Source of the DNA: Actinomycetota bacterium
GTDB taxonomy: Bacteria; Actinomycetota; Thermoleophilia; Solirubrobacterales; JACPNS01
Reading direction: 5' to 3'
DNA: 64,000 nt
NCBI GenBank assembly: GCA_016213645.1
Contig: JACQZY010000020.1
Location: forward strand, 62,001-126,000
The position numbers and the translations under genes were made by a program. Of this stretch, positions 1-64,000 are shown in pieces. Every line of letters begins with the position of its first letter. Positions within the stretch are counted from its first letter, which is position 1. A model generated the notes under the pieces. That model did not search any database. It was not told where the DNA came from and worked only from the letters and a program-made list of their open reading frames with translations.

Positions 1-1
1 G

Positions 2-217
2 CTGACTTACAACCATGGTGTCGACGCCTACGAAATCGGCACCGGCTATGGCCACATCGCGATCACCACCGGCGATCTCGAAGCGATGCTCTCGCGACTG
101 GCCGCACTTGGCATCGAGCCCGAAAAACCACCTTACAGCGTGCGCGAAGGCGGCTCACTGCTGTGCTTTGTGCGGGATCCGGACGGCTACCGCGTGGAAA
201 TCATCGAGAAAGTTTGA
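2..217 (+). CDS. gloA: Lactoylglutathione lyase (glyoxalase I), C-terminal fragment
   Basis: Only the last 71 residues are inside the window; the start lies upstream. The fragment reads as the C-terminal half of a VOC-fold glyoxalase I. It contains the GTGYGHIAI strand that precedes the second metal-binding half and the terminal FVRDPDGYRVEIIEK strand carrying the metal-ligand Glu. The family isomerises the hemithioacetal of methylglyoxal and a thiol to the lactoyl thioester in the cytoplasm. It converges on the minus-strand carboxymuconolactone decarboxylase gene, about 30 bp away. The family is clear; the thiol cofactor is not determinable from a fragment. Confidence 0.85.
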   Translation: MTYNHGVDAYEIGTGYGHIAITTGDLEAMLSRLAALGIEPEKPPYSVREGGSLLCFVRDPDGYRVEIIEKV

Positions 218-247
218 AGTCCGGATTCGTTTCGGCAGCCGCCGCAC

Positions 248-850
248 TCAGCGTCGCATCCGCGGCTCTACCCGCACTCCGAAGGTATTGAGCGCACCGG
301 CGAGACCGGCATAGTGGCCGGCGAGCAGGCAGAGTTCCATGATCTGCGCGGTGGAGAGGAACTGGCGAAGCTCGTCCCACATGGCGTCGGTGAGCGCGTG
401 GTCTTCAAGCAGCTCCTCGACCGCCGCGAGCAGCGCACGGTCTTCGGCGCCGAAGGCGGACTCGGCGCGGTCGGTTCCGATCAGCTCAATCTCGTGAGCG
501 GAGAGACCGGCGCGGCGGCCGATCGGTTGATGCTGAATCCATTCGTATTCAGAGCGACAGATCGCGGAGACGCGCAGGATCACCAGTTCGGTTTGGCGAC
601 GACTGAGCTTGCCGAACGGCATCAGGCGTGCGTTGTAGCGCAGAAACGGCCGTAGCAGTCCACGGCGGATCGAGATCGCGCGAAAGACCTCGTAGCTGCG
701 GCCGCGTGTCGCGAGTTTGAACATAGCCACGACCAGCCGGTCGAACAAACCGCGGGAGATCGAAGGGTCGCCGAAACGTTCGGGGCGCTCGGGGTGCCAG
801 TTCGCGACACCGCCTTTTGGCGTGTGATCGGTGCCGGTCGTGCCGTTCAT
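248..850 (-). CDS. Carboxymuconolactone decarboxylase (CMD/AhpD-like) family protein
   Basis: Predicted 200 aa alpha-helical protein of the CMD superfamily. The core segment ICRSEYEWIQH followed by a helix with GLSAHEIELI matches the CMD motif region. The AhpD-type redox CxxC is absent, so a peroxidase role is unlikely and a small-molecule decarboxylase or hydrolase-like role is more plausible. The ATG overlaps the TGA of the upstream MBL gene as ATGA (4 bp), which fixes the start and implies translational coupling. A longer in-frame reading exists but would run deep into the MBL gene. It is the last gene of the FAH-MBL-CMD operon. The substrate is unknown; aromatic or lactone catabolism is inferred from context. 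Confidence 0.8.
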   Translation of the reverse strand: MNGTTGTDHTPKGGVANWHPERPERFGDPSISRGLFDRLVVAMFKLATRGRSYEVFRAISIRRGLLRPFLRYNARLMPFGKLSRRQTELVILRVSAICRSEYEWIQHQPIGRRAGLSAHEIELIGTDRAESAFGAEDRALLAAVEELLEDHALTDAMWDELRQFLSTAQIMELCLLAGHYAGLAGALNTFGVRVEPRMRR

Positions 851-1974
851 GCGTGCCCGCCGTGCCGCCGCTCCACATCCACGCGTACGCGCTGCATCTG
901 CGTGATTGCCCGTGAGCGGCCGAGGCCGCGCAGGTGTCCCTGTCCGCCGTCGCGCACGTATTGCTCGGTGCAGAGAATCGGCAGCAGGCGCGAAGGGTCG
1001 TCCCAGCCGGCCCACGGCAGCGACGCGAACTGGTCGGAGAGCAGCAGGTTGCGCGCCGCCTTTACCGGTGGCACGCCGTTCTTGAGTTGACTCACTCCGT
1101 CGCTTTTGACCCACTCGAAATATCGCCGCAGTAATTGCACCTCGTCACGTCCGCAGACCGGGCCATGGCCGGGCACGTAGGTCTGCGCGTTCAGCGCGAG
1201 GATGCGGTCGAGCGCGCGAATCCAGCTTTCCACGGGTCCGGCCCACATGATCGGCGTGCAGCCGATGAACAGCACGTCGGCCGCGAAACAGACTGACACG
1301 TCCGGCGTCCACGCCACGGAATCGCCTTGAGTGTGCGCCGGGCCGACCTCGATCAGCTCAACCGTGCGGTCGCCCACGGCAATCTCCATGCGCCCGTCGA
1401 ACGTGCGGTTCGGCAGCGTCAGCTCGATCCCGCGCCAGTCGAACGGCATCATCATCCTGCCCATCTCGCGCAACGGGATGCTTGGCAGGCCCCGCACCCT
1501 GAGCGTGCCGATCACCGGCAGGGGCAGCGAGCCGATCGCCCCGCCGATGCGGCCGGTCGTGCGCATTCGGCGCATCTCCGCCGGCGGGTCCAAGCGCATC
1601 AGCTTCTTGGCGTTGGTGGAAGAGATGATCTGCGCGTCCGCGAGCAACTGGTTGCCCCAGTAGTGATCGCCGTCGGAGTGCGAATTGAAAACCGTTTCGG
1701 GACGAGGGATGCCCGCGCGTTCCGCGGCTTCGAGCATCCGGTGCGTGAGCTTGAGATCCCAGAGCGTGTCGACCAGCAGCGCGTGCTCGCCGTTGACGAC
1801 GAAACCCGCGTTCGACTCGCCGAGATCGCCGTTGGGCTGCAGCCATGCCCAGGTGTCGGCCGCCACCGAGTGCAGGCCGCCCGCGTATTTGGCGCGCGCG
1901 CCGTGCAGCGTGCGTTCGGAAGTGGACTCGTTCATCTTCGTCGCGGTCGTCACGAGACCGTCATCCTGCCACAT
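847..1974 (-). CDS. Metallo-beta-lactamase-fold hydrolase
   Basis: 375 aa MBL-fold protein. Metal-site motifs in order: HSDGDH near residue 99 (a variant of HxHxDH with Asp at the second His position), AHTQGD near 220, FAADVLF, and PGHGP near 275. This resembles MBL hydrolases acting on small esters or lactones; the substrate is unknown. The chosen ATG overlaps the end of the FAH gene by 14 bp. A second ATG at 1935 (MNEST...) would remove the overlap and is a real alternative, since neither has a strong ribosome binding site. Middle gene of a three-gene minus-strand operon, coupled by ATGA to the CMD gene downstream. Likely role: hydrolysing an intermediate handed on from the FAH-family enzyme (inference). 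Confidence 0.85.
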   Translation of the reverse strand: MWQDDGLVTTATKMNESTSERTLHGARAKYAGGLHSVAADTWAWLQPNGDLGESNAGFVVNGEHALLVDTLWDLKLTHRMLEAAERAGIPRPETVFNSHSDGDHYWGNQLLADAQIISSTNAKKLMRLDPPAEMRRMRTTGRIGGAIGSLPLPVIGTLRVRGLPSIPLREMGRMMMPFDWRGIELTLPNRTFDGRMEIAVGDRTVELIEVGPAHTQGDSVAWTPDVSVCFAADVLFIGCTPIMWAGPVESWIRALDRILALNAQTYVPGHGPVCGRDEVQLLRRYFEWVKSDGVSQLKNGVPPVKAARNLLLSDQFASLPWAGWDDPSRLLPILCTEQYVRDGGQGHLRGLGRSRAITQMQRVRVDVERRHGGHA

Positions 1975-3040
1975 CCGGCGCCGTCTGCGGACTGCCGATC
2001 GTGCTGGTGACCGTGCCGACGCCGTCGATCCAAAGTTCGATCGTGTCGCCGGGCCGCAGCCAGCGGCCCAGTTCCAGGCCGCATCCGTCTGGCATCGTCC
2101 CCGCCGAGATCAACTCCCCCGCGAAGACCTGCTCACCCGCACTGGCGAATGCGGCCATCTCGCCGAAATCCCAGCGCATGTCCTTTGTGCCGGTGCTGCT
2201 CCAGAGATCGCCGTTGACGCGTACTTCGGCGGTGAGCTCGCGCAGGCGAGGCAGGATCTCGTCGGCGCTTACGACCTCCGCTCCGATTGCGCTCGCGAAC
2301 GTCTTGGTCTTGATCACTGGACCGAACATTCCCTCGCGCAGTTCGTGCCATTGCGTATCGCGGGCACTGAAATCGTTGAAGGCGACGAAACCGCCGATCG
2401 CTTCGCGAGCCTGCTCGGGAGTGGCGTTGAGCAGCGGTTTGACGACGATCGCCGCCAACTCAAGCTCAAAATCGAAACGCTCGGTGTAGGGCGGCCACGG
2501 CGCCTCGGCTCCTGACGGGATGATCGTCAGTGGATTGCCGAGATAGAACGCCGGCTGGCGGTAGAACAACTTGCCGGGGCGAAACGGCTTGAACGGTTTT
2601 CGCGTGATCGCTTCGACCGCGCGCGCGAGCGGCAGAACGCGCGGCATGTGCAGTCGCACCAATCCGTGCGCGCCTTGTATCCAGTGCCGTTCTGAATTGG
2701 CGTAGGCGCGTAACAACCGAGGCTGAAATGGCAACTGCGGCGTGAGCGAGAAGTCTCCGCTGAAATCGCGGTCGGCCAGCCGATCGGTCAAGTCCGCCAG
2801 TGCCGCGCGGGTCGGCGCACCGCCCGCCAACAGGCCGACGAGGTCGTCGGCGTACGCGGCAAGTGCGGCTTCACCAGCGCCGGACGAGCCGGACGATGAG
2901 GGTCCGTCGGCGGCGGCCCCGCCGGTACCCCGACCAACCGCCGCCAGTGCCGGTGTGAGCGGCAGCCATCGCCTGCGGGCATCGTCCCACACCGCGACCG
3001 AAGTGCCACCGCCGGTCAGTTCGACTTTGCGAAATCTCAT
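1961..3040 (-). CDS. Fumarylacetoacetate hydrolase (FAH) family protein
   Basis: 359 aa. The C-terminal two thirds is an FAH fold with the metal-binding FELELAAIV segment (two Glu) and FNDFSARD (Asp). FAH-family enzymes cleave C-C bonds or act as hydratases/decarboxylases on diketo acids from aromatic breakdown, using Mg2+ or Ca2+. The N-terminal part carries a low-complexity Gly/Ser/Ala insertion near residues 40-60, unlike most homologues. AAAGGG about 8 nt upstream of the ATG serves as ribosome binding site. First gene of the operon with the MBL and CMD genes, divergent from the TetR gene, which is the obvious candidate regulator. The exact substrate cannot be assigned. Confidence 0.88.
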   Translation of the reverse strand: MRFRKVELTGGGTSVAVWDDARRRWLPLTPALAAVGRGTGGAAADGPSSSGSSGAGEAALAAYADDLVGLLAGGAPTRAALADLTDRLADRDFSGDFSLTPQLPFQPRLLRAYANSERHWIQGAHGLVRLHMPRVLPLARAVEAITRKPFKPFRPGKLFYRQPAFYLGNPLTIIPSGAEAPWPPYTERFDFELELAAIVVKPLLNATPEQAREAIGGFVAFNDFSARDTQWHELREGMFGPVIKTKTFASAIGAEVVSADEILPRLRELTAEVRVNGDLWSSTGTKDMRWDFGEMAAFASAGEQVFAGELISAGTMPDGCGLELGRWLRPGDTIELWIDGVGTVTSTIGSPQTAPDVAG

Positions 3041-3108
3041 GCCGAAACCCTTTCGAGCCTACGTTGGAATCGTGCTGCCTGCCGAAAGAGCCGAGCCTGC
3101 GCCGCTGG

Positions 3109-3160
3109 CGACACGGACAAGACGACACGGACAAGACGACACGGACAAGGCGACACGGAC
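3109..3160. repeat. 14-bp tandem repeat in the FAH/TetR intergenic region
   Basis: Nearly four head-to-tail copies of CGACACGGACAAGA (14 bp): two exact, one with a final-base change, and a partial fourth. They lie between the divergent FAH operon and TetR gene, upstream of both promoters. The unit is not palindromic, so it is not an obvious TetR operator. It may be a slippage product or an activator binding array. Confidence 0.8.
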
Positions 3161-3208
3161 ATCGGCGGTTCGCTCGCGCCTTCGTGTCAAACACGAGGGC
3201 GCTTATTG

Positions 3209-3228
3209 TACTAATAGTCTAATTACTA
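3209..3228. promoter_or_regulatory. Inverted repeat over the TetR gene promoter and start (candidate operator)
   Basis: TACTAAT-N6-ATTACTA is an inverted repeat with one mismatched pair, in an AT-rich patch of otherwise GC-rich DNA. It contains a -10-like TAGTCT at 3215-3220, seven bases before the ATG, and its right arm reaches the A of the start codon. A TetR dimer bound here would block its own leaderless promoter. Autoregulation is inferred from position and symmetry. Confidence 0.6.
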
Positions 3229-3824
3229 TGAACCCGGCCAAACCTCGCAAACGCATGTCGGTGGACGAGCGCCGCGAGCAGATGCTCGATGCCGGCGCGG
3301 AGGTGTTCGCCACACGAGGCCCGGACGAGATCTCGATCGACGATCTGATCGCCGCTGCCGGTGTCTCGCGCGCGCTCTTTTACCACTACTTCCCCGGCAA
3401 GCGTGAGTTCTTCATCGAGGCGATCCGCCGGGCCACTGCGCGCATCCAAGTGGCCACGGAACCCGATCCGTCGCTCCCCCCGATCGAGCGCCTTCGCGCG
3501 TCGATCGACGGCTACTTTGACGTCGTCTCGACCAACCCGCTGCAATACAGGGCGGTTTTTCAAAGTTCGATCAGCAGTGACGCTGAACTGCGCGCCGTGA
3601 TGGGCGAAGGCCTGGCAATGCAGGAACAGCGCATTCTCGACGCAGTCGCGCCGCTCGGCGGATCGCCGGAGATGCAGCGCGTGGCCGTACGCGGCTGGCT
3701 GTCGTTTCTGGTCGCCTGCTGTTTGGACTGGCTGGAGACCGAATCGCCGCCGCGCGACCGGCTGCGCGACCTCTGCGTGGACACGCTGATCGGCGCGCTG
3801 GCGTCGGCGGCGCGGCCCGAGTAA
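3228..3824 (+). CDS. TetR/AcrR family transcriptional regulator
   Basis: 198 aa. The N-terminal HTH spans about residues 12-60 with the TetR signature VSRALFYHYFPGKREFF. The remainder is an all-helical ligand-binding domain of unknown ligand. The start at 3228 fits a leaderless transcript (TAGTCT, 7 nt, ATG); an internal ATG at 3255 (MSVDERREQ) is the alternative and is where many homologues begin. The open frame extends far upstream, but that part is the intergenic region. Divergent from the FAH-MBL-CMD operon, so it most likely represses that operon and itself, with an aromatic or lactone metabolite as inducer (inference). Confidence 0.9.
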   Translation: MNPAKPRKRMSVDERREQMLDAGAEVFATRGPDEISIDDLIAAAGVSRALFYHYFPGKREFFIEAIRRATARIQVATEPDPSLPPIERLRASIDGYFDVVSTNPLQYRAVFQSSISSDAELRAVMGEGLAMQEQRILDAVAPLGGSPEMQRVAVRGWLSFLVACCLDWLETESPPRDRLRDLCVDTLIGALASAARPE

Positions 3825-3905
3825 ACACGCGACCCCCGCCACTAGCGACACACCTCGGCAGGCATCCAACGAAAGCGTGACCCCGCGGCTGTATCGTTTC
3901 GCCCC

Positions 3906-5588
3906 GTGAGCCTCCCCAGCAAACGGCCCTCGCCGGCCGCCCTAGCGCTTTCCGGGATTCTGCTCGTGGGCCTGCTGCTGCGGTTGTGGGGCATTCGCCA
4001 CGGGCTGCCGTTTGTCTACAACCTCGACGAATACGCGCACTTCGTCGTCTCCGCCGTACAGATGTTCGGCGGCGGCTACAACCCGCACTACTTCCAGAAC
4101 CCACCGGCCTTCACCTATCTGCTGCACGTGCTCTTCGCCTTCGGCTACGGCGGCGTGATCCCGGCCGGCGCGGGAGCCGGCGTAAAGGCGATGTTCGCCG
4201 GAGACCCAACCGGCCTGTACACAATCGCCCGCGTGACCAGCGCGCTGATGGGCATCGGCGCCGCTTGGGTCATGTACTTTGCGGGCAAGCGCCTTTACTG
4301 CGCCGGTGTTGGCCTGCTCACCGCAGCGTTCCTGAGCTTCACCTTCCTACCTGTCCATTACAGCCATTTCGCGCTCAACGATGTGCCCACCCTGCTGCCG
4401 CTGGCAGTCGGCCTACTCGGACTGGTGGGGATCGTAAATAAAGGCCGTCTGACCGACTACGTGATCGCGGGTACCGGGCTGGGGCTGGCGACGGCGACCA
4501 AATACACGGCGGCGGCGCTGACGCTGTCGATCATCTGCGCGTGGGTGATCCGCGCGGCGGCCGCGCGGCGCAACGACCGCCCCGCCGTAAAGCGGGAGTT
4601 CCTGTACCTGATGGCCGCCGGTGCCGTGGCCGCGGTGGCCTTCGTGCTGGCCAACCCCTTCAGCGTGCTTGACGCCGATTCGTTCGTCTCGGGGGTGCGC
4701 CGTCAGCAACGGCTGAGCGCCGGGGTCTCCAAACTCGGCACCGACGACGTGACCGGCTGGCAGTACTACCTCTGGACGCTGACCTGGGGCTGGGGCTGGA
4801 TCCCGCTGTTGCTCAGCGGAGGCGGAGCCGGGCTTGCCCTCAAGCGCGACTGGCGGCGTGCGCTTCCGTTCGTGCTGTTCGCGGTGGCTGTGTTTCTTTT
4901 CATGGGCAAACAGGAGCGCTTCTACGCGCGCTGGATGATGCCCATATATCCGGTGCTGGCGATCTTCGCGGCTTACGCCGTGATCGAGCTTTCGCAGCTC
5001 GCGCGCGAGCGATGGCGCACCGCGGCCGCCGTCGCGATCGCCGCTGTCGCGGTGGCGATTCCGTTGATCCATGTCGTCCACAACGACGTCGTGCTCACGC
5101 GGCCCGATACCCGCGACCAGGCAAAGGCCTGGCTGCTTACCAACGTCGGCGAGGGCGAGAAAATCGTGATCGAACTGATCGGTCCAAAGCCGTACTTCAA
5201 CAAGGATGGCGCGCGCGGCGGCGAGCCGCAGTTCCACTACTACCCGCTGCCCACCGGCACGAAGGTGGAGAAATACGCGCTGACGCTCAGCCCCGCGCTG
5301 CTGGACACCTACGCGGCCGGCGGTTATTGCCACGTCGTTGTCGGCAGCATCCAAAAGGGACGCGTCACCAAAGATCCGTCGAAGGCGCCAAAAGCGGCGT
5401 CGGCGTACTACAAAGCACTCGATGATCGCGCCGAGCACGTGACCAGCTTCAGCCCGGTCCGGTCCGGCGCAACACTGCCGCGCTTCAACTTCGACATCTC
5501 GTACGACTGGTATCCGATGACCTACACGCGCCCAGGTCCGCGGATCGACGTGTACCGGCTGAAAACCGGCCGCTGCGCCGCACGCTAG
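3906..5588 (+). CDS. GT-C fold membrane glycosyltransferase-like protein (PMT/ArnT-like)
   Basis: 560 aa with about eleven hydrophobic segments, starting with a TM helix near residue 12. The first periplasmic loop carries NLDEYAHF, the acidic D-E motif typical of GT39/ArnT-type enzymes, which transfer sugars from polyprenyl-phosphate donors outside the membrane. A C-terminal extracytoplasmic region of about 170 residues follows the last TM helix. The GTG start lies 8 nt after TATCGT, fitting a leaderless transcript; no ribosome binding site is visible. Acceptor and donor are unknown. Two more proteins of this general type occur at 8.4-9.9 and 12.4-14.4 kb, suggesting surface glycan or glycoprotein work. 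Confidence 0.8.
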   Translation: MSLPSKRPSPAALALSGILLVGLLLRLWGIRHGLPFVYNLDEYAHFVVSAVQMFGGGYNPHYFQNPPAFTYLLHVLFAFGYGGVIPAGAGAGVKAMFAGDPTGLYTIARVTSALMGIGAAWVMYFAGKRLYCAGVGLLTAAFLSFTFLPVHYSHFALNDVPTLLPLAVGLLGLVGIVNKGRLTDYVIAGTGLGLATATKYTAAALTLSIICAWVIRAAAARRNDRPAVKREFLYLMAAGAVAAVAFVLANPFSVLDADSFVSGVRRQQRLSAGVSKLGTDDVTGWQYYLWTLTWGWGWIPLLLSGGGAGLALKRDWRRALPFVLFAVAVFLFMGKQERFYARWMMPIYPVLAIFAAYAVIELSQLARERWRTAAAVAIAAVAVAIPLIHVVHNDVVLTRPDTRDQAKAWLLTNVGEGEKIVIELIGPKPYFNKDGARGGEPQFHYYPLPTGTKVEKYALTLSPALLDTYAAGGYCHVVVGSIQKGRVTKDPSKAPKAASAYYKALDDRAEHVTSFSPVRSGATLPRFNFDISYDWYPMTYTRPGPRIDVYRLKTGRCAAR

Positions 5589-5632
5589 AGCCAAATCCTA
5601 GCCCTTATTGGGTAAATTGAACTCATCGGCGC

Positions 5633-5659
5633 TTGACACGCCCGGAAAACCCGTAGATA
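5633..5659 (+). promoter_or_regulatory. Candidate promoter upstream of the beta-propeller gene
   Basis: A perfect TTGACA is followed after 15 bp by TAGATA. It lies about 90 bp upstream of the secreted propeller gene. The spacer is short for a housekeeping sigma factor, so the assignment is tentative. Confidence 0.4.
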
Positions 5660-5721
5660 CGTCCAGACGGCTTTAAATGGTCGTATTCGACGGACCGATA
5701 CGACATACGTCCGGACAGCTT
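5658..5721 (+). repeat. Pair of 16-bp direct repeats in a leader region
   Basis: TACGTCCAGACGGCTT at 5658-5673 and TACGTCCGGACAGCTT at 5706-5721 match at 14 of 16 positions, with starts 48 bp apart. They lie between the candidate promoter and the propeller gene. They could be binding sites for a regulator or part of a leader structure. Confidence 0.5.
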
Positions 5722-5750
5722 CGACGACGCATGGACGCGTGCCAATAAAT

Positions 5751-7247
5751 ATGAACATTCATCGCCTTCGCCTCGCTTTCTTTTCGATCTTGATTCTCGC
5801 GCTCGCAGTTCCCGCGGCGGCTTCTGCCGCGGATTCCTTGCGCACCACATTCCTCTTCTCACGCTCGGTCACCGGCGGCGTGCCAAACGGCCCTTCGCGC
5901 AATGGGACGATCAGCAACGACCAGTGGATCGCGCGCGTAATCGCATATGAGTCCGACGCCACCAACATCGTGCCCGGTGACACCAACGGCGTGACCGATG
6001 TCTTCATGGTGAACCGCGCCGCCCCCTGGGGCAACAACGGCACGCCGTGGACAATGGGCGCAACCGAGTTGGTGTCAAAAGGCATCGGCGGCGTGCCCGC
6101 CAACGGCGCGTCTTACAGGCCGGTTCTCGACGGCGCATCGCACAACAAGCCTTCGTGCATCGCCTTTATTTCCGAAGCTTCAAACCTCGTTTCCGGAGAC
6201 ACCAACGGCGTGGCCGACGCGTTCGTTTACAACCTCGCCAACGGCAAGATCGAACGTGTCTCCGTAGACAGCAAGGGCAAGCAGTCAAACGGCCCCAGCT
6301 TCGACGTCTCGGTCTCCGGCGACTGTCGCCGCGTTGCCTTCACGGCGACGTCCACCAACCTCGGGCTCAAGAGCTCCGGCAAGGCCGCATGGCGCAACGC
6401 GCGCACGTCCGGTTCCACGGCGGGTCTTCGCCAGGTCTTCGTGCACGTGCGTAGCGGCAAAGGCCTGGACAAGTTCTTCAAGGGCGTGACCTTTGTGGCA
6501 TCGGCCAACGATGGTGGCCGCGTGGGCAACGGCGACAGCTACGAGCCGAGCTTCGGCCGCGCCGGCAAATCCGTGGTCTACACCTCCACGGCGTCAAACC
6601 TCGATCGCGGTGACGGTAACGCTCAGACCGACGTCTACGAGCGCACGTTCACGCGCTATTACACGCATGTTCACGGCAAGGGAGTGCAGGCGCTTGACTT
6701 CGACACCCGCCTGGTGTCTTCGGCCGGTGGCCATGCAGGAAACGGCCCATCGCAGCACCCGTCCGTGACCGACGACGGCCGATACGTCGCCTACGAAACG
6801 CTTGCCAGCAACATCCTGGCCGGAGACAGCAACGGCGTCAGCGACATCGCGCGAGCCGACATGAAGAAGAAGCACCCCAAGCAGGACTGGGTTTCGAAGA
6901 GCTACATCGGCATCGGCAACGGCCACTCCAACCGACCGACGGTCTCCGGCGCCGGCGAGTTCGTGCTCTTCGACAGTGAGTCCACGGTCTTCAAGCCGTC
7001 GTCATCCGTGCAGGACGACGCCAACGGCGTACGCGACATGTTCCTCTGGAACGCGCCCACGCGCAATGTCTCACTGGAGTCACGAGACTGGGACAACCAC
7101 TACTTGAAGAACCCGTCCGCCAATCCGGCCAGCAGCTCACGCGGCAACTACGTGCTGTTCGAGAGCGCCGATCCCAACATCGACCAGCTGATCGAGAACC
7201 TCTCGGGCAATCAGCAGGTCTACATGCGCTATCTCGGGCCGAAGTAG
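5751..7247 (+). CDS. Secreted TolB/WD40-like beta-propeller repeat protein
   Basis: 498 aa. An N-terminal signal peptide (hydrophobic stretch about residues 7-25, ending AASAADS) is followed by six to seven repeats of roughly 60-70 residues. Each repeat has the pattern NGPS...P.VS.DGRYVAYES.ASNL..GD.NGVSD.. of PD40-like propeller blades. The GDTNGVTD-type loops resemble calcium-binding Asp-rich loops. No catalytic residues are visible; an extracellular structural or binding role is likely. Start choice: ATG at 5751 puts the signal peptide immediately at the N terminus; a GTG at 5739 adds four residues. It converges on the lipoprotein gene, with which it shares a terminator hairpin. Confidence 0.82.
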   Translation: MNIHRLRLAFFSILILALAVPAAASAADSLRTTFLFSRSVTGGVPNGPSRNGTISNDQWIARVIAYESDATNIVPGDTNGVTDVFMVNRAAPWGNNGTPWTMGATELVSKGIGGVPANGASYRPVLDGASHNKPSCIAFISEASNLVSGDTNGVADAFVYNLANGKIERVSVDSKGKQSNGPSFDVSVSGDCRRVAFTATSTNLGLKSSGKAAWRNARTSGSTAGLRQVFVHVRSGKGLDKFFKGVTFVASANDGGRVGNGDSYEPSFGRAGKSVVYTSTASNLDRGDGNAQTDVYERTFTRYYTHVHGKGVQALDFDTRLVSSAGGHAGNGPSQHPSVTDDGRYVAYETLASNILAGDSNGVSDIARADMKKKHPKQDWVSKSYIGIGNGHSNRPTVSGAGEFVLFDSESTVFKPSSSVQDDANGVRDMFLWNAPTRNVSLESRDWDNHYLKNPSANPASSSRGNYVLFESADPNIDQLIENLSGNQQVYMRYLGPK

Positions 7248-7278
7248 GAGCCGAGACTTAAAACTTGATTGACTCGAT

Positions 7279-7310
7279 CCGCCGCGCCTTCAGCGCGGCG
7301 GTTTCGTTTC
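7279..7310. terminator. Terminator hairpin between convergent genes
   Basis: A perfect 9-bp GC stem (CCGCCGCGC / GCGCGGCGG) with a 5-nt loop CTTCA is followed on the plus strand by TTTCGTTTC. The stop codon of the minus-strand lipoprotein gene sits in the loop, so coding sequence and terminator overlap. It probably serves the propeller gene and possibly both directions. Confidence 0.65.
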
Positions 7311-8360
7311 GCTGCGACGCGCCGGCACTCGAGCGACTGAATCATCTTTCGAGAGGGTCACCCAGACGTCGCCCGCATGGGGGCCGTCAGGCACAATCGC
7401 AACGCTACTGGGCGCATTACCGATCAATATCGGAAGCTTGTCGCGCAGGCCGGTGCGCGCGTCGATGCGGGTGAGCGTGTCGCCGTCCACGCTGGCCACC
7501 CAGACGTTTCGATCGTCGGCGGCGATTGCCTGCGGGCGTACGGGCACCCGGATCGGCGCTCCGACGCGGCGGCCTGTCTGTGGTTCGATCCGCCAGACGT
7601 TCGCGTCGCGGACGTTGGCCACCCATAGGTAACGGCCGCCCACGGCGATCGCGCCGGGGAAATTGCCGACTTTGATCGGCGGTCCAACTCGACGGCCGGT
7701 GGCCGGGTCGATCTTGTCGACCAGACCGTCGCGAATGTCGGTCACCCAGACGTAGCCAAAACCAGTCGCCGCTTGATACGGAACTCCTGAGAGCTTGATC
7801 CGCTCGCCGACGCGCTCGCCGGATTTGGGATCTAGACGGCTGAGAGTTTGGCCGCGAATGCTCGTGACCCACATGTAGCCGTAGCCGCTCGCCATGCCGA
7901 ACGGGCGATTGTCTACCGGCACGCGATCGAAAACCTTGCCCGTGCGCGGGTCGAGCCGGACGATGTAGTCGTTCTGAAACGTGGCCACCCAAACCTTGCC
8001 GAAGGCCACCTTGATCGCATAGGGCGCGTCGTCGGTGATCACCGGCTTGGCGGCCTTTCGTTCGCCGGACGGATCGATCTTGCTGACCACGCCGCCGGCC
8101 ATGCTCGTGGCCCAGACGGCGCCCTCACCGGCGGCCACGGCGACCGGGCGCTCGGGCAAGTCGATCGTCACGCCATTGAAGGTGCGGCCGTAGATCCCCT
8201 GGTCGTTGCGCTTGGTCTGCTTGCCGCTGTCGCCGCAACCGGCGACGCTCGCCGCCGCAAACGCTGCCAGCGCAACCGTGACGGCCGCCCTGATCATCCG
8301 TGCGCGGTGGGCGTTGAACGCGCGGCGCGAGGCAGGGTGTTGTAGCGCGCGCCGGCTCAT
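7290..8360 (-). CDS. Lipoprotein with YVTN/Vgb-like beta-propeller
   Basis: 356 aa. An N-terminal signal with a long basic n-region ends in the lipobox SVAGC, predicting a lipid-anchored protein. The mature part consists of about six blades of roughly 45 residues with the pattern VWV..V.D..V.RIDP.TG+.VG.PI.VG..P. This resembles virginiamycin B lyase-like/YVTN propellers. The ATG overlaps the stop of the upstream GT-C gene as ATGA, which decides the start; a shorter start at 8297 (MIRAAVTVAL) would also keep the signal peptide. The last codons form part of a terminator. Function is probably ligand or glycan binding at the envelope in partnership with the upstream glycosyltransferase-like protein (inference from coupling). 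Confidence 0.8.
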   Translation of the reverse strand: MSRRALQHPASRRAFNAHRARMIRAAVTVALAAFAAASVAGCGDSGKQTKRNDQGIYGRTFNGVTIDLPERPVAVAAGEGAVWATSMAGGVVSKIDPSGERKAAKPVITDDAPYAIKVAFGKVWVATFQNDYIVRLDPRTGKVFDRVPVDNRPFGMASGYGYMWVTSIRGQTLSRLDPKSGERVGERIKLSGVPYQAATGFGYVWVTDIRDGLVDKIDPATGRRVGPPIKVGNFPGAIAVGGRYLWVANVRDANVWRIEPQTGRRVGAPIRVPVRPQAIAADDRNVWVASVDGDTLTRIDARTGLRDKLPILIGNAPSSVAIVPDGPHAGDVWVTLSKDDSVARVPARRSETKPPR

Positions 8361-9877
8361 CCGCCCCGCCCTCCACAACTTGTGTAAACCATCCAGGCGC
8401 GGTTCTCGCCGACAAACTCAAAGCCCGGCTGCGGCATTCCCGTCCACGGCTTTCGCAACAAGCGGTCAACGACCGTCAGCTGAAAGGGATCAAGCGAACT
8501 GGTCTGAATCAGCAGGCTCCCGCTGGTCGGCGGTGCGTTCAGCTGCGTCGTGGCGGGTACGTCCTTCTTCGCCAGACCCAGGCGGTAGCGGATCACCGGC
8601 ACACTCTCGTGCGTGAAGGCCACGACCGGCAGACAACGCTCGATCTGCCCGCGAACTTCGTCGTTGTCGAAGATCTTGTAGATGCGGCTGAACTTCACCG
8701 ACACTTGATCCGTGGAGGTGTTTAGATGCCGCGCGTTGTCTGTCATCGCGGGCGCGCGCAAAAGCGCCACGAGCAGCGTGATCATGGCAATCCAGACGCC
8801 GACGCGACGCGATCTGCCCGTGAGCTGCACCCAGCCGACCAGCGCGAACGCCGTGCCGATGCACATAACGATCGACGGAATCACCAGGTAGCGAGAGATC
8901 ACCGACAGCCCCGCGACCGCGATCAGCAGATAGGTGAGTACGCCCGTAGCCGCCAGACCGATCAGCATCAGCATGCGGGCACGCAGCGCGTAGATGGCCA
9001 GCCCCAACCCCAGCGTGCCGGCGATCGGAAACAGCGCCTGCTCGCTACCACCGACCATTCGCGGCAGCAGCCAGACCGCCTGCGGCAGCGATTTTTGGCG
9101 GTTCAGCTGACCGGCTACCTCGCGCGTGGAACTGACCGAGTACATCGGATCGCCGGTGACGATCCAGTCCCAACCGAGCCAGATCGCGGGCGCGGCGGCC
9201 ACCAGCGCGGCGTACCCCGCCAGCGCTCCGATCGACGGCTGCTCGCCTGGCAGATCAAGAGACGGCTTCACGGCGCCCAACGCCAGCCACAACCAGTACA
9301 GCCCGGCCATCAACCAGGCCTCAGGCCTCAGCAACCCCGCCATCGTCAGCAGCAAAAGCGGCGCGATACCGCGGCGTGGCCGCTTCAGTTCCAGCACCGC
9401 CGCCCACACGATCATCGCCAAGAACGGAATGTCGAGCATCGAACGAAACGCAAAGGCCATCAGATCGGTGCGCGACAGCAGCACAATCACGCTGACGGCG
9501 GCCACCAGCGTGCCGATCTTCAGCTGCACCAACCTGAAGACGCCGATCAGCAGGCCCACGTACATACCCAGCGACAGAATCAGCAAGAGCTGGATCGCCG
9601 CGCCGCCCGTAAGCGACAGCACCGCCGTGTAAAGGTTGAACAGCGGGTGCGGCGTCGGTGTGTTGAAGACTTCGTAGTCGGGCAGATGACCGTGCGCGAT
9701 CTCGTCGCCCCAGATCAGCGCGTAGTAGGTGTCGTAGTTGGGATAGAGCGGCCGCCAGACCGTGAAGATCACGAGCGCAGCAAAAAGACCGGCCCACAGC
9801 GCCCACTCAACCTTGCGGTTCTCGAGCAGGCGTGTGAGCCGGTCAAGCACGTTCTGGATGCGCTCGACTGGGCGCAT
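8357..9877 (-). CDS. Polytopic GT-C-like membrane protein
   Basis: 506 aa with about ten to eleven TM helices. The first extracytoplasmic loop contains the acidic motif NYDTYYALIWGDE, comparable to the D-E loop of GT-C glycosyltransferases. A later loop, NTPTPHPLFN, is also typical of mannosyl- or arabinosyl-transferase-like proteins. The C-terminal roughly 120 residues form a soluble extracytoplasmic domain. It is the first gene of a two-gene unit with the propeller lipoprotein (4-bp overlap). No strong ribosome binding site is seen. The sugar specificity is unknown. Confidence 0.72.
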   Translation of the reverse strand: MRPVERIQNVLDRLTRLLENRKVEWALWAGLFAALVIFTVWRPLYPNYDTYYALIWGDEIAHGHLPDYEVFNTPTPHPLFNLYTAVLSLTGGAAIQLLLILSLGMYVGLLIGVFRLVQLKIGTLVAAVSVIVLLSRTDLMAFAFRSMLDIPFLAMIVWAAVLELKRPRRGIAPLLLLTMAGLLRPEAWLMAGLYWLWLALGAVKPSLDLPGEQPSIGALAGYAALVAAAPAIWLGWDWIVTGDPMYSVSSTREVAGQLNRQKSLPQAVWLLPRMVGGSEQALFPIAGTLGLGLAIYALRARMLMLIGLAATGVLTYLLIAVAGLSVISRYLVIPSIVMCIGTAFALVGWVQLTGRSRRVGVWIAMITLLVALLRAPAMTDNARHLNTSTDQVSVKFSRIYKIFDNDEVRGQIERCLPVVAFTHESVPVIRYRLGLAKKDVPATTQLNAPPTSGSLLIQTSSLDPFQLTVVDRLLRKPWTGMPQPGFEFVGENRAWMVYTSCGGRGG

Positions 9878-9908
9878 GCCGTTTATCGTGAGGTCTTTGG
9901 CGGCGGAG

Positions 9909-11063
9909 TTAGTTGAGGCGCTCCACGATCATCGCCATACCCATACCACCGGCCACGCACATCGACTCGATGCCGTAGGTCTTGTCGGCGGTTTCCAGGC
10001 CGTTCAGCAGCGTGCCCATGATGCGCACGCCGGTCATGCCGAACGGGTGGCCCAGGGCGATCGCGCCGCCGTGCGGGTTGAGCTTTTCGAGCGGGATGTT
10101 GCACTGGTCCATGCTCGGGATGATCTGTGCGGCAAAGGCCTCGTTGATCTCGACGATGTCGATGTCGCCGATCGTCATGTTGGCGGCCTTGAGCACCTTC
10201 TGGATCGCCGGCACCGGGCCGATTCCCATGTACTCGGGCTCCACTCCGGCAGCGGCCGCGGCAATCACCTTGGCGCGCGGCTTGAGACCAAGCTCGGCGG
10301 CGCGGTCGGCGCTCATCACCAGCGCGGCGGCGGCGCCGTCATTGAGCGGGCAGGCGTTACCGGCGGTCACGGTGCCACCTTCCGGCTTGAACACCGGGTT
10401 CAAACCGGCGAGCTTTTCGACCGTCGTGCCGGCACGCGGGCCGTCGTCCTTACTGATCACCGTGCCGTCGGTGATCGTGTAGGGAGTGATCTCGCGATCG
10501 AAGAAGCCGTTCTCCTGGTTTTCACAGGCGAGCTGCTGGCTGCGAGCGGCGTATTCGTCCTGCTGTTCGCGGGTTACGCCATAGCGCTCGGCGACGTTCT
10601 CGGCGGTGATGCCCATCGGGATGTAAACGTTCCAGAGAGCGCCTTCGGAGCCGTCGAGCTTGGGGTGCATTTTGAAGTCGGGGTTACCGGCCGCACGGCT
10701 GGAGGCCTCGATGCCGCCGGCCAGGTAAGTGGTGCCGTCACCGGCGATGATCGCGTTGGCCGCGGCGCGGATCGACTGCAGGCTCGACGCGCAGAAGCGG
10801 GTCAGCGTGTGACCGGCGACGGTCTCGGGAAGGCCGGCCAGCAGCCAGGCGTTGCGACCGATGTTGTAGCCCTGCTCGTTGTCGGGAAAGCCGCAACCCA
10901 TGATCACGTCGTCGTAGCTGTCGGCCGCGACCTCGGGGTGCTTTTCGACCAGCGTCTTGACCGCGAAGGCCGCCAGGTCCTCGGCGCGCTCGCCGGCCAG
11001 CGAGCCCTTGAAGGCGCGGCCGATCGGAGTGCGGACGACATCGACGATTACTGCGTCAGGCAT
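9909..11063 (-). CDS. fadA: Acetyl-CoA C-acyltransferase (thiolase)
   Basis: 384 aa, full thiolase length. The nucleophilic Cys is in RFCASSLQ (C91). The NEAFAAQ motif, the catalytic His in GGAIALGHPFG and the C-terminal Cys in CVAGGMGM are all present. Catalyses thiolytic cleavage of 3-ketoacyl-CoA to acetyl-CoA and a shortened acyl-CoA, or the reverse condensation, in the cytoplasm. AAGGAG sits just upstream of the ATG. It stands alone, but two acyl-CoA dehydrogenases lie 5 kb away, so a beta-oxidation role is likely. A biosynthetic acetoacetyl-CoA thiolase cannot be excluded. Confidence 0.92.
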   Translation of the reverse strand: MPDAVIVDVVRTPIGRAFKGSLAGERAEDLAAFAVKTLVEKHPEVAADSYDDVIMGCGFPDNEQGYNIGRNAWLLAGLPETVAGHTLTRFCASSLQSIRAAANAIIAGDGTTYLAGGIEASSRAAGNPDFKMHPKLDGSEGALWNVYIPMGITAENVAERYGVTREQQDEYAARSQQLACENQENGFFDREITPYTITDGTVISKDDGPRAGTTVEKLAGLNPVFKPEGGTVTAGNACPLNDGAAAALVMSADRAAELGLKPRAKVIAAAAAGVEPEYMGIGPVPAIQKVLKAANMTIGDIDIVEINEAFAAQIIPSMDQCNIPLEKLNPHGGAIALGHPFGMTGVRIMGTLLNGLETADKTYGIESMCVAGGMGMAMIVERLN

Positions 11064-11195
11064 GGAATGCTCCTTGCGAAGGGGGCGGAAAGATTGCGCG
11101 TCGGATGGTAGTGCGTATGGGGGTGACAGAACGCCGGGCGGAGGAATGAAGGCACTTAAGTCCGCGCCACGCTCAGGCGATTCGACGGTGTTCGA

Positions 11196-12347
11196 TCAGG
11201 CCAGGCTGCGAAGTTCGGCTGCAAGAAGTGAGATCGGCACTGCATCCACTTTGTCGTTTATCGAAAAGCGCTTGGAACCCGGATACACGATCAGCACGCG
11301 ATCCAACTTGCAGTCCTCGACCGCGTTCCTTATGGATTTGGTTGCCGTCGGCGAATCGGTGCGCTTCACTTCAACACCCACAAGCCGGGAAGGGAACTCC
11401 AGCAGAAGGTCCATCTCCGCCCCATTGCTTGTGCGCCAAAAATACGGACGCGCGCGGCCTTCCAGATCCTTCAACGCCTCCTCGATAACCATCCCCTCCC
11501 AACTTGCCCCTACGAGCGGATGACGCTCAAGCGAGGCTCGGTCTTCGACCCCGAGAAGGGCGTGAAGCAGCCCGCTGTCGCGGAAATACACCTTCGGCGT
11601 CTTCACGACTCTCTTGCCGAAATTCGTCGTCCACGGCCGGAGTATCCGAACCAGATGTGCATCGGACAAACCGTCCGTGTACCTCCGGCTTGTCGACTCG
11701 GCGATATCGATCGAGCGAGCGAGCGCCGCGCTGTTCCAAAGCTGGCCGTGATACACGGCTGCGATTCCGAGATACCGCTCGATCGTGGCCGAACTGAGCT
11801 CGAGACCGAATTCGCGCAGGTCCCGCGCGGCGAGATTGCGCACGTACTGCCTCAACCAATTTGCCGCGTCCCGATCACTTGAAGCAAGAAACGGCTCCGG
11901 GTAGGCACCTCGAAGCCAAAGCCGATCGTGTTGATCGGCCCCGATCTCGTCCAATGAGAATCCGGAAACTTCTATCACCTCAACGCGACCGGTCAGTGAT
12001 TCGGACGACTGCCTGATCGCATGTGGAGCCGCACTCCCGAGAATCAAGAAACGAGCGGGCAGTGGTTGCCTGTCGCTGAGCACGCGCAGCACGGGAAAAA
12101 GGTCAGGCCGACGCTGTATCTCGTCGATCACCACTAGTCCTTCGAGCCGTTCGAGAGCGGGCATCGGCGCATCGAGCCGGGCGAGATCCGTGGGATCTTC
12201 AAGATCGAAGTAGTTGAGCGAATCGGGCTCGACAAAACTCCGGGCGAGCGTGGTTTTGCCTACCTGGCGTGCTCCGGTGAGAAGTACGACGCGACTTCGG
12301 GACAGCGCTGACCGAATGCGTTCGCGGAGATGAGTACGTTCAATCAT
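11196..12347 (-). CDS. AAA ATPase with C-terminal DUF4143
   Basis: 383 aa. The N-terminal AAA_14-type ATPase has Walker A GARQVGKTT (about residue 26-34) and Walker B LVVIDEIQ. The C-terminal DUF4143 region shows GLLHALLG and the nuclease-like segment EMDLLLE...VGVEVKRTD, recalling a restriction-endonuclease-like fold (D-x(n)-ExK). Proteins of this class are common, patchily distributed and of unclear function. Start: ATG at 12347 is preceded by TACAAT and 7 nt, fitting a leaderless transcript; an ATG three codons earlier is the alternative. The upstream region is markedly AT-rich compared with neighbours, as is usual for recently acquired single genes. Confidence 0.85.
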   Translation of the reverse strand: MIERTHLRERIRSALSRSRVVLLTGARQVGKTTLARSFVEPDSLNYFDLEDPTDLARLDAPMPALERLEGLVVIDEIQRRPDLFPVLRVLSDRQPLPARFLILGSAAPHAIRQSSESLTGRVEVIEVSGFSLDEIGADQHDRLWLRGAYPEPFLASSDRDAANWLRQYVRNLAARDLREFGLELSSATIERYLGIAAVYHGQLWNSAALARSIDIAESTSRRYTDGLSDAHLVRILRPWTTNFGKRVVKTPKVYFRDSGLLHALLGVEDRASLERHPLVGASWEGMVIEEALKDLEGRARPYFWRTSNGAEMDLLLEFPSRLVGVEVKRTDSPTATKSIRNAVEDCKLDRVLIVYPGSKRFSINDKVDAVPISLLAAELRSLA

Positions 12348-12442
12348 TAGTACCATTGTACCATGTAATTCTTACTACGTACTGATGTAATTACATGCTT
12401 TCTATATGAGCTAATTGCGCTCCCGCAGACGCGGCCGGCCGA

Positions 12443-14431
12443 CTACTTCCGCCGCCAAAGCGTCATCGCCACTCCGCTCTCGTCCAAATTGCGATCGTGC
12501 GTGACGGGACCGATCGTGAAAGGCACCGGCTTGAAGCGCAGCGACTGGAGATCGGCAATCTGCGCCGGAAAGCAATTGACGCAAACGACCAGGTCCGGCA
12601 GCGTGGTGGCGTAACGTCGCGAACGGTTGTCTGCCGACACCTCGCGAAATCGTGGACCGCCGTCGCCGGCGAGCGCGTGAAACGCGTAAACCCAGTCGTC
12701 GAGGCTGACGATCAATCCCACGTCTCGCTCGCCGGTCTGCCGGACGGCGGCGAGTACGCCGCGATACGGCGCCTCGATGTTGCGGCGAGGCAGGAAGTAC
12801 TGCGAATCGCGCGGGGTGGTCAGAACCGAGCGCCCGCCGACCAGCGGTCGGGTGTAGTTGTAGAACAAATACGGAACGGCGGCCAGCGTGATCAACGTCA
12901 GCACCACTCCGATCGCGCGTCGCCGTCGAACCGTCTCCAGGCAGACCGCCACCAGCGGCGCCGCAAGCACGAACATCGGCAGGTGCAGGCGCGCGTGCCA
13001 TGCCTGCCACTTCAGCAGCACGCAGAACAGCAGCGCCTGCACACACAACACTCCCGCCCATGCCAGCCGTCGACGCGTTCGGTACCGGCCCACGAACGCG
13101 ACCATGCCGACCGCCCAGATGCTCAGCAACAGCAGTGCCAGGTTGCCCGCGTGGTCCTCGTGAGGACCAAACTTCCCGACTTCGAACGGCCGCCCTTCGA
13201 ATGTGTTCGCGGGATCGTCCGGATCGGCGCCGATCGCCTTCAGCCCCTTGCGAATCGATTTCTCAAGCGCGCGGTTGGCAGGCTCGCTTGGCAGATTGAG
13301 ATGCACCGACGCGTTGCGCACCGCGTTGGACAAGATCGTTCGCGGCCCGGCGTTTTCGTTTTTGTAGAAGTTGCCACCGCTGCCGGTGGCCAGAAATGAA
13401 CCGTATGTTGCGTGATTCTGGGCCAGATGCTGAACGTTGGGCGCAATCACCAGCGCCGCGCCCGCTGCAAGCACGGCGACTCGGCGTGTGCTGATCCCGC
13501 GCCGCAAGGTGCAGGCTGCGATCAGCGCAATCACCGGCAATCCGTACATCAGCGCGGTGCCCTTTGTAAGCACGGCCAGCCCGACGGCAAGACAGGCCGC
13601 GAGCGTCCGCATGTCACCGCGGTCATCGAACTCGGAGACACCAAGCGCAAGCGTCGCGGCGATCAGCAGCCAAAAACCGGTAAGTAGGTCGTTCTGCGTG
13701 CTCGATCCCTGCATGATCGCCATCGGCGTCGTGACCACAAGCAACGCTGCGACGATCTGGCCAACGCGCGCCGCACCCAGCCGGGCCGCGGCCAGCGACG
13801 CCGTGACGGCACTTCCCGCGAACGCAAACCACTGCACGCTTGCGGCAAGAAGGTCGCCGCCGGTCAGCAGTTGCCACTGAGCGATCAGCATTTCCGCGCC
13901 CGGCGGCTGATAAAGCTGCGGCTCGACATTCGTCGCATAGTGCGCCACGCCGCCCAAACGAATCCACGCCACCACGCGGGCAAGGTGATACGTCATCGAA
14001 TCCCAATTGTTGGGCGCCGCAAGCAGGGCGACTGCGCCTACGATCGCCACGCATGCGACGATCGTCGCCAGACAGGCGCGCATCCACACAGAGGACTTGA
14101 GCCAACCGTCGGTCAGGTCTGTCTTCAGCCGCGCAATAACTGCTCTGAACCGCCAGGCCGACACGCCGCCTGCCACCGCCACGGGCAGCCACAGCGCCAG
14201 CAGCCAGCCCCGCGTCAGATGCCCGTGCCGCCCTGCCGCAACGTCATGCCCCGCGCCAAGCGACAGCAGTTCCACCGCCGCCACAGAGAACACCGCCCAA
14301 ACCACGCACGTCACCGCGAACGCCTCGCGACGCCCAAACCACGGTCGTCCGTCGGCGCCGTTGCTGCCCGCAAGCAAGCAAAACAAACCCAAGCCCGGCA
14401 AACCGAGCAGAAGTGTCGCGATCAGGATCAC
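12443..14431 (-). CDS. Large polytopic GT-C-like membrane protein
   Basis: 662 aa, about twelve TM helices. The first large loop carries NNWDSMTYHLARV, an acidic loop motif found in membrane glycosyltransferases that use polyprenyl-linked sugars. A soluble C-terminal tail of about 130 residues follows the last TM helix. The start is GTG; TAGGCT lies 9 nt upstream, so the transcript may have a very short or no leader. Standalone between the DUF4143 ATPase and the toxin-antitoxin pair. Sugar donor and acceptor are unknown. Confidence 0.72.
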   Translation of the reverse strand: MILIATLLLGLPGLGLFCLLAGSNGADGRPWFGRREAFAVTCVVWAVFSVAAVELLSLGAGHDVAAGRHGHLTRGWLLALWLPVAVAGGVSAWRFRAVIARLKTDLTDGWLKSSVWMRACLATIVACVAIVGAVALLAAPNNWDSMTYHLARVVAWIRLGGVAHYATNVEPQLYQPPGAEMLIAQWQLLTGGDLLAASVQWFAFAGSAVTASLAAARLGAARVGQIVAALLVVTTPMAIMQGSSTQNDLLTGFWLLIAATLALGVSEFDDRGDMRTLAACLAVGLAVLTKGTALMYGLPVIALIAACTLRRGISTRRVAVLAAGAALVIAPNVQHLAQNHATYGSFLATGSGGNFYKNENAGPRTILSNAVRNASVHLNLPSEPANRALEKSIRKGLKAIGADPDDPANTFEGRPFEVGKFGPHEDHAGNLALLLLSIWAVGMVAFVGRYRTRRRLAWAGVLCVQALLFCVLLKWQAWHARLHLPMFVLAAPLVAVCLETVRRRRAIGVVLTLITLAAVPYLFYNYTRPLVGGRSVLTTPRDSQYFLPRRNIEAPYRGVLAAVRQTGERDVGLIVSLDDWVYAFHALAGDGGPRFREVSADNRSRRYATTLPDLVVCVNCFPAQIADLQSLRFKPVPFTIGPVTHDRNLDESGVAMTLWRRK

Positions 14432-14481
14432 CCGCGGGCGAGCCTAACGACAGCGCAAACCTGATGCGTACACTGCCGAAA

Positions 14482-14511
14482 TTGGCTAACTTCTGCCAGT
14501 TGTAGTATCAT
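14482..14511 (+). promoter_or_regulatory. Promoter of the HTH/PIN toxin-antitoxin pair
   Basis: TTGGCT (14482-14487), an 18-bp spacer and TATCAT (14506-14511), with the ATG seven bases later. This is the best -35/-10 pair in the window and implies a leaderless antitoxin mRNA. The palindrome GTATAC lies between the -10 and the start and could be part of an autoregulatory operator. Confidence 0.65.
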
Positions 14512-14518
14512 CGTATAC

Positions 14519-14770
14519 ATGGTGACGGTTCCACAGGCGGCTGAACGGCTGGGCAGAAACCCGGAAACGATCCGCCGCTGGATCCGTTCCGGTCGACTAC
14601 GCGCGGCGAAGATCGGCACCCAGCACATGATCGACGAACGCGATCTCGGGTCGGTGATAGAGCAAGCCCACACACGCGCCCGCATGCCGAAAGAGTGGCA
14701 ATCCTCGCGCAGCGGCCAACCAGCGCCGGACTGGGTTGAACTTCTGCACCAGGCTCGTCGCGAGCGTTGA
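14519..14770 (+). CDS. HTH (excisionase/MerR-like) antitoxin
   Basis: 83 aa. The N-terminal half is a DNA-binding winged HTH of the excisionase type (TVPQAAERLGRNPETIRRWIRSGRLRA). The C-terminal tail contains a Trp-rich segment likely to contact the toxin. It ends in TTGA, overlapping the start of the PIN gene by 4 bp, the usual arrangement of a type II antitoxin-toxin pair. It probably neutralises the PIN RNase and represses the operon. No ribosome binding site is present; the leader appears to be absent. Confidence 0.82.
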   Translation: MVTVPQAAERLGRNPETIRRWIRSGRLRAAKIGTQHMIDERDLGSVIEQAHTRARMPKEWQSSRSGQPAPDWVELLHQARRER

Positions 14771-15162
14771 GTTACGTCGTTGACGCAAGCGTCGTAGTCG
14801 CCGCGTGTTACGCGCCGGACGGCTTTGCCCGCTTCGGACGAACGCGCCTGGTCGCGCCGCCGTTGATGTGGTCCGAAGCACGTTCGGTCATTCGTCTGGC
14901 GACGACGCACAAGCGAATCACCGAGACCGACGGCGAGAGCGCTTTTGAATCGCTTGAACGTTGCCGCGTAGAAAAGCTGGATCCGGCCGAACTCGGAGCG
15001 ACCGCCTGGGCGACGGCCAAGGAGTACGGCTGGAGACGCACCTACGACGCCGAATTCGTCGCTCTCGCCCGGCTAACGGGCTTCACTCTGGTCTCACTCG
15101 ACGAACGCCTGATTCGCGCGATCAGGAAGCCGGATCGCGCGATCCACGCCGCCGACGCCTAG
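14767..15162 (+). CDS. PIN-domain RNase toxin (VapC-like)
   Basis: 131 aa PIN domain with the acidic residues expected for Mg2+ binding: D6 (VVDASVV), E37 (WSEARS), D94 (YDAEFVAL) and D112 (SLDERL). VapC-type toxins cleave structured RNA such as tRNA or rRNA and are held inactive by the partner antitoxin. The start is TTG inside the TTGA overlap with the antitoxin stop, so translation is coupled; no ATG or GTG is available nearby. It ends four bases from the convergent acyl-CoA dehydrogenase gene. The RNA target is unknown. Confidence 0.85.
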   Translation: MSYVVDASVVVAACYAPDGFARFGRTRLVAPPLMWSEARSVIRLATTHKRITETDGESAFESLERCRVEKLDPAELGATAWATAKEYGWRRTYDAEFVALARLTGFTLVSLDERLIRAIRKPDRAIHAADA

Positions 15163-15166
15163 CCCG

Positions 15167-16312
15167 CTAAACCCGCTCCAACCCCTGCAACAGCATCTCG
15201 CGGTTGAAGTCGCCGTCGCCGAGCATCGCGCGGGAGGCGGTGGCGCGGCGGTAGTAGTAGTGGGCTTCGTGTTCGTAGGTGAAGCCGATGCCGCCGTGAA
15301 GCTGGATGCTCATGCGCGCAACGTCCCAGAAGGCGTCGTGAACCTGGGCCTTGGCCAGCGGTCCGACCACCGGCAGTTCGTCGCGCTTGCTCGCGGCGGC
15401 CCAGCCCGCGTAGTAGGCGGCGCTGCGGGACTGCTCCACCGACATCAGCATGTCGGCGCAGATGTGTTTGACCGCCTGGAACGACGCGATCGGCCGGCCG
15501 AACTGAAAGCGATCCTTGGTGTAGGCGAGCGCGGTGTCGAAACAGTGCTGCGCCGCGCCCAACGACTCGGCGGCAAGCGCCACGCCGCCAAGCTGCATCG
15601 TGGTGTTCAGCAGCGGCCAAGCCTCTCCAGGCTCGCCGATCGCGGCCGAGGCCGGAACTCGCACACCGTCAAACGCCAGCGTCGCGAGCTTGCGCGTCTC
15701 GTCAACCGCGTGGGCAGGCGCGCGCGTCAAACCAGGCGCGTCGCCGGGCACGGAAAACAGCGCGATCTCGCCGTCGGCATCGCCGGTGCGTGCCACCACC
15801 ACGATCGCGTCGGCGGTGTGCCCGTCAACCACGTAGTTCTTGGCACCATCGAGCACGAAGTCGCCGCCGTCGGCCCGGGCGGTGAGCTTCACGTCCGGCG
15901 GCCGGTAACGACCGCCCGGCTCGCAGTAGGCCAGCGTGGCCGTCTGCTCACCCGCCGCAATCGCAGTAAGCAGCGCCGCGTTCTCGTCGCTCAAACCAGC
16001 AACAGCCGCGCCCTCGATCAGCGCGTTGGCGGCCAGGCAAACGCTCGCGAAGAACGGCGACGGATACAGCGCCATACCCATCTGCTCAAGCACCACGACC
16101 AGCTCCACGTAGCCCAGCCCCACTCCGCCGTACTGCTCGGGCACGTGCAGGCCGGTCCAGCCGAGCTCGGCCAACTGGGCGTAATCCTCACGACTCCAGC
16201 CTTCGCCGGTTCCGGAAAGTTCGATCACGCGATCAAGCGACGCCGTCTCGCCCATCAGGCGCGTGGCGGCGGCTTGAATCTCGCGCTGCTCCTCGTTGAA
16301 TGCGAAATCCAT
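15167..16312 (-). CDS. Acyl-CoA dehydrogenase family protein (subunit 1)
   Basis: 381 aa with an N-terminal helical domain, a middle beta domain (VKLTARADGGDFVLDGAKNYV region) and a C-terminal helical domain with RFQFGRPIASFQAVKH and LHGGIGFTYEHE. FAD-dependent alpha,beta-desaturation of acyl-CoA thioesters is the family reaction. GAGGG lies about 9 nt upstream of the ATG. It lies 41 bp downstream of a second, divergent-sequence acyl-CoA dehydrogenase. Such pairs often form heteromeric enzymes acting on bulky side chains in actinobacteria; heterodimer formation here is inference. Confidence 0.9.
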   Translation of the reverse strand: MDFAFNEEQREIQAAATRLMGETASLDRVIELSGTGEGWSREDYAQLAELGWTGLHVPEQYGGVGLGYVELVVVLEQMGMALYPSPFFASVCLAANALIEGAAVAGLSDENAALLTAIAAGEQTATLAYCEPGGRYRPPDVKLTARADGGDFVLDGAKNYVVDGHTADAIVVVARTGDADGEIALFSVPGDAPGLTRAPAHAVDETRKLATLAFDGVRVPASAAIGEPGEAWPLLNTTMQLGGVALAAESLGAAQHCFDTALAYTKDRFQFGRPIASFQAVKHICADMLMSVEQSRSAAYYAGWAAASKRDELPVVGPLAKAQVHDAFWDVARMSIQLHGGIGFTYEHEAHYYYRRATASRAMLGDGDFNREMLLQGLERV

Positions 16313-16353
16313 CTTCGATCGCCCTCAGAAACGCCTCGGCGCCACCGGCGCCG

Positions 16354-17601
16354 TCAGGCCGCTCCCTTGCGAATCTCGTTGAACGGAATCTCGGCGTCTG
16401 TGCGCGGCTCCTTGGGCATGCCCAGCACGCGCTCGCTGATGATGTTGCGCTGGATCTGGTCGGTGCCGCCGTAGATCGACGTTGCGGGCACCACCAGGTT
16501 CAGGCGCTCGGCGGTCTTAAGCAGTTTGTCGTCATCGACCGCGCCCATCGCGCCCGGGCCGCTTATCGCCACCAGGTAGTCGGCGACCGCGCGCACGAGC
16601 TGGTTGTACGCCAGCTTGCCGGTCGACGCCTCCACCCCTGGGCCTTGCCCCTTCATCAGCGCGGTCGTGATGCGATAGCCGGTGAAACGATTGACCTCGT
16701 ACATCGTGAAGACCTTCGCCAGTTTCTGACGGGTCACTGGATCGTCGATCAATCCAGCCTGCCGAGTCAATTCCACAAGCGCGTGCGGACCGCGTGCGAT
16801 CAGCTTGCCCATCGTCTCCAGCGAGGATTCCGCGTCGGCCTCGGCCAGATCTACCGGCGCACCGGCCGCGGTGCCGCCCAAGCCGCCCAGGCCGAGCGCC
16901 ATGCGCTCGTTGGCGAGCGTGGTCATCGACACCTTCCAGCCATCGCCGACGGCACCCACGCGCAGGTCGTCGCTGATGCGAACTTCATTCAGAAAGACTT
17001 CGTTGAAGATCGCCTCGCCGGTCATCTCCTTCAGCGGCACGATCTCCACGCCGGGCGCCTTCATGTCGCAGATGAAATACGTGATGCCCTGGTGCTTGGG
17101 CAGCGCCGGGTCGTGACGTGCCATCAGGATCCCCCAACTCGCGAGCTGCGCGTGCGTGGTCCAAACCTTCTGGCCGCTGACCACCCACTCGTCTCCGTCG
17201 CGCACGGCCTTGGTCTGAATCGCAGCGAGGTCACTGCCGGCTCCGGGCTCGCTGAAGAGCTGGCACCACATCTCCTCACCGCGCAGCATCGGCGCCAGGA
17301 AGCGCCGGCGCTGTTCCTCGGTGCCGTGCTGGATAATCGTCGGCCCGGCCATCGGCACGCCGATCCCGCGCGGCGGCGGCTCGGCGCCGATTTCCTGGCG
17401 CTCCTGATTGAAGATGATCGCCTCGCTGGCGCTGGCTCCACGTCCGCCGTACTGCTTCGGCCACAGCGGCGCGGCCCAGCCGGTCTCGGCGAGCACGGCC
17501 CACCATTGCTCCCGGCTCATGCCTTCGCGCCAGTTGTCGGCCAGCCAGGCGCGAATCTCTTCGCGCAGCTCGGCCTCCGCGGGTGTGTCGCGCAGATCCA
17601 T
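16354..17601 (-). CDS. Acyl-CoA dehydrogenase family protein (subunit 2)
   Basis: 415 aa. Motifs include SEPGAGSDLA (flavin/substrate region), SGQKVWTTHA and the C-terminal YGGTDQIQRNII. In the last, the position usually occupied by the catalytic-loop Glu of single-subunit enzymes (EGT) is Gly, and TDQ replaces TNE, so the active-site base must come from elsewhere or from the partner. The start at 17601 is supported by TAGACT 8 nt upstream (leaderless pattern); the open frame continues upstream but overlaps the phosphatase gene antiparallel to nothing conserved. First gene of the two-gene unit with the other acyl-CoA dehydrogenase. Confidence 0.9.
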   Translation of the reverse strand: MDLRDTPAEAELREEIRAWLADNWREGMSREQWWAVLAETGWAAPLWPKQYGGRGASASEAIIFNQERQEIGAEPPPRGIGVPMAGPTIIQHGTEEQRRRFLAPMLRGEEMWCQLFSEPGAGSDLAAIQTKAVRDGDEWVVSGQKVWTTHAQLASWGILMARHDPALPKHQGITYFICDMKAPGVEIVPLKEMTGEAIFNEVFLNEVRISDDLRVGAVGDGWKVSMTTLANERMALGLGGLGGTAAGAPVDLAEADAESSLETMGKLIARGPHALVELTRQAGLIDDPVTRQKLAKVFTMYEVNRFTGYRITTALMKGQGPGVEASTGKLAYNQLVRAVADYLVAISGPGAMGAVDDDKLLKTAERLNLVVPATSIYGGTDQIQRNIISERVLGMPKEPRTDAEIPFNEIRKGAA

Positions 17602-17699
17602 CGGCGCGGAGTCTAATAGCGCGTAGGGCCATGCGTGCCCGACCGAGCGCGCCTCGGCGCCGTACCGGGTTTCACGCGCCGTCGGCCAAGCCGCGTTTC

Positions 17700-18341
17700 C
17701 TATACGGGAACTTCGAGATCGTCGACCGCAGTCGGCGCCAAAAGATGCGCCATATCGTTGAGCCGGACGATCCTGCCACCGCCGTCCGGCTCCACCAGGA
17801 ACTCCGTGATCGAGGAGTTGCCGATCGACATAATGCGGCCCAACTCTGCCGCCGGCATGCCCAGCAGGTGACACGTGGCCAGACGTATGCAGCCGCCGTG
17901 GGTAACGGCAACCACCGTGCGGCCTTCCCATTCGGCCGCGATCGAGCGCACGGCGGCGCCGACGCGCTCCATCGCCTCGGCGTAGAGCTCGCCGCCGTCC
18001 CAGCCCTCGACACCCTCCACACGCCAGCGCCGCCACGCCTCCGGATCGGCCGCCTCGATCTCATCACGAGACACGCCGGTCCAAGATCCAAGATCCACTT
18101 CGCGGAGGTCGGTGCGCGAAAGCACGGGCATGCCCACGGCATCGGCGAGTGCACGAGCGGTGTCCGAGGCACGGATCAGATCGCTCGCGACGATCGCGTC
18201 GATCGGCTCGTCGACCAGGCGTGCGGCCATATGTGCGGCTTGGTGCCTACCAAGGGCCGAGAGCGGCGGATCGGCTTGACCTTGCAGTCGGCCGACCGCG
18301 TTCCACTCGCTCTCCCCATGACGGACGAGCAGCAACCTCAT
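17700..18341 (-). CDS. Histidine phosphatase family protein (phosphoglycerate mutase-like)
   Basis: 213 aa. The phospho-accepting His is in LLVRHGESEWN near residue 8. Second-half motifs include ASDLIRASDTA (Arg) and the proton-donor His region VVAVTHGGCIR. This branch includes cobalamin-pathway phosphatases, phosphoglycerate phosphatases and broad-specificity phosphatases; sequence alone does not choose among them. GAGGAG lies 8 nt upstream of the ATG. It follows the small Rossmann-like gene on the same strand but is not overlapped by it. Confidence 0.88.
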   Translation of the reverse strand: MRLLLVRHGESEWNAVGRLQGQADPPLSALGRHQAAHMAARLVDEPIDAIVASDLIRASDTARALADAVGMPVLSRTDLREVDLGSWTGVSRDEIEAADPEAWRRWRVEGVEGWDGGELYAEAMERVGAAVRSIAAEWEGRTVVAVTHGGCIRLATCHLLGMPAAELGRIMSIGNSSITEFLVEPDGGGRIVRLNDMAHLLAPTAVDDLEVPV

Positions 18342-18374
18342 AGCCGCTCCTCGCCACAGCTTTGAACCGCACCC

Positions 18375-18767
18375 CTATTCAAGCGAGATGACGTCGAGCG
18401 GTACGCCGAGTTCCTCGCGGATCGCGTCGTCAAAAGCCTCTGGGTCGGGAATCGCATTGCTGGGATTGTGGTGGGCGATCACGACGCCTTCTATCGAGCG
18501 GTTACGGCAGGCGTCCACAATCTCGTTTCTCAGGTCGTCTCCGGGCACCGTTTCGTGCTCGATCTTCACCCCTTCCGCGCGTAACACGCCGACGCACTTG
18601 TCAAGGGTGGCCAGATATCCGTCGTCGTCTGAGCGCTCGTCGCCCCAGCGATTCGTGGCCGGCGTCAGCAGTATGAAGTCACCCGAACCTTCGAGCGACC
18701 GCACGCGCGCGTCATCGAGCACCGCCGCAAGGGTGTCGTCATCCAGCGCGACAAGCAACCACTTCAT
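18375..18767 (-). CDS. Small alpha/beta protein, universal-stress-like (uncharacterised)
   Basis: 130 aa. The start MKWLLVALDDDT and the alternation of beta strands and helices, with IEGVVIAHHNPSNAIPDP towards the end, resemble a USP-like or Rossmann fold. The ATP-binding GxxG(S/T) of canonical USPs is not seen. TATGAT lies 6 nt before the ATG, so the mRNA is probably leaderless. It precedes the histidine phosphatase on the same strand. No function is assigned. Confidence 0.68.
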   Translation of the reverse strand: MKWLLVALDDDTLAAVLDDARVRSLEGSGDFILLTPATNRWGDERSDDDGYLATLDKCVGVLRAEGVKIEHETVPGDDLRNEIVDACRNRSIEGVVIAHHNPSNAIPDPEAFDDAIREELGVPLDVISLE

Positions 18768-18918
18768 AGACCGATCATAAAGACGCCAGGCGGCTCGTGC
18801 GGCGGGGGCAGCGTAAGCACACCAGTCAACGCGGCCGCACACTTGGCAAATCGCGACAGCACGCGCCGATCCGCCGGTCGCCGTGCGCACGATCGGCGCG
18901 CTATCGTACGGCCCGCAG

Positions 18919-19941
18919 ATGGAAACCGAAACGGAAACGATTCTCAACCGTCACACGGACAATCTGCCCGATCGCAACCTCGCGCTCGAGCTTGTCCGCG
19001 TCACCGAAGCCGCCGCGCTTGCCGCCGCCCGCTGGGTCGGCCATGGCGACAAGATCGCCGCCGACCAGGCCGCCGTGGACGCAATGCGCTTTGTGCTGGA
19101 CTCCGTGCCGATGGACGGCACCGTCGTGATCGGCGAAGGCGAAAAGGACGAGGCTCCGATGCTCTACAACGGCGAGCGCATCGGCGACGGTTCCGCCCCG
19201 GAGGTGGACATCGCCGTGGACCCGCTGGAAGGCACAACGCTGACGGCGAAGGGTTTCCCAAGCGCGCTGAGCGTGATCGCCCTGTCCGAGCGGGGTTCGA
19301 TGTTCGATCCCGGGCCCTGCGTCTACATGGAGAAGATGGCCGGCACCGAAGAGGTCGGCGACCTACTAGACCTCGACCGCCCGATTGGTGAGACTGTCAA
19401 GCTGATCGCCGATCGCAAGGGCAAGACCGCCAGCGACGTGCTGGTGATCATGCTGGACCGCCCGCGCCACGAGGAGCAGGCGAAGGCGATCCGCGAAGCA
19501 GGCGCACGCATCCGATTCATCACCGACGGCGACGTCAGCGGCGCCTTGATGGCCGTCAGCGAGCGCTCACCGATCGACTTGCTCTGGGGCGTCGGCGGCA
19601 CTCCCGAAGGAGTGATTTCGGCCGCCGCGATCCACTGCATGGGCGGCCAGATGGTCAGCCGTCTCTGGCCGCGCAACGACGACGAGAAGAACGCCGCGAT
19701 CGAGGCCGGTTACGACCTCGGCAAGATCCTCACCCAGAACGAACTGGTCAAGGGCAATGACGTCTTTTTCGCCGCCACCGGCGTGACCGACGGCGACATG
19801 CTTCAAGGCGTACGCTACCCGCGCGGCAAGGCCACCACCGAGTCGCTTGTGATGCGCTCACGCAGCGGCACCGTGCGCCGCGTGCTCGCCACGCACAACC
19901 GCACCAAGCTGCGCGAGATCACCGGCGCCCGCTACGGCTGA
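18919..19941 (+). CDS. glpX: Fructose-1,6-bisphosphatase class II
   Basis: 340 aa, the normal GlpX length. Metal- and phosphate-binding motifs are present: IGEGEKDEAPMLY, the AVDPLEGTT loop typical of the Li-sensitive phosphatase superfamily, and GGTPEGVISAAA. It hydrolyses fructose-1,6-bisphosphate to fructose-6-phosphate in gluconeogenesis, Mg2+- or Mn2+-dependent, in the cytoplasm. In-frame sequence upstream of the chosen ATG lies in the intergenic region and looks non-coding. It converges on the LuxR-type regulator gene. Confidence 0.95.
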   Translation: METETETILNRHTDNLPDRNLALELVRVTEAAALAAARWVGHGDKIAADQAAVDAMRFVLDSVPMDGTVVIGEGEKDEAPMLYNGERIGDGSAPEVDIAVDPLEGTTLTAKGFPSALSVIALSERGSMFDPGPCVYMEKMAGTEEVGDLLDLDRPIGETVKLIADRKGKTASDVLVIMLDRPRHEEQAKAIREAGARIRFITDGDVSGALMAVSERSPIDLLWGVGGTPEGVISAAAIHCMGGQMVSRLWPRNDDEKNAAIEAGYDLGKILTQNELVKGNDVFFAATGVTDGDMLQGVRYPRGKATTESLVMRSRSGTVRRVLATHNRTKLREITGARYG

Positions 19942-19946
19942 CGGCC

Positions 19947-19990
19947 GCCGTCGCGGCGCTCGCCACGACGGCAACTCATCAAACTGCCGT
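19947..19990. terminator. Candidate terminator hairpins between glpX and the regulator gene
   Basis: Two mutually exclusive hairpins: GCCGTCG/CGACGGC (7-bp stem) and ACGGCA/TGCCGT (6-bp stem, AT-rich loop). They lie in the 57-bp space between convergent stops. No clear U-tract follows either, so factor-independent termination is uncertain. Confidence 0.35.
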
Positions 19991-19998
19991 TCGGTCGC

Positions 19999-20631
19999 TC
20001 AGTCGATTACCTGGCAGCGAATCGCCTCGGCGACCGCGTGCGTACGGGTGCGGGCGTTCAGCTTGGCGAGGATTCGCTTCGTGTGCGTGCGCACCGTCTC
20101 GGTCGAAAGGCCAAGCGTCTCGGCAACACGCTCGGTGTGGGCACCGTCGGCGTACATTTGCAGAATCTGACGCTGACGCTCAGTGAGAATGCGGCTCTCG
20201 TCACCCAGGTCGGGTGCGCCTGTCGTGGCGAGCGAGGAGTCGATGAAGAACTCACCGTTCTGTACCGCGCTGATCGCGCTGGTCAACACCTCGGGCGGCG
20301 AGTCCTTGCGCACGCAGCCACGCGCTCCAGACTTCAGCGCCTCGGCGAGCAGACGCATGTTGCCATCGGCGGCAAACACCACGATAGGAGCGTTGATCGA
20401 CTTGCGCAACTGACTGATCGACGACGTCGCGTCCGCGCTGGACCCCATATGCGGGTCCACGATCACGGCGCTGATCTTCTTGCCACGCGCGAGCTTCAGC
20501 GCCTCTTCCACGTTTGCCGACTCGCTCGTGTCTGCGCCTTCAAATCCAGAACGCAGCACCGCGGCAACTCCCTGCCGCAATACAGGGTGATCATCAACGA
20601 CTAAGAAATGTGCAGTGGTAGAGGGGCTCAT
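19999..20631 (-). CDS. LuxR/NarL-type response regulator
   Basis: 210 aa. The receiver domain (about 8-125) has the acidic pair D13-D14 (VVDDHP), phospho-acceptor D59 (VIVDPHM) and K109 (VRKDSP). The Ser/Thr switch position appears to be Ala (VVFAADG), so phospho-switching may be atypical. A LuxR-type HTH (about 148-205) has the characteristic LTERQRQIL start and VRTHTKRILAKL recognition helix. AAGGAAAAG is the ribosome binding site. No histidine kinase gene is adjacent, so this is an orphan regulator with an unknown partner. Confidence 0.9.
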   Translation of the reverse strand: MSPSTTAHFLVVDDHPVLRQGVAAVLRSGFEGADTSESANVEEALKLARGKKISAVIVDPHMGSSADATSSISQLRKSINAPIVVFAADGNMRLLAEALKSGARGCVRKDSPPEVLTSAISAVQNGEFFIDSSLATTGAPDLGDESRILTERQRQILQMYADGAHTERVAETLGLSTETVRTHTKRILAKLNARTRTHAVAEAIRCQVID

Positions 20632-20950
20632 TGGCTCTTTTCCTTAGCTGTGCAGATAGTTCGTGTCCGTTTCCGGAGACGGTTCGGGGGTGATATTACC
20701 GGCGAGTAGCATGATCTCACTCACCGTCGTCCGCAATCTCTCTGTCCCGAACCGTGACCCGGAATTCCAGACCACGATTTATTTTTCACAATTGGTTTTC
20801 GGATGATTTCACATCCCGCACCGGAAGTGCGCGATGCCATACATGCGAATGATCGTTCACACTACCGTGAGACGAACGATTCGTCACCCATCCTGACCGG
20901 CCGGGACTGTTAGACCGCAGTCGGCCGGTACACCGGGTTTGGGTAAGCGC
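20632..20950. other. Intergenic region between two minus-strand genes
   Basis: 319 bp without a supported gene. It holds the promoter region of the response regulator and an AT-rich patch (ATTTATTTTTCACAATTGG) that is unusual here. An imperfect hairpin lies around 20845-20890, with arms resembling ATCGTTCAC and GTGAGACGAACGAT. The hairpin could end the RlpA-like transcript but lacks a U-tract. Confidence 0.4.
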
Positions 20951-21604
20951 CTAGTTTACGCGAAGCGCGCCGACATCGCCCGTTGACAACTGCCCGAGCG
21001 CTTTGGCGGTGGCGTAGGTGAGGTCCCAGCTGACGCCGCGAGCGAAGGGGCCGCGGTCGATCACGGGTACGGTAAGACGGCGGCCGGCGGCGTAGAGCTC
21101 CACCTTTGTGCCGCACGGCAAAGTGCGATGGGCGACACCAAGTGCGCGCCGCGTGAGCTTGACACCGCAGGCTGTTTTGTGTCCATAGAAGCCGGGGCCG
21201 TACCAGGTCGCCTTCTGCAGGCGATAGACAGACAGCGAGCCGTCCGGCTCGTCTGCGGCCACGCGCGCCGCTCCGGCGGGAGTGAAGCGGAAGTCGTAGC
21301 GGCCGGCCTTGGGCGGAGTCCAGCTGATCTCGAAGTTGCCTCCGCCGCCAACAGGTGCCGTGGCGATCTGCGACCAAACTCCGTCGGCGCCGCGTGCCTC
21401 GACCGTCACAACGTTCACGTCCGCGGCGACTTTGCCGAGAATGCGCGATGCGCGCCCGGCAAACGCGCCTTCCGGCGCGCTCACGACCTGCTGCACAAAG
21501 GCCGTCCCGCCGCCCGAGGCGTCGCCCTCCGCGAATGCGGTTGCCGGTAGCACGGCAAATGCGATGCAGAAGATCGCTGCAATATGAGCGAAAGCTCGGT
21601 TCAC
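20951..21604 (-). CDS. RlpA-like double-psi beta-barrel secreted protein
   Basis: 217 aa. The signal peptide is at residues 1-25 (cleavage near AFA-EG). A middle beta-rich region, about 40-120, is Ig-like. The C-terminal RlpA/3D-type double-psi barrel, about 130-215, contains ATWYGPGFYGHKTACG, THR-like RALGVAHRTLPCGT and the catalytic-type VIDRGPF with the Asp expected for lytic transglycosylases of this fold. It is predicted to act on peptidoglycan outside the membrane. The start is GTG. A ydaO-type c-di-AMP leader lies directly upstream, tying wall remodelling to c-di-AMP. Confidence 0.88.
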   Translation of the reverse strand: MNRAFAHIAAIFCIAFAVLPATAFAEGDASGGGTAFVQQVVSAPEGAFAGRASRILGKVAADVNVVTVEARGADGVWSQIATAPVGGGGNFEISWTPPKAGRYDFRFTPAGAARVAADEPDGSLSVYRLQKATWYGPGFYGHKTACGVKLTRRALGVAHRTLPCGTKVELYAAGRRLTVPVIDRGPFARGVSWDLTYATAKALGQLSTGDVGALRVN

Positions 21605-21617
21605 GGTCGGATTTGCG

Positions 21618-21812
21618 TCTCTTTCGAACGGGCCTACGGGGTTAGCTGAAGGGCTCGCGCTGAAAGAGCTGCGCTACGGCGGTGGTACTCAGGTCGCTAG
21701 ACCCGCGGCACCGTTGCCGATTCGCCCCGGCCCGGAATCACTCTGGATGAGAGCTCCGGACAATGGTTCCCCCGCCTCGTCACGCGCGGAGCGCGACGTG
21801 TTCGGCGGCAAG
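21618..21812 (-). promoter_or_regulatory. c-di-AMP riboswitch (ydaO-yuaA leader)
   Basis: The minus-strand RNA shows the conserved blocks of the ydaO family in order: GCCGCCGAAC, GGGGGAACC (21773-21765), GGGGCGAATCGGC (21728-21716), then CAGCTAACCCCGTAGGC (around 21648-21632) and GAAAGAG. It lies directly before the RlpA-like cell-wall gene, a known context for this riboswitch in actinobacteria. TATACT at 21827-21822 is a plausible -10 for the leader. Class assignment is by recognition of the conserved blocks; no covariance search was run. Confidence 0.85.
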
Positions 21813-21864
21813 TTCGTGGCGAGTATACATATCGGCCGCGCGGCGTTTGCGTGATCGGGGTCGA

Positions 21865-23400
21865 TCAACGCGCCGAAAACCGAACACGCGGTCCGGTAAA
21901 TGGCTCGCGGGCTCCGGTCACGCGCTGGGTGACCGACGTGTACACCGAGTACTCACCGCGCTTAAAGGCATCCGGCAACACGCGCATGCGCCACCGGCGC
22001 GCGCCCTTCGCGCGCAGCCAGCGCGGCGAGTTGCAGTCGTCCGCGACGAATCCTCGACGCGTGCCGCTCCACCACGCGCAGGCCGCTCCCGCGCGACGTC
22101 TCACGGCCACCCGCACGCTCGCCACGCCAACGCTGTCGGCGCGGGCGCCGCCGCTGACGCGGGCAGGCCCGGCTCCGGCGCGAAAAACCGTGCGAGCCTT
22201 CGGCCAGACGTAGCTGGTGAGCGGATCTGAACAACCGTCACGGTTTGAATCCGTCAATGGATTCGTCTGGGGACATGGATCGCTGCCGTCAGGCAAACCG
22301 TCGCCGTCGTCATCGTCGTCACAAGCGTCGCCCGCGCCGTCGCCGTCGCGATCTACCTGCTCGGTGTTTGCCAAACCGCGGCAGTTGTCGCGGGCGTCGA
22401 TCGCGCCGTCATGGTCGGCATCGTCGTAGCGCAGCCGCACAATGCGGTTGTTTGCGGCATCGGCCACGTAGACGAACGCCCCGGGCGCGACCGCTATGGA
22501 GGATGGCGCGTTGAACTGTCCTATACCCGCGCCCGTGATCCCGAGTTCGCCAAGCGGCGCAAACCCCTCCGCTTGAGAGCCGAAAAGCGCCACGCGGTCG
22601 TTGCCGCTGTCGGCCACGAGCAAACGGCCGGCGGCGTCGCTCGCAAGTCCCTTTGCCGCGTCAACCTGGCCGGCGGCGGCGCCCGCGGCCACGGCGACGC
22701 CTGCAAAAGCGCCGCGCGCATCGAAAAACCTCACGCCGTCGCCCGGCGAGGATCCGCTGACGAAAAACCCGCCCACCGGATTCACGGCCAGACCGGCCAC
22801 CGGCCCCCACGGCAGCGGGTCGGTCACGCCGAAGGCAAAGAGATTGTCCAGCTCGCCGCGCGCCGGGTCGAACACCTGAACCCGCGCGTTCAGCGACTCG
22901 GCCACATAGAGGCGCGGCTCGTAGTCCGCGGCCAGAGCCGTGGGCCCGTTGATCTGACCGATCGCCGGTCCGGGTTCGCTGTCCACTCCGCGGTACTCGG
23001 CCCCGTTGTAAACCACGCCGAAGGTGAAGATCTTGTTCGTGGCGGCGTCGGCCACGTAGATGCCGAGCCGGTTGTCCACCGCCACCGCCGACGGATCCTG
23101 CAGCCGGCCCGCCCCGAACGTGATGAGCGGACGGTTGCCGTTGCGCGCGCTGTCGTAAACCTGCACGGCGCCGCCGCTTCGCAAGGGCACATACACGCGA
23201 CCAGCCGAGTCGGCGGCGATCGAACCCGGGTTCACGCCCTCGGCCACGACTCCGTCCCACTCAAAGATCGCCGCGTTCGCGGCCGCCGCGCAAAACGACA
23301 ACGCAAACACCGCCGAAGCGAGCAGCGCGAGCACAACCGGCGTCAGCGCCGTGAAGGCGCGCCGGAACGCTGCGGCGACGTTGCTGAATGGCACTGGCAT
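21865..23400 (-). CDS. Secreted NHL-propeller protein with thrombospondin type 3 repeats
   Basis: 511 aa. A signal peptide (hydrophobic about 17-40, ending AANA) is followed by an NHL-type propeller of five to six blades, about 45-335, with repeats such as PSAVAVDNRLGIYVADAATN. Then come calcium-binding TSP3-like repeats (DADHDGAIDARDNC, DRDGDGAGDACDDDDDGDG). A C-terminal beta domain of about 110 residues follows. Extracellular, probably Ca2+-stabilised, with a binding or adhesive role. Start choice between ATG at 23400 and 23430 is uncertain; 23400 places the signal peptide at the N terminus. The frame stays open further upstream but is not convincing there. Confidence 0.8.
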   Translation of the reverse strand: MPVPFSNVAAAFRRAFTALTPVVLALLASAVFALSFCAAAANAAIFEWDGVVAEGVNPGSIAADSAGRVYVPLRSGGAVQVYDSARNGNRPLITFGAGRLQDPSAVAVDNRLGIYVADAATNKIFTFGVVYNGAEYRGVDSEPGPAIGQINGPTALAADYEPRLYVAESLNARVQVFDPARGELDNLFAFGVTDPLPWGPVAGLAVNPVGGFFVSGSSPGDGVRFFDARGAFAGVAVAAGAAAGQVDAAKGLASDAAGRLLVADSGNDRVALFGSQAEGFAPLGELGITGAGIGQFNAPSSIAVAPGAFVYVADAANNRIVRLRYDDADHDGAIDARDNCRGLANTEQVDRDGDGAGDACDDDDDGDGLPDGSDPCPQTNPLTDSNRDGCSDPLTSYVWPKARTVFRAGAGPARVSGGARADSVGVASVRVAVRRRAGAACAWWSGTRRGFVADDCNSPRWLRAKGARRWRMRVLPDAFKRGEYSVYTSVTQRVTGAREPFTGPRVRFSAR

Positions 23401-23430
23401 GGCGTCCGCACAACTTAACGACTTCGCCAT

Positions 23431-23828
23431 GCGAACCCGCCCGTCATGCATGCCGCCATGCGGGCCCCGTCTTACGGTGTCTCGAAAACGCGCGGAAGTT
23501 GGAGCATGGTCCACGCGTCGCCTTTTGGCCGCAGCCGACGATTGGGAGGCGTCGAGGCCAGCGGTCACCGGCCGTCCAGCGACGTTATCCCGTCGCCGAG
23601 ACTGGCTGTGAACCTGGTGCCGGCCGCTGCCACGCGACCGGCAGTCGCCTCGCTGTTGCCGTTGTCGATACGGATTCGCCATAGGTCTGCCTTGGAGAAG
23701 CCCCGCCACTGGGCCTTCGGACCCTTTAACCCGTGAACGAGTCGAACGGACTGGCGCGTCGGGCCAAAAAGTAATTGATCACCGCGATGATCGTCACATG
23801 CGGATGCAACGCGACGATCGACGCACAG
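23431..23828. other. Intergenic region between the NHL protein gene and tRNA-Leu
   Basis: About 400 bp. Several frames are open but have no family resemblance, start signal or consistent codon bias. GATCGTC/GACGATC about 15 bp downstream of the tRNA 3' end (minus-strand sense), followed later by a T5 run, could be a tRNA terminator. Nothing else is recognised. Confidence 0.35.
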
Positions 23829-23910
23829 TGCCCGGGGTGGGAGTCGAACCCACACGCCTCGAGGGCAGCCGATTTTAAGTCAGCCGCGTCTACCGTTCCG
23901 CCACCCGGGC
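23829..23910 (-). tRNA. tRNA-Leu (anticodon TAA)
   Basis: 82-nt class II tRNA. The acceptor stem GCCCGGG/CCCGGGC has discriminator A. The D arm, a 5-bp anticodon stem (GCTGA/TCGGC) with loop CTTAAAA and anticodon TAA, a long variable arm (TGCCCTCGAGGCG) and a T arm with GGTTCGACTCC are all present. The 3' CCA is not encoded. It reads UUA, the rarest Leu codon at this GC content, so it may limit expression of any TTA-containing gene. Confidence 0.95.
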
Positions 23911-24115
23911 CTGGCCGCGAATCCGATGGCAGGCATGCCTGCGCCGCACCGAAATCGGGCACAATGAAGGTACCGGCGCGGCCGGTCCGAGCGCGTGATC
24001 ACGCAACCGGGCCTTGGTCTCACGAGATCGATCGGCGGTCCGTCGCCGGTCCAGCCGAAACGACTGAAATGTGCGCAATGCTTAACACCGCGACTTTTCA
24101 CCCCCGGAGGTGTCT

Positions 24116-25651
24116 ATGTCGATAGATAAGGCGCATATGGAAGCTTCCGTCTTAAAAGAGCCCGGCTCGTCAGCCAGCGCGTTGGTCAGAGACCCACGCG
24201 CCGCGTTTCTGCGCCTTCAGTCAGACGAACGGCTGGTTACGCTGACACGGCGCGGCAACGAAGCCGCCTATGAAACGCTGATCGCGCGTTACCGCGCGCG
24301 ACTGCTGGCGTTTTGCCGTCACATGGTCGGATCCACCGAGGACGCCGAGGACATCTTGCAGGAGGTGTTCGTCTCCGCCTACCGCGCGATGCTCGCCGAC
24401 GACCGCGTACTCAACGTACGTCCCTGGCTTTACCGCATCGCGCGCAACCGCAGCCTCAACCACCTGCGCCGCCCGCGCCCGACCGGCGTGGACTCGATGG
24501 ACATCTTCGAGGGTGGCGCCGCCGTGGCCACGGCTGACCGCGTACACGACAAGCTCGATCTGGAAGATCTGGTCGACGACGTCAAGCGCCTGCCCGAGAC
24601 TCAGCGCACCGCGCTGATGCTGCGGGAGATGGGCGACCTTTCGTACGACCAAATCGCCGAGGCGATGGACACCTCCGTGCCAAGCGTCAAGAGTCTGCTG
24701 GTGCGCGCCCGCGTGTCGCTGGCCGAGGCCGCCGAGTCGCGACGGCTCTCATGCGACGAGGTGCGGCTGGAATTGGGCGCGGTGGCCGAGGGCCTGCAAA
24801 AGATGTCGGCTCCGGTACGCCGTCACGTCGGCGACTGCGACCGCTGTCGCGCCTTCAAGAAGGACCTCACCGTCACCAACCGCAAACTCGCCGTGCTGGC
24901 ACCCGTGGGCGGTCTGCTGGCGATTAAGAACCTGCTTGCGCTGAAGATTTTCGGTGGCGCCGGGGCGGGGGCGAGCGGAGGCTTTGGTGCCGCCACCGGC
25001 GCCGGTGGCGCGAGCGGCGCAGCCGGAGTCGCGGGAGCGGGAGCGGCGGCCGGCGGCGTGGGAGCCGGAGCCGCGGCTGGAATCAGCGCCGGGCTGGGCA
25101 CGATCGCCGTGAAGGTGGGTGCCGGATTGGCGACCGCCGCAATTGTCACCGGCGGAGTGGCCCAAGTGGCCAAGCACGAACTCAATACCGGCAAGATCGC
25201 CCAAAAGCCGGCCGTCACCCAGCGCGCCGAGTCGACCGATTCAGCGGCTTCCGGGGGCGTGGCACCAAAGGCGCCGGTCGTTGCCGTTCCGGTCAAACCG
25301 ATCGATCAGGATGCTAACCCGGACAAGGAGATGCCCGCCGACGAGACGACACCGGTCGCTGACAAGCCGTCAGATCCGAAAGACACGGATGCCGCCGGCG
25401 ATCAGCCCGCGGCGTCGGTAATCGACGAAGAGACAACGACCGTGGTGATCACGCCGGGCAACCCGGCCGCGGGACCGACCGGCGGGCCGACCGTCGAAGG
25501 CCCCGGCATGCCGGCGCCGGAACCGTCGGCCCCCGTCGCATCGCCACCCGCATCGCCACCTTCCGGCGCGACCGGCGCGAGTTCGGGCGTCGGCCCCACC
25601 GGGGGCGGAGCCGACGAAGAGTCGCCCGGCATGGTCGGCGCTGGCGGCTGA
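24116..25651 (+). CDS. ECF sigma factor fused to zinc-finger anti-sigma-like and membrane tail
   Basis: 511 aa, more than twice a normal ECF sigma factor. Sigma2 (about 49-117, with DAEDILQEVFVSAYR and RPWLYRIARN) and sigma4 (about 153-205, LPETQRTALMLREMGDLSYDQIAEAM) are intact. They are followed by a zinc-finger anti-sigma-like segment with C213, H237, C241 and C244 (HxxxCxxC). Next comes a long Gly/Ala-rich stretch with a TM-like segment near 340-360, and an acidic Pro/Thr-rich tail of about 150 residues. This predicts a sigma factor with its own inhibitor and a membrane or exported sensor tail. GGAGG is 6 nt before the ATG. tRNA-Leu lies upstream, in the opposite direction. Confidence 0.88.
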   Translation: MSIDKAHMEASVLKEPGSSASALVRDPRAAFLRLQSDERLVTLTRRGNEAAYETLIARYRARLLAFCRHMVGSTEDAEDILQEVFVSAYRAMLADDRVLNVRPWLYRIARNRSLNHLRRPRPTGVDSMDIFEGGAAVATADRVHDKLDLEDLVDDVKRLPETQRTALMLREMGDLSYDQIAEAMDTSVPSVKSLLVRARVSLAEAAESRRLSCDEVRLELGAVAEGLQKMSAPVRRHVGDCDRCRAFKKDLTVTNRKLAVLAPVGGLLAIKNLLALKIFGGAGAGASGGFGAATGAGGASGAAGVAGAGAAAGGVGAGAAAGISAGLGTIAVKVGAGLATAAIVTGGVAQVAKHELNTGKIAQKPAVTQRAESTDSAASGGVAPKAPVVAVPVKPIDQDANPDKEMPADETTPVADKPSDPKDTDAAGDQPAASVIDEETTTVVITPGNPAAGPTGGPTVEGPGMPAPEPSAPVASPPASPPSGATGASSGVGPTGGGADEESPGMVGAGG

Positions 25652-25698
25652 CGAGCGCTTCCAGATTTCCGACCTTCGGCCCGTTTAGCGGCGACCGG

Positions 25699-26253
25699 TC
25701 ACGGACCCGGCTCGGCGTCGGCGATCACGGTCAGTCGGCTTCCGCCAAGCGCGACGGACAGCGATTTGCCCGGCCGTAGTCCTTCAAGCTGGATGTTCGT
25801 GTAGCCCGGTTTGACCGTTTTGCGCGTCGCGCCGCCACCCTGGCGCGTGATCGTGAGCACCTGAGGTTCAGAGTCGCGCAGACCGACGTCCAGCTCGATC
25901 GCAATGTAAGACGGGACATGCACGTTGACGGGAGTTTTGTCCGAGAAGCGGCCGTTTTCGATCGTGATCACGACGGGCGTGCGAGCACCTTCCTCGTCGC
26001 CCGCCGGCTTCTGCGGCTCACTCGGCTGTGTGGCGGTGCTACCCGTGCTGCCCCCCGTCGGTCCGGTCGTGGTGCCGGATGTGGTCGTATCGCCCGCTGC
26101 GGTGGCCCCGGTCACTGCCGTCGGCGCCTGCGTGGCACCGGTAGAACCTGCCGTTTTTGTGTCGCCGCAGCCCCAAAGCCCGCCGGCCGCCAGCGCACAA
26201 AAACACAACGTTAACGTCGATTTACTTGCTAATGACGATGGACAATTTCTCAT
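25699..26253 (-). CDS. Ser/Thr-rich lipoprotein of unknown function
   Basis: 184 aa. The signal peptide ends in lipobox GLWGC. A low-complexity Thr/Ser/Gly linker of about 55 residues follows, then a C-terminal beta-rich domain of about 90 residues (VVITIENGRFSDKTPVNVHVPSYIAIELDVGLRD). The C-terminal domain has a cupredoxin-like strand pattern without visible copper ligands. GAGGAA precedes the ATG at 26253; a GTG four codons upstream overlaps the ribosome binding site and is less likely. It converges on the sigma factor gene and could be part of its envelope signalling (inference from position only). Confidence 0.72.
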   Translation of the reverse strand: MRNCPSSLASKSTLTLCFCALAAGGLWGCGDTKTAGSTGATQAPTAVTGATAAGDTTTSGTTTGPTGGSTGSTATQPSEPQKPAGDEEGARTPVVITIENGRFSDKTPVNVHVPSYIAIELDVGLRDSEPQVLTITRQGGGATRKTVKPGYTNIQLEGLRPGKSLSVALGGSRLTVIADAEPGP

Positions 26254-26363
26254 CGGGTTCCTCACAAATGCCGATAATTATCTTGCGGAATCAGAGGCCA
26301 CGTTATACGTTGGATTCAAGTTCTCGTGCAGGGGATATCGAGACAAAGGATTGGACAGAGAAA

Positions 26364-26522
26364 ATGGTTCGCTACGACAAAGAACTACAGCGAGTATGGG
26401 TTGCGGGCTGGCGCCTGCACCATGGCTTCACCGGGGCGGTGCTGGCCTTGGCCGGCGGAATGCTGATGGTGCACGATTGGAAAGATCGCGCACACTGGCT
26501 CCACGACACAAGCGAAGCCTGA
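26364..26522 (+). CDS. Small membrane protein (hypothetical)
   Basis: 52 aa: a basic N terminus (MVRYDKELQRVWVAGWRLHHG), one TM helix (FTGAVLALAGGMLMVHD) and a short polar tail rich in His/Trp/Asp. Composition and the single helix look real; no family is recognised. A longer in-frame reading starts 200 bp upstream but overlaps the divergent lipoprotein promoter, so the short form is preferred. A hairpin follows the stop. Confidence 0.5.
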   Translation: MVRYDKELQRVWVAGWRLHHGFTGAVLALAGGMLMVHDWKDRAHWLHDTSEA

Positions 26523-26542
26523 TCTCGCAATTCAACCCTTGA

Positions 26543-26567
26543 CCGCCTGGTCCTGCCGGCCAGGCGG
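26543..26567 (+). terminator. Hairpin after the small membrane protein
   Basis: CCGCCTGG/CCAGGCGG, 8-bp perfect stem with a 9-nt loop, 20 bp after the stop codon. No U-tract follows. Confidence 0.4.
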
Positions 26568-26691
26568 CTCGGCCGCGGGAGCGGCGGTTTCATTTGCAAG
26601 ACGCACGACAGCGTTTCATCGAGGCCGTAGCTCGTCCGCGTACCATCTACCTGCGCTTGCCCGGCTGACCTGCCGATTGCGAGCGCGACTT

Positions 26692-26764
26692 GGGGCCGTA
26701 GCTCAGTTGGTAGAGCGCCTGCTTTGCAAGCAGGAGGTCGTCGGTTCGATCCCGTCCGGCTCCA
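26692..26764 (+). tRNA. tRNA-Ala (anticodon TGC)
   Basis: 73 nt including discriminator A. The acceptor GGGGCCG/CGGCTCC includes a G-T pair. The D arm TAGCTCAGTTGGTAGAGC, anticodon loop TTTGCAA with TGC, and T arm with GGTTCGATCCC are standard. The CCA is not encoded. The final A is also the first base of the first copy of a 140-bp palindromic repeat, so an element abuts the tRNA 3' end exactly. Confidence 0.97.
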
Positions 26765-26903
26765 TGAGGCTCTGATCGGCACGATCTCGCCGATGCTCGC
26801 GCTTGGCGGATCGGTCACGATCGGGAGATCGCTCCCTCACCGCCGGCGCGCTGCGCGTCGACGATCTCGCACCGCTCAGAGCCTCATGGTTGAGATTGCG
26901 CCG
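26764..26903. repeat. Palindromic repeat element, copy 1
   Basis: The 124-bp core begins ATGAGGCTCTGA and ends with its exact reverse complement TCAGAGCCTCAT. The next 30 or so bases of each arm also pair imperfectly, so most of the element can fold into one long hairpin. A 16-bp tail, GGTTGAGATTGCGCCG, follows the core. No ORF with a recognisable product is present. It resembles a non-autonomous MITE-like or REP-like element and abuts the tRNA-Ala 3' end. Confidence 0.85.
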
Positions 26904-26912
26904 TGTCAGACA

Positions 26913-27052
26913 ATGAGGCGCTGACTGGCACGATCTCGCCGATGCTCGCGCTTGGCGGATCGGTCACGATCGGGAGATCGCTCCCTCACCGCCGGCGCGC
27001 TGCGCGTCGACGATCTCGCACCGCTCAGAGCCTCATGGTTGAGATTGCGCCG
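26913..27052. repeat. Palindromic repeat element, copy 2
   Basis: Same 124-bp core plus the same 16-bp tail as copy 1, with three differences, all in the first 14 bases. As a result its terminal inverted repeat has one mismatch. The copies are separated by the 9-bp palindrome TGTCAGACA (period 149 bp). Near identity points to a recent duplication or gene conversion. Confidence 0.85.
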
Positions 27053-27092
27053 TTCACGCCCGACCTGCTGTCCGCTGCGCCGCCTGTTTGAC

Positions 27093-27782
27093 TTAGAACA
27101 CGTTAATTGAAAACAGTTTGGCGATTCGTACAAGTTCCGGATCGGTGCGGGTTATCGCGCGGGTTTCGACGCAGTCGAATTCGCAGCCTTCAAACAGAGC
27201 CCAGCACTCCCATTCGGTGTTCAGTTTCGAGAGGAAACGAATTCCCGCGAATTTGCGCGTGCCCAACTCGTCGCGTTGTGCGTGAACCCATTTCGAAATC
27301 GTTCGTGTTAAAACGCGATCTGGACCTCGTATCTCCGGCACGTCAATGTGCGCGGCCGACCGAAGCGCGAGCAAAGGTCTAACGGCCTGCTCGATGTGCA
27401 ATCGCGTCTCGAAATCTTCGACGTCGACAAATCGATGATCCGCGACGGCCTCGCTTGTGGTCAAAACCACTCGTTTGGAAGTCCGGCTTTGCCGCCAATC
27501 CGCAGGCACTTCCGCACGATTCATCATTCCGTCGTCGTCGAGATCGACCGTCGCAAGTGCCGGATCGGGCCTGAACCTCGCGAGCGTTTCACCAAAACAA
27601 GCTTCGCGCTTCGTGCAAAAATATTTCACCCCATACTCGCCGTCGGGGCTGTCGAAGCGATTTCCGACCGACGGATCGTCGAGTTCTTCGTAGGTGAGAG
27701 TCGGAGGAAACAGCGCGGTGGACGGGGATCGCTCGACGCGCCACAGACCGGCCTCCGGTGCCTTGACGACTCTGACCGACAT
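27093..27782 (-). CDS. RES-domain toxin (NAD+-degrading family)
   Basis: 229 aa with the RES signature GNRFDSPDGEYGVKYF (Arg near 42, Tyr near 50) followed by ACFGETL with the conserved Glu near 65. Known RES toxins fold like ADP-ribosyltransferases and deplete NAD+ by phosphorolysis or hydrolysis, halting growth. The ATG overlaps the TGA of the upstream antitoxin gene (TGATG), so synthesis is coupled to the antitoxin. The C terminus beyond residue 170 is longer than the minimal domain. Function is by family; the key residues appear intact, so the toxin is probably active. Confidence 0.87.
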   Translation of the reverse strand: MSVRVVKAPEAGLWRVERSPSTALFPPTLTYEELDDPSVGNRFDSPDGEYGVKYFCTKREACFGETLARFRPDPALATVDLDDDGMMNRAEVPADWRQSRTSKRVVLTTSEAVADHRFVDVEDFETRLHIEQAVRPLLALRSAAHIDVPEIRGPDRVLTRTISKWVHAQRDELGTRKFAGIRFLSKLNTEWECWALFEGCEFDCVETRAITRTDPELVRIAKLFSINVF

Positions 27783-28180
27783 CAGCCGCCGTTCAGATAC
27801 ACCTTGGCCGCGACAAGTGCTTCACGAAGCCTGTCGTCTTTTATCACCGACGCTGGAGACTCGTCGTTCAACTGCGGATTTAAACCCATGAACCAAGCTC
27901 GAATCGTGTGAGACGATTCCTCTGTGATGAGCATCTGAAATATCTGGAATATCGCCCGCAACCTGCGATCTTGGTCTTCCCGGGGATGTCTGTCGCCCGA
28001 GGCCCATCGCCCAACTGTCTGAGGACTGTCGACGTCTGCCATATACGCAGTCAGCTTTTGGCCCAACGCCTCTTGAAGCCGAGTCGCGATGTAATCGATC
28101 TCACCGCTCGTCGCGTCACGATGCGCTGCGTTCTCGACCGATATTTGGTGGTTCATGTCTATCACCGCTCCTGAGTTCAT
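27782..28180 (-). CDS. Xre/MbcA/ParS-type antitoxin
   Basis: 132 aa. The central helical region (RLQEALGQKLTAYMADVDSPQTVGRWASGDRHP) is the Xre-like DNA-binding part. The C-terminal segment (SHTIRAWFMGLNPQLNDESPASVI) is the toxin-binding domain characteristic of partners of RES toxins. The start at 28180 lies 7 nt after TACGAT, a leaderless pattern; ATG at 28156 with GGAG 11 nt upstream is an alternative. The promoter is embedded in an array of TTGGCT repeats, the likely autoregulatory operator. First gene of the antitoxin-toxin operon. Confidence 0.85.
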   Translation of the reverse strand: MNSGAVIDMNHQISVENAAHRDATSGEIDYIATRLQEALGQKLTAYMADVDSPQTVGRWASGDRHPREDQDRRLRAIFQIFQMLITEESSHTIRAWFMGLNPQLNDESPASVIKDDRLREALVAAKVYLNGG

Positions 28181-28198
28181 GCCAACGATCGTAGCGCA

Positions 28199-28262
28199 TT
28201 GGCTCTCATTTGGCTATCGGATTGGCTACCTGTTTGGCTGAGTATGTGAATGTAGTTTGGCC
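28199..28262. repeat. TTGGCT iterated operator-like array
   Basis: TTGGCT occurs at 28199, 28210, 28222 and 28234, spaced 11, 12 and 12 bp (about one helical turn). A fifth, degenerate TTGGCC follows at 28257. The array covers the -35 region of the antitoxin promoter (-10 at 28193-28188 on the minus strand), so binding would block transcription. The likely ligand is the adjacent Xre-type antitoxin alone or with its toxin. Confidence 0.7.
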
Positions 28263-28451
28263 ATGTGTACGGTGTTCTACATGGATCTTCGGTCGTCCTT
28301 CCCAAGAGCTTTCCGCGTCTACGACAAGTCACGGATGGGATTGCTCCGACAGGCGTTAGCATCCTCGGTTCGATGGAAGCGAAGTCCGTGCAGACGGCTC
28401 GCGACGGCGGGGTGATTGACTATCCGTAACAGTTCTTGAAGGGAGCACGTT

Positions 28452-30347
28452 TTGCCACCGCTTAGATCTCGCACAGTCACACATGGGCGCAACATGGCCG
28501 GGGCGCGCGCTTTGCTGCGTGCGACCGGGGTGGCCCGGGAGGACATCGGCAAGCCGATCATCGCTGTCGTGAACTCGTTCACGCAGTTTGTGCCGGGGCA
28601 TACGCATCTGCGAGAAGTGGGCGAGGTCGTGGCGGCGGCGGTGCACGCGGCCGGCGGCGTGCCGCGCGAGTTCGACACGATCGCTGTGGACGACGGGATC
28701 GCGATGGGGCACGGCGGCATGTTGTACTCACTGCCCTCGCGCGACCTGATCACCGACAGCGTGGAGTACATGGTCAACGCGCATTGCGCGGACGCGATGG
28801 TCTGCATTTCCAACTGCGACAAGATCACGCCGGGCATGCTGAACGCCGCGCTGCGGCTGAACATTCCGTCCGTGTTCGTTTCCGGCGGGCCGATGGAGGG
28901 CGGGACGGCGACGCTCGTGGACGGCACCGTGCGCAAGCGCGTGAACCTTGTGACGACGATCGTCGAAGCCGTGTCGGACGCAGTGTCCGACGAAGACTTG
29001 GACAGGCTGGAAGAGGCCGCCTGCCCAACTTGCGGCTCCTGCTCGGGCATGTTCACTGCCAACTCGATGAACTGCCTGACCGAGGCGCTGGGGATGGCGC
29101 TGCCCGGCAATGGCTCCACGCTCGCCACCCACACCGCGCGCAGGCAGCTCTACGAAGACGCCGGGCACACGATCGTGGAGATCACAAAGCGTCATTACGA
29201 GGACGGCGACGACAGTGTGCTGCCGCGCTCGGTAGCCACGCGCGCGGCCTTCGAGAACGCGATGAAGCTCGACATCGCGATGGGCGGCTCCACCAACACC
29301 GTCCTGCACTTGCTGGCCGCCGCCCGCGAGGCGGGGGTGGACTTCACGATCAGCGACATCGACGACCTGTCTCGTCGCGTACCGTGCCTCTGCAAGGTCG
29401 CCCCCAACGGCGACTACTTGATGGAGGACGTCCACCGCGCCGGCGGCATCCCGGCCGTGCTGGGCGAGCTCAACCGCGCCGGGCTGCTTGACGGTTCGGC
29501 CGGAAGCGTGCACGCCGATTCGCTGGATCAGTGGCTTGAGGTATGGGACGTTCGCGGTCTGAAGCCATCCGAGCAGGCGATCGAGCTGTTTCACGCGGCG
29601 CCCGGCTGCAAGCGCTCGTCCAGCGCCTTTTCGCAGTCTGAACGCTGGGAAACATTGGACGTCGACGCCGCCGACGGCTGCATCCGCGACGTCGAGCACG
29701 CATACTCCACAGACGGCGGACTGGCGATCCTGTACGGCAACCTCGCTGAGCGCGGCTGCGTGATCAAGACAGCCGGTGTGGACGAGTCGCTGCTGACCTT
29801 CAGCGGCCCGGCCGTGGTGGTGGAATCACAGGAGGAAGCGATCGACGTGATCCTCGGCGACGGCATCAAGCCCGGCGACGTGATCGTGATCCGCTACGAA
29901 GGACCGCGCGGCGGGCCCGGTATGCAGGAGATGCTCTACCCCACTTCTTACCTGAAGGGCCGCGGCCTTGGCGCGGCCTGCGCTCTGGTTACGGACGGGC
30001 GCTTTTCCGGCGGCACGTCAGGTCTGTCGATCGGACACGTCTCGCCGGAGGCCGCCGCGGGCGGCGCGATCGCGCTGGTGCGCGACGGCGACAAAATCTC
30101 GATCGACATTCCGGGACGCACGATCGCACTGGAAGTTGACGATGCCGAGCTGGCCGAGCGCCGAAGCAAACTGGAGGCCGGTGGCGGATACGCACCCGCG
30201 GACCGGCAGCGGCCGGTCTCGGCCGCGCTGCGTGCGTACGCGATGATGGCGACCTCCGCCGACACCGGGGCGGTGCGTGACATCGACGCGCTGGAGCGCG
30301 CCGTCGCCGCCGCAGCCAAGCAGGATGAGGGCGCGCCGGCCACGTAG
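28452..30347 (+). CDS. ilvD: Dihydroxy-acid dehydratase
   Basis: 631 aa. Starts with the family's conserved [16 protein letters not shown]. Iron-sulfur ligands are in [10 protein letters not shown] and the [17 protein letters not shown] block, with the catalytic region [13 protein letters not shown] near the C terminus. It dehydrates 2,3-dihydroxy-isovalerate and -methylvalerate to the 2-oxo acids of valine and isoleucine synthesis. The start codon is TTG, supported by AAGGGAG 7 nt upstream and by the alignment of the N terminus. No other ilv gene is nearby. The upstream 270 bp belongs to the toxin-antitoxin operator region. Confidence 0.96.
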
Positions 30348-30529
30348 CGGTTAGACGCGTCGGTATGCGCATTCCGCTTCCGGATCGCAGTTCCGGCGCA
30401 AGCGCCACGCGTCCAGATCGCGTCTACATAACTAAAGTCGCCCGCCCATCCGCTCGATTAGGTACCTAGATTCATAGGGATCTCGCGCGTCGAACACCGT
30501 GAGAGCTGATTTGAGAGGACCAACAACTT

Positions 30530-31564
30530 ATGCCCGCTGCTCGCATTCCCGACAACGAAGGCCGCCGTCTCGCCGCATTGCTGGCACTCCGTGTGCTGGA
30601 TACCGGCCCTGAAGAACGGTTTGACCGCATCGCCCGGATGGCGCAGAAGATGTTCGACGTGCCGATGGCAACGATCAGCCTGGTCGATTTTGATCGCCAG
30701 TGGTTCAAGTCGCATATCGGGATGAGCACGCGGGAGACCCCGCGCTCACATGCTTTTTGCGCGCACACGATTTTGGAGAACGAGGTACTCGTGGTCGAAG
30801 ACGCCAGGCGTGACTCGCGTTTCAGCGACAGCCCCCTTGTGCTGGACGATCCGCAGATCCGTTTTTATGCGGGCGCCCCTATTTCCGCGCCCGGCGGTGA
30901 GTTGGTCGGCGCACTCTGTGTGATCGACCGTGAGGCCCGTTCGGCCTCCGCAGACGACATTGAGACATTGCGCGATCTTGCGGCGGTGGTCGAAAGCGAG
31001 CTGGCGGCATCACAGCTGGCGGTGGTTGATGAGCTCACGCAATTGCTCAATCGCCGGGGGTTTGACCTCACCGCGAACCACTTGATGACGCTCGCCAGCC
31101 GGTCGGCGGTGACGATGTCGCTGGTTTTGGCCGACCTTGACGACATGAAGTCGATCAACGACTCGCTTGGCCATGAGTACGGCGATCAGGCTCTTCGGGA
31201 TTCCGCTGAATTGCTAACCAAGATCTTCCGCGGATCGGACGTGGTCGCGCGGATCGGCGGCGACGAGTTCGCGATCGCGGCGTTCGACACGAGTGAAGAT
31301 TTCGGAGAGCTCGCGTCCGCTCGCCTCAAAGAGGTCGTTGACATCCACAACGGCTCAAGCACGATTCCGGTCCGGCTTTCACTGAGTGTCGGCGGCGTCA
31401 CGCGGGAGCCGCACGACGCGCTGTCGGTCGACGAAATGCTGCGTGACGCCGACGCCGCGATGTACAGCGCCAAGCGTCGGTCGCGTGCCGATCGCCTCTA
31501 CGCACAAGCCTCCGATCTGACGGAACTTGACTGCGACGTTCGCCAGTCGATACGCGCCGCCTGA
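30530..31564 (+). CDS. GAF-GGDEF diguanylate cyclase
   Basis: 344 aa. The N-terminal GAF domain (about 20-155) has the FDRQWFKS and SHAFCAHTI landmarks common in GAF sensors of this class. The C-terminal GGDEF domain (about 165-325) has an intact active site, RIGGDEFAI. The upstream inhibitory RxxD is not obvious. Converts two GTP to c-di-GMP in the cytoplasm, probably under control of a small ligand or redox signal at the GAF domain. GAGAGGA is about 10 nt before the ATG. With the EAL protein at 53-54.6 kb, the window carries both synthesis and degradation functions. Confidence 0.93.
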   Translation: MPAARIPDNEGRRLAALLALRVLDTGPEERFDRIARMAQKMFDVPMATISLVDFDRQWFKSHIGMSTRETPRSHAFCAHTILENEVLVVEDARRDSRFSDSPLVLDDPQIRFYAGAPISAPGGELVGALCVIDREARSASADDIETLRDLAAVVESELAASQLAVVDELTQLLNRRGFDLTANHLMTLASRSAVTMSLVLADLDDMKSINDSLGHEYGDQALRDSAELLTKIFRGSDVVARIGGDEFAIAAFDTSEDFGELASARLKEVVDIHNGSSTIPVRLSLSVGGVTREPHDALSVDEMLRDADAAMYSAKRRSRADRLYAQASDLTELDCDVRQSIRAA

Positions 31565-31755
31565 CCGCCCACGCGAGCGCAGAAACACGCAAGATCCGTG
31601 TCCGTCGGCGCACTCCGCCGCGCGGCCTACTACCTTTCGGCTTAGACGCCTATTCCTTTCGGGGTGATGGCGTTTGTAAGAAGTCGCTTTTTGGCCTGTT
31701 GGGTCGTTTGATTCTCAGCCGTTGCGCGACGTAAGCAAGACATACGGAGGAATCA

Positions 31756-31959
31756 ATGCCAACTGGCACAGTCAAGTGGTTCAACGACGACAAGGGCTTC
31801 GGCTTCATCGCTCCCGAGGACGGGAGCAAAGACGTCTTCGCCCACCACACCGAGATCGTCGCCGAGGGCTTCCGCTCACTCGCCGAGGGTGACCGCGTGG
31901 AGTTCGAGGTTGAGGCCGGGGACAAAGGTCCCAAGGCCGTACAGATCAAAAAGGTCTGA
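31756..31959 (+). CDS. cspA: Cold-shock domain protein
   Basis: 67 aa OB-fold protein with RNP-1 (KGFGFI) and RNP-2 (DVFAHHTEI, a variant of VFVH). It binds single-stranded RNA/DNA as a chaperone. GGAGG lies just before the ATG. The upstream 190 bp has no gene and may be a long structured 5' leader, as in other cold-shock genes. A strong rho-independent terminator follows. Monocistronic. Confidence 0.96.
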
Positions 31960-31982
31960 GCCACCACTTCAGGCTTGATCAA

Positions 31983-32020
31983 AACGCGCGGCCGCCTTTT
32001 GGTGGTCGCGCGTTTTTTTT
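31983..32020 (+). terminator. Rho-independent terminator after the cold-shock gene
   Basis: A 14-bp stem (AACGCGCGGCCGCC with GGTGGTCGCGCGTT, two G-T pairs), a 4-nt TTTT loop and a run of eight T. The strongest terminator in the window. Confidence 0.92.
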
Positions 32021-32094
32021 ATGCGTTTTCGTGTTCTTGGACGCGCCGGGGCGGTGGGGGCGAGAGGTACTTGATCAACGCGAGACGAGCCTGG

Positions 32095-32856
32095 TTAGCG
32101 CGCGAGGTATTTGGTCAGTGCGTCGCGCAACGCCACGGCGGTGCGCTCGCGCCAGCGCTTGCGTTCAAGCCGGCGGGCATCGGCGGCGTTGCGCATGTTG
32201 CCGGTCTCAAGGATCACTTTGGGAATGTGCGAGAGGTTGATGCCGCCCATGTCGGTGCGAACGTCGATGCCACGGCGTCCCAGATACGTGGAGGTATCAA
32301 GGCCCGCGTCTAGGAGCGCATCGCGAATGTCGGTGGACAGCGTCTTTGAACGCTTGACGATCGGCTCCGTGTATCCCTTCACAACACCAGGGCGAATGAC
32401 GTGGAACCCATGACCCGAGGGCGGACCGCCGTCGGCGTGCAGCGAGACCGCTACGTCGGCGTTGGCGCGGTTGCCGATCGCGGCTCGCTTATTGATGCAC
32501 GGCCCGACGCCATGGTCGTTGTGCCGCGTAAGCACGACGATTGCTCCGGCGCGTTTGAGCAGACGGCGCAGGCGCTTGGCCATGTCCCATGTGAAGGCGG
32601 ACTCGCTGAGCGTGCCGTCGTTTGTGGCCGTGCCGGTGGTGTCACAGGCCTTTTTGAAACCGCCGGCCGGAACCTGGCGGTTGATTTCGTCCGGATGGGC
32701 GTAGTTGGCACCGTTGTGACCCGGGTCGATCACGATTGTGCGGCCGACCAGGGGCAGATCCGCGGCGGCTTTTGGATGCGGCGCCCGCGCGGTCGCGGCC
32801 GTCGCGGTGAGCGCGGCGGTGGCGCACAAAGCCACGAGAAGTGAAAGGCGCCTCAT
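32095..32856 (-). CDS. N-acetylmuramoyl-L-alanine amidase (Amidase_3)
   Basis: 253 aa. The signal peptide is at residues 1-24 (ATAATARA). The zinc amidase domain has IVIDPGHNG (His ligand), SESAFTWDMA (Glu ligand), VSLHADG (His ligand) and the catalytic Glu in ILETGNMRN. It cleaves the amide between muramic acid and the stem peptide in the wall. The start at 32856 puts the signal peptide first. CACAAT seven bases upstream may be a degenerate -10. The neighbouring DUF/TM gene upstream on the same strand ends 70 bp away. Confidence 0.93.
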   Translation of the reverse strand: MRRLSLLVALCATAALTATAATARAPHPKAAADLPLVGRTIVIDPGHNGANYAHPDEINRQVPAGGFKKACDTTGTATNDGTLSESAFTWDMAKRLRRLLKRAGAIVVLTRHNDHGVGPCINKRAAIGNRANADVAVSLHADGGPPSGHGFHVIRPGVVKGYTEPIVKRSKTLSTDIRDALLDAGLDTSTYLGRRGIDVRTDMGGINLSHIPKVILETGNMRNAADARRLERKRWRERTAVALRDALTKYLAR

Positions 32857-32926
32857 AGGCGAGATTGTGGCGCGAAGGCTTCGCAAAACGGCTGCTCCCG
32901 GGGTTGGTGCCTGCCCGCGAACGTCG

Positions 32927-33454
32927 TCATTCATCGACGTCGGTGTCACCGTCGTGACTGGCGACGCCCGAGTCATGCTCGTCGTCGATGACGTCTTGGT
33001 CGTCCTCGTCGGCGACATCACCAGACTCGCCACGGTCTCCGCGATCGCGTTGTCGCGTCTTCTTTCGACGTGATCGGCGATCGGGGATCGGCTGCGGCTC
33101 GAACTGCGCCATCGGATCTACGCCCCGATAACGCAGCGCGCCGATCAACACGAAGATCACCGCACCGAGCATTACGACGACGATCAGCTCAAGCACGTCG
33201 AGACCGCTGGCGTAGATCACGCCAAGCGTCAACGACATCAACATCGAAGCAAACGCCAATGCGATCCAGAGCACGGTCGATCGCGTGCGGTCGGTCGGGC
33301 GGCCCGGCCCGTCCATCATCTCGATCACGGTCAGTTCGCGATCCGGCGACGGCGTGTCACGATCCGTCCGCTGCGTGTCGCGGTCCGACGACGGTGTGTC
33401 TTCATCGGCCGGAAAGCCATGATCCGGTGGATCGTCACTGCGCACGGTAGCCAT
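32927..33454 (-). CDS. Two-TM membrane protein with charged termini (hypothetical)
   Basis: 175 aa. The acidic, Arg/Asp-rich N terminus includes repeated SDRDTQRTDRDT-like units. Two TM helices (about 62-82 and 87-107) follow, and the very polar C-terminal tail is rich in Asp and Arg. The family is not recognised. TACGCT lies 7 nt before the ATG, so the transcript is probably leaderless. Divergent from the DUF4395 gene, with the two start codons only 36 bp apart, so the promoters overlap and may compete. It lies upstream of the amidase. Confidence 0.65.
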   Translation of the reverse strand: MATVRSDDPPDHGFPADEDTPSSDRDTQRTDRDTPSPDRELTVIEMMDGPGRPTDRTRSTVLWIALAFASMLMSLTLGVIYASGLDVLELIVVVMLGAVIFVLIGALRYRGVDPMAQFEPQPIPDRRSRRKKTRQRDRGDRGESGDVADEDDQDVIDDEHDSGVASHDGDTDVDE

Positions 33455-33490
33455 CGCCGCAAGCGTACCGCGCAACTACTCTTGAGTTGT

Positions 33491-33961
33491 ATGCGCAAGC
33501 GGTACTCACCCAGCGTGGATCCGTTCCACGACACCGAGGTCATCGACCAGCGCGCGCCGCGCACCAACCAGGCCGTCGTGGCGCTGGTAACCGGCGCGGC
33601 TTACTTGTTCGACTTCTGGCCACTCGTCACGCTGATGGGGTTGCAACTTGTCATCGGGCTCACGTTTGGCCGCAAATACTGCCTGCCGTGCCTGCTGTAC
33701 TTCAAGGTGATCCAGCCTCGCTTCGGCGAGGGACGGATCGAAGACTCGCGTCCGCCGCGCTTCGCGAACATCGTCGGCGTCGCCTTCATGGGTTCGGCGA
33801 CGGCACTTTTTCTCGCCGGAGCGGCAACGGCCGGCTGGGCGCTGACGCTGATCGTGACGGCGTTGGCGGGTTTCGCGGCAGCCTCCGGCATCTGCGTCGG
33901 CTGCGAGATGTATGTGCTCTTCGCGCGCTTGCGCGGAGTGAAGCTGGCGACCGGCCGCTAA
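33491..33961 (+). CDS. DUF4395 family membrane protein
   Basis: 156 aa with four TM helices. Cysteines fall in KYCLPCLLYF (CLPC) and near GICVGCEMY. DUF4395 proteins of actinobacteria often neighbour thioredoxin-like proteins, and the paired Cys suggest a role in passing reducing power across the membrane (inference). TACTCT lies 8 nt before the ATG. The next gene starts 5 bp after the stop, making a two-gene unit with a membrane-anchored thioredoxin. Confidence 0.85.
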   Translation: MRKRYSPSVDPFHDTEVIDQRAPRTNQAVVALVTGAAYLFDFWPLVTLMGLQLVIGLTFGRKYCLPCLLYFKVIQPRFGEGRIEDSRPPRFANIVGVAFMGSATALFLAGAATAGWALTLIVTALAGFAAASGICVGCEMYVLFARLRGVKLATGR

Positions 33962-33965
33962 TGCG

Positions 33966-34358
33966 ATGGACCGTCTAATCGTTCTAACGGCGGTCGTGGC
34001 CGTGATGCTGCTGGTGACCGTGTTCGCGCGCATGCTGCTGCACCGCCGCCACGCGATCGGGCTGATCGACCCCGCGCACTTGGCGGGCGCCGCGACGCCG
34101 CGAACGGCGGTGGTCTTCACCAGTCCGTACTGCCACGGTTGCCGGGAGTGGGTCGACGCGCTCAGCGAGCGCGGCGCGGCGCCACTGACGTTGGACGTGA
34201 TTCAGCGGCCGGAACTCGCCGCCCGCTACCGGATCAACCTCACGCCTCGGGTTGCGGTGGTGGACACGGCGCACGGAAACGTGCTGGGCGAGTGGGACCA
34301 CTACAGCCCACGCGCACACGACCTGGACAGCGTCCTGCGGTTACTCGACAATCGTTGA
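33966..34358 (+). CDS. Membrane-anchored thioredoxin-fold protein
   Basis: 130 aa. One N-terminal TM anchor (about 4-22), then a thioredoxin fold with active site SPYCHGCREW (CHGC) and the cis-Pro region INLTPRVAVVD. It probably faces the periplasm and exchanges disulfides. Directly follows the DUF4395 gene with two paired-Cys motifs, a likely electron-transfer partner. No ribosome binding site is strong; coupling from the upstream gene is likely. Confidence 0.88.
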   Translation: MDRLIVLTAVVAVMLLVTVFARMLLHRRHAIGLIDPAHLAGAATPRTAVVFTSPYCHGCREWVDALSERGAAPLTLDVIQRPELAARYRINLTPRVAVVDTAHGNVLGEWDHYSPRAHDLDSVLRLLDNR

Positions 34359-34441
34359 ATTCGTCTCGCGGCTGCCGCAACTCTTGGCGGTCGCGGTGTT
34401 GAAGCAGTTGTCCACACGCAATCGCAGGAACGGAGAGACCG

Positions 34442-35104
34442 ATGACCTCCCACACCATTCGCAGAGCATTAGGAGTGATACCGGCGCTGATCGCGACCCT
34501 GGCGGTATTCGCCGCCGTGGCGCTTGCCGCCGACATCCCCGGCACTGACAAATCTGAGAACCTCAAGGGCACGAACGCCGCCGACACGATTAACGCCGCG
34601 GCAGGCGACGACAAAGTCAACGCCAAGCGCGGCGACGACACCGTCAACGGCGAGGCAGGCAACGACCTGCTCTTCGGCGGTCGCGGCAACGACACGCAGG
34701 ACGGCGGCGACGGCAACGACAAGATGCACGGAGGAGACGGCGACGACACGCAAAACGGCGGGGCCGGCGACGACACGATCTACGCGGGATTCGGTGTGGA
34801 TGTGTCCAACGGCGGCGACGGCAACGATCGCCTTTGGGCGCTGGCGCATCGCGACACTCGCCAGGCCGGCGTTGACACGCTGGACGGCGGAGCCGGTGAC
34901 GACGTATTCCGCGCGCGCGACGGCGAAGCCGATTTGATCACCTGCGGCGAAGGCACGGGCGACAAGGCCTACCTCGACCTCAAAGACGTGATCACCGACG
35001 CCACCGCCGACAATCCGAACGGCTCATGCGAGACAGTGCAGCGCCGCAAGGCCAAGCGCAACTGGAAAGACTCGAGCGAGACCGACAACGAGCCGACAAG
35101 CTGA
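34442..35104 (+). CDS. Secreted RTX-like calcium-binding repeat protein
   Basis: 220 aa. The signal peptide ends near VALAADI. About eight nonapeptide-like repeats of the type GGxGNDxxx (GDDTVNGEAGNDLLFGGRGND...) form a Ca2+-binding parallel beta-roll. A short C-terminal region with two Cys (ITCGEG, GSCETV) may be disulfide-linked. GGAGAG is 4 nt before the ATG. Standalone and followed by two hairpins. Structural or surface role inferred; no catalytic domain. Confidence 0.9.
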   Translation: MTSHTIRRALGVIPALIATLAVFAAVALAADIPGTDKSENLKGTNAADTINAAAGDDKVNAKRGDDTVNGEAGNDLLFGGRGNDTQDGGDGNDKMHGGDGDDTQNGGAGDDTIYAGFGVDVSNGGDGNDRLWALAHRDTRQAGVDTLDGGAGDDVFRARDGEADLITCGEGTGDKAYLDLKDVITDATADNPNGSCETVQRRKAKRNWKDSSETDNEPTS

Positions 35105-35118
35105 CCCATCCCCCGGCT

Positions 35119-35142
35119 CCGCGCGGTGTGGGCACCGCGCGG
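35119..35142 (+). terminator. GC hairpin after the RTX-like gene
   Basis: Perfect 10-bp stem CCGCGCGGTG/CACCGCGCGG with loop TGGG, 15 bp after the stop. No U-tract follows. Confidence 0.6.
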
Positions 35143-35168
35143 GGGCTCTCCGCGACGGGAGGTCACGC

Positions 35169-35208
35169 AAAAAGCCCGGGCCGCAAGGGACGGCGGCCCG
35201 GGCTTTTT
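35169..35208. terminator. Bidirectional terminator
   Basis: A 16-bp perfect inverted repeat AAAAAGCCCGGGCCGC / GCGGCCCGGGCTTTTT with an 8-nt loop. Flanking A5 and T5 make it a classic terminator on either strand. Insulates the RTX-like gene from the nitroreductase gene. Confidence 0.9.
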
Positions 35209-35245
35209 GCCGTCCGCGAGCGGCGATCCGCGATAATCGCTGCCG

Positions 35246-35809
35246 ATGGACGCAATCGAGGCGATTCGCACACGACGCACGGTCAAGGCCTTCGCGCCCG
35301 AACCACCCTCGCGGGAGCAGCTCGCCGAGTTGCTGGAACTCGCCCGCTGGGCGCCGAATCACAAGCTCACCTGCCCGTGGCGGTTTCGCGTGCTCGGGCC
35401 ACAATCGCTGGAGGCGCTGAAGCAGGTGGCCGCCGCGCAGGCCGCGCGCGAGGCTCCGGCCGGTGCCGACCCGGAAGTCGTGGGGGCCGCGGCCGCGGCA
35501 AAACTGGACCGCGCGCCGGCGCTGGTGGTGGCGTCCGTGGTTTGCGGCGCCGAGCCGCCGCTTGACGCCGAAGACGAACATGCCGCCGCGATCGCCGCCT
35601 ACATCGTGCTGCTCGGCGCCCACGCGGTCGGGCTCGCCGGATACTGGCGTTCGCCCGCGGTGCTGCGTGACGCCGAAGGGCTGGCCGCTCTGGACGTGCC
35701 AGAGGGCGAACGGGTATTGGGACTACTGCACCTTGGGCGTGCCGCGCAAGCGCTTGGCCCGGCACCGAGTCGCACTCCGGCCGACGAGTACGTGTATTGG
35801 TTGGACTGA
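35246..35809 (+). CDS. Nitroreductase family protein
   Basis: 187 aa FMN-binding fold. The N-terminal IRTRRTVKAF is the flavin-phosphate region. ARWAPNHKLTCPWRF contains the substrate/FMN loop, and GLAGYWRS occurs in the C-terminal half. The family reduces nitroaromatics, quinones or enones with NAD(P)H. Close to small-type nitroreductases like YdjA. GATAAT lies 8 nt before the ATG, a possible leaderless -10. Converges on lipA with a 25-bp gap. Substrate unknown. Confidence 0.9.
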   Translation: MDAIEAIRTRRTVKAFAPEPPSREQLAELLELARWAPNHKLTCPWRFRVLGPQSLEALKQVAAAQAAREAPAGADPEVVGAAAAAKLDRAPALVVASVVCGAEPPLDAEDEHAAAIAAYIVLLGAHAVGLAGYWRSPAVLRDAEGLAALDVPEGERVLGLLHLGRAAQALGPAPSRTPADEYVYWLD

Positions 35810-35834
35810 CACGGCCGCGACGGCGGCGCGATCG

Positions 35835-36845
35835 TCAGCCGGTGGTTGCGGCGGCCCGCGCCGGAACGTGCAGATCCGCGTGGTAGCTGGAGCGCACCAG
35901 CGGCCCGGCCGCGACTGATTCAAAGCCAAGCGCGTACGCGGCCCGTTCCAGATCGGCGAACTCGTCCGGGTGCCAGTAGCGCACCACCGGGAGATGATCT
36001 CGCGTGGGCCGCAGATACTGCCCGACGGTCAGCACCTGCACGCCGTGTCCCCGCAGCGTGTGAAAAGTTTCGATCAGCTCCTCCCTGGTTTCGCCCAGAC
36101 CAACCATCAGACCCGACTTGGTAACGACGCGGTCGCCGCCGATCAACTTGGCACTACGCAGCACACGGCAGGACCGTTCGAACGTGCTGCCACGGCAGGC
36201 AAGCGGATACAGGCGGGGCACCACCTCGACGTTGTGGTTGAAGACATCCGGGCCGGCCTCGATCACACGCGCCAGCGGCATCTCCTGGCCGCGAAAGTCC
36301 GGTGTCAGAACCTCCACCCGGCAGTTCGGCGCCTGATGTTTGATCGCGCGAATCGTGCGTACGAATGCGCCGGCGCCGTAGTCGGGCAGGTCGTCGCGGT
36401 CGACGGAAGTCACGACGGCATGCCTTAGTCCCAGGCGCTTGACCTGCGCCGCCACCTTCGCGCCCTCCAGCGGGTCGTTGAAGGTGGGCTTGCCGGTCTT
36501 CACATTGCAGAAGCCGCAGCGGCGGGTGCAGGTGTCGCCGAGAATCATGAAGGTCGCGGTGCCACGCTCCCAGCACTCACCAATGTTCGGGCAGGCGGCC
36601 TCTTCGCAGACGGTGTGCAGGCCGGCGTCTTTGATTTTGTGGCGAACGGCCATGTAGTTGGCGCCGCCGGGCGAGGTGACCTTGAACCACGATGGCTTGC
36701 GGTCTTTGAACGGCCGCACTTCGCCGCCTAGATCGCGTGTCAGCGCGTCGGTGGCGACGCCGCCCGGATTGGCGCGCGAGCGGGTCTTGTGTTCACGCCC
36801 GGTCGTGGGCTCGGCCGAGGCGGAAGGTGTGGCGGGGGCGGTCAA
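35835..36845 (-). CDS. lipA: Lipoyl synthase
   Basis: 336 aa radical SAM enzyme with both clusters: auxiliary CEEAACPNIGEC, radical SAM CTRRCGFC, and the C-terminal RSSYHA (Ser ligand). It inserts two sulfurs into octanoyl-lysine on lipoyl domains. The start is TTG within the TTGA overlap with the lipB stop; the N-terminal roughly 30 residues are poorly conserved, so the real start could be somewhat internal. Part of the lipoate/PDH locus: lipB lies directly upstream and PDH E2, whose lipoyl domain is the target, lies beyond. Confidence 0.96.
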   Translation of the reverse strand: MTAPATPSASAEPTTGREHKTRSRANPGGVATDALTRDLGGEVRPFKDRKPSWFKVTSPGGANYMAVRHKIKDAGLHTVCEEAACPNIGECWERGTATFMILGDTCTRRCGFCNVKTGKPTFNDPLEGAKVAAQVKRLGLRHAVVTSVDRDDLPDYGAGAFVRTIRAIKHQAPNCRVEVLTPDFRGQEMPLARVIEAGPDVFNHNVEVVPRLYPLACRGSTFERSCRVLRSAKLIGGDRVVTKSGLMVGLGETREELIETFHTLRGHGVQVLTVGQYLRPTRDHLPVVRYWHPDEFADLERAAYALGFESVAAGPLVRSSYHADLHVPARAAATTG

Positions 36846-37660
36846 GACGAGAACACTAGATTGTCGCTGGAGTGGACACCGGTCGTGTTGTGGCCGGCCG
36901 CAACCATGTCAGGAGAGCGGGCGGGAGTAGCAGGCAAGCCGGACCCGGCGGCGGACAAGTGCTCGTACAGACGCGCCTTCGAAACGAGTCGCTGTCGCAG
37001 ACCGAAGCGCTCGGCCAGTTCAAACGCCAGACGCCGCCGCATGCATCGCATCGTGCCGCAACGGCCGGTCACCCGTGCGATCGAGGTCACCGGATCGTCC
37101 AGGCCGCACGGCTTGATCCAGCTAAACGGGTCCAGATCGCAATCCACGTTGATCGACAGTCCGTGAGTTGACACCCCTCGCGCTATGTGCAGTCCCAGCG
37201 AGGAGATCTTGCCGTCGCCGGCCCAGACGCCTCGTCCCGCCGCGTCACGACGAGCCTCGATGCCCTCGGCGGCCAGCGACGCGATAATCGCGTCCTCGAT
37301 CGTCTTCACCAGCAGGACGACGTCGCGGTTCACGACCGCCGTGTCCACAATTGGATAGCCGACCAATTGACCGGGTCCGTGATAGGTGGTCTTGCCGCCG
37401 CGGTCGGCGTCGCGCAGCGCCACACCGCGCCGCAGATACCAGTCCTCGCCGAATGGCAGTTCCGACGGCTGCGCGCGCCGTCCGCGCGTGTACACGGGCG
37501 GATGCTCGAGCAAAAGCAGCACGTCCGGGATTCGCTGATCACAACGGGCTGCGTGCAGCCGGGCCTGAAGTTCGGTCGCGGCGTCGTAGTCGATCATGCC
37601 GAGGTGAGTCACCCACAACTCCGGTCGTCCGGCCGCCGGTCGTATCCGCGGATTCGACAT
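36842..37660 (-). CDS. lipB: Octanoyltransferase
   Basis: 272 aa. Motifs RGGKTTYHGPGQLVGYP, GDGKISSLG (catalytic Lys) and WIKPCGL (catalytic Cys) are all present. It transfers octanoate from acyl carrier protein to lipoyl-domain lysines. The C-terminal 40 residues beyond the family core are extra. TAGCAT lies 7 nt before the ATG, a leaderless pattern; the promoter is back-to-back with that of the divergent membrane protein gene 38 bp away. Coupled to lipA by a 4-bp overlap. Confidence 0.95.
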   Translation of the reverse strand: MSNPRIRPAAGRPELWVTHLGMIDYDAATELQARLHAARCDQRIPDVLLLLEHPPVYTRGRRAQPSELPFGEDWYLRRGVALRDADRGGKTTYHGPGQLVGYPIVDTAVVNRDVVLLVKTIEDAIIASLAAEGIEARRDAAGRGVWAGDGKISSLGLHIARGVSTHGLSINVDCDLDPFSWIKPCGLDDPVTSIARVTGRCGTMRCMRRRLAFELAERFGLRQRLVSKARLYEHLSAAGSGLPATPARSPDMVAAGHNTTGVHSSDNLVFSS

Positions 37661-37698
37661 GGATTGGATGCTACCGGCGGGTCCTAAGATCAGCCGCG

Positions 37699-38322
37699 AT
37701 GAGGCGCACGCTTGCGAATCGGCCCGTCGCGGCGATGGCCGCGTTGTTCAGCGTCGTCGGCGCGTTGATCCTGCGCGGCAATCCGTTCGGCGAGGGCACG
37801 ATCCCTTGGCCCGGAGCGGCACTCGTGTCGCTGGCGGGAAATCTCGTGCTGGCATACGTGCTGACGCCGTGGGCGGCGCCGTATCTGGCTTCATCCGGTG
37901 GGCGCGAAGGTGCGCGCGCGGCCGCGCCGAGGGCGGTGGCGGTGGCTGAACGCCTGTTGGCGGCCGGTCTGATGTTGATGGGGCTGGTCACGCTGCTGGC
38001 AGTGGATCTGGCCTCGCGAGATTTGATCGTCAGCCCGACTCAGCGCACCGAGCGAAACGCCCAGCTTGTGCGCGACACCGTGCGCCGGCATGCGCCCGAT
38101 GAGTTTCAGCTGCTGCTGACCGCCGCCGACACTTGGAAGCTCAGCGAGAACGCCTACCGGTCTTGCGTGCCGTCGTCTCGCGCCAAGCGGAAGTACTGGT
38201 GCGTGCTGGTGCGGGGAGATGGATCGAGCCTGCGCGTAACGCGCTACGGACCGGGGATCTCGAACGCCGAACAGTTCCTGCGCTGGCACCCGGACTATCG
38301 CGGCAAGCGCCGCGCCGACTGA
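37699..38322 (+). CDS. Membrane protein with C-terminal soluble domain (hypothetical)
   Basis: 207 aa with TM helices near 12-28, 40-60 and 92-112. A polar domain of about 90 residues follows, containing two Cys and WCVLVRGDGSSLRVTRYGPG. TAAGAT lies 8 nt before the ATG. Divergent from lipB and converging on the E2 gene. No family recognised. Confidence 0.65.
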   Translation: MRRTLANRPVAAMAALFSVVGALILRGNPFGEGTIPWPGAALVSLAGNLVLAYVLTPWAAPYLASSGGREGARAAAPRAVAVAERLLAAGLMLMGLVTLLAVDLASRDLIVSPTQRTERNAQLVRDTVRRHAPDEFQLLLTAADTWKLSENAYRSCVPSSRAKRKYWCVLVRGDGSSLRVTRYGPGISNAEQFLRWHPDYRGKRRAD

Positions 38323-38416
38323 CGGGCCGTTCAAGGAGACGGCGTGGTCGCGCTGAACGGGTGACGCAAGCCGGGATCGCCGGGGTCGTCGCCCGCGTAC
38401 GGCTAAGCGGGCGGCG

Positions 38417-40342
38417 TCATACCGGCAGCGACTGCGGATTCTCCAGCCAAGTCTTGACGGCCGCCAGAAACTCGGCGCCCTCGGCGCCGTAAAGAATGCG
38501 GTGGTCACAAGTGAGTGTCAGCGCCATGATCTGCCGCACGGCCAAACTGATGCCGTCTTCGGCGATCACCGGCTTGCGCTTGATCGCTCCGACCGCGAGA
38601 ATCGCGGCCTGCGGCGGATTGAGAATCGCCGTGAAACGGTCCACCCCATACATGCCCAGGTTGGAGATGCTGAAGGTGCCGCCGGAGAGCTGGGCGGGCT
38701 GGATTGAGCGCATGCGCACGGAGTTGGCAAGCTCGGTGGACTCACGCGCGATCTGGGCCAGGCCCTTCTGATCGGCGTTGAAGACCGTTGGCACGGCGAG
38801 CAGTTCTCCGGCGGCTACGACAAAGCCAACGTTGACATCGCCGTACTGCTCGAAATGGCCGTCTTTGTAGGCGCCGTTGACTTTGGGGAACTGGCGCAGC
38901 GCAAGCGCACAGGCCTTGATCACCATGTCATTGAACGACGGCGCGGGCTGCACGGCCATCTTCAGCTGTTCGCGGTAGTTGACCGCGTTGGTCATGTCCA
39001 CGTCCACTTCGACGAAGTAGTCGGGCGCGGTGGCCTTGGACTCGGCCATGCGACGAGCCACCGTCTGTTGCGGCCCGGTGAGTTCGGTCGCCACCGACTG
39101 GCCGCGCGTGGCGGTGGCGGTCGGCGGCTGTGAAAGCGGAGGCATGCCAGCGGCCGGCATACCGTGCTGCTGTGGCGCCTGCGGCATGCCGGGCATGCCC
39201 GACTGAGGCTGGATCGCCGGAAATCCGCCGGTCATTCCGGGTACGAACGGTGCGGGACCGGGTAGTGGCTGCACCGCCTGCGGAGGCTGCGCAGGCGCGA
39301 TCGGCGGCATACCGGTGGCGGTCTGTGTACCCGGCGCGCCGATGGCGGGAGCGGCCGATGGCGGCATCAGCGGCGGCATCGATTCCGGCATCATTCCGGC
39401 GGCGCTTTCGGCCGGAGTGGCGAGCGGCGGCATCTCACCGGGCAACGGCAGCGGCGCGGGCGGCGCCTCTGGCTGCGTGCCGGTTTGGACAAAAGCCGGC
39501 TCGATCTGTGCGGCCTCGGTGAAGGGCGGTTCGACCGCCGTCGGCTCGGCTTCGGCAAAAGGCTGCTGCTCAACGCCGGGCGGCATCTCCGGCTCGATTT
39601 GTTCGGCTTGAGCCGCCGCGGTGGCCTGATACGCGGGAACCGGTGCCTCCACGACTTCCGGCGGCGGCTCCGGCGGCTGCCAGGTTTCCGGGGTCGGAGG
39701 CTCGGCCGGAGCCTGCGTCGGCGCCTGTGGTGCGCTGATCGCACCCGCGGCGGCGCTGGCGGCGGCCTCAACGTCTTCTTTGACCACACGGCCGCCGGGA
39801 CCGGAGCCCCTGACTGTGGCGAGGTCAACCCCAAGCTTGCGCGCAAGCCGGCGGGCGATCGGCGACGCTTTCACGCGTCCTGCTTCATCCACGGAGGAAG
39901 CATGTTCGAACACCGGTTCCTGTGCGGCGTCGGGCACCGCCAGCGGAGGCGGTGCCGCGGGCGGGGCGGGCGGGGCAGGAAGATCGGGAGGGACTTGAGC
40001 GCCTATACCGGGCTGCGGCGCTTGGGCGGGTGGCTGCGGCGGTGGCTGTGGCTGCTGCGGGGAAGGTGGCTGCTGCGGGGGTGGCGGCTGCTGCGCCATC
40101 GCCTCACCTGCCGCCGCAATGCGCGCAATCTGCGCGCCGACCGGGACGGTTTCGCCTTCGCCAACGAGGATTTCCGCGAGCACACCATCGAGATCGGCCT
40201 CGTAGGTGATCGTCGCCTTGTCGGTTTCGATCTCCACGATCGGCTCACCGCGCGCGACCGTCTCTCCGGGCTGCTTGAGCCAGCGCACAACCGTACCTTC
40301 GGTCATTGAGTCCGAAAGGCGGGGCATCACGATGTCACTCAT
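38417..40342 (-). CDS. pdhC: Dihydrolipoamide acetyltransferase (E2) of pyruvate dehydrogenase complex
   Basis: 641 aa. The lipoyl domain (1-78) has K42 in the ETDKATI loop. The peripheral subunit-binding domain (about 155-190) carries ASPIARRLARKLGVD and GRVVKEDV. A Pro/Ala/Glu/Gln-rich linker of over 200 residues follows. The catalytic domain (about 420-641) ends in the HRILYG motif, where the usual Asp of the DHxxxDG motif is Tyr (Y618). Length is well above the usual 400-450 because of the linker. It transfers acetyl groups from lipoyl-lysine to CoA. GGAG is 9 nt before the ATG. E1 subunit genes lie upstream and lipA/lipB downstream. Confidence 0.94.
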   Translation of the reverse strand: MSDIVMPRLSDSMTEGTVVRWLKQPGETVARGEPIVEIETDKATITYEADLDGVLAEILVGEGETVPVGAQIARIAAAGEAMAQQPPPPQQPPSPQQPQPPPQPPAQAPQPGIGAQVPPDLPAPPAPPAAPPPLAVPDAAQEPVFEHASSVDEAGRVKASPIARRLARKLGVDLATVRGSGPGGRVVKEDVEAAASAAAGAISAPQAPTQAPAEPPTPETWQPPEPPPEVVEAPVPAYQATAAAQAEQIEPEMPPGVEQQPFAEAEPTAVEPPFTEAAQIEPAFVQTGTQPEAPPAPLPLPGEMPPLATPAESAAGMMPESMPPLMPPSAAPAIGAPGTQTATGMPPIAPAQPPQAVQPLPGPAPFVPGMTGGFPAIQPQSGMPGMPQAPQQHGMPAAGMPPLSQPPTATATRGQSVATELTGPQQTVARRMAESKATAPDYFVEVDVDMTNAVNYREQLKMAVQPAPSFNDMVIKACALALRQFPKVNGAYKDGHFEQYGDVNVGFVVAAGELLAVPTVFNADQKGLAQIARESTELANSVRMRSIQPAQLSGGTFSISNLGMYGVDRFTAILNPPQAAILAVGAIKRKPVIAEDGISLAVRQIMALTLTCDHRILYGAEGAEFLAAVKTWLENPQSLPV

Positions 40343-40443
40343 TGCTGTTCACTCCGGGGTGGTTCAAGCACCGAACGCGCCCGCACCGTTGCGGGCAGGA
40401 GGCGGCACACGGCTGAAATTCCGTTGACTTAGACGTTCCACCG

Positions 40444-41436
40444 TCACACCCGGTCTCCTGTGTCGAGCGTCGCCAGCGCCGCCGCGACAACGTTTTCTGC
40501 ATGTGGAAATGCCGCCTGTTCCAGCGGCCGGCTGTATGGCATCGGCACGTCGGCGCCGCTGACGCGTTGCACCGGTGCGTCGAGAAAGTCGAACGCCTGC
40601 TCTTGAATCAGAGCGGTGAAGTTCGCGCCGACTCCGCCGTGCGGCCAGCCTTCCTCCACCACAACGACGTGGTTGGTTTTCTCGACCGACCGCAGGATCG
40701 TGTCCAGGTCCAGCGGCCGTAGCGTGCGCGGATCGATCACCTCCGCGCTGACGCCACGCTCGGCGAGCTGTTCGGCTGCCTGCATCGCGGTGACGGCCAT
40801 GCGCGAGATGCCGATCAGCGTGACGTCGGTGCCCTCGCGCCGCACCGCGGCCTGACCGAACGGCACGACGAAACCGGGGTCCTCCGGCACCTCGCCCTTG
40901 ATGCCATAGAGCGTCTCGTGCTCGATGAAGATCACCGGGTTGTCGTCGCGGATCGCCGCCTTCAGAAGCCCCTTCGCGTCGGCCGGCGTGGAGGGCGTGG
41001 CCACCAGCAGGCCGGGCACGTGCAGATAAAAGGCCTCAAAGCTGTGCGAGTGAGTGGCGGCTAGCTGGTGCCCGGCGCCCTGCGGCATGCGCACGACCAT
41101 CGGTGCCTTGGCCTGACCGCCGAACATGTAATGAATCGGCGCCATGTGGTTGATGATCTGATCCAGCGCCAGTAGCGAGAAGTTGATCGTCATCAGCTCG
41201 ACCACCGGGCGCAGGCCGGACATCGCCGCGCCGAGGCCGATGCCGACGATCGTGTTCTCGCTGATCGGCGTGTCGCGCACGCGGTCTTCGCCGAACTCCT
41301 CCAGCAGGCCTTCGGTCACCTTGAACGCGCCGTTGAATACACCCACGTCTTCGCCCATCAGAAAGACGTTCGGGTCGCGCGCCATCTCCTCACGCAAGGC
41401 GAGATTGAGCGCTTCGCGGTAACGCATCTCCGCCAT
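40444..41436 (-). CDS. pdhB: Pyruvate dehydrogenase E1 component subunit beta
   Basis: 330 aa with the transketolase pyrimidine-binding fold: GEDVGVFNGAFKVT, ISENTIVGIGLGAA, and the C-terminal VVVEEGWPHGGVG region of alpha2beta2-type 2-oxoacid dehydrogenases. Together with the alpha subunit it decarboxylates pyruvate and loads the lipoyl arm of E2. The ATG overlaps the E1 alpha stop by one base (TGATG), indicating coupled 1:1 synthesis. Confidence 0.95.
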   Translation of the reverse strand: MAEMRYREALNLALREEMARDPNVFLMGEDVGVFNGAFKVTEGLLEEFGEDRVRDTPISENTIVGIGLGAAMSGLRPVVELMTINFSLLALDQIINHMAPIHYMFGGQAKAPMVVRMPQGAGHQLAATHSHSFEAFYLHVPGLLVATPSTPADAKGLLKAAIRDDNPVIFIEHETLYGIKGEVPEDPGFVVPFGQAAVRREGTDVTLIGISRMAVTAMQAAEQLAERGVSAEVIDPRTLRPLDLDTILRSVEKTNHVVVVEEGWPHGGVGANFTALIQEQAFDFLDAPVQRVSGADVPMPYSRPLEQAAFPHAENVVAAALATLDTGDRV

Positions 41437-43259
41437 CAGGATTGCTCCTCCGGTGGCAGCAGTCCCGGCTCGTCGGTGGGACCGGGATCCGGTGGCAACA
41501 GCCCCGGCTCGGGCGGCAATTCACCGGGCATCGGCAGCGGCGGCGGCGCGGCGTCATCCGGGATCGGCAACGGCATCGGCGACTCGTCCGGCAGCGGCAG
41601 CGGCAGCGGAGCCGGATGGCTTTGCTCTTGCGCAAAGCTCAAATCGTCATCCTCAAGCGGCAGCGGCTCAAAGCTGATCTCGTCGTCTCCGGCACCGTAG
41701 TCATCGTCCACGTCCTCGACCGGCAACGGCTCGAAACTGACATCGTCGGGAGCAGGGAGCGGCTCGAAGCTGACATCATCCGGGGTAGGCAGCGGTTCCA
41801 CGCTGACATCGTCGGGAGCGGGCAACGGCTCGGCCGGACTCGGTGGCGCAAGCGGCGGCGGCTCGGGCAATGGTTCCGGTGCGGGTGCGGATGGGATCGG
41901 TTCCGCAGGCGTCGCAAGCGGCGGCGGGGCGGTCTCAGTCGGCCCCTCCGTGAAGGAAGGCGCCCCGGGCTGGTCCGGCGGCAACGGGAGTGGCGGCGGA
42001 GCGCCGTCGGCCACGGCGTCGCGACGGCCACCCGCGCGCATCTGGATCTGCTCACCAAAGTCCGCGGTCTCGTCGTGCGCGGCGCCGGCCTCGGCCAGCC
42101 GCTGCAGATCGGCGTCGCCGCCGATCTGCTCGCCACGGATCGCGCCGGGCGAGCGGGTGTCCACCGAATACCAGCCGCGTAACTGGTCGCCGAGCACGTA
42201 GACGTTTTCGTAGAGGCTGTCGAGTGCGGGGAACGGCGACTGGTCGGCAAACTGCACCGACGCGTCAACCTCTGCCAGCGCCTGTCGGTCGAGCTGTTCG
42301 GCGTCGGTGCCGGTGATCGCGCCGGCCCCGATCAACCGGTTGGCGAACTGCATGATCGGATCGCGGCGGCGCCACTCGTCGACCTCCTGTTTGGAGCGGT
42401 ACTCCTCGGGATCGGCCATCGAGTGACCGCGAAAGCGGTACGTGACGGCCTCAATCAGCAGGGGGTTGCGCTCCGTGCGAACGTGCTCAAGCGCGGTACG
42501 AACGCAGGACTCCACGTCCAGCACGTCCATGCCGTCGCAGCGCGTGCCGGGCACGCCAAAACCCTCGCCCTTCGCGCTCAGATCCGTGACGGCACTGTGC
42601 CGCGCCACGCTGGTGCCCATGCCGAACTGGTTGTTGACGATGATGAAGACGACCGGCAGCCGCCAAAGCGCGGCGAGGTTCAGCGTTTCGCCGAAGGTGC
42701 CCTGGTTCGTTGCGCCGTCGCCGAGCATGCAGACAACGGCGTCGTCAGTGCCTTGGTACACGGAACCAAGCGCCAGCCCCGCCGCGATCGGCAGGTGCCC
42801 GCCGACGATGCCGTAGCCGCCCATGAAACGTCGCTCGGCGTCGAACATGTGCATCGATCCCCCGCGGCCCTTGGAGACGCCGTCGACCCGACCGAACAGC
42901 TCGGCCATTACGGCATTCGGCGGGGTGCCGCGCGCAAGCACCTGACCGTGCTCGCGATAGGTGGAGATCAAGTAGTCGCTGCCGCGCATCGCAGCGGTAG
43001 TGCCCACCACGGTTGCCTCCTCGCCGATGCACAAATGCAGAAAGCCACCGATCTTCGCGCGCGCGTACATCTCGCCGGCACGCTCCTCGAAACGGCGGAT
43101 CAGCAGCATGCGATACAGCAGCGCCTTGCCACGTTCGGGATCCGGCAGCATGTGGTCAGGCATGAAGCGGGCGCTTGGCGCCGCGGACCGCGCGGCCTGG
43201 TCCTGCTGCGCCGGATCGCCGCCCGGCGCCTGCGCGCCTGGTGTCTCTGAACCCTCCAT
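41436..43259 (-). CDS. pdhA: Pyruvate dehydrogenase E1 alpha with C-terminal acidic proline-rich tail
   Basis: 607 aa from this start, against about 330-370 for the family. The E1 alpha core (about 40-375) has GGYGIVGGHLP, the thiamine-diphosphate motif MLGDGATNQGTFGE...NN, and the phosphorylation-loop region TYRFRGHSMADPEEY. It is followed by about 230 residues rich in Pro, Asp, Glu and Leu. These include at least three 11-residue units of the form EPLPAPDDVSF and runs such as PPPLPLPPDQP. The start at 43259 lies 7 nt after TATTGT; an upstream ATG at 43373 adds 38 residues and cannot be ruled out. The tail is unusual and is discussed under findings. Confidence 0.9.
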   Translation of the reverse strand: MEGSETPGAQAPGGDPAQQDQAARSAAPSARFMPDHMLPDPERGKALLYRMLLIRRFEERAGEMYARAKIGGFLHLCIGEEATVVGTTAAMRGSDYLISTYREHGQVLARGTPPNAVMAELFGRVDGVSKGRGGSMHMFDAERRFMGGYGIVGGHLPIAAGLALGSVYQGTDDAVVCMLGDGATNQGTFGETLNLAALWRLPVVFIIVNNQFGMGTSVARHSAVTDLSAKGEGFGVPGTRCDGMDVLDVESCVRTALEHVRTERNPLLIEAVTYRFRGHSMADPEEYRSKQEVDEWRRRDPIMQFANRLIGAGAITGTDAEQLDRQALAEVDASVQFADQSPFPALDSLYENVYVLGDQLRGWYSVDTRSPGAIRGEQIGGDADLQRLAEAGAAHDETADFGEQIQMRAGGRRDAVADGAPPPLPLPPDQPGAPSFTEGPTETAPPPLATPAEPIPSAPAPEPLPEPPPLAPPSPAEPLPAPDDVSVEPLPTPDDVSFEPLPAPDDVSFEPLPVEDVDDDYGAGDDEISFEPLPLEDDDLSFAQEQSHPAPLPLPLPDESPMPLPIPDDAAPPPLPMPGELPPEPGLLPPDPGPTDEPGLLPPEEQS

Positions 43260-43425
43260 CAACTCCACAATATTGAAGTGACCGGTGGGCAGGTTCCTTT
43301 CCGGCGGCCGAGGGCACGAGCGAGCCGTCACTTCGGCTGGGTCGACAGGTGCGCCGTCAGCTTCGCTTGTCATGGCGAAGGATCGACTGGTGTTGAGTTA
43401 ACCGGGACGTGGTTAGGCTGGCCGA

Positions 43426-44103
43426 ATGCTGGTTCCCCAGGGTCAAATTCGTTTTCGAATCCGGCTGCTCAAGTTCGTGTTGATTTCCGGGACGGTCGCG
43501 TTGTTGATCGGCACGACAGCGGCGGTGACGGCGCGAGATCGGCACCAACCCGACGCACCCGCGGAAAAGCCCGGCAAATACGACCATCTGCGTGCGCACG
43601 GTAAAGCACTGGCAGTGCTCCGAGCCGCGCGCAGTCAGATCGGGGTGCCGTACGTATACGGCGCCCAGCCACGCAGTCCGAACGGCCTCCTCGCCGTCGG
43701 CCACCACAAACATCGCGATGGATTCGACTGCTCGTCGTTCGTGGCCTATGCCTTTCAGGTCGGAGCCGGCGAATGGATCAGCGGAACGATCGCTCACACC
43801 GATCAGATTTGGACGCAGGGTGGCTTGTTGCCTCTCACACCGACGGCAGGTGAGACGGACAAAATAATTCGCGGCACCGGACGCAAGCCGCCACCGGGCG
43901 GATACCGACCAGGAGACATTCTTGAGATGCGCGAGGGTGCCGGAGGATACTGGGGCCACGTCCTGATCGTCAGCGAGCGCGGCCAGGTGATCCAGTCGTA
44001 TCCACCCGACGTGTACGAAACGGAGCCGATCGAAACCTACCTCCGTCGAAACTCACGGATGGGCTGGGTTCGGGTCAAGGCCCTACAGGATTCATCGAAC
44101 TGA
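43426..44103 (+). CDS. NlpC/P60 family cell-wall endopeptidase
   Basis: 225 aa. An N-terminal TM or uncleaved signal (about 14-34) precedes an NlpC/P60 domain with catalytic Cys in GFDCSSFVAYAF and His in YWGHVLIV. It cuts peptide cross-links of peptidoglycan outside the membrane. TAGGCT lies 6 nt before the ATG. It stands divergent from the PDH E1-E2 genes in the gap between the E1 alpha gene and the DsbA/lpd genes. It is a third wall hydrolase in the window (with RlpA-like and Amidase_3). Confidence 0.88.
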   Translation: MLVPQGQIRFRIRLLKFVLISGTVALLIGTTAAVTARDRHQPDAPAEKPGKYDHLRAHGKALAVLRAARSQIGVPYVYGAQPRSPNGLLAVGHHKHRDGFDCSSFVAYAFQVGAGEWISGTIAHTDQIWTQGGLLPLTPTAGETDKIIRGTGRKPPPGGYRPGDILEMREGAGGYWGHVLIVSERGQVIQSYPPDVYETEPIETYLRRNSRMGWVRVKALQDSSN

Positions 44104-44237
44104 GCTGTCGGTTGGTGTACCGACGGCAGTCTGTCGGCGTGGTTGCGTGCGGGATGGCTGCGGTCGGAACGTCGGCACGGGATCGCGGCCACATCGCCTG
44201 AAAGCGACGCTGTGGTGAAGCGTTGAGGCGCCCTGAA

Positions 44238-44924
44238 TCAGTTCTTCAGCGGGCGAAACTCCCGCAGCGCCAACTCGACCAGCTCGCGTTCGCTCGCCAA
44301 GACCGGTGAGCCGTCGGGTGCTGTGCCCGCGAGCAGCGGCAGTTCGGTGCTTCCTCCGACGCGTTCGCGCAACTCTGCGCCCGCGGCGGCCAGCGCCGCG
44401 CGCGTGGATTCCAGCTCGAGCGCCGGTAGAACTGCGCGGGGGTGCATCTCGCAGGCGGCGGCGGCGAGCAGAACCGTGTCGATGTCGTCGACCGGCTTGG
44501 CCGCGTTGAAAATCTGCCGAAACGCGGCCAGACTGAAGGCGACGGTTCGGCCGATCGACTTCGCGTAGATGGCAGCCAGCATCATCTGCCGCGTATCGGC
44601 GATCGTTTTGTGCAGCTGGTCGTCGTCGAAGCGCGGTCGCAGCAGGCCGAACTTCTGGGCCATGTCGTAGATCTGCTCGGTGTCGCCGTCCCACAACGGG
44701 CCGTCGTCAACGTCGGGTTGAAGCACGGGCTGCCACTCGGCCTCGGGCAGGCACTTGGCGATGCGTTCGCCGATCGCCCAGGCGTAGGCGGAACCGATGT
44801 CGTAGTAGAAGGTGAAAGATGGCGGCGCGTCGGTCCGGCCCGCGGACGAGTCCGACGATGCCTGCGAACCGTTCCCGCCGCCCGGCACACCGGAAAGCTC
44901 CGTGAATTCCCCGTCACCGCTCAT
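44238..44924 (-). CDS. DsbA/HCCA-isomerase-like thioredoxin-fold protein
   Basis: 228 aa. FTFYYDIGSAYAW near residue 40 is the first strand of the DsbA/2-hydroxychromene-2-carboxylate isomerase (kappa-GST) family. The CxxC of true DsbA is missing (Ser-Ala in its place), so a thiol isomerase or GST-like cytoplasmic role is likely. The first 35 residues are a Gly/Ser-rich extension. It starts 12 bp after the lpd stop; GAGG about 11 nt upstream of the ATG. Coexpression with dihydrolipoyl dehydrogenase is likely. Confidence 0.82.
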   Translation of the reverse strand: MSGDGEFTELSGVPGGGNGSQASSDSSAGRTDAPPSFTFYYDIGSAYAWAIGERIAKCLPEAEWQPVLQPDVDDGPLWDGDTEQIYDMAQKFGLLRPRFDDDQLHKTIADTRQMMLAAIYAKSIGRTVAFSLAAFRQIFNAAKPVDDIDTVLLAAAACEMHPRAVLPALELESTRAALAAAGAELRERVGGSTELPLLAGTAPDGSPVLASERELVELALREFRPLKN

Positions 44925-44936
44925 CACGGGCACGCC

Positions 44937-46346
44937 TCACGCATGCAGCACCCAGCCGTCGGCCGCCCTCGCGGCCTCCAGTACGGCCTCGGAGATCGTG
45001 GGGTGAGCGTGGATTATCCGCGCGAGATCCGGGTATCCGATTTGCGCGCTCTTGGCCACGGCCAACTCGGCGATCAGGTCCGCCGCCTTCGGGCCAACGG
45101 CGTGCGCGCCGAGTATCTCACCGCTTTCGGTGTCGCCGATGATCTTCACGAAACCAGTGCGATCTCCATAGACGGTCGCCGCTCCGGCGGCCGCCAGATC
45201 AAAGCGTCCCACGGTCACGGCGCCGCACACCTCGCGCGCCTGCGCCTCCGTCAAGCCGATGCTTGAAACCTGCGGTGCGCAGAAAGTGGCGCGAGGAATG
45301 TTGTCCACAACGATCGGCTCGCAGTCCTCAAATTGCACCATCGCCTCAACGGCCACCACTCCCTCCTCCGAAGCCTTGTGCGCCAGCGCCGGACCGCGCA
45401 CGACATCGCCAATCGCGTAGATGCGAGGGTTCGACGTGCGCTGTCGCTCATCGATCTCAATCAGTCCGCGTTCGCCGGTCTTCACGCCGGCGGCGGCTAG
45501 ATCGAGGCTCTCGGTGTCCGGCGCGCGCCCCGCCGCGATGCAAAGCCGGTCGAACTCGTCGCGCTCACCCCCGACCGTGACCGCGACGCTCCCGACACCG
45601 GGTTCAACCGCGTCGATCTTCGCGCCGGCCAGCACCTTCACGTTCTGCTTGCCAAGCTCCTTGGCGACGTGCTCGGCGATCTCCGGCTCTTCTGCGGGCA
45701 GTATCCGAGGCAGCGCCTCGATCAAAGTGACCCGCACACCCATGCGGCCGAAGGCCGAGGCCACCTCCACCCCGCTGGCACCGGCGCCGATTACGGCCAG
45801 CGACTCGGGTAGGTCATGCGTCAGCCAGGCGCCAGCGGTGTCCAACACGCGCCCTTCGAACTTCAACCCCAGCACCGGCATTGCAACCGAGCCGGTCGCA
45901 ATGATCACGCGCGAGGCAAAGAGCTCGTGCTCACCCTGAGGATCGGTCACGCTTAGCTCGACGGCCTCATCGCCGCCGGGGGCGGCCAGTGCGGCGTCGC
46001 CCTTAAAGGCGTGGATTCCGTGCTTCTTCAACAGCCCCGCGACACCACCGGTCAGCGTGCTGACCACGCGGTCGCGACGACGCGCGACCTTCGTCCAGTC
46101 GACCTGCGGCGTACCGTCGCCAGGCAGCGTGATGCCATAACGCGACGCCTTGCCGATCTCGTCGAGCACGTCGGCACTCCGTAGCACGGCCTTCGCCGGG
46201 ATGCAGGCGTAGTTGAGGCAGCGTCCGCCGGTGCGGTCCTTCTCGATAATCGCAACCGACAAACCCAGCTGGCGCGCACGGATCGCCGCAACGTAGCCGC
46301 CGGGTCCGGCACCGATCACGGCCAGGTCGTAGGTTCCATCACCCAT
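44937..46346 (-). CDS. lpdA: Dihydrolipoyl dehydrogenase
   Basis: 469 aa pyridine-nucleotide disulfide oxidoreductase. FAD-binding IGAGPGGYVAAIRA is at the N terminus. The redox Cys pair is C43/C48 in GGRCLNYACIP (usual form GGTCLNxGCIP, with Arg, Tyr and Ala substitutions). NAD-binding AVIGAGASGVEVAS, the C-terminal FAD motif IYAIGDV and the catalytic HAHPTISE complete the set. It reoxidises dihydrolipoyl-E2 with NAD+. GGAGA precedes the ATG. Overlaps the upstream TM-protein gene by 8 bp. Confidence 0.95.
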   Translation of the reverse strand: MGDGTYDLAVIGAGPGGYVAAIRARQLGLSVAIIEKDRTGGRCLNYACIPAKAVLRSADVLDEIGKASRYGITLPGDGTPQVDWTKVARRRDRVVSTLTGGVAGLLKKHGIHAFKGDAALAAPGGDEAVELSVTDPQGEHELFASRVIIATGSVAMPVLGLKFEGRVLDTAGAWLTHDLPESLAVIGAGASGVEVASAFGRMGVRVTLIEALPRILPAEEPEIAEHVAKELGKQNVKVLAGAKIDAVEPGVGSVAVTVGGERDEFDRLCIAAGRAPDTESLDLAAAGVKTGERGLIEIDERQRTSNPRIYAIGDVVRGPALAHKASEEGVVAVEAMVQFEDCEPIVVDNIPRATFCAPQVSSIGLTEAQAREVCGAVTVGRFDLAAAGAATVYGDRTGFVKIIGDTESGEILGAHAVGPKAADLIAELAVAKSAQIGYPDLARIIHAHPTISEAVLEAARAADGWVLHA

Positions 46347-46881
46347 TGGCGGCGTCTCCGTTGGCGTTATCGCGGTCGATCTGAGCCATCTGTTCCCGCA
46401 GCCGACGTTGTGCCGGACTTTCCGGCATCTGGATGCGCGCCATCGCACGGATCAGAAACCAGAACAGCGTCGAGAAGCCGACGATCAGCGCGATGTACGG
46501 CACCAGCAACCAGACACTGCTCGCCTTCATCAAGGCCAGTAGGAACATGATCACGGTGAGCGCGAGGATCGTCTGAAAGCCCAGCACGGCCCAGTACTTC
46601 GTGCGCCACATGCCGGCGGCGGACACCAGCAGCAGCGCGGCGATAAAGATCTGTTGCACAATCGCGGCGCTCTGTTTGTCCGTATCGACGTGGACGAAGA
46701 AGATCACGACGACGTTGAAGATCGCAAACACCAGCGCAACGATCGCGGCTACCGTGACCGCCACCGGACGCTCGCCCGGCGCCAGCGGCACAAGCGCGGC
46801 GCGGGCCTCGGCGTTCTTGGCCTCGCCGCGCGCGCGTGCGCGGGCGCGGAAATCGTTTGGCTCGCTGGATTGATCGTTCAT
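46339..46881 (-). CDS. Four-TM membrane protein (hypothetical)
   Basis: 180 aa. A charged N terminus (FRARARARGEAKNAEARAAL) is followed by four TM helices (about 42-62, 75-92, 98-118, 122-145) and a basic amphipathic C-terminal helix (ESPAQRRLREQMAQIDRD). No family is recognised. The ATG at 46881 is preceded by a weak AAGG; a TTG two codons upstream is unlikely. Its stop overlaps the lpd start, so it may be needed for translation of lpd or simply share its promoter. Divergently placed next to argF on the same strand. Confidence 0.68.
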   Translation of the reverse strand: MNDQSSEPNDFRARARARGEAKNAEARAALVPLAPGERPVAVTVAAIVALVFAIFNVVVIFFVHVDTDKQSAAIVQQIFIAALLLVSAAGMWRTKYWAVLGFQTILALTVIMFLLALMKASSVWLLVPYIALIVGFSTLFWFLIRAMARIQMPESPAQRRLREQMAQIDRDNANGDAANG

Positions 46882-46920
46882 GCCCAAGACCTTGCCGGTC
46901 AGATTATGGGTTCGGTCGGA

Positions 46921-47856
46921 TCAGCGCGGCAGAAGGTGCTCGAGTAGCGCCTTCTGGACGTGTAGGCGGTTCTCGGCCTGATCGAAGATCGCGGACCGAT
47001 CGCCGTACAGAACGTCGGCCGTGATCTCCTCTTCGGCGTGGGCGGGCAGGCAGTGCAACGCCACCGCAGTGGGCTTAGCCACGCTGATCAGCCGGTCGTT
47101 CAGCTGGTACGGCCCGAGGTCGCGCTTGCGGCGTTCGGAGTCCTCGTCACCCATGCTCACCCAAACATCGGTGTAGACCGCGTCGGCCTCCGCGGCCGCG
47201 ACCTCGGGATCGGTGGTGAGTTCTACGCAGCCACCGGCGGTGGCGACACTCTCCGCGAGTCGAACTGCCGCCGGGTCCGGGGTGTAGCCGTCCGGCGTGG
47301 CCACGGCAACGGTCACCCCGGCCATCGCGCCGAGCACCATCAGCGACGCGGCGACGTTGTTGCCGTCGCCCACGTAGGCGAGCTTCAGTCCGGCTGTGTC
47401 GCCGAAGCGCTCGCGCATCGTCATCAGGTCGGCGAGTGCCTGGCACGGGTGATGATCGCGTGTCAGCAAGTTGAAGACCGGCACGTTCGCGTTGGCGGCG
47501 AGCTGTTCGACGGTGTCGTGCGGACCGGTGCGAATGCCGATCGCATGTACGAAACGCTCCATCACCAAAGCGGTGTCGCGCAAGGATTCGCCGCGCGAAA
47601 GCTGCATCGCGTCGCCGGAGAGCACCATCGGATGACCGCCCAGTTCGTACACGCCGATCTCCGCGCTCATGCGCGTGCGCGTGCTCGGCTTTTCGAAGAT
47701 CAAGGCGACGGTCTTACCGGCGAGCGCGCCGGAAATCCCGGTGGGGGAAGTTCCGGCCCCCTCCGCGCGCGCGGACTTGAGCTCGGCGGCGCGATCGAGA
47801 ATCGCCGCCAGTTCGCCGGGCGTTAGTTCCGCTCCCGTGAGAAAATGAGTTGCCAT
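46921..47856 (-). CDS. argF: Ornithine carbamoyltransferase
   Basis: 311 aa. The carbamoyl-phosphate motif FEKPSTRTR, HPCQALADL and ornithine-site HCLPAH are present. It forms citrulline from ornithine and carbamoyl phosphate in arginine synthesis. A CATAAT six bases before the ATG is a near-consensus -10, consistent with a leaderless mRNA. No other arg gene is adjacent, so it is detached from a typical arg operon. Divergent from the RNA methyltransferase gene. Confidence 0.95.
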   Translation of the reverse strand: MATHFLTGAELTPGELAAILDRAAELKSARAEGAGTSPTGISGALAGKTVALIFEKPSTRTRMSAEIGVYELGGHPMVLSGDAMQLSRGESLRDTALVMERFVHAIGIRTGPHDTVEQLAANANVPVFNLLTRDHHPCQALADLMTMRERFGDTAGLKLAYVGDGNNVAASLMVLGAMAGVTVAVATPDGYTPDPAAVRLAESVATAGGCVELTTDPEVAAAEADAVYTDVWVSMGDEDSERRKRDLGPYQLNDRLISVAKPTAVALHCLPAHAEEEITADVLYGDRSAIFDQAENRLHVQKALLEHLLPR

Positions 47857-47954
47857 CGCGAGATTATGGCCGAGCGCGCTACGGCGGCGACTTTCGGCAA
47901 GCAGTTTTTCGTAGTCGACGATGGGCCGGCAGTGCGGCCCGCTACCGTCGATAC

Positions 47955-48413
47955 GTGAGCGCGGATCCGGCAACTTCAGCACCACGAAGGCGTTTCTTCA
48001 AAGGCGATCGCGTCGAATTGGCGATCGACTCGCTGGCGCACGGTGGCGCGGGTGTCGGACGCGCCGAAGGGTTTGTGGTGTTCGTTCGCGGCGCGTTGCC
48101 CGGAGATCGCGTGATCGCGGAAGTTACGGGGGGCAAGAAGCGCTTCGCCGAGGCGCGTGTTGTGGAGGTGCTTGAGCCCGGTCCGAACCGCGTGGCTGAA
48201 CGGGCGCCCCATCCGGGAGCTACCTGGCAATGTCTGCGCTACGACGCCCAGCTAGGCGAGAAGCAACGCCAGGTGCGCGAGGCGCTCGAACGGCTCGGCG
48301 GGTTTGAACTGGCCGAAGCAAGCGCGGATGCGGACGGTGCGGACGGTGCGGACGCAGACGGCGCGAACGGCGGCGAGCAACGACCGATAATCGAGCCGAT
48401 CATCGCGGCCTGA
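47955..48413 (+). CDS. RNA uracil-C5 methyltransferase, N-terminal part (ends at in-frame UGA)
   Basis: 152 aa. The N-terminal TRAM-like OB domain (FFKGDRVELAIDSLAHGGAGVGR, GALPGDRVIAEV) and the linker of the RumA/TrmA family. The iron-sulfur CxxxxxCGGC motif is replaced by PHPGATWQCLRY, as in cluster-free members. An Asp/Ala/Gly-rich insertion (ADADGADGADADG) follows, and the frame ends at TGA immediately before the WNYRNKVEFSF segment that the family has next. The GTG start lies 6 nt after TACCGT. The C-terminal part continues in the same frame beyond the stop. Confidence 0.8.
   Translation: MSADPATSAPRRRFFKGDRVELAIDSLAHGGAGVGRAEGFVVFVRGALPGDRVIAEVTGGKKRFAEARVVEVLEPGPNRVAERAPHPGATWQCLRYDAQLGEKQRQVREALERLGGFELAEASADADGADGADADGANGGEQRPIIEPIIAA
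48411..48413 (+). other. In-frame UGA inside an otherwise continuous methyltransferase gene
   Basis: The codons before and after this TGA are in the same reading frame, so a single-base change rather than a frameshift separates the two halves. No second stop occurs on either side within the gene. UGA is used normally as a stop elsewhere in the window, so this is not genome-wide recoding. Nonsense mutation, sequencing error and programmed readthrough remain possible. Confidence 0.85.
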
Positions 48414-48455
48414 TCTTCACACGACGACCCGGCAATCTGGAACTACCGCAACAAG

Positions 48456-49520
48456 GTGGAGTTCTCGTTTGGAACCCGCTCGCCCGAACAGGGCGGTGGC
48501 CTCGCCTTGGGCTACCACCGCCCCGGACATTGGGATGTGATCGAGGACGTCGACGACATCGTTCTGGCGAGTGAACGCGCAAACGCGATCCGGCGGATCG
48601 TGCGCGACTGGTGCGAGCAGCAGGGGCTCGGGCCTTACGACCGCGATGAACGTTTCGGATTTCTGCGCAATTTGATTGTGCGCGAAGGCCGGCACACAGG
48701 CGACACGCTCGTGCGGCTGGTCACGTCCACCACGGAGCCGCAACCCTATGGTTTCGACACGGCGAGTTTTCTCGGCGCGCTCGGCACACTCGATCCGCCT
48801 CCGGCGAGTGTGATCTGGAGCCGTTCCGACGACCCGGGCAACGCCACCCGCGACACGCGCGACAAAGTCCTGCTCGGCAGCTCGTATTTGGAAGAGGAGA
48901 TTCTGAATCAGCGCTACCGCATCTCGGCTGACGCGTTCTTCCAGACCAACTCCGACCAGACCGAGAAGCTCTACGGCACGGCGGTCGAGTTCGCCGGGTT
49001 GAGCGGTCGCGAGACCGTGTTCGACCTCTACTGCGGCAGCGGCACGATCGGAATCTCGATGGCCGAGCACGCGCGGCACGTCTGGGGAATCGAGATCGTC
49101 GAGAGCGCGGTCGCCGACGCGAACAAGAACGCCAACCTCAACGGCGTGACCGACGCCGAGTTCATCGCCGGCGACATGCGACTGGCGCTGCCGAAGCTGA
49201 TCGAAGACGCGGGCACCCCGGACGTCGTGGTGCTGGACCCGCCGCGCGCGGGGCTGAGTTCCAAGGTCTGCCGCCGTGTGCTTGACGCCGCGCCAAGGCG
49301 GATCGTCTACGTCAGCTGCAACCCCACCACGCTGGCGCCAAACCTGCGGCAATTCGCCGACAGCGGCTACACGCTGCGTCGCGTACGCCCGGTAGACATG
49401 TTCCCCCACACCCCGCACATCGAGTGTGTGGCGGTGATGGACCTAACCGACGACGCACGTCGCCTCGCGGTGATCGAACAACGCCGCGCCGAAAAACGCT
49501 CGCCCCGCAACCCGGCGTAG
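48456..49520 (+). CDS. RNA uracil-C5 methyltransferase, catalytic part
   Basis: 354 aa from the first in-frame GTG after the UGA; the family homology actually begins about 14 codons earlier at IWNYRNK. SAM-binding DLYCGSGTIGISMA, VVLDPPRAGLS and the nucleophilic Cys in YVSCNPTTLAPNL are intact. The enzyme family methylates C5 of a specific uridine in tRNA or 23S rRNA. With catalytic residues preserved, loss of function is not recent decay; either reinitiation at the GTG or readthrough would be needed for expression. See the finding on the UGA. Confidence 0.85.
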   Translation: MEFSFGTRSPEQGGGLALGYHRPGHWDVIEDVDDIVLASERANAIRRIVRDWCEQQGLGPYDRDERFGFLRNLIVREGRHTGDTLVRLVTSTTEPQPYGFDTASFLGALGTLDPPPASVIWSRSDDPGNATRDTRDKVLLGSSYLEEEILNQRYRISADAFFQTNSDQTEKLYGTAVEFAGLSGRETVFDLYCGSGTIGISMAEHARHVWGIEIVESAVADANKNANLNGVTDAEFIAGDMRLALPKLIEDAGTPDVVVLDPPRAGLSSKVCRRVLDAAPRRIVYVSCNPTTLAPNLRQFADSGYTLRRVRPVDMFPHTPHIECVAVMDLTDDARRLAVIEQRRAEKRSPRNPA

Positions 49521-49565
49521 CCCACCACGGCCACGGAGCCCGCGGCGGAGGGAGCCGCAGCGGGC

Positions 49566-49645
49566 CCGCAGCGGAGCCAGACTCCGGGGCAGGAATTGGC
49601 TTGAGAGCCGCAGCGGAGCCAGACTCCGGGGCAGGAATTGGCTTG
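49566..49645. repeat. 42-bp tandem duplication
   Basis: Two copies of a 38-bp unit (starting CCGCAGCGGAGCCAGACTC and ending GGAATTGGCTTG) with period 42 bp, 45 bp after the methyltransferase stop. A shorter related fragment precedes them. Non-coding. Probably a recent local duplication. Confidence 0.8.
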
Positions 49646-49674
49646 GGAGAGGGGTCCGGGGCTTGGCGGGGTGT

Positions 49675-50307
49675 TTACGGACGCATGCTGAACGGTGGAT
49701 AGCGGTCGGTCACCAGCAGCGCTACGTAGCCGTTGACTCGCCAGCCCCAGCGCAACACGCCGACGATGAAATCGAACGCGCCACGCGGATATCTACCGGT
49801 GAACAGGACCGCGAACCACGCGAAAATGACGACGAAGAACACCGCGATCCACAAAAACATCAGCACGACAAAATGCGGAATCGCCAGGAACCACTTGACC
49901 AGCGGCAGCCACCTGTTAATGCCGAGTTTCGCATCCGGATAGTCGATCTCCAGCAACACCGACTGCTGCTCGTCGGTGGACGGATACTTGTCGTCGAGCA
50001 GGCATCCGTACGCACACACCCGCGCTGTGAATCGCGAGATCTCAACGTTGAAGTCGAACCACCAGCGCGGGTACTTCTGACGGAACAGGATCATCAGCAG
50101 TGTCGGGAACAAGATGACCCCTCCCTCTTGTGCACCTTGCAGCAGCCCGAGCACGATCGCGATCGGGATCACGTAGAAGATCCGGAAGAACGTGCTGAGC
50201 CGGTCGAGATCGCGGTCGGGATATGCAACGTCGAAGCGGACCGGGTAAGGAGATTGAGCCGGCGGCGGCGGTACTGGTGCGGCGGCCGGAGGTGTGTCTG
50301 TGTTCAT
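49675..50307 (-). CDS. DUF4389 membrane protein
   Basis: 210 aa. A Pro-rich N terminus (about 1-22) is followed by two DUF4389-type halves. Each half has two TM helices and a W/R-containing loop (KYPRWWFDFNVEISRF; GRYPRGAFDFIVGVLRWGWRV). This family is common in actinobacteria but has no known function; a role in lipid or envelope biology is often guessed. TATGGT lies 6 nt before the ATG. The gene ends directly before the 42-bp duplication. Confidence 0.9.
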   Translation of the reverse strand: MNTDTPPAAAPVPPPPAQSPYPVRFDVAYPDRDLDRLSTFFRIFYVIPIAIVLGLLQGAQEGGVILFPTLLMILFRQKYPRWWFDFNVEISRFTARVCAYGCLLDDKYPSTDEQQSVLLEIDYPDAKLGINRWLPLVKWFLAIPHFVVLMFLWIAVFFVVIFAWFAVLFTGRYPRGAFDFIVGVLRWGWRVNGYVALLVTDRYPPFSMRP

Positions 50308-50358
50308 CGCGCCACCATACCGACGAACGCGACCGGGTGCTTTCTTCCAGGCGCGAGA

Positions 50359-50973
50359 CTAAAAAGGCGGCAGCTGTGCGTGCCAGACGCCTAGGCCCTT
50401 GAAGGCATCCCAGAACGCCCGCTTGGCCGATTCGTCGTCTAGACACTCGTCCAGATCGGGTGTGAAAAGAGCGTCGCAGTGCGCGGTCCACTGCTGGATC
50501 TCACCCGCCCGTGGCTCCAGCGCCGCCGCGCCCGGCATCTCAAGCGCGGCCACCGCGTCAAGCGCCGGCTCGCCCATGATCACGACCACGCGCGGCTGTA
50601 CCACCATCAACTCGTCGAGCACGCGCGCCATGCACGAATCCGCGGCTTCGACCGGCTCGACCGGGCACTTCACGCTGACCGTGCCATACACCGTCAGCGG
50701 ATCGATTCCTAGTCGCTTAAACGACTTCGTCAGCGCGGTCCCGGCCCGGCCGTAGAACGCAACCCCCTCTTCGACCTCTGCGGGCTTCGCTGTGTGCTTG
50801 AGCAGAAAGATGTCGGCCTGAGGATGACCGCTGCCGAGCACCGGCATCAGGCTGCCGCGAGGGCATTCGTCGCATCCATGGATCTCGTGGGCCAGCGAAT
50901 TGAGCTCGCGGATTGCGCGCTCCAAGTACTTCTCGCGGATTTCATCGTCTGTGAGCGGCATTTCGTCTTTCAT
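50359..50973 (-). CDS. Uracil-DNA-glycosylase-like protein with atypical active site
   Basis: 204 aa. GCDECPRG, the GRAGTALTKSF helix, VSVKCP and VIMGEPALD place it in the family 4/5 UDG-like superfamily, and several Cys could bind an iron-sulfur cluster. The catalytic motif A region, normally GEAPG followed by a Glu/Asp, reads LKHTAKPAEVEEG, so the base-excision chemistry may be changed. ATG at 50973 has GGGGTGA before it; an ATG four codons in is an alternative. Standalone. Substrate unknown; it may be a DNA-repair enzyme with altered specificity or a non-catalytic relative. Confidence 0.8.
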   Translation of the reverse strand: MKDEMPLTDDEIREKYLERAIRELNSLAHEIHGCDECPRGSLMPVLGSGHPQADIFLLKHTAKPAEVEEGVAFYGRAGTALTKSFKRLGIDPLTVYGTVSVKCPVEPVEAADSCMARVLDELMVVQPRVVVIMGEPALDAVAALEMPGAAALEPRAGEIQQWTAHCDALFTPDLDECLDDESAKRAFWDAFKGLGVWHAQLPPF

Positions 50974-51205
50974 CGGTTCACCCCGCAGTTCATCTTGGCG
51001 GATGCCGGCCGGGTCCTCCCGAACCACCGGCCGAAAGACGGAGTTCGCCGACGAGAGGGGGAGCTTCTCGCCGGCGATTCCGCTACATCCTGAGCCACGG
51101 ATTTAGACGACCCGCGGTCGGCTCCTTGAGACCGCAGCGACAGTTGCGCGCGGCAGGTTTTGTTGCGGGCGCAGGAGAGCGGAGACGAAGTCGACAGCGC
51201 CGCGT

Positions 51206-53146
51206 CTACAACTTGCGCGCCGAAGCGGCGCTGCGCCGACGCGTCGGCTTGGGCACGCGAGACTCAAGCCCGGTCTTGGTCTGCAGAAACTTCAGCGCCT
51301 GCACATACACCAGGCTGCTCGGCGTACGCGCGATGTCGGCGGTGCGCAACGATTCCAAGAACTCATCGGGACCGTCGAAGTCGTGCATGCTGATGCGCAC
51401 GCTGCCAAGCCCCTGTGAGACATGGCTGTCGCTGCCCGCGCCGGCGACGATCCGGTACTTGGCGGCGAAGCGCGCGGCTTCTTCGTTGAACGCGGAGATC
51501 GCGACACGCGGATTGAAGATCTCGATCAGGTCGATGTCTTCCAGCACCTCCAGCAGGTTCTCGTAGTCGGGTACGCTGTGCATGCGGTCGAACGGATGCG
51601 GCACGTAGACCAGGCCGCCCTGACGCTTGATGTCGGCGATCGCCTCCTGAAGTGAGACGCCCTTGGGAATCTTCTCCTTGATGAAGAGGCCGATCACCTC
51701 GCCCTGGTTGGCGGTCTTGACCTCTTCGCCCACGATCACCTTGACGCCGTAGTCCGCCGCGACCTCGGCAGCCGCCAGCGCGCCCGAGACCTCGTTGTGA
51801 TCGGTCACCGCGATCGCTCCCAGACCCTGCACCCGCGCCGTCTCCAACAACACCTCCACGGGCGTGGCGCAGTCGTGCGAATGATCGGTGTGCATGTGCA
51901 GGTCCACCTCGATGCGGTCGCGCTTGGCGAGCCTGGCGCGCAGTTTCGGGTCTCCCTGCTTGCCGGGAATCAGGTCATGGCGGCGGCCGGCGACCCGGCG
52001 GTAGATCGACTCGTGGCGTTCGGCCACCGCGTCCCAGGCATTCTCGCGGGCGCCGGCAATCGCCGCGGCGGAGATCCGTTCACGCAGCGGCGCGTCCTCA
52101 ATCAGCCGCCGCAATTGGGCAGCCAGCGCCTCTGGATCGCCCGGGTCGAACAGCAACCCAAGATCGCCGTCTCGCAACGCCTCGCGGTACTGCGGCAGGT
52201 TCGCGGCCAGCGGCACCGCGCCCGAAGCGGCGGCGCGCGCCAGGAACGCCGGGCTGGGCGCCACCCCTGCGCTGGCGGCAACCGCGATGTCGGCCCGGGC
52301 CAGCAGTGAACCGGTCGACTCAACACCAAGCCCGACGAAGTCGATCCGCTCGCGCAGTCGCCGTGAGAGCCCGGCCGGCACGATCGGCTGCTCGACCGGC
52401 ACACGGACCGTCGCATGCCAATCAAGATCGCGGGGAAGCTTGCGCAAAGCGCGTAAAAAGATCCGCTGCGCGGCGCGCTCCTCGTAGTCGCCGAGAAAGA
52501 TCTCAACCGGAGCGCCGGCGTCTCGCTCGGCGCGCGCGGCGGGAGCTTCGGAACCGGGCGCAATGATCTCGTAATCGCCGCCGAAATACGAACGCACGAG
52601 ATCGCGCGTGATCTCGTTGACGGCCACGCGCGCGTCGAGCCGGCCGAAGAACAGCTCCACGAACCGCCGCGCGACCTGCGTGGAGAGCGTGCGCTCGGCC
52701 GCCTGGTGAAAAGTGCCCACGTTGAGCGTGTGGCTCAGCCGCAGCGCCGCGCTGGCGGCACTCGGCGCGAACGGTTCGTGTACGTGTACGAAGTCGAAGC
52801 AGTCGAGCGCGAAGAGATCCTCCAGCGTGCTGGCCACGTCGATCGGCAGCGCGACGCTACCGCCCAGCCGCGCCGGAGGAAACGGCAGCGACTGTCCAAC
52901 TCCGAGCACCCGCGGCAACCCGCCCGCCTCGCCAAATAGCGATTGCGGATCGGCGGCGGCGGCGCGTATCAACGCACGCGATTCGCGCACGAGTCTGCGC
53001 GACGACGACGGAGCCACAACCACCACTCGATGGCCGCGAGCGGCGAGCGCTCGCGACAGCGCGTGAACGTAACGATTGGTTTCGCGCCGTTCCTCCCATC
53101 CGTACGGGGTGACCTGCGCGATGGTCATGGCGTCCGGTTGCGGCAC
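51206..53146 (-). CDS. GT4 glycosyltransferase-like / PHP phosphoesterase fusion
   Basis: 646 aa. Residues about 6-400 form a GT-B GT4-like domain (TPYGWEERRETNRYVHALSRALAARGHRV; HVHEPFAP; LGLLFDPGDPEALA). The donor-site Glu region is less clear. Residues about 425-620 are a PHP domain with metal ligands in DLHMHTDHSHD, VTDHNEVSG, GEEV and GAGSDSHV. The C terminus is basic. The fusion suggests a lipid- or phospho-sugar substrate made and trimmed in one protein (inference). GTG at 53146 is 6 nt after TATAGT; ATG at 53128 is the alternative. Divergent from the EAL gene. Confidence 0.88.
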   Translation of the reverse strand: MPQPDAMTIAQVTPYGWEERRETNRYVHALSRALAARGHRVVVVAPSSSRRLVRESRALIRAAAADPQSLFGEAGGLPRVLGVGQSLPFPPARLGGSVALPIDVASTLEDLFALDCFDFVHVHEPFAPSAASAALRLSHTLNVGTFHQAAERTLSTQVARRFVELFFGRLDARVAVNEITRDLVRSYFGGDYEIIAPGSEAPAARAERDAGAPVEIFLGDYEERAAQRIFLRALRKLPRDLDWHATVRVPVEQPIVPAGLSRRLRERIDFVGLGVESTGSLLARADIAVAASAGVAPSPAFLARAAASGAVPLAANLPQYREALRDGDLGLLFDPGDPEALAAQLRRLIEDAPLRERISAAAIAGARENAWDAVAERHESIYRRVAGRRHDLIPGKQGDPKLRARLAKRDRIEVDLHMHTDHSHDCATPVEVLLETARVQGLGAIAVTDHNEVSGALAAAEVAADYGVKVIVGEEVKTANQGEVIGLFIKEKIPKGVSLQEAIADIKRQGGLVYVPHPFDRMHSVPDYENLLEVLEDIDLIEIFNPRVAISAFNEEAARFAAKYRIVAGAGSDSHVSQGLGSVRISMHDFDGPDEFLESLRTADIARTPSSLVYVQALKFLQTKTGLESRVPKPTRRRSAASARKL

Positions 53147-53271
53147 GCGGTAACTATACGGGCGGACATTCACGTAGACATCACACGCGCAACCCGGGAC
53201 GGTCGAACATCCGGCTACCACAAGGCCCTTCTTGCTTGTGTCAAATGTCCGCATGTCGATACTCGCAAGAG

Positions 53272-54597
53272 ATGCCCGTGTCACTGGCCTCCGACAACCT
53301 GTCGGCAAGCGACGCTGACGAGTTGGACCGCATCCTCCGCAAGGAGTTGATCGTCAGCTCGTATCAGCCGATCGTCGATCTGCGAACCGAAGAAGTCATC
53401 GGTTATGAAGCCCTGGCCCGCGGTCCGAAGGGCTCGCCGCTTGAGTTTCCGGACCGGCTCTTCGCGGCGGCGCGCTCGGGCGGACGGCTGGCCGAGCTTG
53501 ACTGGGAATGCCGCGCGGCGGCGCTGCGCGGCGCGTTGCAAAAAGGTCTGCTCTCGCCGATGCTGCTGTTTGTGAACGTCGAGCCGGATGCCGCATTCGT
53601 GCGCCCGCCCGATCACGTATGGCCACTGCTGGAGGAGGCCGGCGAGAAGCTGCTCGTCGTCTGTGAGTTCACCGAGCGCGGACTGATCGACCGGCCGACA
53701 GATGTGCTCAGCGCGGCGCGAGTCTGGCGCCGGGCCGGGATGGCGATCGCGCTCGACGATGTCGGCACGGATTCGCGTTCGCTCGGCATCCTGCCACTGC
53801 TGCGGCCGGACATCATCAAACTCGACATGAGCCTGGTCCACGCGCCGGAAGACGAATTGGCCGCAATGATGAGCACGATGCAGACGATCAATTCGTGGAA
53901 CGAAAAGAACGACGCGCTGGTCGTCGCCGAAGGCGTTGAAACCGATGAACACCTTGACCGCGCAACGGCGCTGGGGGCGCATTTCTGTCAAGGCTGGAAA
54001 TACGGCAAGCCGATCCCCTTCGCGGAGTTCGAACCGCGGCCTGCAGCGCGCACGCTGCGTCTCGCGACGGCCGTTCCCAGCCGCTTCGACGACAAGCAAA
54101 CTCCGTATCAATTCGTGTCGGCGCGCCGCGAAATGCGCATCGCGTCCAAGCGTTTCATCACCGCGGTAAGCAAGGAGCTTGAAGGAGTGGCGCGTGTGAT
54201 GGGACCGACCGGGCTTTTGATGAGCAGCTTTCAGCACGCGCAGTTCTTCGGCGAGTCCTCACGGCGGGCGTATTCCGAGATCGCCGGCGGCATCGCGCTG
54301 GTGGGAGTGATCGGCCGACAGCTTTCCGGGCGGCTCGAACCCGGAATCCTCGGCTGCTCGCTAAACGACGGCGACCCGCTGGCCGACGAATGGATCGTCT
54401 GCGAGATCAGCCCGCACCATTGCGCCGCGCTCGTTGCCAAAGACCTCGGCGACACCGGCCCCGACGCCGATCGCCGCTTCAGCTTCTATTTGACGTACGA
54501 CAGCGAATTGGTGGCCGGAGTCGCGCGCCGGTTGATTGAGCGGATCGTGCCGCTTCAGGACCGGACCGCGCCGTCGCGTTTACGCCTCGCGAGCTGA
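53272..54597 (+). CDS. EAL-DICT c-di-GMP phosphodiesterase-like protein
   Basis: 441 aa. The EAL domain (about 20-255) has GYEALARG, VNVEPD, CEFTERG, ALDDVGTD, IKLDMS and AEGVET, so the catalytic Glu, Asn and Lys residues are present and hydrolysis of c-di-GMP is likely. The C-terminal DICT-type domain (about 270-435) reads FQHAQFF, RRFSFYLTYDSELV and PLADEWIV. DICT domains accompany c-di-GMP and two-component proteins as sensors. The start is not fixed; ATG at 53245 is also possible. It lies next to the GT4-PHP gene, divergently. Confidence 0.88.
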   Translation: MPVSLASDNLSASDADELDRILRKELIVSSYQPIVDLRTEEVIGYEALARGPKGSPLEFPDRLFAAARSGGRLAELDWECRAAALRGALQKGLLSPMLLFVNVEPDAAFVRPPDHVWPLLEEAGEKLLVVCEFTERGLIDRPTDVLSAARVWRRAGMAIALDDVGTDSRSLGILPLLRPDIIKLDMSLVHAPEDELAAMMSTMQTINSWNEKNDALVVAEGVETDEHLDRATALGAHFCQGWKYGKPIPFAEFEPRPAARTLRLATAVPSRFDDKQTPYQFVSARREMRIASKRFITAVSKELEGVARVMGPTGLLMSSFQHAQFFGESSRRAYSEIAGGIALVGVIGRQLSGRLEPGILGCSLNDGDPLADEWIVCEISPHHCAALVAKDLGDTGPDADRRFSFYLTYDSELVAGVARRLIERIVPLQDRTAPSRLRLAS

Positions 54598-54621
54598 TCC
54601 ACTGCTTGACGCAGCGACTGC

Positions 54622-56802
54622 TCACTCGCCGCCCGTGCGACCGGCGTTCAGTTCGTCGACCACCGCCATCAAGTCACCCTGCGCGTAGAAGTCGACGGCG
54701 ACCAGGTTGGCAGGGCGACCGCGGGAGCGCTCGCATCGCCTGATTCGTTTGCGCATCAGCTCGCGTGCGTTGGCGACGCGCGCGTTGCTTGGGCGTGCAG
54801 CCGGCGGCGTGCTGATCCAATGATTCATCAGGAACAACTCGTTGGTGTCGCCACCACGTCCCGGGACGCAACTTTCCGCCGATGTCAGCGCGGACTTGCT
54901 GGAAAACGCGAACGGAGTCTCCTGCATCACATCGAAGGCCCCGTGGATCCACGGAACCGCGGGCGAGAGGTTGTTCTCGTTGAGCAGGACGAGCCGCTGG
55001 TTTTGATCGATCATCTCTCCGATCCTCGGCCACCGGCCGTCTACCGGTCCCCTGTACGCGTAGTCGGCGATCCCGCCCTTCTCCAACTCTGACCACAGCT
55101 CGCGGGTGGGCACATAGTCCTGAAACACGATCATCATCACTTCACGAGGATTGTCTTCCAGGAACGTGCGCACCTGCCCCAGCGTTTCCTCGATCGGCGT
55201 CGCCCCCAGCTCGCAGAATCCGTGACACAGGTACATCCGCCGCTTTCCCCGTTCCGGCTTGGAAAGCGTGCGCCGAATGCGATCGGCGGCGGCCACGAAT
55301 TCCTTGCCAAATTCGCTCTTCAGCTTGTCGCGCACGTCCGGTGAGCTGAGATCGCCGTCGGTGTAAACGCGCGTGCCCGGAAATCCGTAGTAGACGTCGA
55401 GCATCAGCGCGCGCACGCCGTAGGCGAGCTGCTCCGACACCGGCCCGTCCTGTTCGGGAAACAGCCAGCCACCCGGATAGGTCTTGTCCGACATCGAGTT
55501 GTGCGTGGCGGCCAGCGCGATCTCGGGAAGCCGTTTCGAGCAGAGAGTTTCGGCGCCATTGCAGCTGCGCGTGTCTTTGATCACACCCAGCCGCTGCAGG
55601 CCCTCTTCGCCGATCGTCGCCGCGGCCAATGCGGCGGCTGCCACGCAGATCACGGCAACGGCGGCGGCGAACGAACCGAAACGCCGCGCAAAGTTCGGCG
55701 CTTTTCCTTCGGCCGTCGCCGCGGGCTCGACGACCGGCGGCATCGCAATCGCGATCAATTCGTTGACTCCGCGAAACACCAGATAAAAGCCGGCCACGAA
55801 CATCAGGCCTTTGACGGCTCCAACCGGATCAAGCAGCGCCAGCGCGCCCATCGCGATCAGCCCGAGCGCCCAAAGCGCCCTGGGCAACGCGGCCGGCGGC
55901 GGGTGCGCGACGCGCGCGAGTATTTGCCTGACGCGGCTGTCCACATCGGCCGGTCGAAGATTGCCCGCTGCCGCCGCGGCCAGCGCCGCGCCCGCGGTTG
56001 CCATGCTCACGGACAGCACAAACGCGCCACCCATGAACTCGTGCCAGATCGCCTCGGCCGCATCGCGGTCAATGCCGTCCGCCGCGCGATGAATCAGCAA
56101 CGAACGGGCAAACGCGTACGCCACCGTCAAACCGGCGCCGGACCCCGCCAGCGCGATGCCGCAGTGGTTGAGCGCGCGTCGGCGATTCGGCGCGACCGCG
56201 AACCCGGTCGCCATCAACAGCAGCGCCACCAGCGGCAGCACCCACGAGAGCGTGCCGGTCTTTGCGGCAATCGTGGCGACATCGGATTCGAAACTGCCGT
56301 CGGCGACCTTCACGAGCTTTGCGTCCAGCCCTTCAGGAATCTGGCGCGCAATCTCGGGACTCAGTTTGCGCAGCGACTGCTCCACGAGTACGCCGACGTT
56401 CGCCAGCACAAGCACCGCGCTGCCGAGATCACGTTCGACCGCCGCGCGATGGGCCTGTAGCACCGCGCTGCGAAACAACCGCTTGAACGCTGTTGTGTCG
56501 ATTAGTGCGGCGGACGCGGCGTCCAGCACCGGACGCACGGCGATCAGGTCGGGATCAATCTGATCGATCACCTGACCCGTGAGCTTGTCGGCCGCCAGAT
56601 CGCGCACCTCGGGCGACTCCAGCGTGGCCTGTGCATGATCTGCGAAGCGCGCGGGTTCAAAGATGTTGCGCTGCACGTACATGGCGAGCGCGGACGCTGC
56701 CAGCACGATCCCCGCAAGCGAGATCAGCGCGATGCCGGCACGGCGTCGCGACTGGGAGTACCCGACGGCAACCGTTTGCGATTTTGACGACCCTGCGCTC
56801 AC
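54622..56802 (-). CDS. Multi-TM protein with C-terminal PI-PLC-like phosphodiesterase domain
   Basis: 726 aa. The N-terminal part has a TM anchor near 22-42, a roughly 140-residue extracytoplasmic segment, then five to six TM helices up to about 395. The C-terminal roughly 320 residues have a TIM-barrel PLC-X-like pattern: LAATHNSMSD (first catalytic His), VRALMLDVYYG, and YLCHGFCELG (second His), followed by MIVFQDYV. Probably extracytoplasmic, with Cys in SCNGAETLC. It could cleave a phosphoinositide or related lipid at the outer face. The start is GTG with no ribosome binding site. It follows inositol-3-phosphate synthase on the same strand. Confidence 0.83.
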   Translation of the reverse strand: MSAGSSKSQTVAVGYSQSRRRAGIALISLAGIVLAASALAMYVQRNIFEPARFADHAQATLESPEVRDLAADKLTGQVIDQIDPDLIAVRPVLDAASAALIDTTAFKRLFRSAVLQAHRAAVERDLGSAVLVLANVGVLVEQSLRKLSPEIARQIPEGLDAKLVKVADGSFESDVATIAAKTGTLSWVLPLVALLLMATGFAVAPNRRRALNHCGIALAGSGAGLTVAYAFARSLLIHRAADGIDRDAAEAIWHEFMGGAFVLSVSMATAGAALAAAAAGNLRPADVDSRVRQILARVAHPPPAALPRALWALGLIAMGALALLDPVGAVKGLMFVAGFYLVFRGVNELIAIAMPPVVEPAATAEGKAPNFARRFGSFAAAVAVICVAAAALAAATIGEEGLQRLGVIKDTRSCNGAETLCSKRLPEIALAATHNSMSDKTYPGGWLFPEQDGPVSEQLAYGVRALMLDVYYGFPGTRVYTDGDLSSPDVRDKLKSEFGKEFVAAADRIRRTLSKPERGKRRMYLCHGFCELGATPIEETLGQVRTFLEDNPREVMMIVFQDYVPTRELWSELEKGGIADYAYRGPVDGRWPRIGEMIDQNQRLVLLNENNLSPAVPWIHGAFDVMQETPFAFSSKSALTSAESCVPGRGGDTNELFLMNHWISTPPAARPSNARVANARELMRKRIRRCERSRGRPANLVAVDFYAQGDLMAVVDELNAGRTGGE

Positions 56803-56930
56803 GATCCGTCTATCGAATCAGAAAGAGACGATGGCCACGCAGGCACGCCGGCCACGTAATGCGGCCGGCGCTCTCAATCACATCAATATGCGGCGGCGCT
56901 CGCAGGCGCCGTTTCATCCGCTGGCCGGGC

Positions 56931-58202
56931 CTACTTCTTCGCCGCGGCCTTTGGAGCCGTCTTACGGGCGGCGGGCTTCGCGGTCGCCGGGGCGGTCTTG
57001 CGCTTCGCGGCACTTGCGCGTCCGGCACCGGCCTTTGTACGGGTGGCGCCGAGCTTCGGCTTGCCCGCGTACTTGGCGATGAACTTCTCGGTGTCGATAC
57101 GAGCCTGGGCGTCCGGCCGCTGGTTCTGCGGCGACTTCATCAGGTAGCTGGACGGGCCATCGAGCTGACCGCCGATGCCGCTGTTGAGGGCCAGCTTGCA
57201 ACAACGCACCGCGTCAATCACGATGCCGGCGCTGTTGGGTGAGTCCCACACCTCAAGCTTGAGTTCCACGTTCAGCGGCACGTCGCCGAAGGCCTGACCC
57301 TCAACGCGGATGTGCGCCCACTTGCGGTCGGTCAGCCACGGCACGTAGTCCGACGGGCCAATGTAAACATCGTCCGGCGGCAGCGTGTGGCCCATGATCG
57401 AGGTCACGGCGTTGGTCTTGGAGATCTTCTTGCTCTCCAGGCGCTCGCGCTCAAGCATGTTGTAGAAGTCCATGTTGCCGCCGACGTTCAGCTGCGAGGT
57501 GCGCATCATCTTCACGCCGCGGTCGCCGAACAGCGTGGCGAGCTGACGATGCACGATCGTCGCGCCTACCTGGCTCTTGATGTCGTCGCCCACGACCGGC
57601 AGACCGGCCTTCTTGAAGCGCTTGTCCCAGTACGGCTCACGCGCGATAAACACCGGGATGCAGTTGACGAAGCCGCAACCGGCCTCCAGAATCTGCTCCA
57701 CGTACCACTTGGTGGCGTCCTCGCTGCCGACCGGCAGATACGACACAACAACGTCGGTCTTCGTGTCCTTGAGGATCTGCACGATGTCGACGGTCTCGCC
57801 CGGAGCCTTCTTGATCTTCTGCTTGAGGTATTTGCCAAGTCCGTCATGGGTCATGCCGCGCTGCACGGTCACTCCCAGATCCTTCGGCACCTTCGAGAAC
57901 TTCATCGTGTTGTTGGGATCGGCCCAGATCGCCTGGCCAAGATCCTTGCCGACCTTCGTGGCGTTGATGTCGAAGGCCGCGGAAAACTCGATGTCGCTGA
58001 TGTGGTATCCGCCGAGATCGACGTGCATCAGGCCGGGCACGTCCTCCTTGGGGTCGGCGTTCTTGTAGTACTCGACTCCCTGCACAAACGCGCTTGCGCA
58101 GTTGCCGACGCCGATGATCGCCACGCGGACTTTGTCACGCTGGTAGCGGCCTGTGCCGTTTGTGCTCTTGCCGTTGCTGCCGTTCTTGGGGGCAGGACTC
58201 AC
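56931..58202 (-). CDS. ino1: Inositol-3-phosphate synthase
   Basis: 423 aa. NAD-binding [13 protein letters not shown] is at the N terminus. The actinobacterial/archaeal signatures [41 protein letters not shown] and [10 protein letters not shown] are present. It converts glucose-6-phosphate to inositol-3-phosphate. A C-terminal tail of about 50 residues is rich in Lys, Ala and Pro. The start is GTG, fixed by AAGGAAGGAA about 8 nt upstream; earlier in-frame codons are not coding-like. The CDP-alcohol phosphatidyltransferase that would use its product lies just upstream. Confidence 0.95.
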
Positions 58203-58429
58203 TGGGGATTTCCTTCCTTCGATTACGGGTACGTGCGATCGCGATGAAGTTCGTGGCGGTCGTTGCCGGGGGCGGCGAGCGGCCGACGCGGAAAACAATC
58301 TGACGGGGCGCGAGGTCGCGATCGGCCCGCGCATCGTCAACGGGCCGAGGATAGAGGGTGAGACACCCTCAGCGGGCGAAAGTTACATTTGAGGCATCGC
58401 CCGCCGCAGTCGCGGCCGGCCACGACGAC

Positions 58430-59101
58430 CTACGACGCGTCGGCCGCGGCACGCTCGGCATCGAGAATCTTGCTCTGCTTGTAAACGTGGAAGATGCGCT
58501 GAAACATCGTGAAAAGGCTCAGTCCGGCGAGCACGTACACACCCACCTTCAGCAGCGAAAAGTCAAATAGCCCGCCAAGCCCGCGAGCAAAGAACACGGC
58601 CACGCTGATGATCACAACGCGCACCGCGCGATTGGCTATGCCGACCTTGCACTCAATACCCAGGGCCTCGGCACGGGCCCGCGTGTAGGACACCATCAGC
58701 GATCCGATCACGGCCAGCACGACCGCGGCGACGGCGTACTGGTCGCCGCCGGAGTACACCCCGTCGTGCCCGACGACGAACTGCATCGCGATCGCGGTCA
58801 GCACGATGCCTTCCTCCACCCGATCGAGCGAACTGTCCAGGAACGCGCCAAACAGGGTGGCCTTGCCGCTCATCCGCGAGTACTTGCCGTCAAGCAGGTC
58901 CATCACCGACCCGAGCACGAACGCGATTCCGGCCGCGATGTAAAGCTGTTGCGTGATCAAGACCGCCGCGGCGACATTGCCGATCAGTCCGGTCAGCGAG
59001 ATCGCATTCGGCGAGAGGCGCGATTCGATCAGCCGTTCACGCGCCGCGTCGCTGAGGATCTGGCCGCCACGCTGCGACCGCACGCCCGCGTCGCCACTCA
59101 C
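58430..59101 (-). CDS. CDP-alcohol phosphatidyltransferase, probable phosphatidylinositol-phosphate synthase
   Basis: 223 aa with five to six TM helices. The family motif D68-x2-D71-G72-x3-R76-x8-G85-x3-D89-x3-D93 is complete, with Ser for the usual Ala before R76. Pairing with ino1 suggests it joins CDP-diacylglycerol to inositol phosphate, as in mycobacterial phosphatidylinositol-phosphate synthesis. The sequence alone does not exclude glycerol phosphate as acceptor. GTG overlaps the stop of the GT-C gene as GTGA (4 bp), fixing the start. Confidence 0.88.
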   Translation of the reverse strand: MSGDAGVRSQRGGQILSDAARERLIESRLSPNAISLTGLIGNVAAAVLITQQLYIAAGIAFVLGSVMDLLDGKYSRMSGKATLFGAFLDSSLDRVEEGIVLTAIAMQFVVGHDGVYSGGDQYAVAAVVLAVIGSLMVSYTRARAEALGIECKVGIANRAVRVVIISVAVFFARGLGGLFDFSLLKVGVYVLAGLSLFTMFQRIFHVYKQSKILDAERAAADAS

Positions 59102-60888
59102 GCTCGGCCGCCGTGTTGAGCGGTCGCGCCACGGTCCAGCTGCACGGCGCCGTCCGCGTCGACGCGCCAGCCTTCGGCGCAACTCGGCTCGCCGCCGACC
59201 AGGCGCCGAATGGAGAAATCTGAATTGATCGTGATCACGGGCGGACGGGAAGATACCGCCTGCGGCGGGGCGGGAGGAAGCATGATCTGCAAATAGCCGT
59301 CATCGGAGGACTTAATACAGCCGATCGAAGGCCGTAGAAACCGCTGCCAGCGAACCCGTGTGTTGCTCACGCCGAAGCGTTCCGGGCGGATTTGAAACCC
59401 GCTGCTGGGCTGCCGGTCGATGAACTGCGCTTCGATGCCGCCGCCGGTCGGCAGATCGACCCGGTACACGGTCCAGTCTCTGAACTTGGCGACGGGCTTC
59501 AGATATGAGAGACCGCCACGAATCAGCTCCTCTTCCTGGCGTCCGCTGTAGTCAACGGTCACGTCCGGCACGGCCACCCAGCGCACGTCGTTTTCGCTGA
59601 GCCAGTCCGCATACGCGCCGGCGGTGAGCCGACCTTCGTAGAACAGGCTGTTGTACTTCGTGTCGAGCTGGCGTTCCCAACCGCGCGCGATCGGCCGGCG
59701 ATTGGCCACGTAGGCGGCCTCGAAGTGGTTGCGGGTAAAGACCACCTCAACGCGCTGCTCGCGCGATGGGTCCTGCTTGTCCAGAAAGTGGTTGACCGGG
59801 TCGAAGTAGGCCGGCTCGGCGCTGGCGTCGCGCGTGACGATCGCCCAGTAGGCGGTTGCTCCCTGCCAACACGCCAGCGGCACGATCACGGCCAGCGCAA
59901 AGCGTCCGGCGCGCGGCCAAAGTGCGGCCGCCGCTACCGTCGGAAACACGATCATGCCCAATCGGATCGCGTTGGCGCCAATCGGCGACGGGACCAGTTC
60001 ATTGGCCAACAGAAACACGGTGTACAACGCCACTCCGATGCCGACCAATCGACGCGTCTGACCTCGCAGGTCGTCGCGCACGAAGTACCAGAAGAACGCG
60101 GTAAACGCGAGCGCTCCCAGAAACGATGCCGGATGAAACGGCTGCGCGCCGCCTTCGGGAAACAACAGCGAGACAAGCGTCGCGGGCATAAGCGTCCCGA
60201 CAGCGACAATTAGGAATGGCCGTTGGTCGATCGGCGCGAAGACGCGTTTGGGCGTAAGCGACGCCGGCCGCAGTTCACCGCGGCGAGGCAACCAGGCCGC
60301 GAACCAGACCGTGAACGCCACGAACGAAATAAACAACGCGGCCAGCGGGCTGGTGAGCGCGCAGTTGATCGCCAGAATAAGTCCGATCCAAGGACGCGAG
60401 TGTGCGGCGGCAAACAGCGCACCCAGCCCGATCGCGATCGACAGCGAATACGGCAACTGTCCGATTACGAGCGTGGCGCTGAAGACGACCGCGAACACGT
60501 AAGACGCGGCGACCGCGCCGCGCCGCGGAAAGACCTCGCGCGCGAGCATCGAGAACAGCAGAGTGCCGACGACGTAGGCGAACGCCCCTGCCAGGCGCAC
60601 GCCGATCGTGGATGAGAGCGCCGCAAACATCACGCCGTAGGACACCACGTAGTGCCCGCCGTACCAGTTGTAGTTCCAAACAAACAGCCCGTCGCTCTTG
60701 AACAGCTCCGCGCGGTAGATGTGCGCCGCGAGGTCGCCCCCCCGCAGATCGAGGAAGTAATAGAGCGTGCTGACCGCAAATGCCAGCGTCACCGGTCCGG
60801 CGTGCGGACGCACGCCGTTGAGCGCGTCACGCGCGATCGCTCGCGCGCCCATGTTGAGGCGAGACAGTGTCAGGCGAGCGGCCTGCAT
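59098..60888 (-). CDS. Polytopic GT-C-like membrane protein in the inositol-lipid cluster
   Basis: 596 aa, about twelve TM helices. Segments such as LRGGDLAAHIYRAELF and NYNWYGGHYVVSYG form the first loop, with an acidic D-x-H pattern near the membrane. A soluble region of about 200 residues ends the protein. The ATG overlaps the alpha/beta hydrolase stop by one base and its stop overlaps the phosphatidyltransferase start by four, so it is firmly in the operon. Possible mannosyl- or other sugar transfer to phosphatidylinositol (inference). Confidence 0.78.
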   Translation of the reverse strand: MQAARLTLSRLNMGARAIARDALNGVRPHAGPVTLAFAVSTLYYFLDLRGGDLAAHIYRAELFKSDGLFVWNYNWYGGHYVVSYGVMFAALSSTIGVRLAGAFAYVVGTLLFSMLAREVFPRRGAVAASYVFAVVFSATLVIGQLPYSLSIAIGLGALFAAAHSRPWIGLILAINCALTSPLAALFISFVAFTVWFAAWLPRRGELRPASLTPKRVFAPIDQRPFLIVAVGTLMPATLVSLLFPEGGAQPFHPASFLGALAFTAFFWYFVRDDLRGQTRRLVGIGVALYTVFLLANELVPSPIGANAIRLGMIVFPTVAAAALWPRAGRFALAVIVPLACWQGATAYWAIVTRDASAEPAYFDPVNHFLDKQDPSREQRVEVVFTRNHFEAAYVANRRPIARGWERQLDTKYNSLFYEGRLTAGAYADWLSENDVRWVAVPDVTVDYSGRQEEELIRGGLSYLKPVAKFRDWTVYRVDLPTGGGIEAQFIDRQPSSGFQIRPERFGVSNTRVRWQRFLRPSIGCIKSSDDGYLQIMLPPAPPQAVSSRPPVITINSDFSIRRLVGGEPSCAEGWRVDADGAVQLDRGATAQHGGRA

Positions 60889-61859
60889 CAACGGCCAGTA
60901 TGACGCGCACCTTCGGCGTCCGTGGGTATTGGAGCCGAAGATTGCGTTAAGAAGGAGGCCACGGTGCCGACCGAGTCGGGCCGATCGATCCACGGCCAGT
61001 GGCCGGCGTCAGGCAATAGTTCAAGCTTTCCACCCGGCAACAAAGCGGCGAAATCCGCTGCGAAACGCGCCGGTATGTACGGATCCTGCTCACCCCAAAG
61101 CACAAGCGCCGGGCATTCGAGCTTGGCAAGGCGCGATCCTGCCTGCTCCAGCACCGCCGGCGGCGCAGAGCGATACAGCCGCAGGATCGCGCGTTGCGTT
61201 CCATGGTCGAAGTGACGCCAGGTGCTCTCGAGCATCTCCTCCGGCCAGGGCTCGCCCGAGGGACGAGACTCCTTGCTAAACCAGCGCGCCAGCGAACGCG
61301 TCATCAACCCCATCATCATCTCGCCCAGCACCGGCGTACGCCAGCCGCGCGCGATCCGATGCCAGCGATAGCCCGGCAACAGCGGCACGGAGTTGATCAC
61401 CACCAGCCGCTCGACGCGATCGTGCAGTTCCTGCGCCGTGACCAGCGCCAGACCGCCCCAGTCGTGAACAACCAGGCTGAACCGCTCCCAGCCGAGATGG
61501 CTCAAGAACGCCTGAATAATCGCGTTGTAGCCGACGATCGAGCAGTCGAAGCCCTGCGACTTCTCGCTGCGCCCGAAGCCGGGCAGGTCCAAGGCCACGC
61601 CGCCGGTGCGCTCCAGGAACGGCGTCCAGTCGTCGGCGTTCGTGGGCACGCCATGTACGTAAAGCACAGGAGCCGGAGAATCAATTCCGGCCGGGGGATC
61701 AGCGGCGCGCCAGAAGACTCGCGTTCCGGCCACCAACTCGGTGTGTTCGAAGAGGGACGTGGCCTGTGGAATCTGATTTACCTGCCGGTCGTGCGTGGCC
61801 TGCGAGCCCGGGGTTGCCGGCAAGTCCTGCTCTTCGCCGTCGTGCGATGCCGCATCCAT
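60888..61859 (-). CDS. Alpha/beta hydrolase with Asp nucleophile (haloalkane dehalogenase/epoxide hydrolase-like)
   Basis: 323 aa. HGVPTN forms the oxyanion loop, the nucleophile elbow VVHDWGGLAL has Asp rather than Ser, the acid is in WGEQDPYIP, and the His is in DAGHWPWIDRP. An Asp nucleophile points to haloalkane-dehalogenase or epoxide-hydrolase chemistry rather than esterase. A polar N-terminal extension of about 35 residues precedes the domain. First gene of the operon that runs into the inositol-lipid genes; TAGCCT lies 9 nt before the ATG. Confidence 0.88.
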   Translation of the reverse strand: MDAASHDGEEQDLPATPGSQATHDRQVNQIPQATSLFEHTELVAGTRVFWRAADPPAGIDSPAPVLYVHGVPTNADDWTPFLERTGGVALDLPGFGRSEKSQGFDCSIVGYNAIIQAFLSHLGWERFSLVVHDWGGLALVTAQELHDRVERLVVINSVPLLPGYRWHRIARGWRTPVLGEMMMGLMTRSLARWFSKESRPSGEPWPEEMLESTWRHFDHGTQRAILRLYRSAPPAVLEQAGSRLAKLECPALVLWGEQDPYIPARFAADFAALLPGGKLELLPDAGHWPWIDRPDSVGTVASFLTQSSAPIPTDAEGARHTGR

Positions 61860-62004
61860 GATCCGTAGAGGCTAAAGCAAGAAGCATGCCGGCCGCCCAG
61901 ACGCGACCGGCGCCGGTCCCGCCCAATACCCCATATGAAGTCCTGCCTTCGGCACCGGCCCGACCCACCGTCCGCAGGCTCTAGCGTCTGGCTAGATTCC
62001 GTTC

Positions 62005-62739
62005 GTGTCCGCTCGCGAAATAGTCGGCTTCGCGCCACCTCATCCAAATCGCCTGCGCGCGATCCGGCGACGGCTGCGCGACTTCTACGGCACACCGGCG
62101 CCCAAGCCTCACCACGACCCCGTCGCCGAGCTGGTGCTGACCGTGCTCTCGCAGAACACGAACGACCGCAACCGCGACATCGCCTACTCGCGACTGGAGG
62201 AGCGCTGGCCCGATTGGGAGCAGGTGCGTGCCGCCCCGGTCGAGCAAATCGAGGCCGCAATCGCCCCGGGCGGCATCAGCAAGATCAAGTCGGCGCGCAT
62301 CAAGCAGATCCTCGACCGAGTCGCGACCGATCCTTTGCCCGAAGGCGCCGACCCCCAAGACCGGTGGCGCCGCGCCCGCGAGATCGATCTCGACTGGATC
62401 GCGGTCTCGCCGTTGGAGATATCGCGCGACTACCTCTGCACACTTCCCGGCGTGGCGCGCAAGACGGCCGCGTGCGTGCTGCTTTTCGCTTACGGGCTGC
62501 CCGACATCCCCGTCGATACGCACGTCGGCCGCGTCGGCTTGCGGCTCGGCATGTTTCGCGACGGCGCCTCATTCGAGGAGATGCACGACACAATGCTGAA
62601 GATCACGCCGCCGGAGCTGGCGCACGAAGGCCACGTGAACCTGATCCGCCACGGCCGTCGGCTCTGCAGTGCTCGCGCTCCGCAGTGCCCGGCCTGCCCG
62701 CTAAGCGAGCTGTGCCCGAGCGCCGGCAGCTTCAGCTGA
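62005..62739 (+). CDS. nth: Endonuclease III-like DNA glycosylase/AP lyase
   Basis: 244 aa. The HhH-GPD fold has the hairpin LPGVARKTAACVLL (Lys for AP-lyase chemistry), the catalytic Asp in VDTHVGR, and the C-terminal iron-sulfur ligands C-x6-C-x2-C-x5-C (CSARAPQCPACPLSELC). It removes oxidised pyrimidines and nicks at abasic sites. GTG lies 6 nt after TAGATT. Divergent from the hydrolase operon. Some Thermoleophilia encode two Nth-type enzymes, so paralogy is possible. Confidence 0.92.
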   Translation: MSAREIVGFAPPHPNRLRAIRRRLRDFYGTPAPKPHHDPVAELVLTVLSQNTNDRNRDIAYSRLEERWPDWEQVRAAPVEQIEAAIAPGGISKIKSARIKQILDRVATDPLPEGADPQDRWRRAREIDLDWIAVSPLEISRDYLCTLPGVARKTAACVLLFAYGLPDIPVDTHVGRVGLRLGMFRDGASFEEMHDTMLKITPPELAHEGHVNLIRHGRRLCSARAPQCPACPLSELCPSAGSFS

Positions 62740-62785
62740 CCGGCGCCACGAGCAAATCTGCCGAAGCGGGCAAGTCCTGCGCCGA

Positions 62786-64000
62786 CTACTTCTTCCTGTT
62801 CATGTTCTTTAGCTCGTACTCGCCCGTGCCGAACTTGCTCTGCAAGTCGTTGCCGAAACCGATCGCGCTGAGCAACAGCTGATTCTTTTTACTAGCGAAC
62901 TTGGCGATCGGGATGCGGTGCACAAAGCTCGCTTTGCACTTTCCGTTCGCGTATCGCAAGTCGGTCTTTACCCGCACGCCGACTTTCTTCTTCTCGTAGC
63001 CGTCGTTGTTGGAAGACTTCGCTTCGCTCTTCTTGACCTTGCGCCAGTAAAAGACGTCTGCCGCCACAGTGCCCTTGCAGGCCGCCGCGGGATCAACGAA
63101 CCACGACGGTTCCACGGTCAACCGCGAACGCAGCCGCCACTTCGTTCCGGCTTTGTTCTTACGCATCTGCGACGTCGGTTCAATCCATGCATTCTCCGGA
63201 TGCTGCGGCCGCGTCACCAAATCCACGCCCGGCACGTCGGTCGGAGTGAGCACAGGGCCGGACGGCGCACCAGTGCCGGCCTGGCCGTTTCCATTGGCGC
63301 CCCAGCAGCTGAGAATGCCGCCTCGCCTGATCGCGCACTGCGTGCGCGAGGTCGAACCCGTCGAAAGCGCCGCTGCGTCGGTCAGACCAACTTCCAGCGG
63401 CGTACCGCTACTGGTCTCGTTGCCCACGCCAAGACGGCCGTGATCGCCGTCGCCCCAGCACAGCAGTTTGCGGCTTCGCTGCAATGCACAAGTGGAACCG
63501 GAGGTTCCGCCAAGCTCCTTCACTTCCTTTACGTCCGGCACGTCGGACACCCCGCGTGGCGTCGACTCGCCGGTCGTGCCCTGAGCAAGCTGGCCCTGAG
63601 CGTTGTCGCCCCAACAGCGCAGGTGCACCTTCGACCAGGTCAGAGTGCAGACGTGACCGGCCCCGCCAAGCACGCTGTAGGCGTATTCCAGGCCGGGCAC
63701 TTCCACGAGCGATCCACTGTTGGTGCCCAGAGCGGCATTACCCAACTGGCCCAAAGCATTTGCGCCCGCACATTTGATCTTTTTGTTCGCAAGCGAGATG
63801 CACGTAAAGTTCTCGCCGGTCGTGATCGAATGGATACTCGTGATGTCGGCCAGTCGAGTCGCAGTCGCGGAACTGCCGCCAACGCTGCCGTTGGCAAGCT
63901 GTCCATCGCTGTTGGAGCCCCAGCAGTTGACGGCGCCGTCCCAGTTCACGGAACAGAGGTGCGCGGAGCCGCCGGACACCCAGTACGTGTCGTCCACGCC
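62786..64000 (-). CDS. RCC1-repeat protein (partial; start beyond the window)
   Basis: At least 404 residues. About five to six RCC1-type blades (pattern: hydrophobic-x-C-x5-LxCWGxNxxGQLGxG) cover roughly residues 5-265 of the visible part. A C-terminal beta-rich domain of about 130 residues follows, ending in a basic tail (ELKNMNRKK). Each blade has a Cys pair, suggesting disulfides and an extracellular location. Probably a surface binding propeller like the others in the window. The N terminus is missing. Confidence 0.85.
   Translation of the reverse strand, partial: GVDDTYWVSGGSAHLCSVNWDGAVNCWGSNSDGQLANGSVGGSSATATRLADITSIHSITTGENFTCISLANKKIKCAGANALGQLGNAALGTNSGSLVEVPGLEYAYSVLGGAGHVCTLTWSKVHLRCWGDNAQGQLAQGTTGESTPRGVSDVPDVKEVKELGGTSGSTCALQRSRKLLCWGDGDHGRLGVGNETSSGTPLEVGLTDAAALSTGSTSRTQCAIRRGGILSCWGANGNGQAGTGAPSGPVLTPTDVPGVDLVTRPQHPENAWIEPTSQMRKNKAGTKWRLRSRLTVEPSWFVDPAAACKGTVAADVFYWRKVKKSEAKSSNNDGYEKKKVGVRVKTDLRYANGKCKASFVHRIPIAKFASKKNQLLLSAIGFGNDLQSKFGTGEYELKNMNRKK

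What the first reader, a model, noticed from the sequence alone, without database searches (positions are those of the whole stretch)
24116..25651. Sigma factor carrying its own zinc-finger anti-sigma domain and a membrane/exported tail
An intact ECF sigma region is followed in one chain by an HxxxCxxC zinc finger, a Gly/Ala-rich membrane-type segment and an acidic Pro/Thr-rich tail. This would tether a sigma factor to the membrane with a built-in inhibitor, so activation needs proteolysis or conformational release. ECF fusions of this kind are known, but the low-complexity tail is unusual.
Basis: partly seen in the sequence, partly recalled or inferred. Interest (0 to 1): 0.62.

Follow-up and report, generated by a model that had tools for sequence, protein, structure and literature searches.

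The report
Sigma factor with built-in zinc inhibitor
This bacterial gene joins a transcription-starting sigma factor to its own zinc-type inhibitor, a probable membrane anchor and a long floppy tail; the design is already known from Streptomyces, but this version is near-universal in one order of soil bacteria and seems to switch on itself and genes for exported proteins.

Summary
One 504-511 aa chain carries ECF regions σ2 and σ4, a zinc anti-sigma (ZAS) domain with all four ligands (C213, H237, C241, C244), a hydrophobic helix, a Gly/Ala linker, a weak TM-like helix and a Pro/Thr/Ser tail. The start is probably ATG 24137, not 24116. The architecture is known: Streptomyces ECF52 proteins (SCO4117 type) have the same order of parts plus a carbohydrate-binding module, and ECF48/52/53 are the reviewed class. 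By tree and domain content the window protein is not an ECF52. Its family is in nearly every Solirubrobacterales genome sampled, usually beside tRNA-Leu(UAA), and was not seen elsewhere at E<=1e-60. The tail's acidity is not conserved; its Pro/Thr/Ser/Ala composition is. New here: an ECF-type promoter, GCAACTT-N12-SGTGTY, lies just upstream of 27 of 29 orthologs, implying autoregulation. Across 111 genomes the same motif precedes exported-protein genes far more often than background (26 of 42 against 23%). Most likely mechanism: a one-protein sigma/anti-sigma receptor at the membrane, released by proteolysis, controlling itself and exported proteins. The membrane anchor and the release step are the weakest links.

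The parts
23828..23910 (-). tRNA-Leu(UAA), conserved divergent neighbour of the sigma gene
   Evidence: ARAGORN; beside the gene in most ortholog loci
24090..24114 (+). ECF-type promoter, GCGACTT-N12-GGTGTC, probable autoregulatory site
   Evidence: Same motif at fixed spacing upstream of 27 of 29 orthologs; two matches in the window against 0.14 expected
24137..25651 (+).
   Evidence: Start position conserved as M/V/L-E-A/V-S in orthologs; promoter would overlap the 24116 start
24278..24472 (+). Sigma70 region 2 (residues 55-119, numbered from 24116)
   Evidence: PF04542, 5e-16
24584..24718 (+). Sigma70 region 4 (residues 157-201)
   Evidence: PF08281, 5e-14
24752..24856 (+). Zinc anti-sigma (ZAS) domain, ligands C213, H237, C241, C244 (CHCC type)
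   Evidence: Invariant in 31 sequences; hhalign 95.5% and 92.3% to ZAS domains that pass PF13490; helices modelled at pLDDT about 90
24887..24955 (+). Hydrophobic helix L-x4-P-V-G (residues 258-280), position of ZAS helix IV
   Evidence: P263 and G265 (nearly) invariant; aligned with ECF52 and paralog ZAS regions
24962..25096 (+). Gly/Ala-rich linker (residues 283-327)
   Evidence: Variable in length, low AlphaFold confidence
25097..25171 (+). TM-like helix (residues 328-352), invariant Lys333 then 16 uncharged residues
   Evidence: Conserved in 27 sequences; intermediate insertion score
25172..25648 (+). Pro/Thr/Ser/Ala-rich tail (residues 353-511)
   Evidence: Composition conserved, charge not; 41-44% identical to the closest relatives
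58362..58386 (-). Second copy of the promoter motif, 21 nt upstream of inositol-1-phosphate synthase (56931-58340, -): candidate target
   Evidence: Pattern match; PF01658, 1e-35. Not shown to be conserved in congeners

Best explanation
A one-protein signal receptor. The N-terminal ECF sigma (region 2 and region 4) is held off RNA polymerase by the zinc anti-sigma domain and the following hydrophobic helix in the same chain. A C-terminal helix tethers it at the membrane, with the Pro/Thr-rich tail outside in the wall. A signal acting on the tail or membrane part leads to cleavage (site-2-type protease) or opening. The freed sigma binds promoters of the type GCAACTT-N12-SGTGTY, first its own (positive feedback) and then genes for exported proteins. 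Shown here: sigma domains, ZAS homology with complete ligands, conserved anatomy, the conserved promoter at the gene, and enrichment of the motif before exported-protein genes. Inferred: zinc binding, inhibition in cis, membrane insertion and topology, proteolysis, and that this sigma itself reads the motif.
For: Sigma domains. CHCC ligands invariant in 31 sequences and profile match to bona fide ZAS domains. Same order of parts as SCO4117-type ECF52 proteins, for which truncation data led the authors to propose proteolytic release (PMC5826349). Conserved Lys + 16 uncharged residues and a Pro/Thr-rich tail in all complete orthologs. M50 site-2-type proteases in the genome. Promoter motif at 27 of 29 orthologs. 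Order-wide, 55 of 128 motif sites have a gene start 8-130 nt downstream against 3 of 44 control sites; of 42 non-sigma targets 26 have a signal peptide or N-terminal TM against 22.7% background.
Against: The TM-like helix is short and only marginally hydrophobic. AlphaFold did not place the ZAS on the sigma domains and gave low confidence beyond residue 280; the ZAS-only model has no PDB match. M50 proteases are universal (all 14 control genomes), so their presence says little. Close congeners carry only 0-2 sites of the motif, so no individual target is shown to be conserved. Paralogous sigmas might read the same motif.
Confidence: 0.58

Rival explanations
1. A cytoplasmic thiol switch. The CHCC zinc site loses zinc and forms a disulfide under oxidative stress, as in RsrA, which opens the chain and frees the sigma without proteolysis; the tail is secondary.
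For: CHCC rather than HHCC ligands, invariant; in RsrA the N-terminal Cys is needed for redox release (PMC4960319).
Against: Zinc sites are also common, apparently structural, in membrane-bound anti-sigmas (about 48% of them; PMC7406223). The candidate targets are exported sulfatases, subtilases and the like, not thiol homeostasis genes. The C-terminal anchor and tail are kept in every complete ortholog, and one own-genome paralog keeps TM and tail without the ZAS ligands (L003).
Confidence: 0.18
2. The protein is not membrane-bound: the Gly/Ala and TM-like parts and the tail form a long disordered cytoplasmic extension, and control is by in-cis inhibition plus transcription alone.
For: Insertion score 2.0 is weaker than the clear membrane proteins of the window; usually only 16 uncharged residues follow Lys333; low AlphaFold confidence in this part.
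Against: Position and length of the helix are conserved while linker and tail drift. ECF52-type proteins and two sigma lineages in this genome have an equivalent helix at the same place. Tail composition resembles wall-spanning stretches.
Confidence: 0.2
3. It is simply an ECF52, ECF53 or ECF48 member, with nothing lineage-specific.
For: Same order of domains as ECF52 proteins; ZAS and P-V-G helix alignable.
Against: 25% identity to ECF52-type proteins. The tree puts ECF52 on a separate long branch and the window protein in an order-specific clade (long branches, so not decisive). No carbohydrate-binding module.
Confidence: 0.15

Closest known systems
ECF52 sigma factors (SCO4117 of Streptomyces coelicolor)
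   Same: ECF sigma, zinc finger with CHCC ligands, hydrophobic helix with P-V, Gly/Ala linker, TM and Pro-rich stretch in one chain
   Different: ECF52 ends in a carbohydrate-binding module and has a stronger TM; sigma parts share about 25% identity and separate in the tree
ECF48 and ECF53 fusion groups of Actinobacteria
   Same: C-terminal zinc finger plus one or two TM helices, proposed activation by proteolysis (PMC8999054)
   Different: Sequences or group models were not available; membership not tested
RsrA / ZAS anti-sigma family
   Same: CHCC ligands with the fourth ligand 23-26 residues upstream of HxxxCxxC
   Different: RsrA is a separate soluble protein; here the domain is fused to its sigma and followed by a probable tether
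IutY of Pseudomonas putida (ECF243)
   Same: Sigma and membrane anti-sigma in one chain, activated by regulated proteolysis (PMC8999054)
   Different: IutY belongs to an iron-siderophore surface signalling system; no such partner was looked for or seen here

Membership tests
ECF sigma factors | sigma70 regions 2 and 4 without region 3 | tested here: met
   PF04542 and PF08281 over cut-off, no region 3
ZAS anti-sigma domain | CHCC or HHCC ligand set with HxxxCxxC | tested here: met
   C213, H237, C241, C244 invariant in 31 sequences
ZAS anti-sigma domain | homology to known ZAS / zf-HC2 domains | tested here: met
   hhalign 95.5% (E 1.5e-8) and 92.3% (E 5.6e-7) to sets that pass PF13490; the window sequence alone does not reach the Pfam cut-off
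ZAS anti-sigma domain | ZAS fold matches a solved anti-sigma | tested here: inconclusive
   Helices predicted, but no PDB match for the ZAS-only model
ZAS anti-sigma domain | binds zinc and inhibits the sigma | not testable with these tools
   Needs biochemistry
ECF52 | zinc finger, TM and Pro-rich extension after the sigma | tested here: met
   Same order of parts; TM marginal
ECF52 | C-terminal carbohydrate-binding module | tested here: not met
   No domain after the TM-like helix; no NPCBM match in the own genome
ECF52 | sigma part groups with ECF52 | tested here: not met
   25% identity, separate branch (long-branch caveat)
ECF53 / ECF48 | match to the published group models | not tested
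   Group models not held here
membrane-tethered sigma | a membrane-spanning helix | tested here: inconclusive
   Conserved but weakly hydrophobic

The most novel reading that the evidence does not exclude
Solirubrobacterales have built a large order-specific set of one-protein sigma/anti-sigma/membrane receptors that lack any folded sensor domain. The disordered Pro/Thr tail in the wall is itself the sensor, and the core member, kept in nearly every genome beside tRNA-Leu(UAA), adjusts production of exported proteins.
Probability: 0.2. Interest if true: 0.65.

Novelty: new variant of a known kind. Interest (0 to 1): 0.42.

Why it matters
It gives a near-universal regulator of a whole bacterial order, for which the literature searches found no study, a predicted promoter, a corrected start and a candidate regulon. 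That turns 'ECF with an odd tail' into a testable claim about how exported-protein genes are controlled in Solirubrobacterales. It also shows that the sigma/ZAS/TM fusion architecture occurs in several distinct sigma lineages, two of them in this one genome.

Tried and rejected
Single-sequence Pfam and NCBIfam did not name the ZAS, so profile-profile comparison was used. AlphaFold of residues 1-361 did not pack the ZAS on the sigma domains with confidence, and Foldseek matched sigma chains only. The ZAS-only model had no PDB match, and sequence searches of the ZAS region against PDB found nothing real. Gene neighbourhood gave little: beyond tRNA-Leu(UAA), neighbours vary between lineages. 'Acidic tail' rejected as a family trait. 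ATG 24116 rejected as the likely start. A regulon conserved gene by gene was not found: four congeners have 0-2 sites each, so individual targets such as inositol-1-phosphate synthase stay candidates. Literature searches on Thermoleophilia sigma factors found no study of this family.

Full report
What is there. The frame 24116-25651 (+) is open and codes for one chain with ECF region 2 (residues 55-119) and region 4 (157-201). It is followed by a CHCC zinc anti-sigma pattern, a hydrophobic helix, a Gly/Ala linker, a TM-like helix and a Pro/Thr/Ser tail. The window lies in contig C15 of a 2.4-Mb, 93% complete genome whose named relatives are Solirubrobacterales.

Relatives. A scan of species genomes found some 30 orthologs, 57-88% identical over residues 1-275, nearly all labelled Solirubrobacterales or related Thermoleophilia/Actinomycetota. 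In a class sample, 31 of 33 genomes of the same order match at E<=1e-60 and none of the other orders do. In a phylum sample only the order matches. In most ortholog loci the gene sits beside tRNA-Leu(UAA), usually divergent from it. Against the two closest relatives the sigma part, ZAS and TM-like helix are 78-96% identical, while the linker (56-63%) and tail (41-44%) drift.

The zinc domain. C213, H237, C241 and C244 are invariant in 31 sequences. Pfam zf-HC2 is only hinted at. Profile comparison with two sets of ZAS domains that do pass PF13490 gives 95.5% (E 1.5e-8) and 92.3% (E 5.6e-7), and the match extends into the following L-x4-P-V-G helix. RsrA work defines CHCC and HHCC types by exactly this fourth ligand (PMC4960319), and coupling analysis puts most of the sigma contacts on the helix after the zinc bundle (PMC7406223). 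That the window's helix plays this role is inference.

Membrane and tail. All 27 aligned sequences keep Lys333 followed by at least 16 uncharged residues, but the crude insertion score (2.0) falls between the window's clear membrane proteins (<=0.7) and the rest (>=2.7). I therefore call the anchor probable, not shown. The tail composition is conserved (71-86% P, T, S, A, G, V) over 127-227 residues while its charge is not. No folded sensor domain was recognised.

Known kind. Unnamed 8-10-Mb actinobacterial genomes, probably Streptomyces by inference, carry an SCO4117-like ECF52 protein with sigma, CHCC ZAS, P-V-x-V-I-G-W-F helix, Gly/Ala linker, TM, Pro-rich stretch and a carbohydrate-binding module. 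Papers describe ECF48/52/53 as zinc-finger plus TM fusions expected to be activated by proteolysis (PMC8999054; PMC5826349). The window family differs in sequence (25% identity), in tree position (with long-branch caveats) and in lacking the sugar-binding module. Four further own-genome sigmas of a second lineage (L006, L008, L009, L010) also have ZAS, a TM-like helix and a tail, and a closer paralog (L003) has a TM-like helix and tail but no ZAS. Across the order there are 2-27 matches per genome to the family profile at E<=1e-3; this count includes plain ECF sigmas. Of thirteen long paralogs fetched, all show the same arrangement.

Promoter and start. Upstream of 27 of 29 orthologs, 18-58 nt before the conserved M/V/L-E-A/V-S start, lies GCAACYT-N12-SGTGTY at fixed spacing. 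The scoring weights were taken from the same sequences, so the per-gene p-values are somewhat circular; the fixed spacing and position across distant genera are not. In the window it is GCGACTT...GGTGTC at 24090-24114, which leaves no room for a transcript that includes ATG 24116 and points to ATG 24137.

Candidate regulon. The own genome has 11 matches to the looser motif against 4 for the reversed control; five lie properly upstream of genes: the sigma itself, inositol-1-phosphate synthase and three exported proteins. In ten relatives the hits before gene starts were mainly the sigma gene and exported proteins. A scan of 111 genomes with the stricter motif gave 128 distinct sites examined, 83 outside coding, 55 with a gene start 8-130 nt downstream; the control gave 44 examined (of 63 listed), 14 and 3. 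Of the 55, 12 are the sigma gene and one a paralogous sigma. Of the other 42, 26 encode an N-terminal signal peptide or TM against 22.7% of 251 background genes, p about 6e-8 without correction for relatedness. Families among ten scanned include three exported sulfatases, a subtilase and an RTX-repeat protein. Gene calls and signal peptides were made with simple home-made rules, and the idea of exported targets arose from the first eleven genomes, which are part of the 111.

Mechanism. The simplest reading is a one-protein sigma/anti-sigma receptor tethered at the membrane, autoregulated, controlling exported-protein genes, released by proteolysis (M50 proteases present). A thiol switch on the CHCC site is the main rival. 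Zinc binding, inhibition, topology and release are inferred.

Verdict. It is a lineage-specific variant of a known kind, made more useful by the promoter and candidate regulon.

Noticed in passing
window 56931-58386 (-): Inositol-1-phosphate synthase gene with the same ECF-type promoter motif 21 nt upstream; next to a CDP-alcohol-phosphatidyltransferase-like gene.
   Followed up: partly
L006, L008, L009, L010 (own genome contigs C5, C26, C24, C1): A second, distant ECF lineage with an E/D-D-A-F/Y-Q-R motif in region 2, also fused to ZAS, a TM-like helix and a disordered tail.
   Followed up: partly
L003 (own genome C24:93696-97322): A closer paralog with TM-like helix and Ser/Asp-rich tail but no zinc domain: tether without ZAS.
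   Followed up: no
window 25451-25640: The end of the tail in this genus has GPT/GAT triplets resembling collagen-like repeats (also in L015 and L043).
   Followed up: no
window 21865-23709 (-): Exported protein with NHL repeats and thrombospondin type 3 repeats next to the tRNA-Leu.
   Followed up: no
L023, L039: Public MAG records titled Bifidobacterium breve carry clear Solirubrobacterales orthologs; probably mislabelled records.
   Followed up: no
L207 (G426:C170): A paralogous ECF sigma gene also has the promoter motif upstream, so cross-regulation between paralogs is possible.
   Followed up: no
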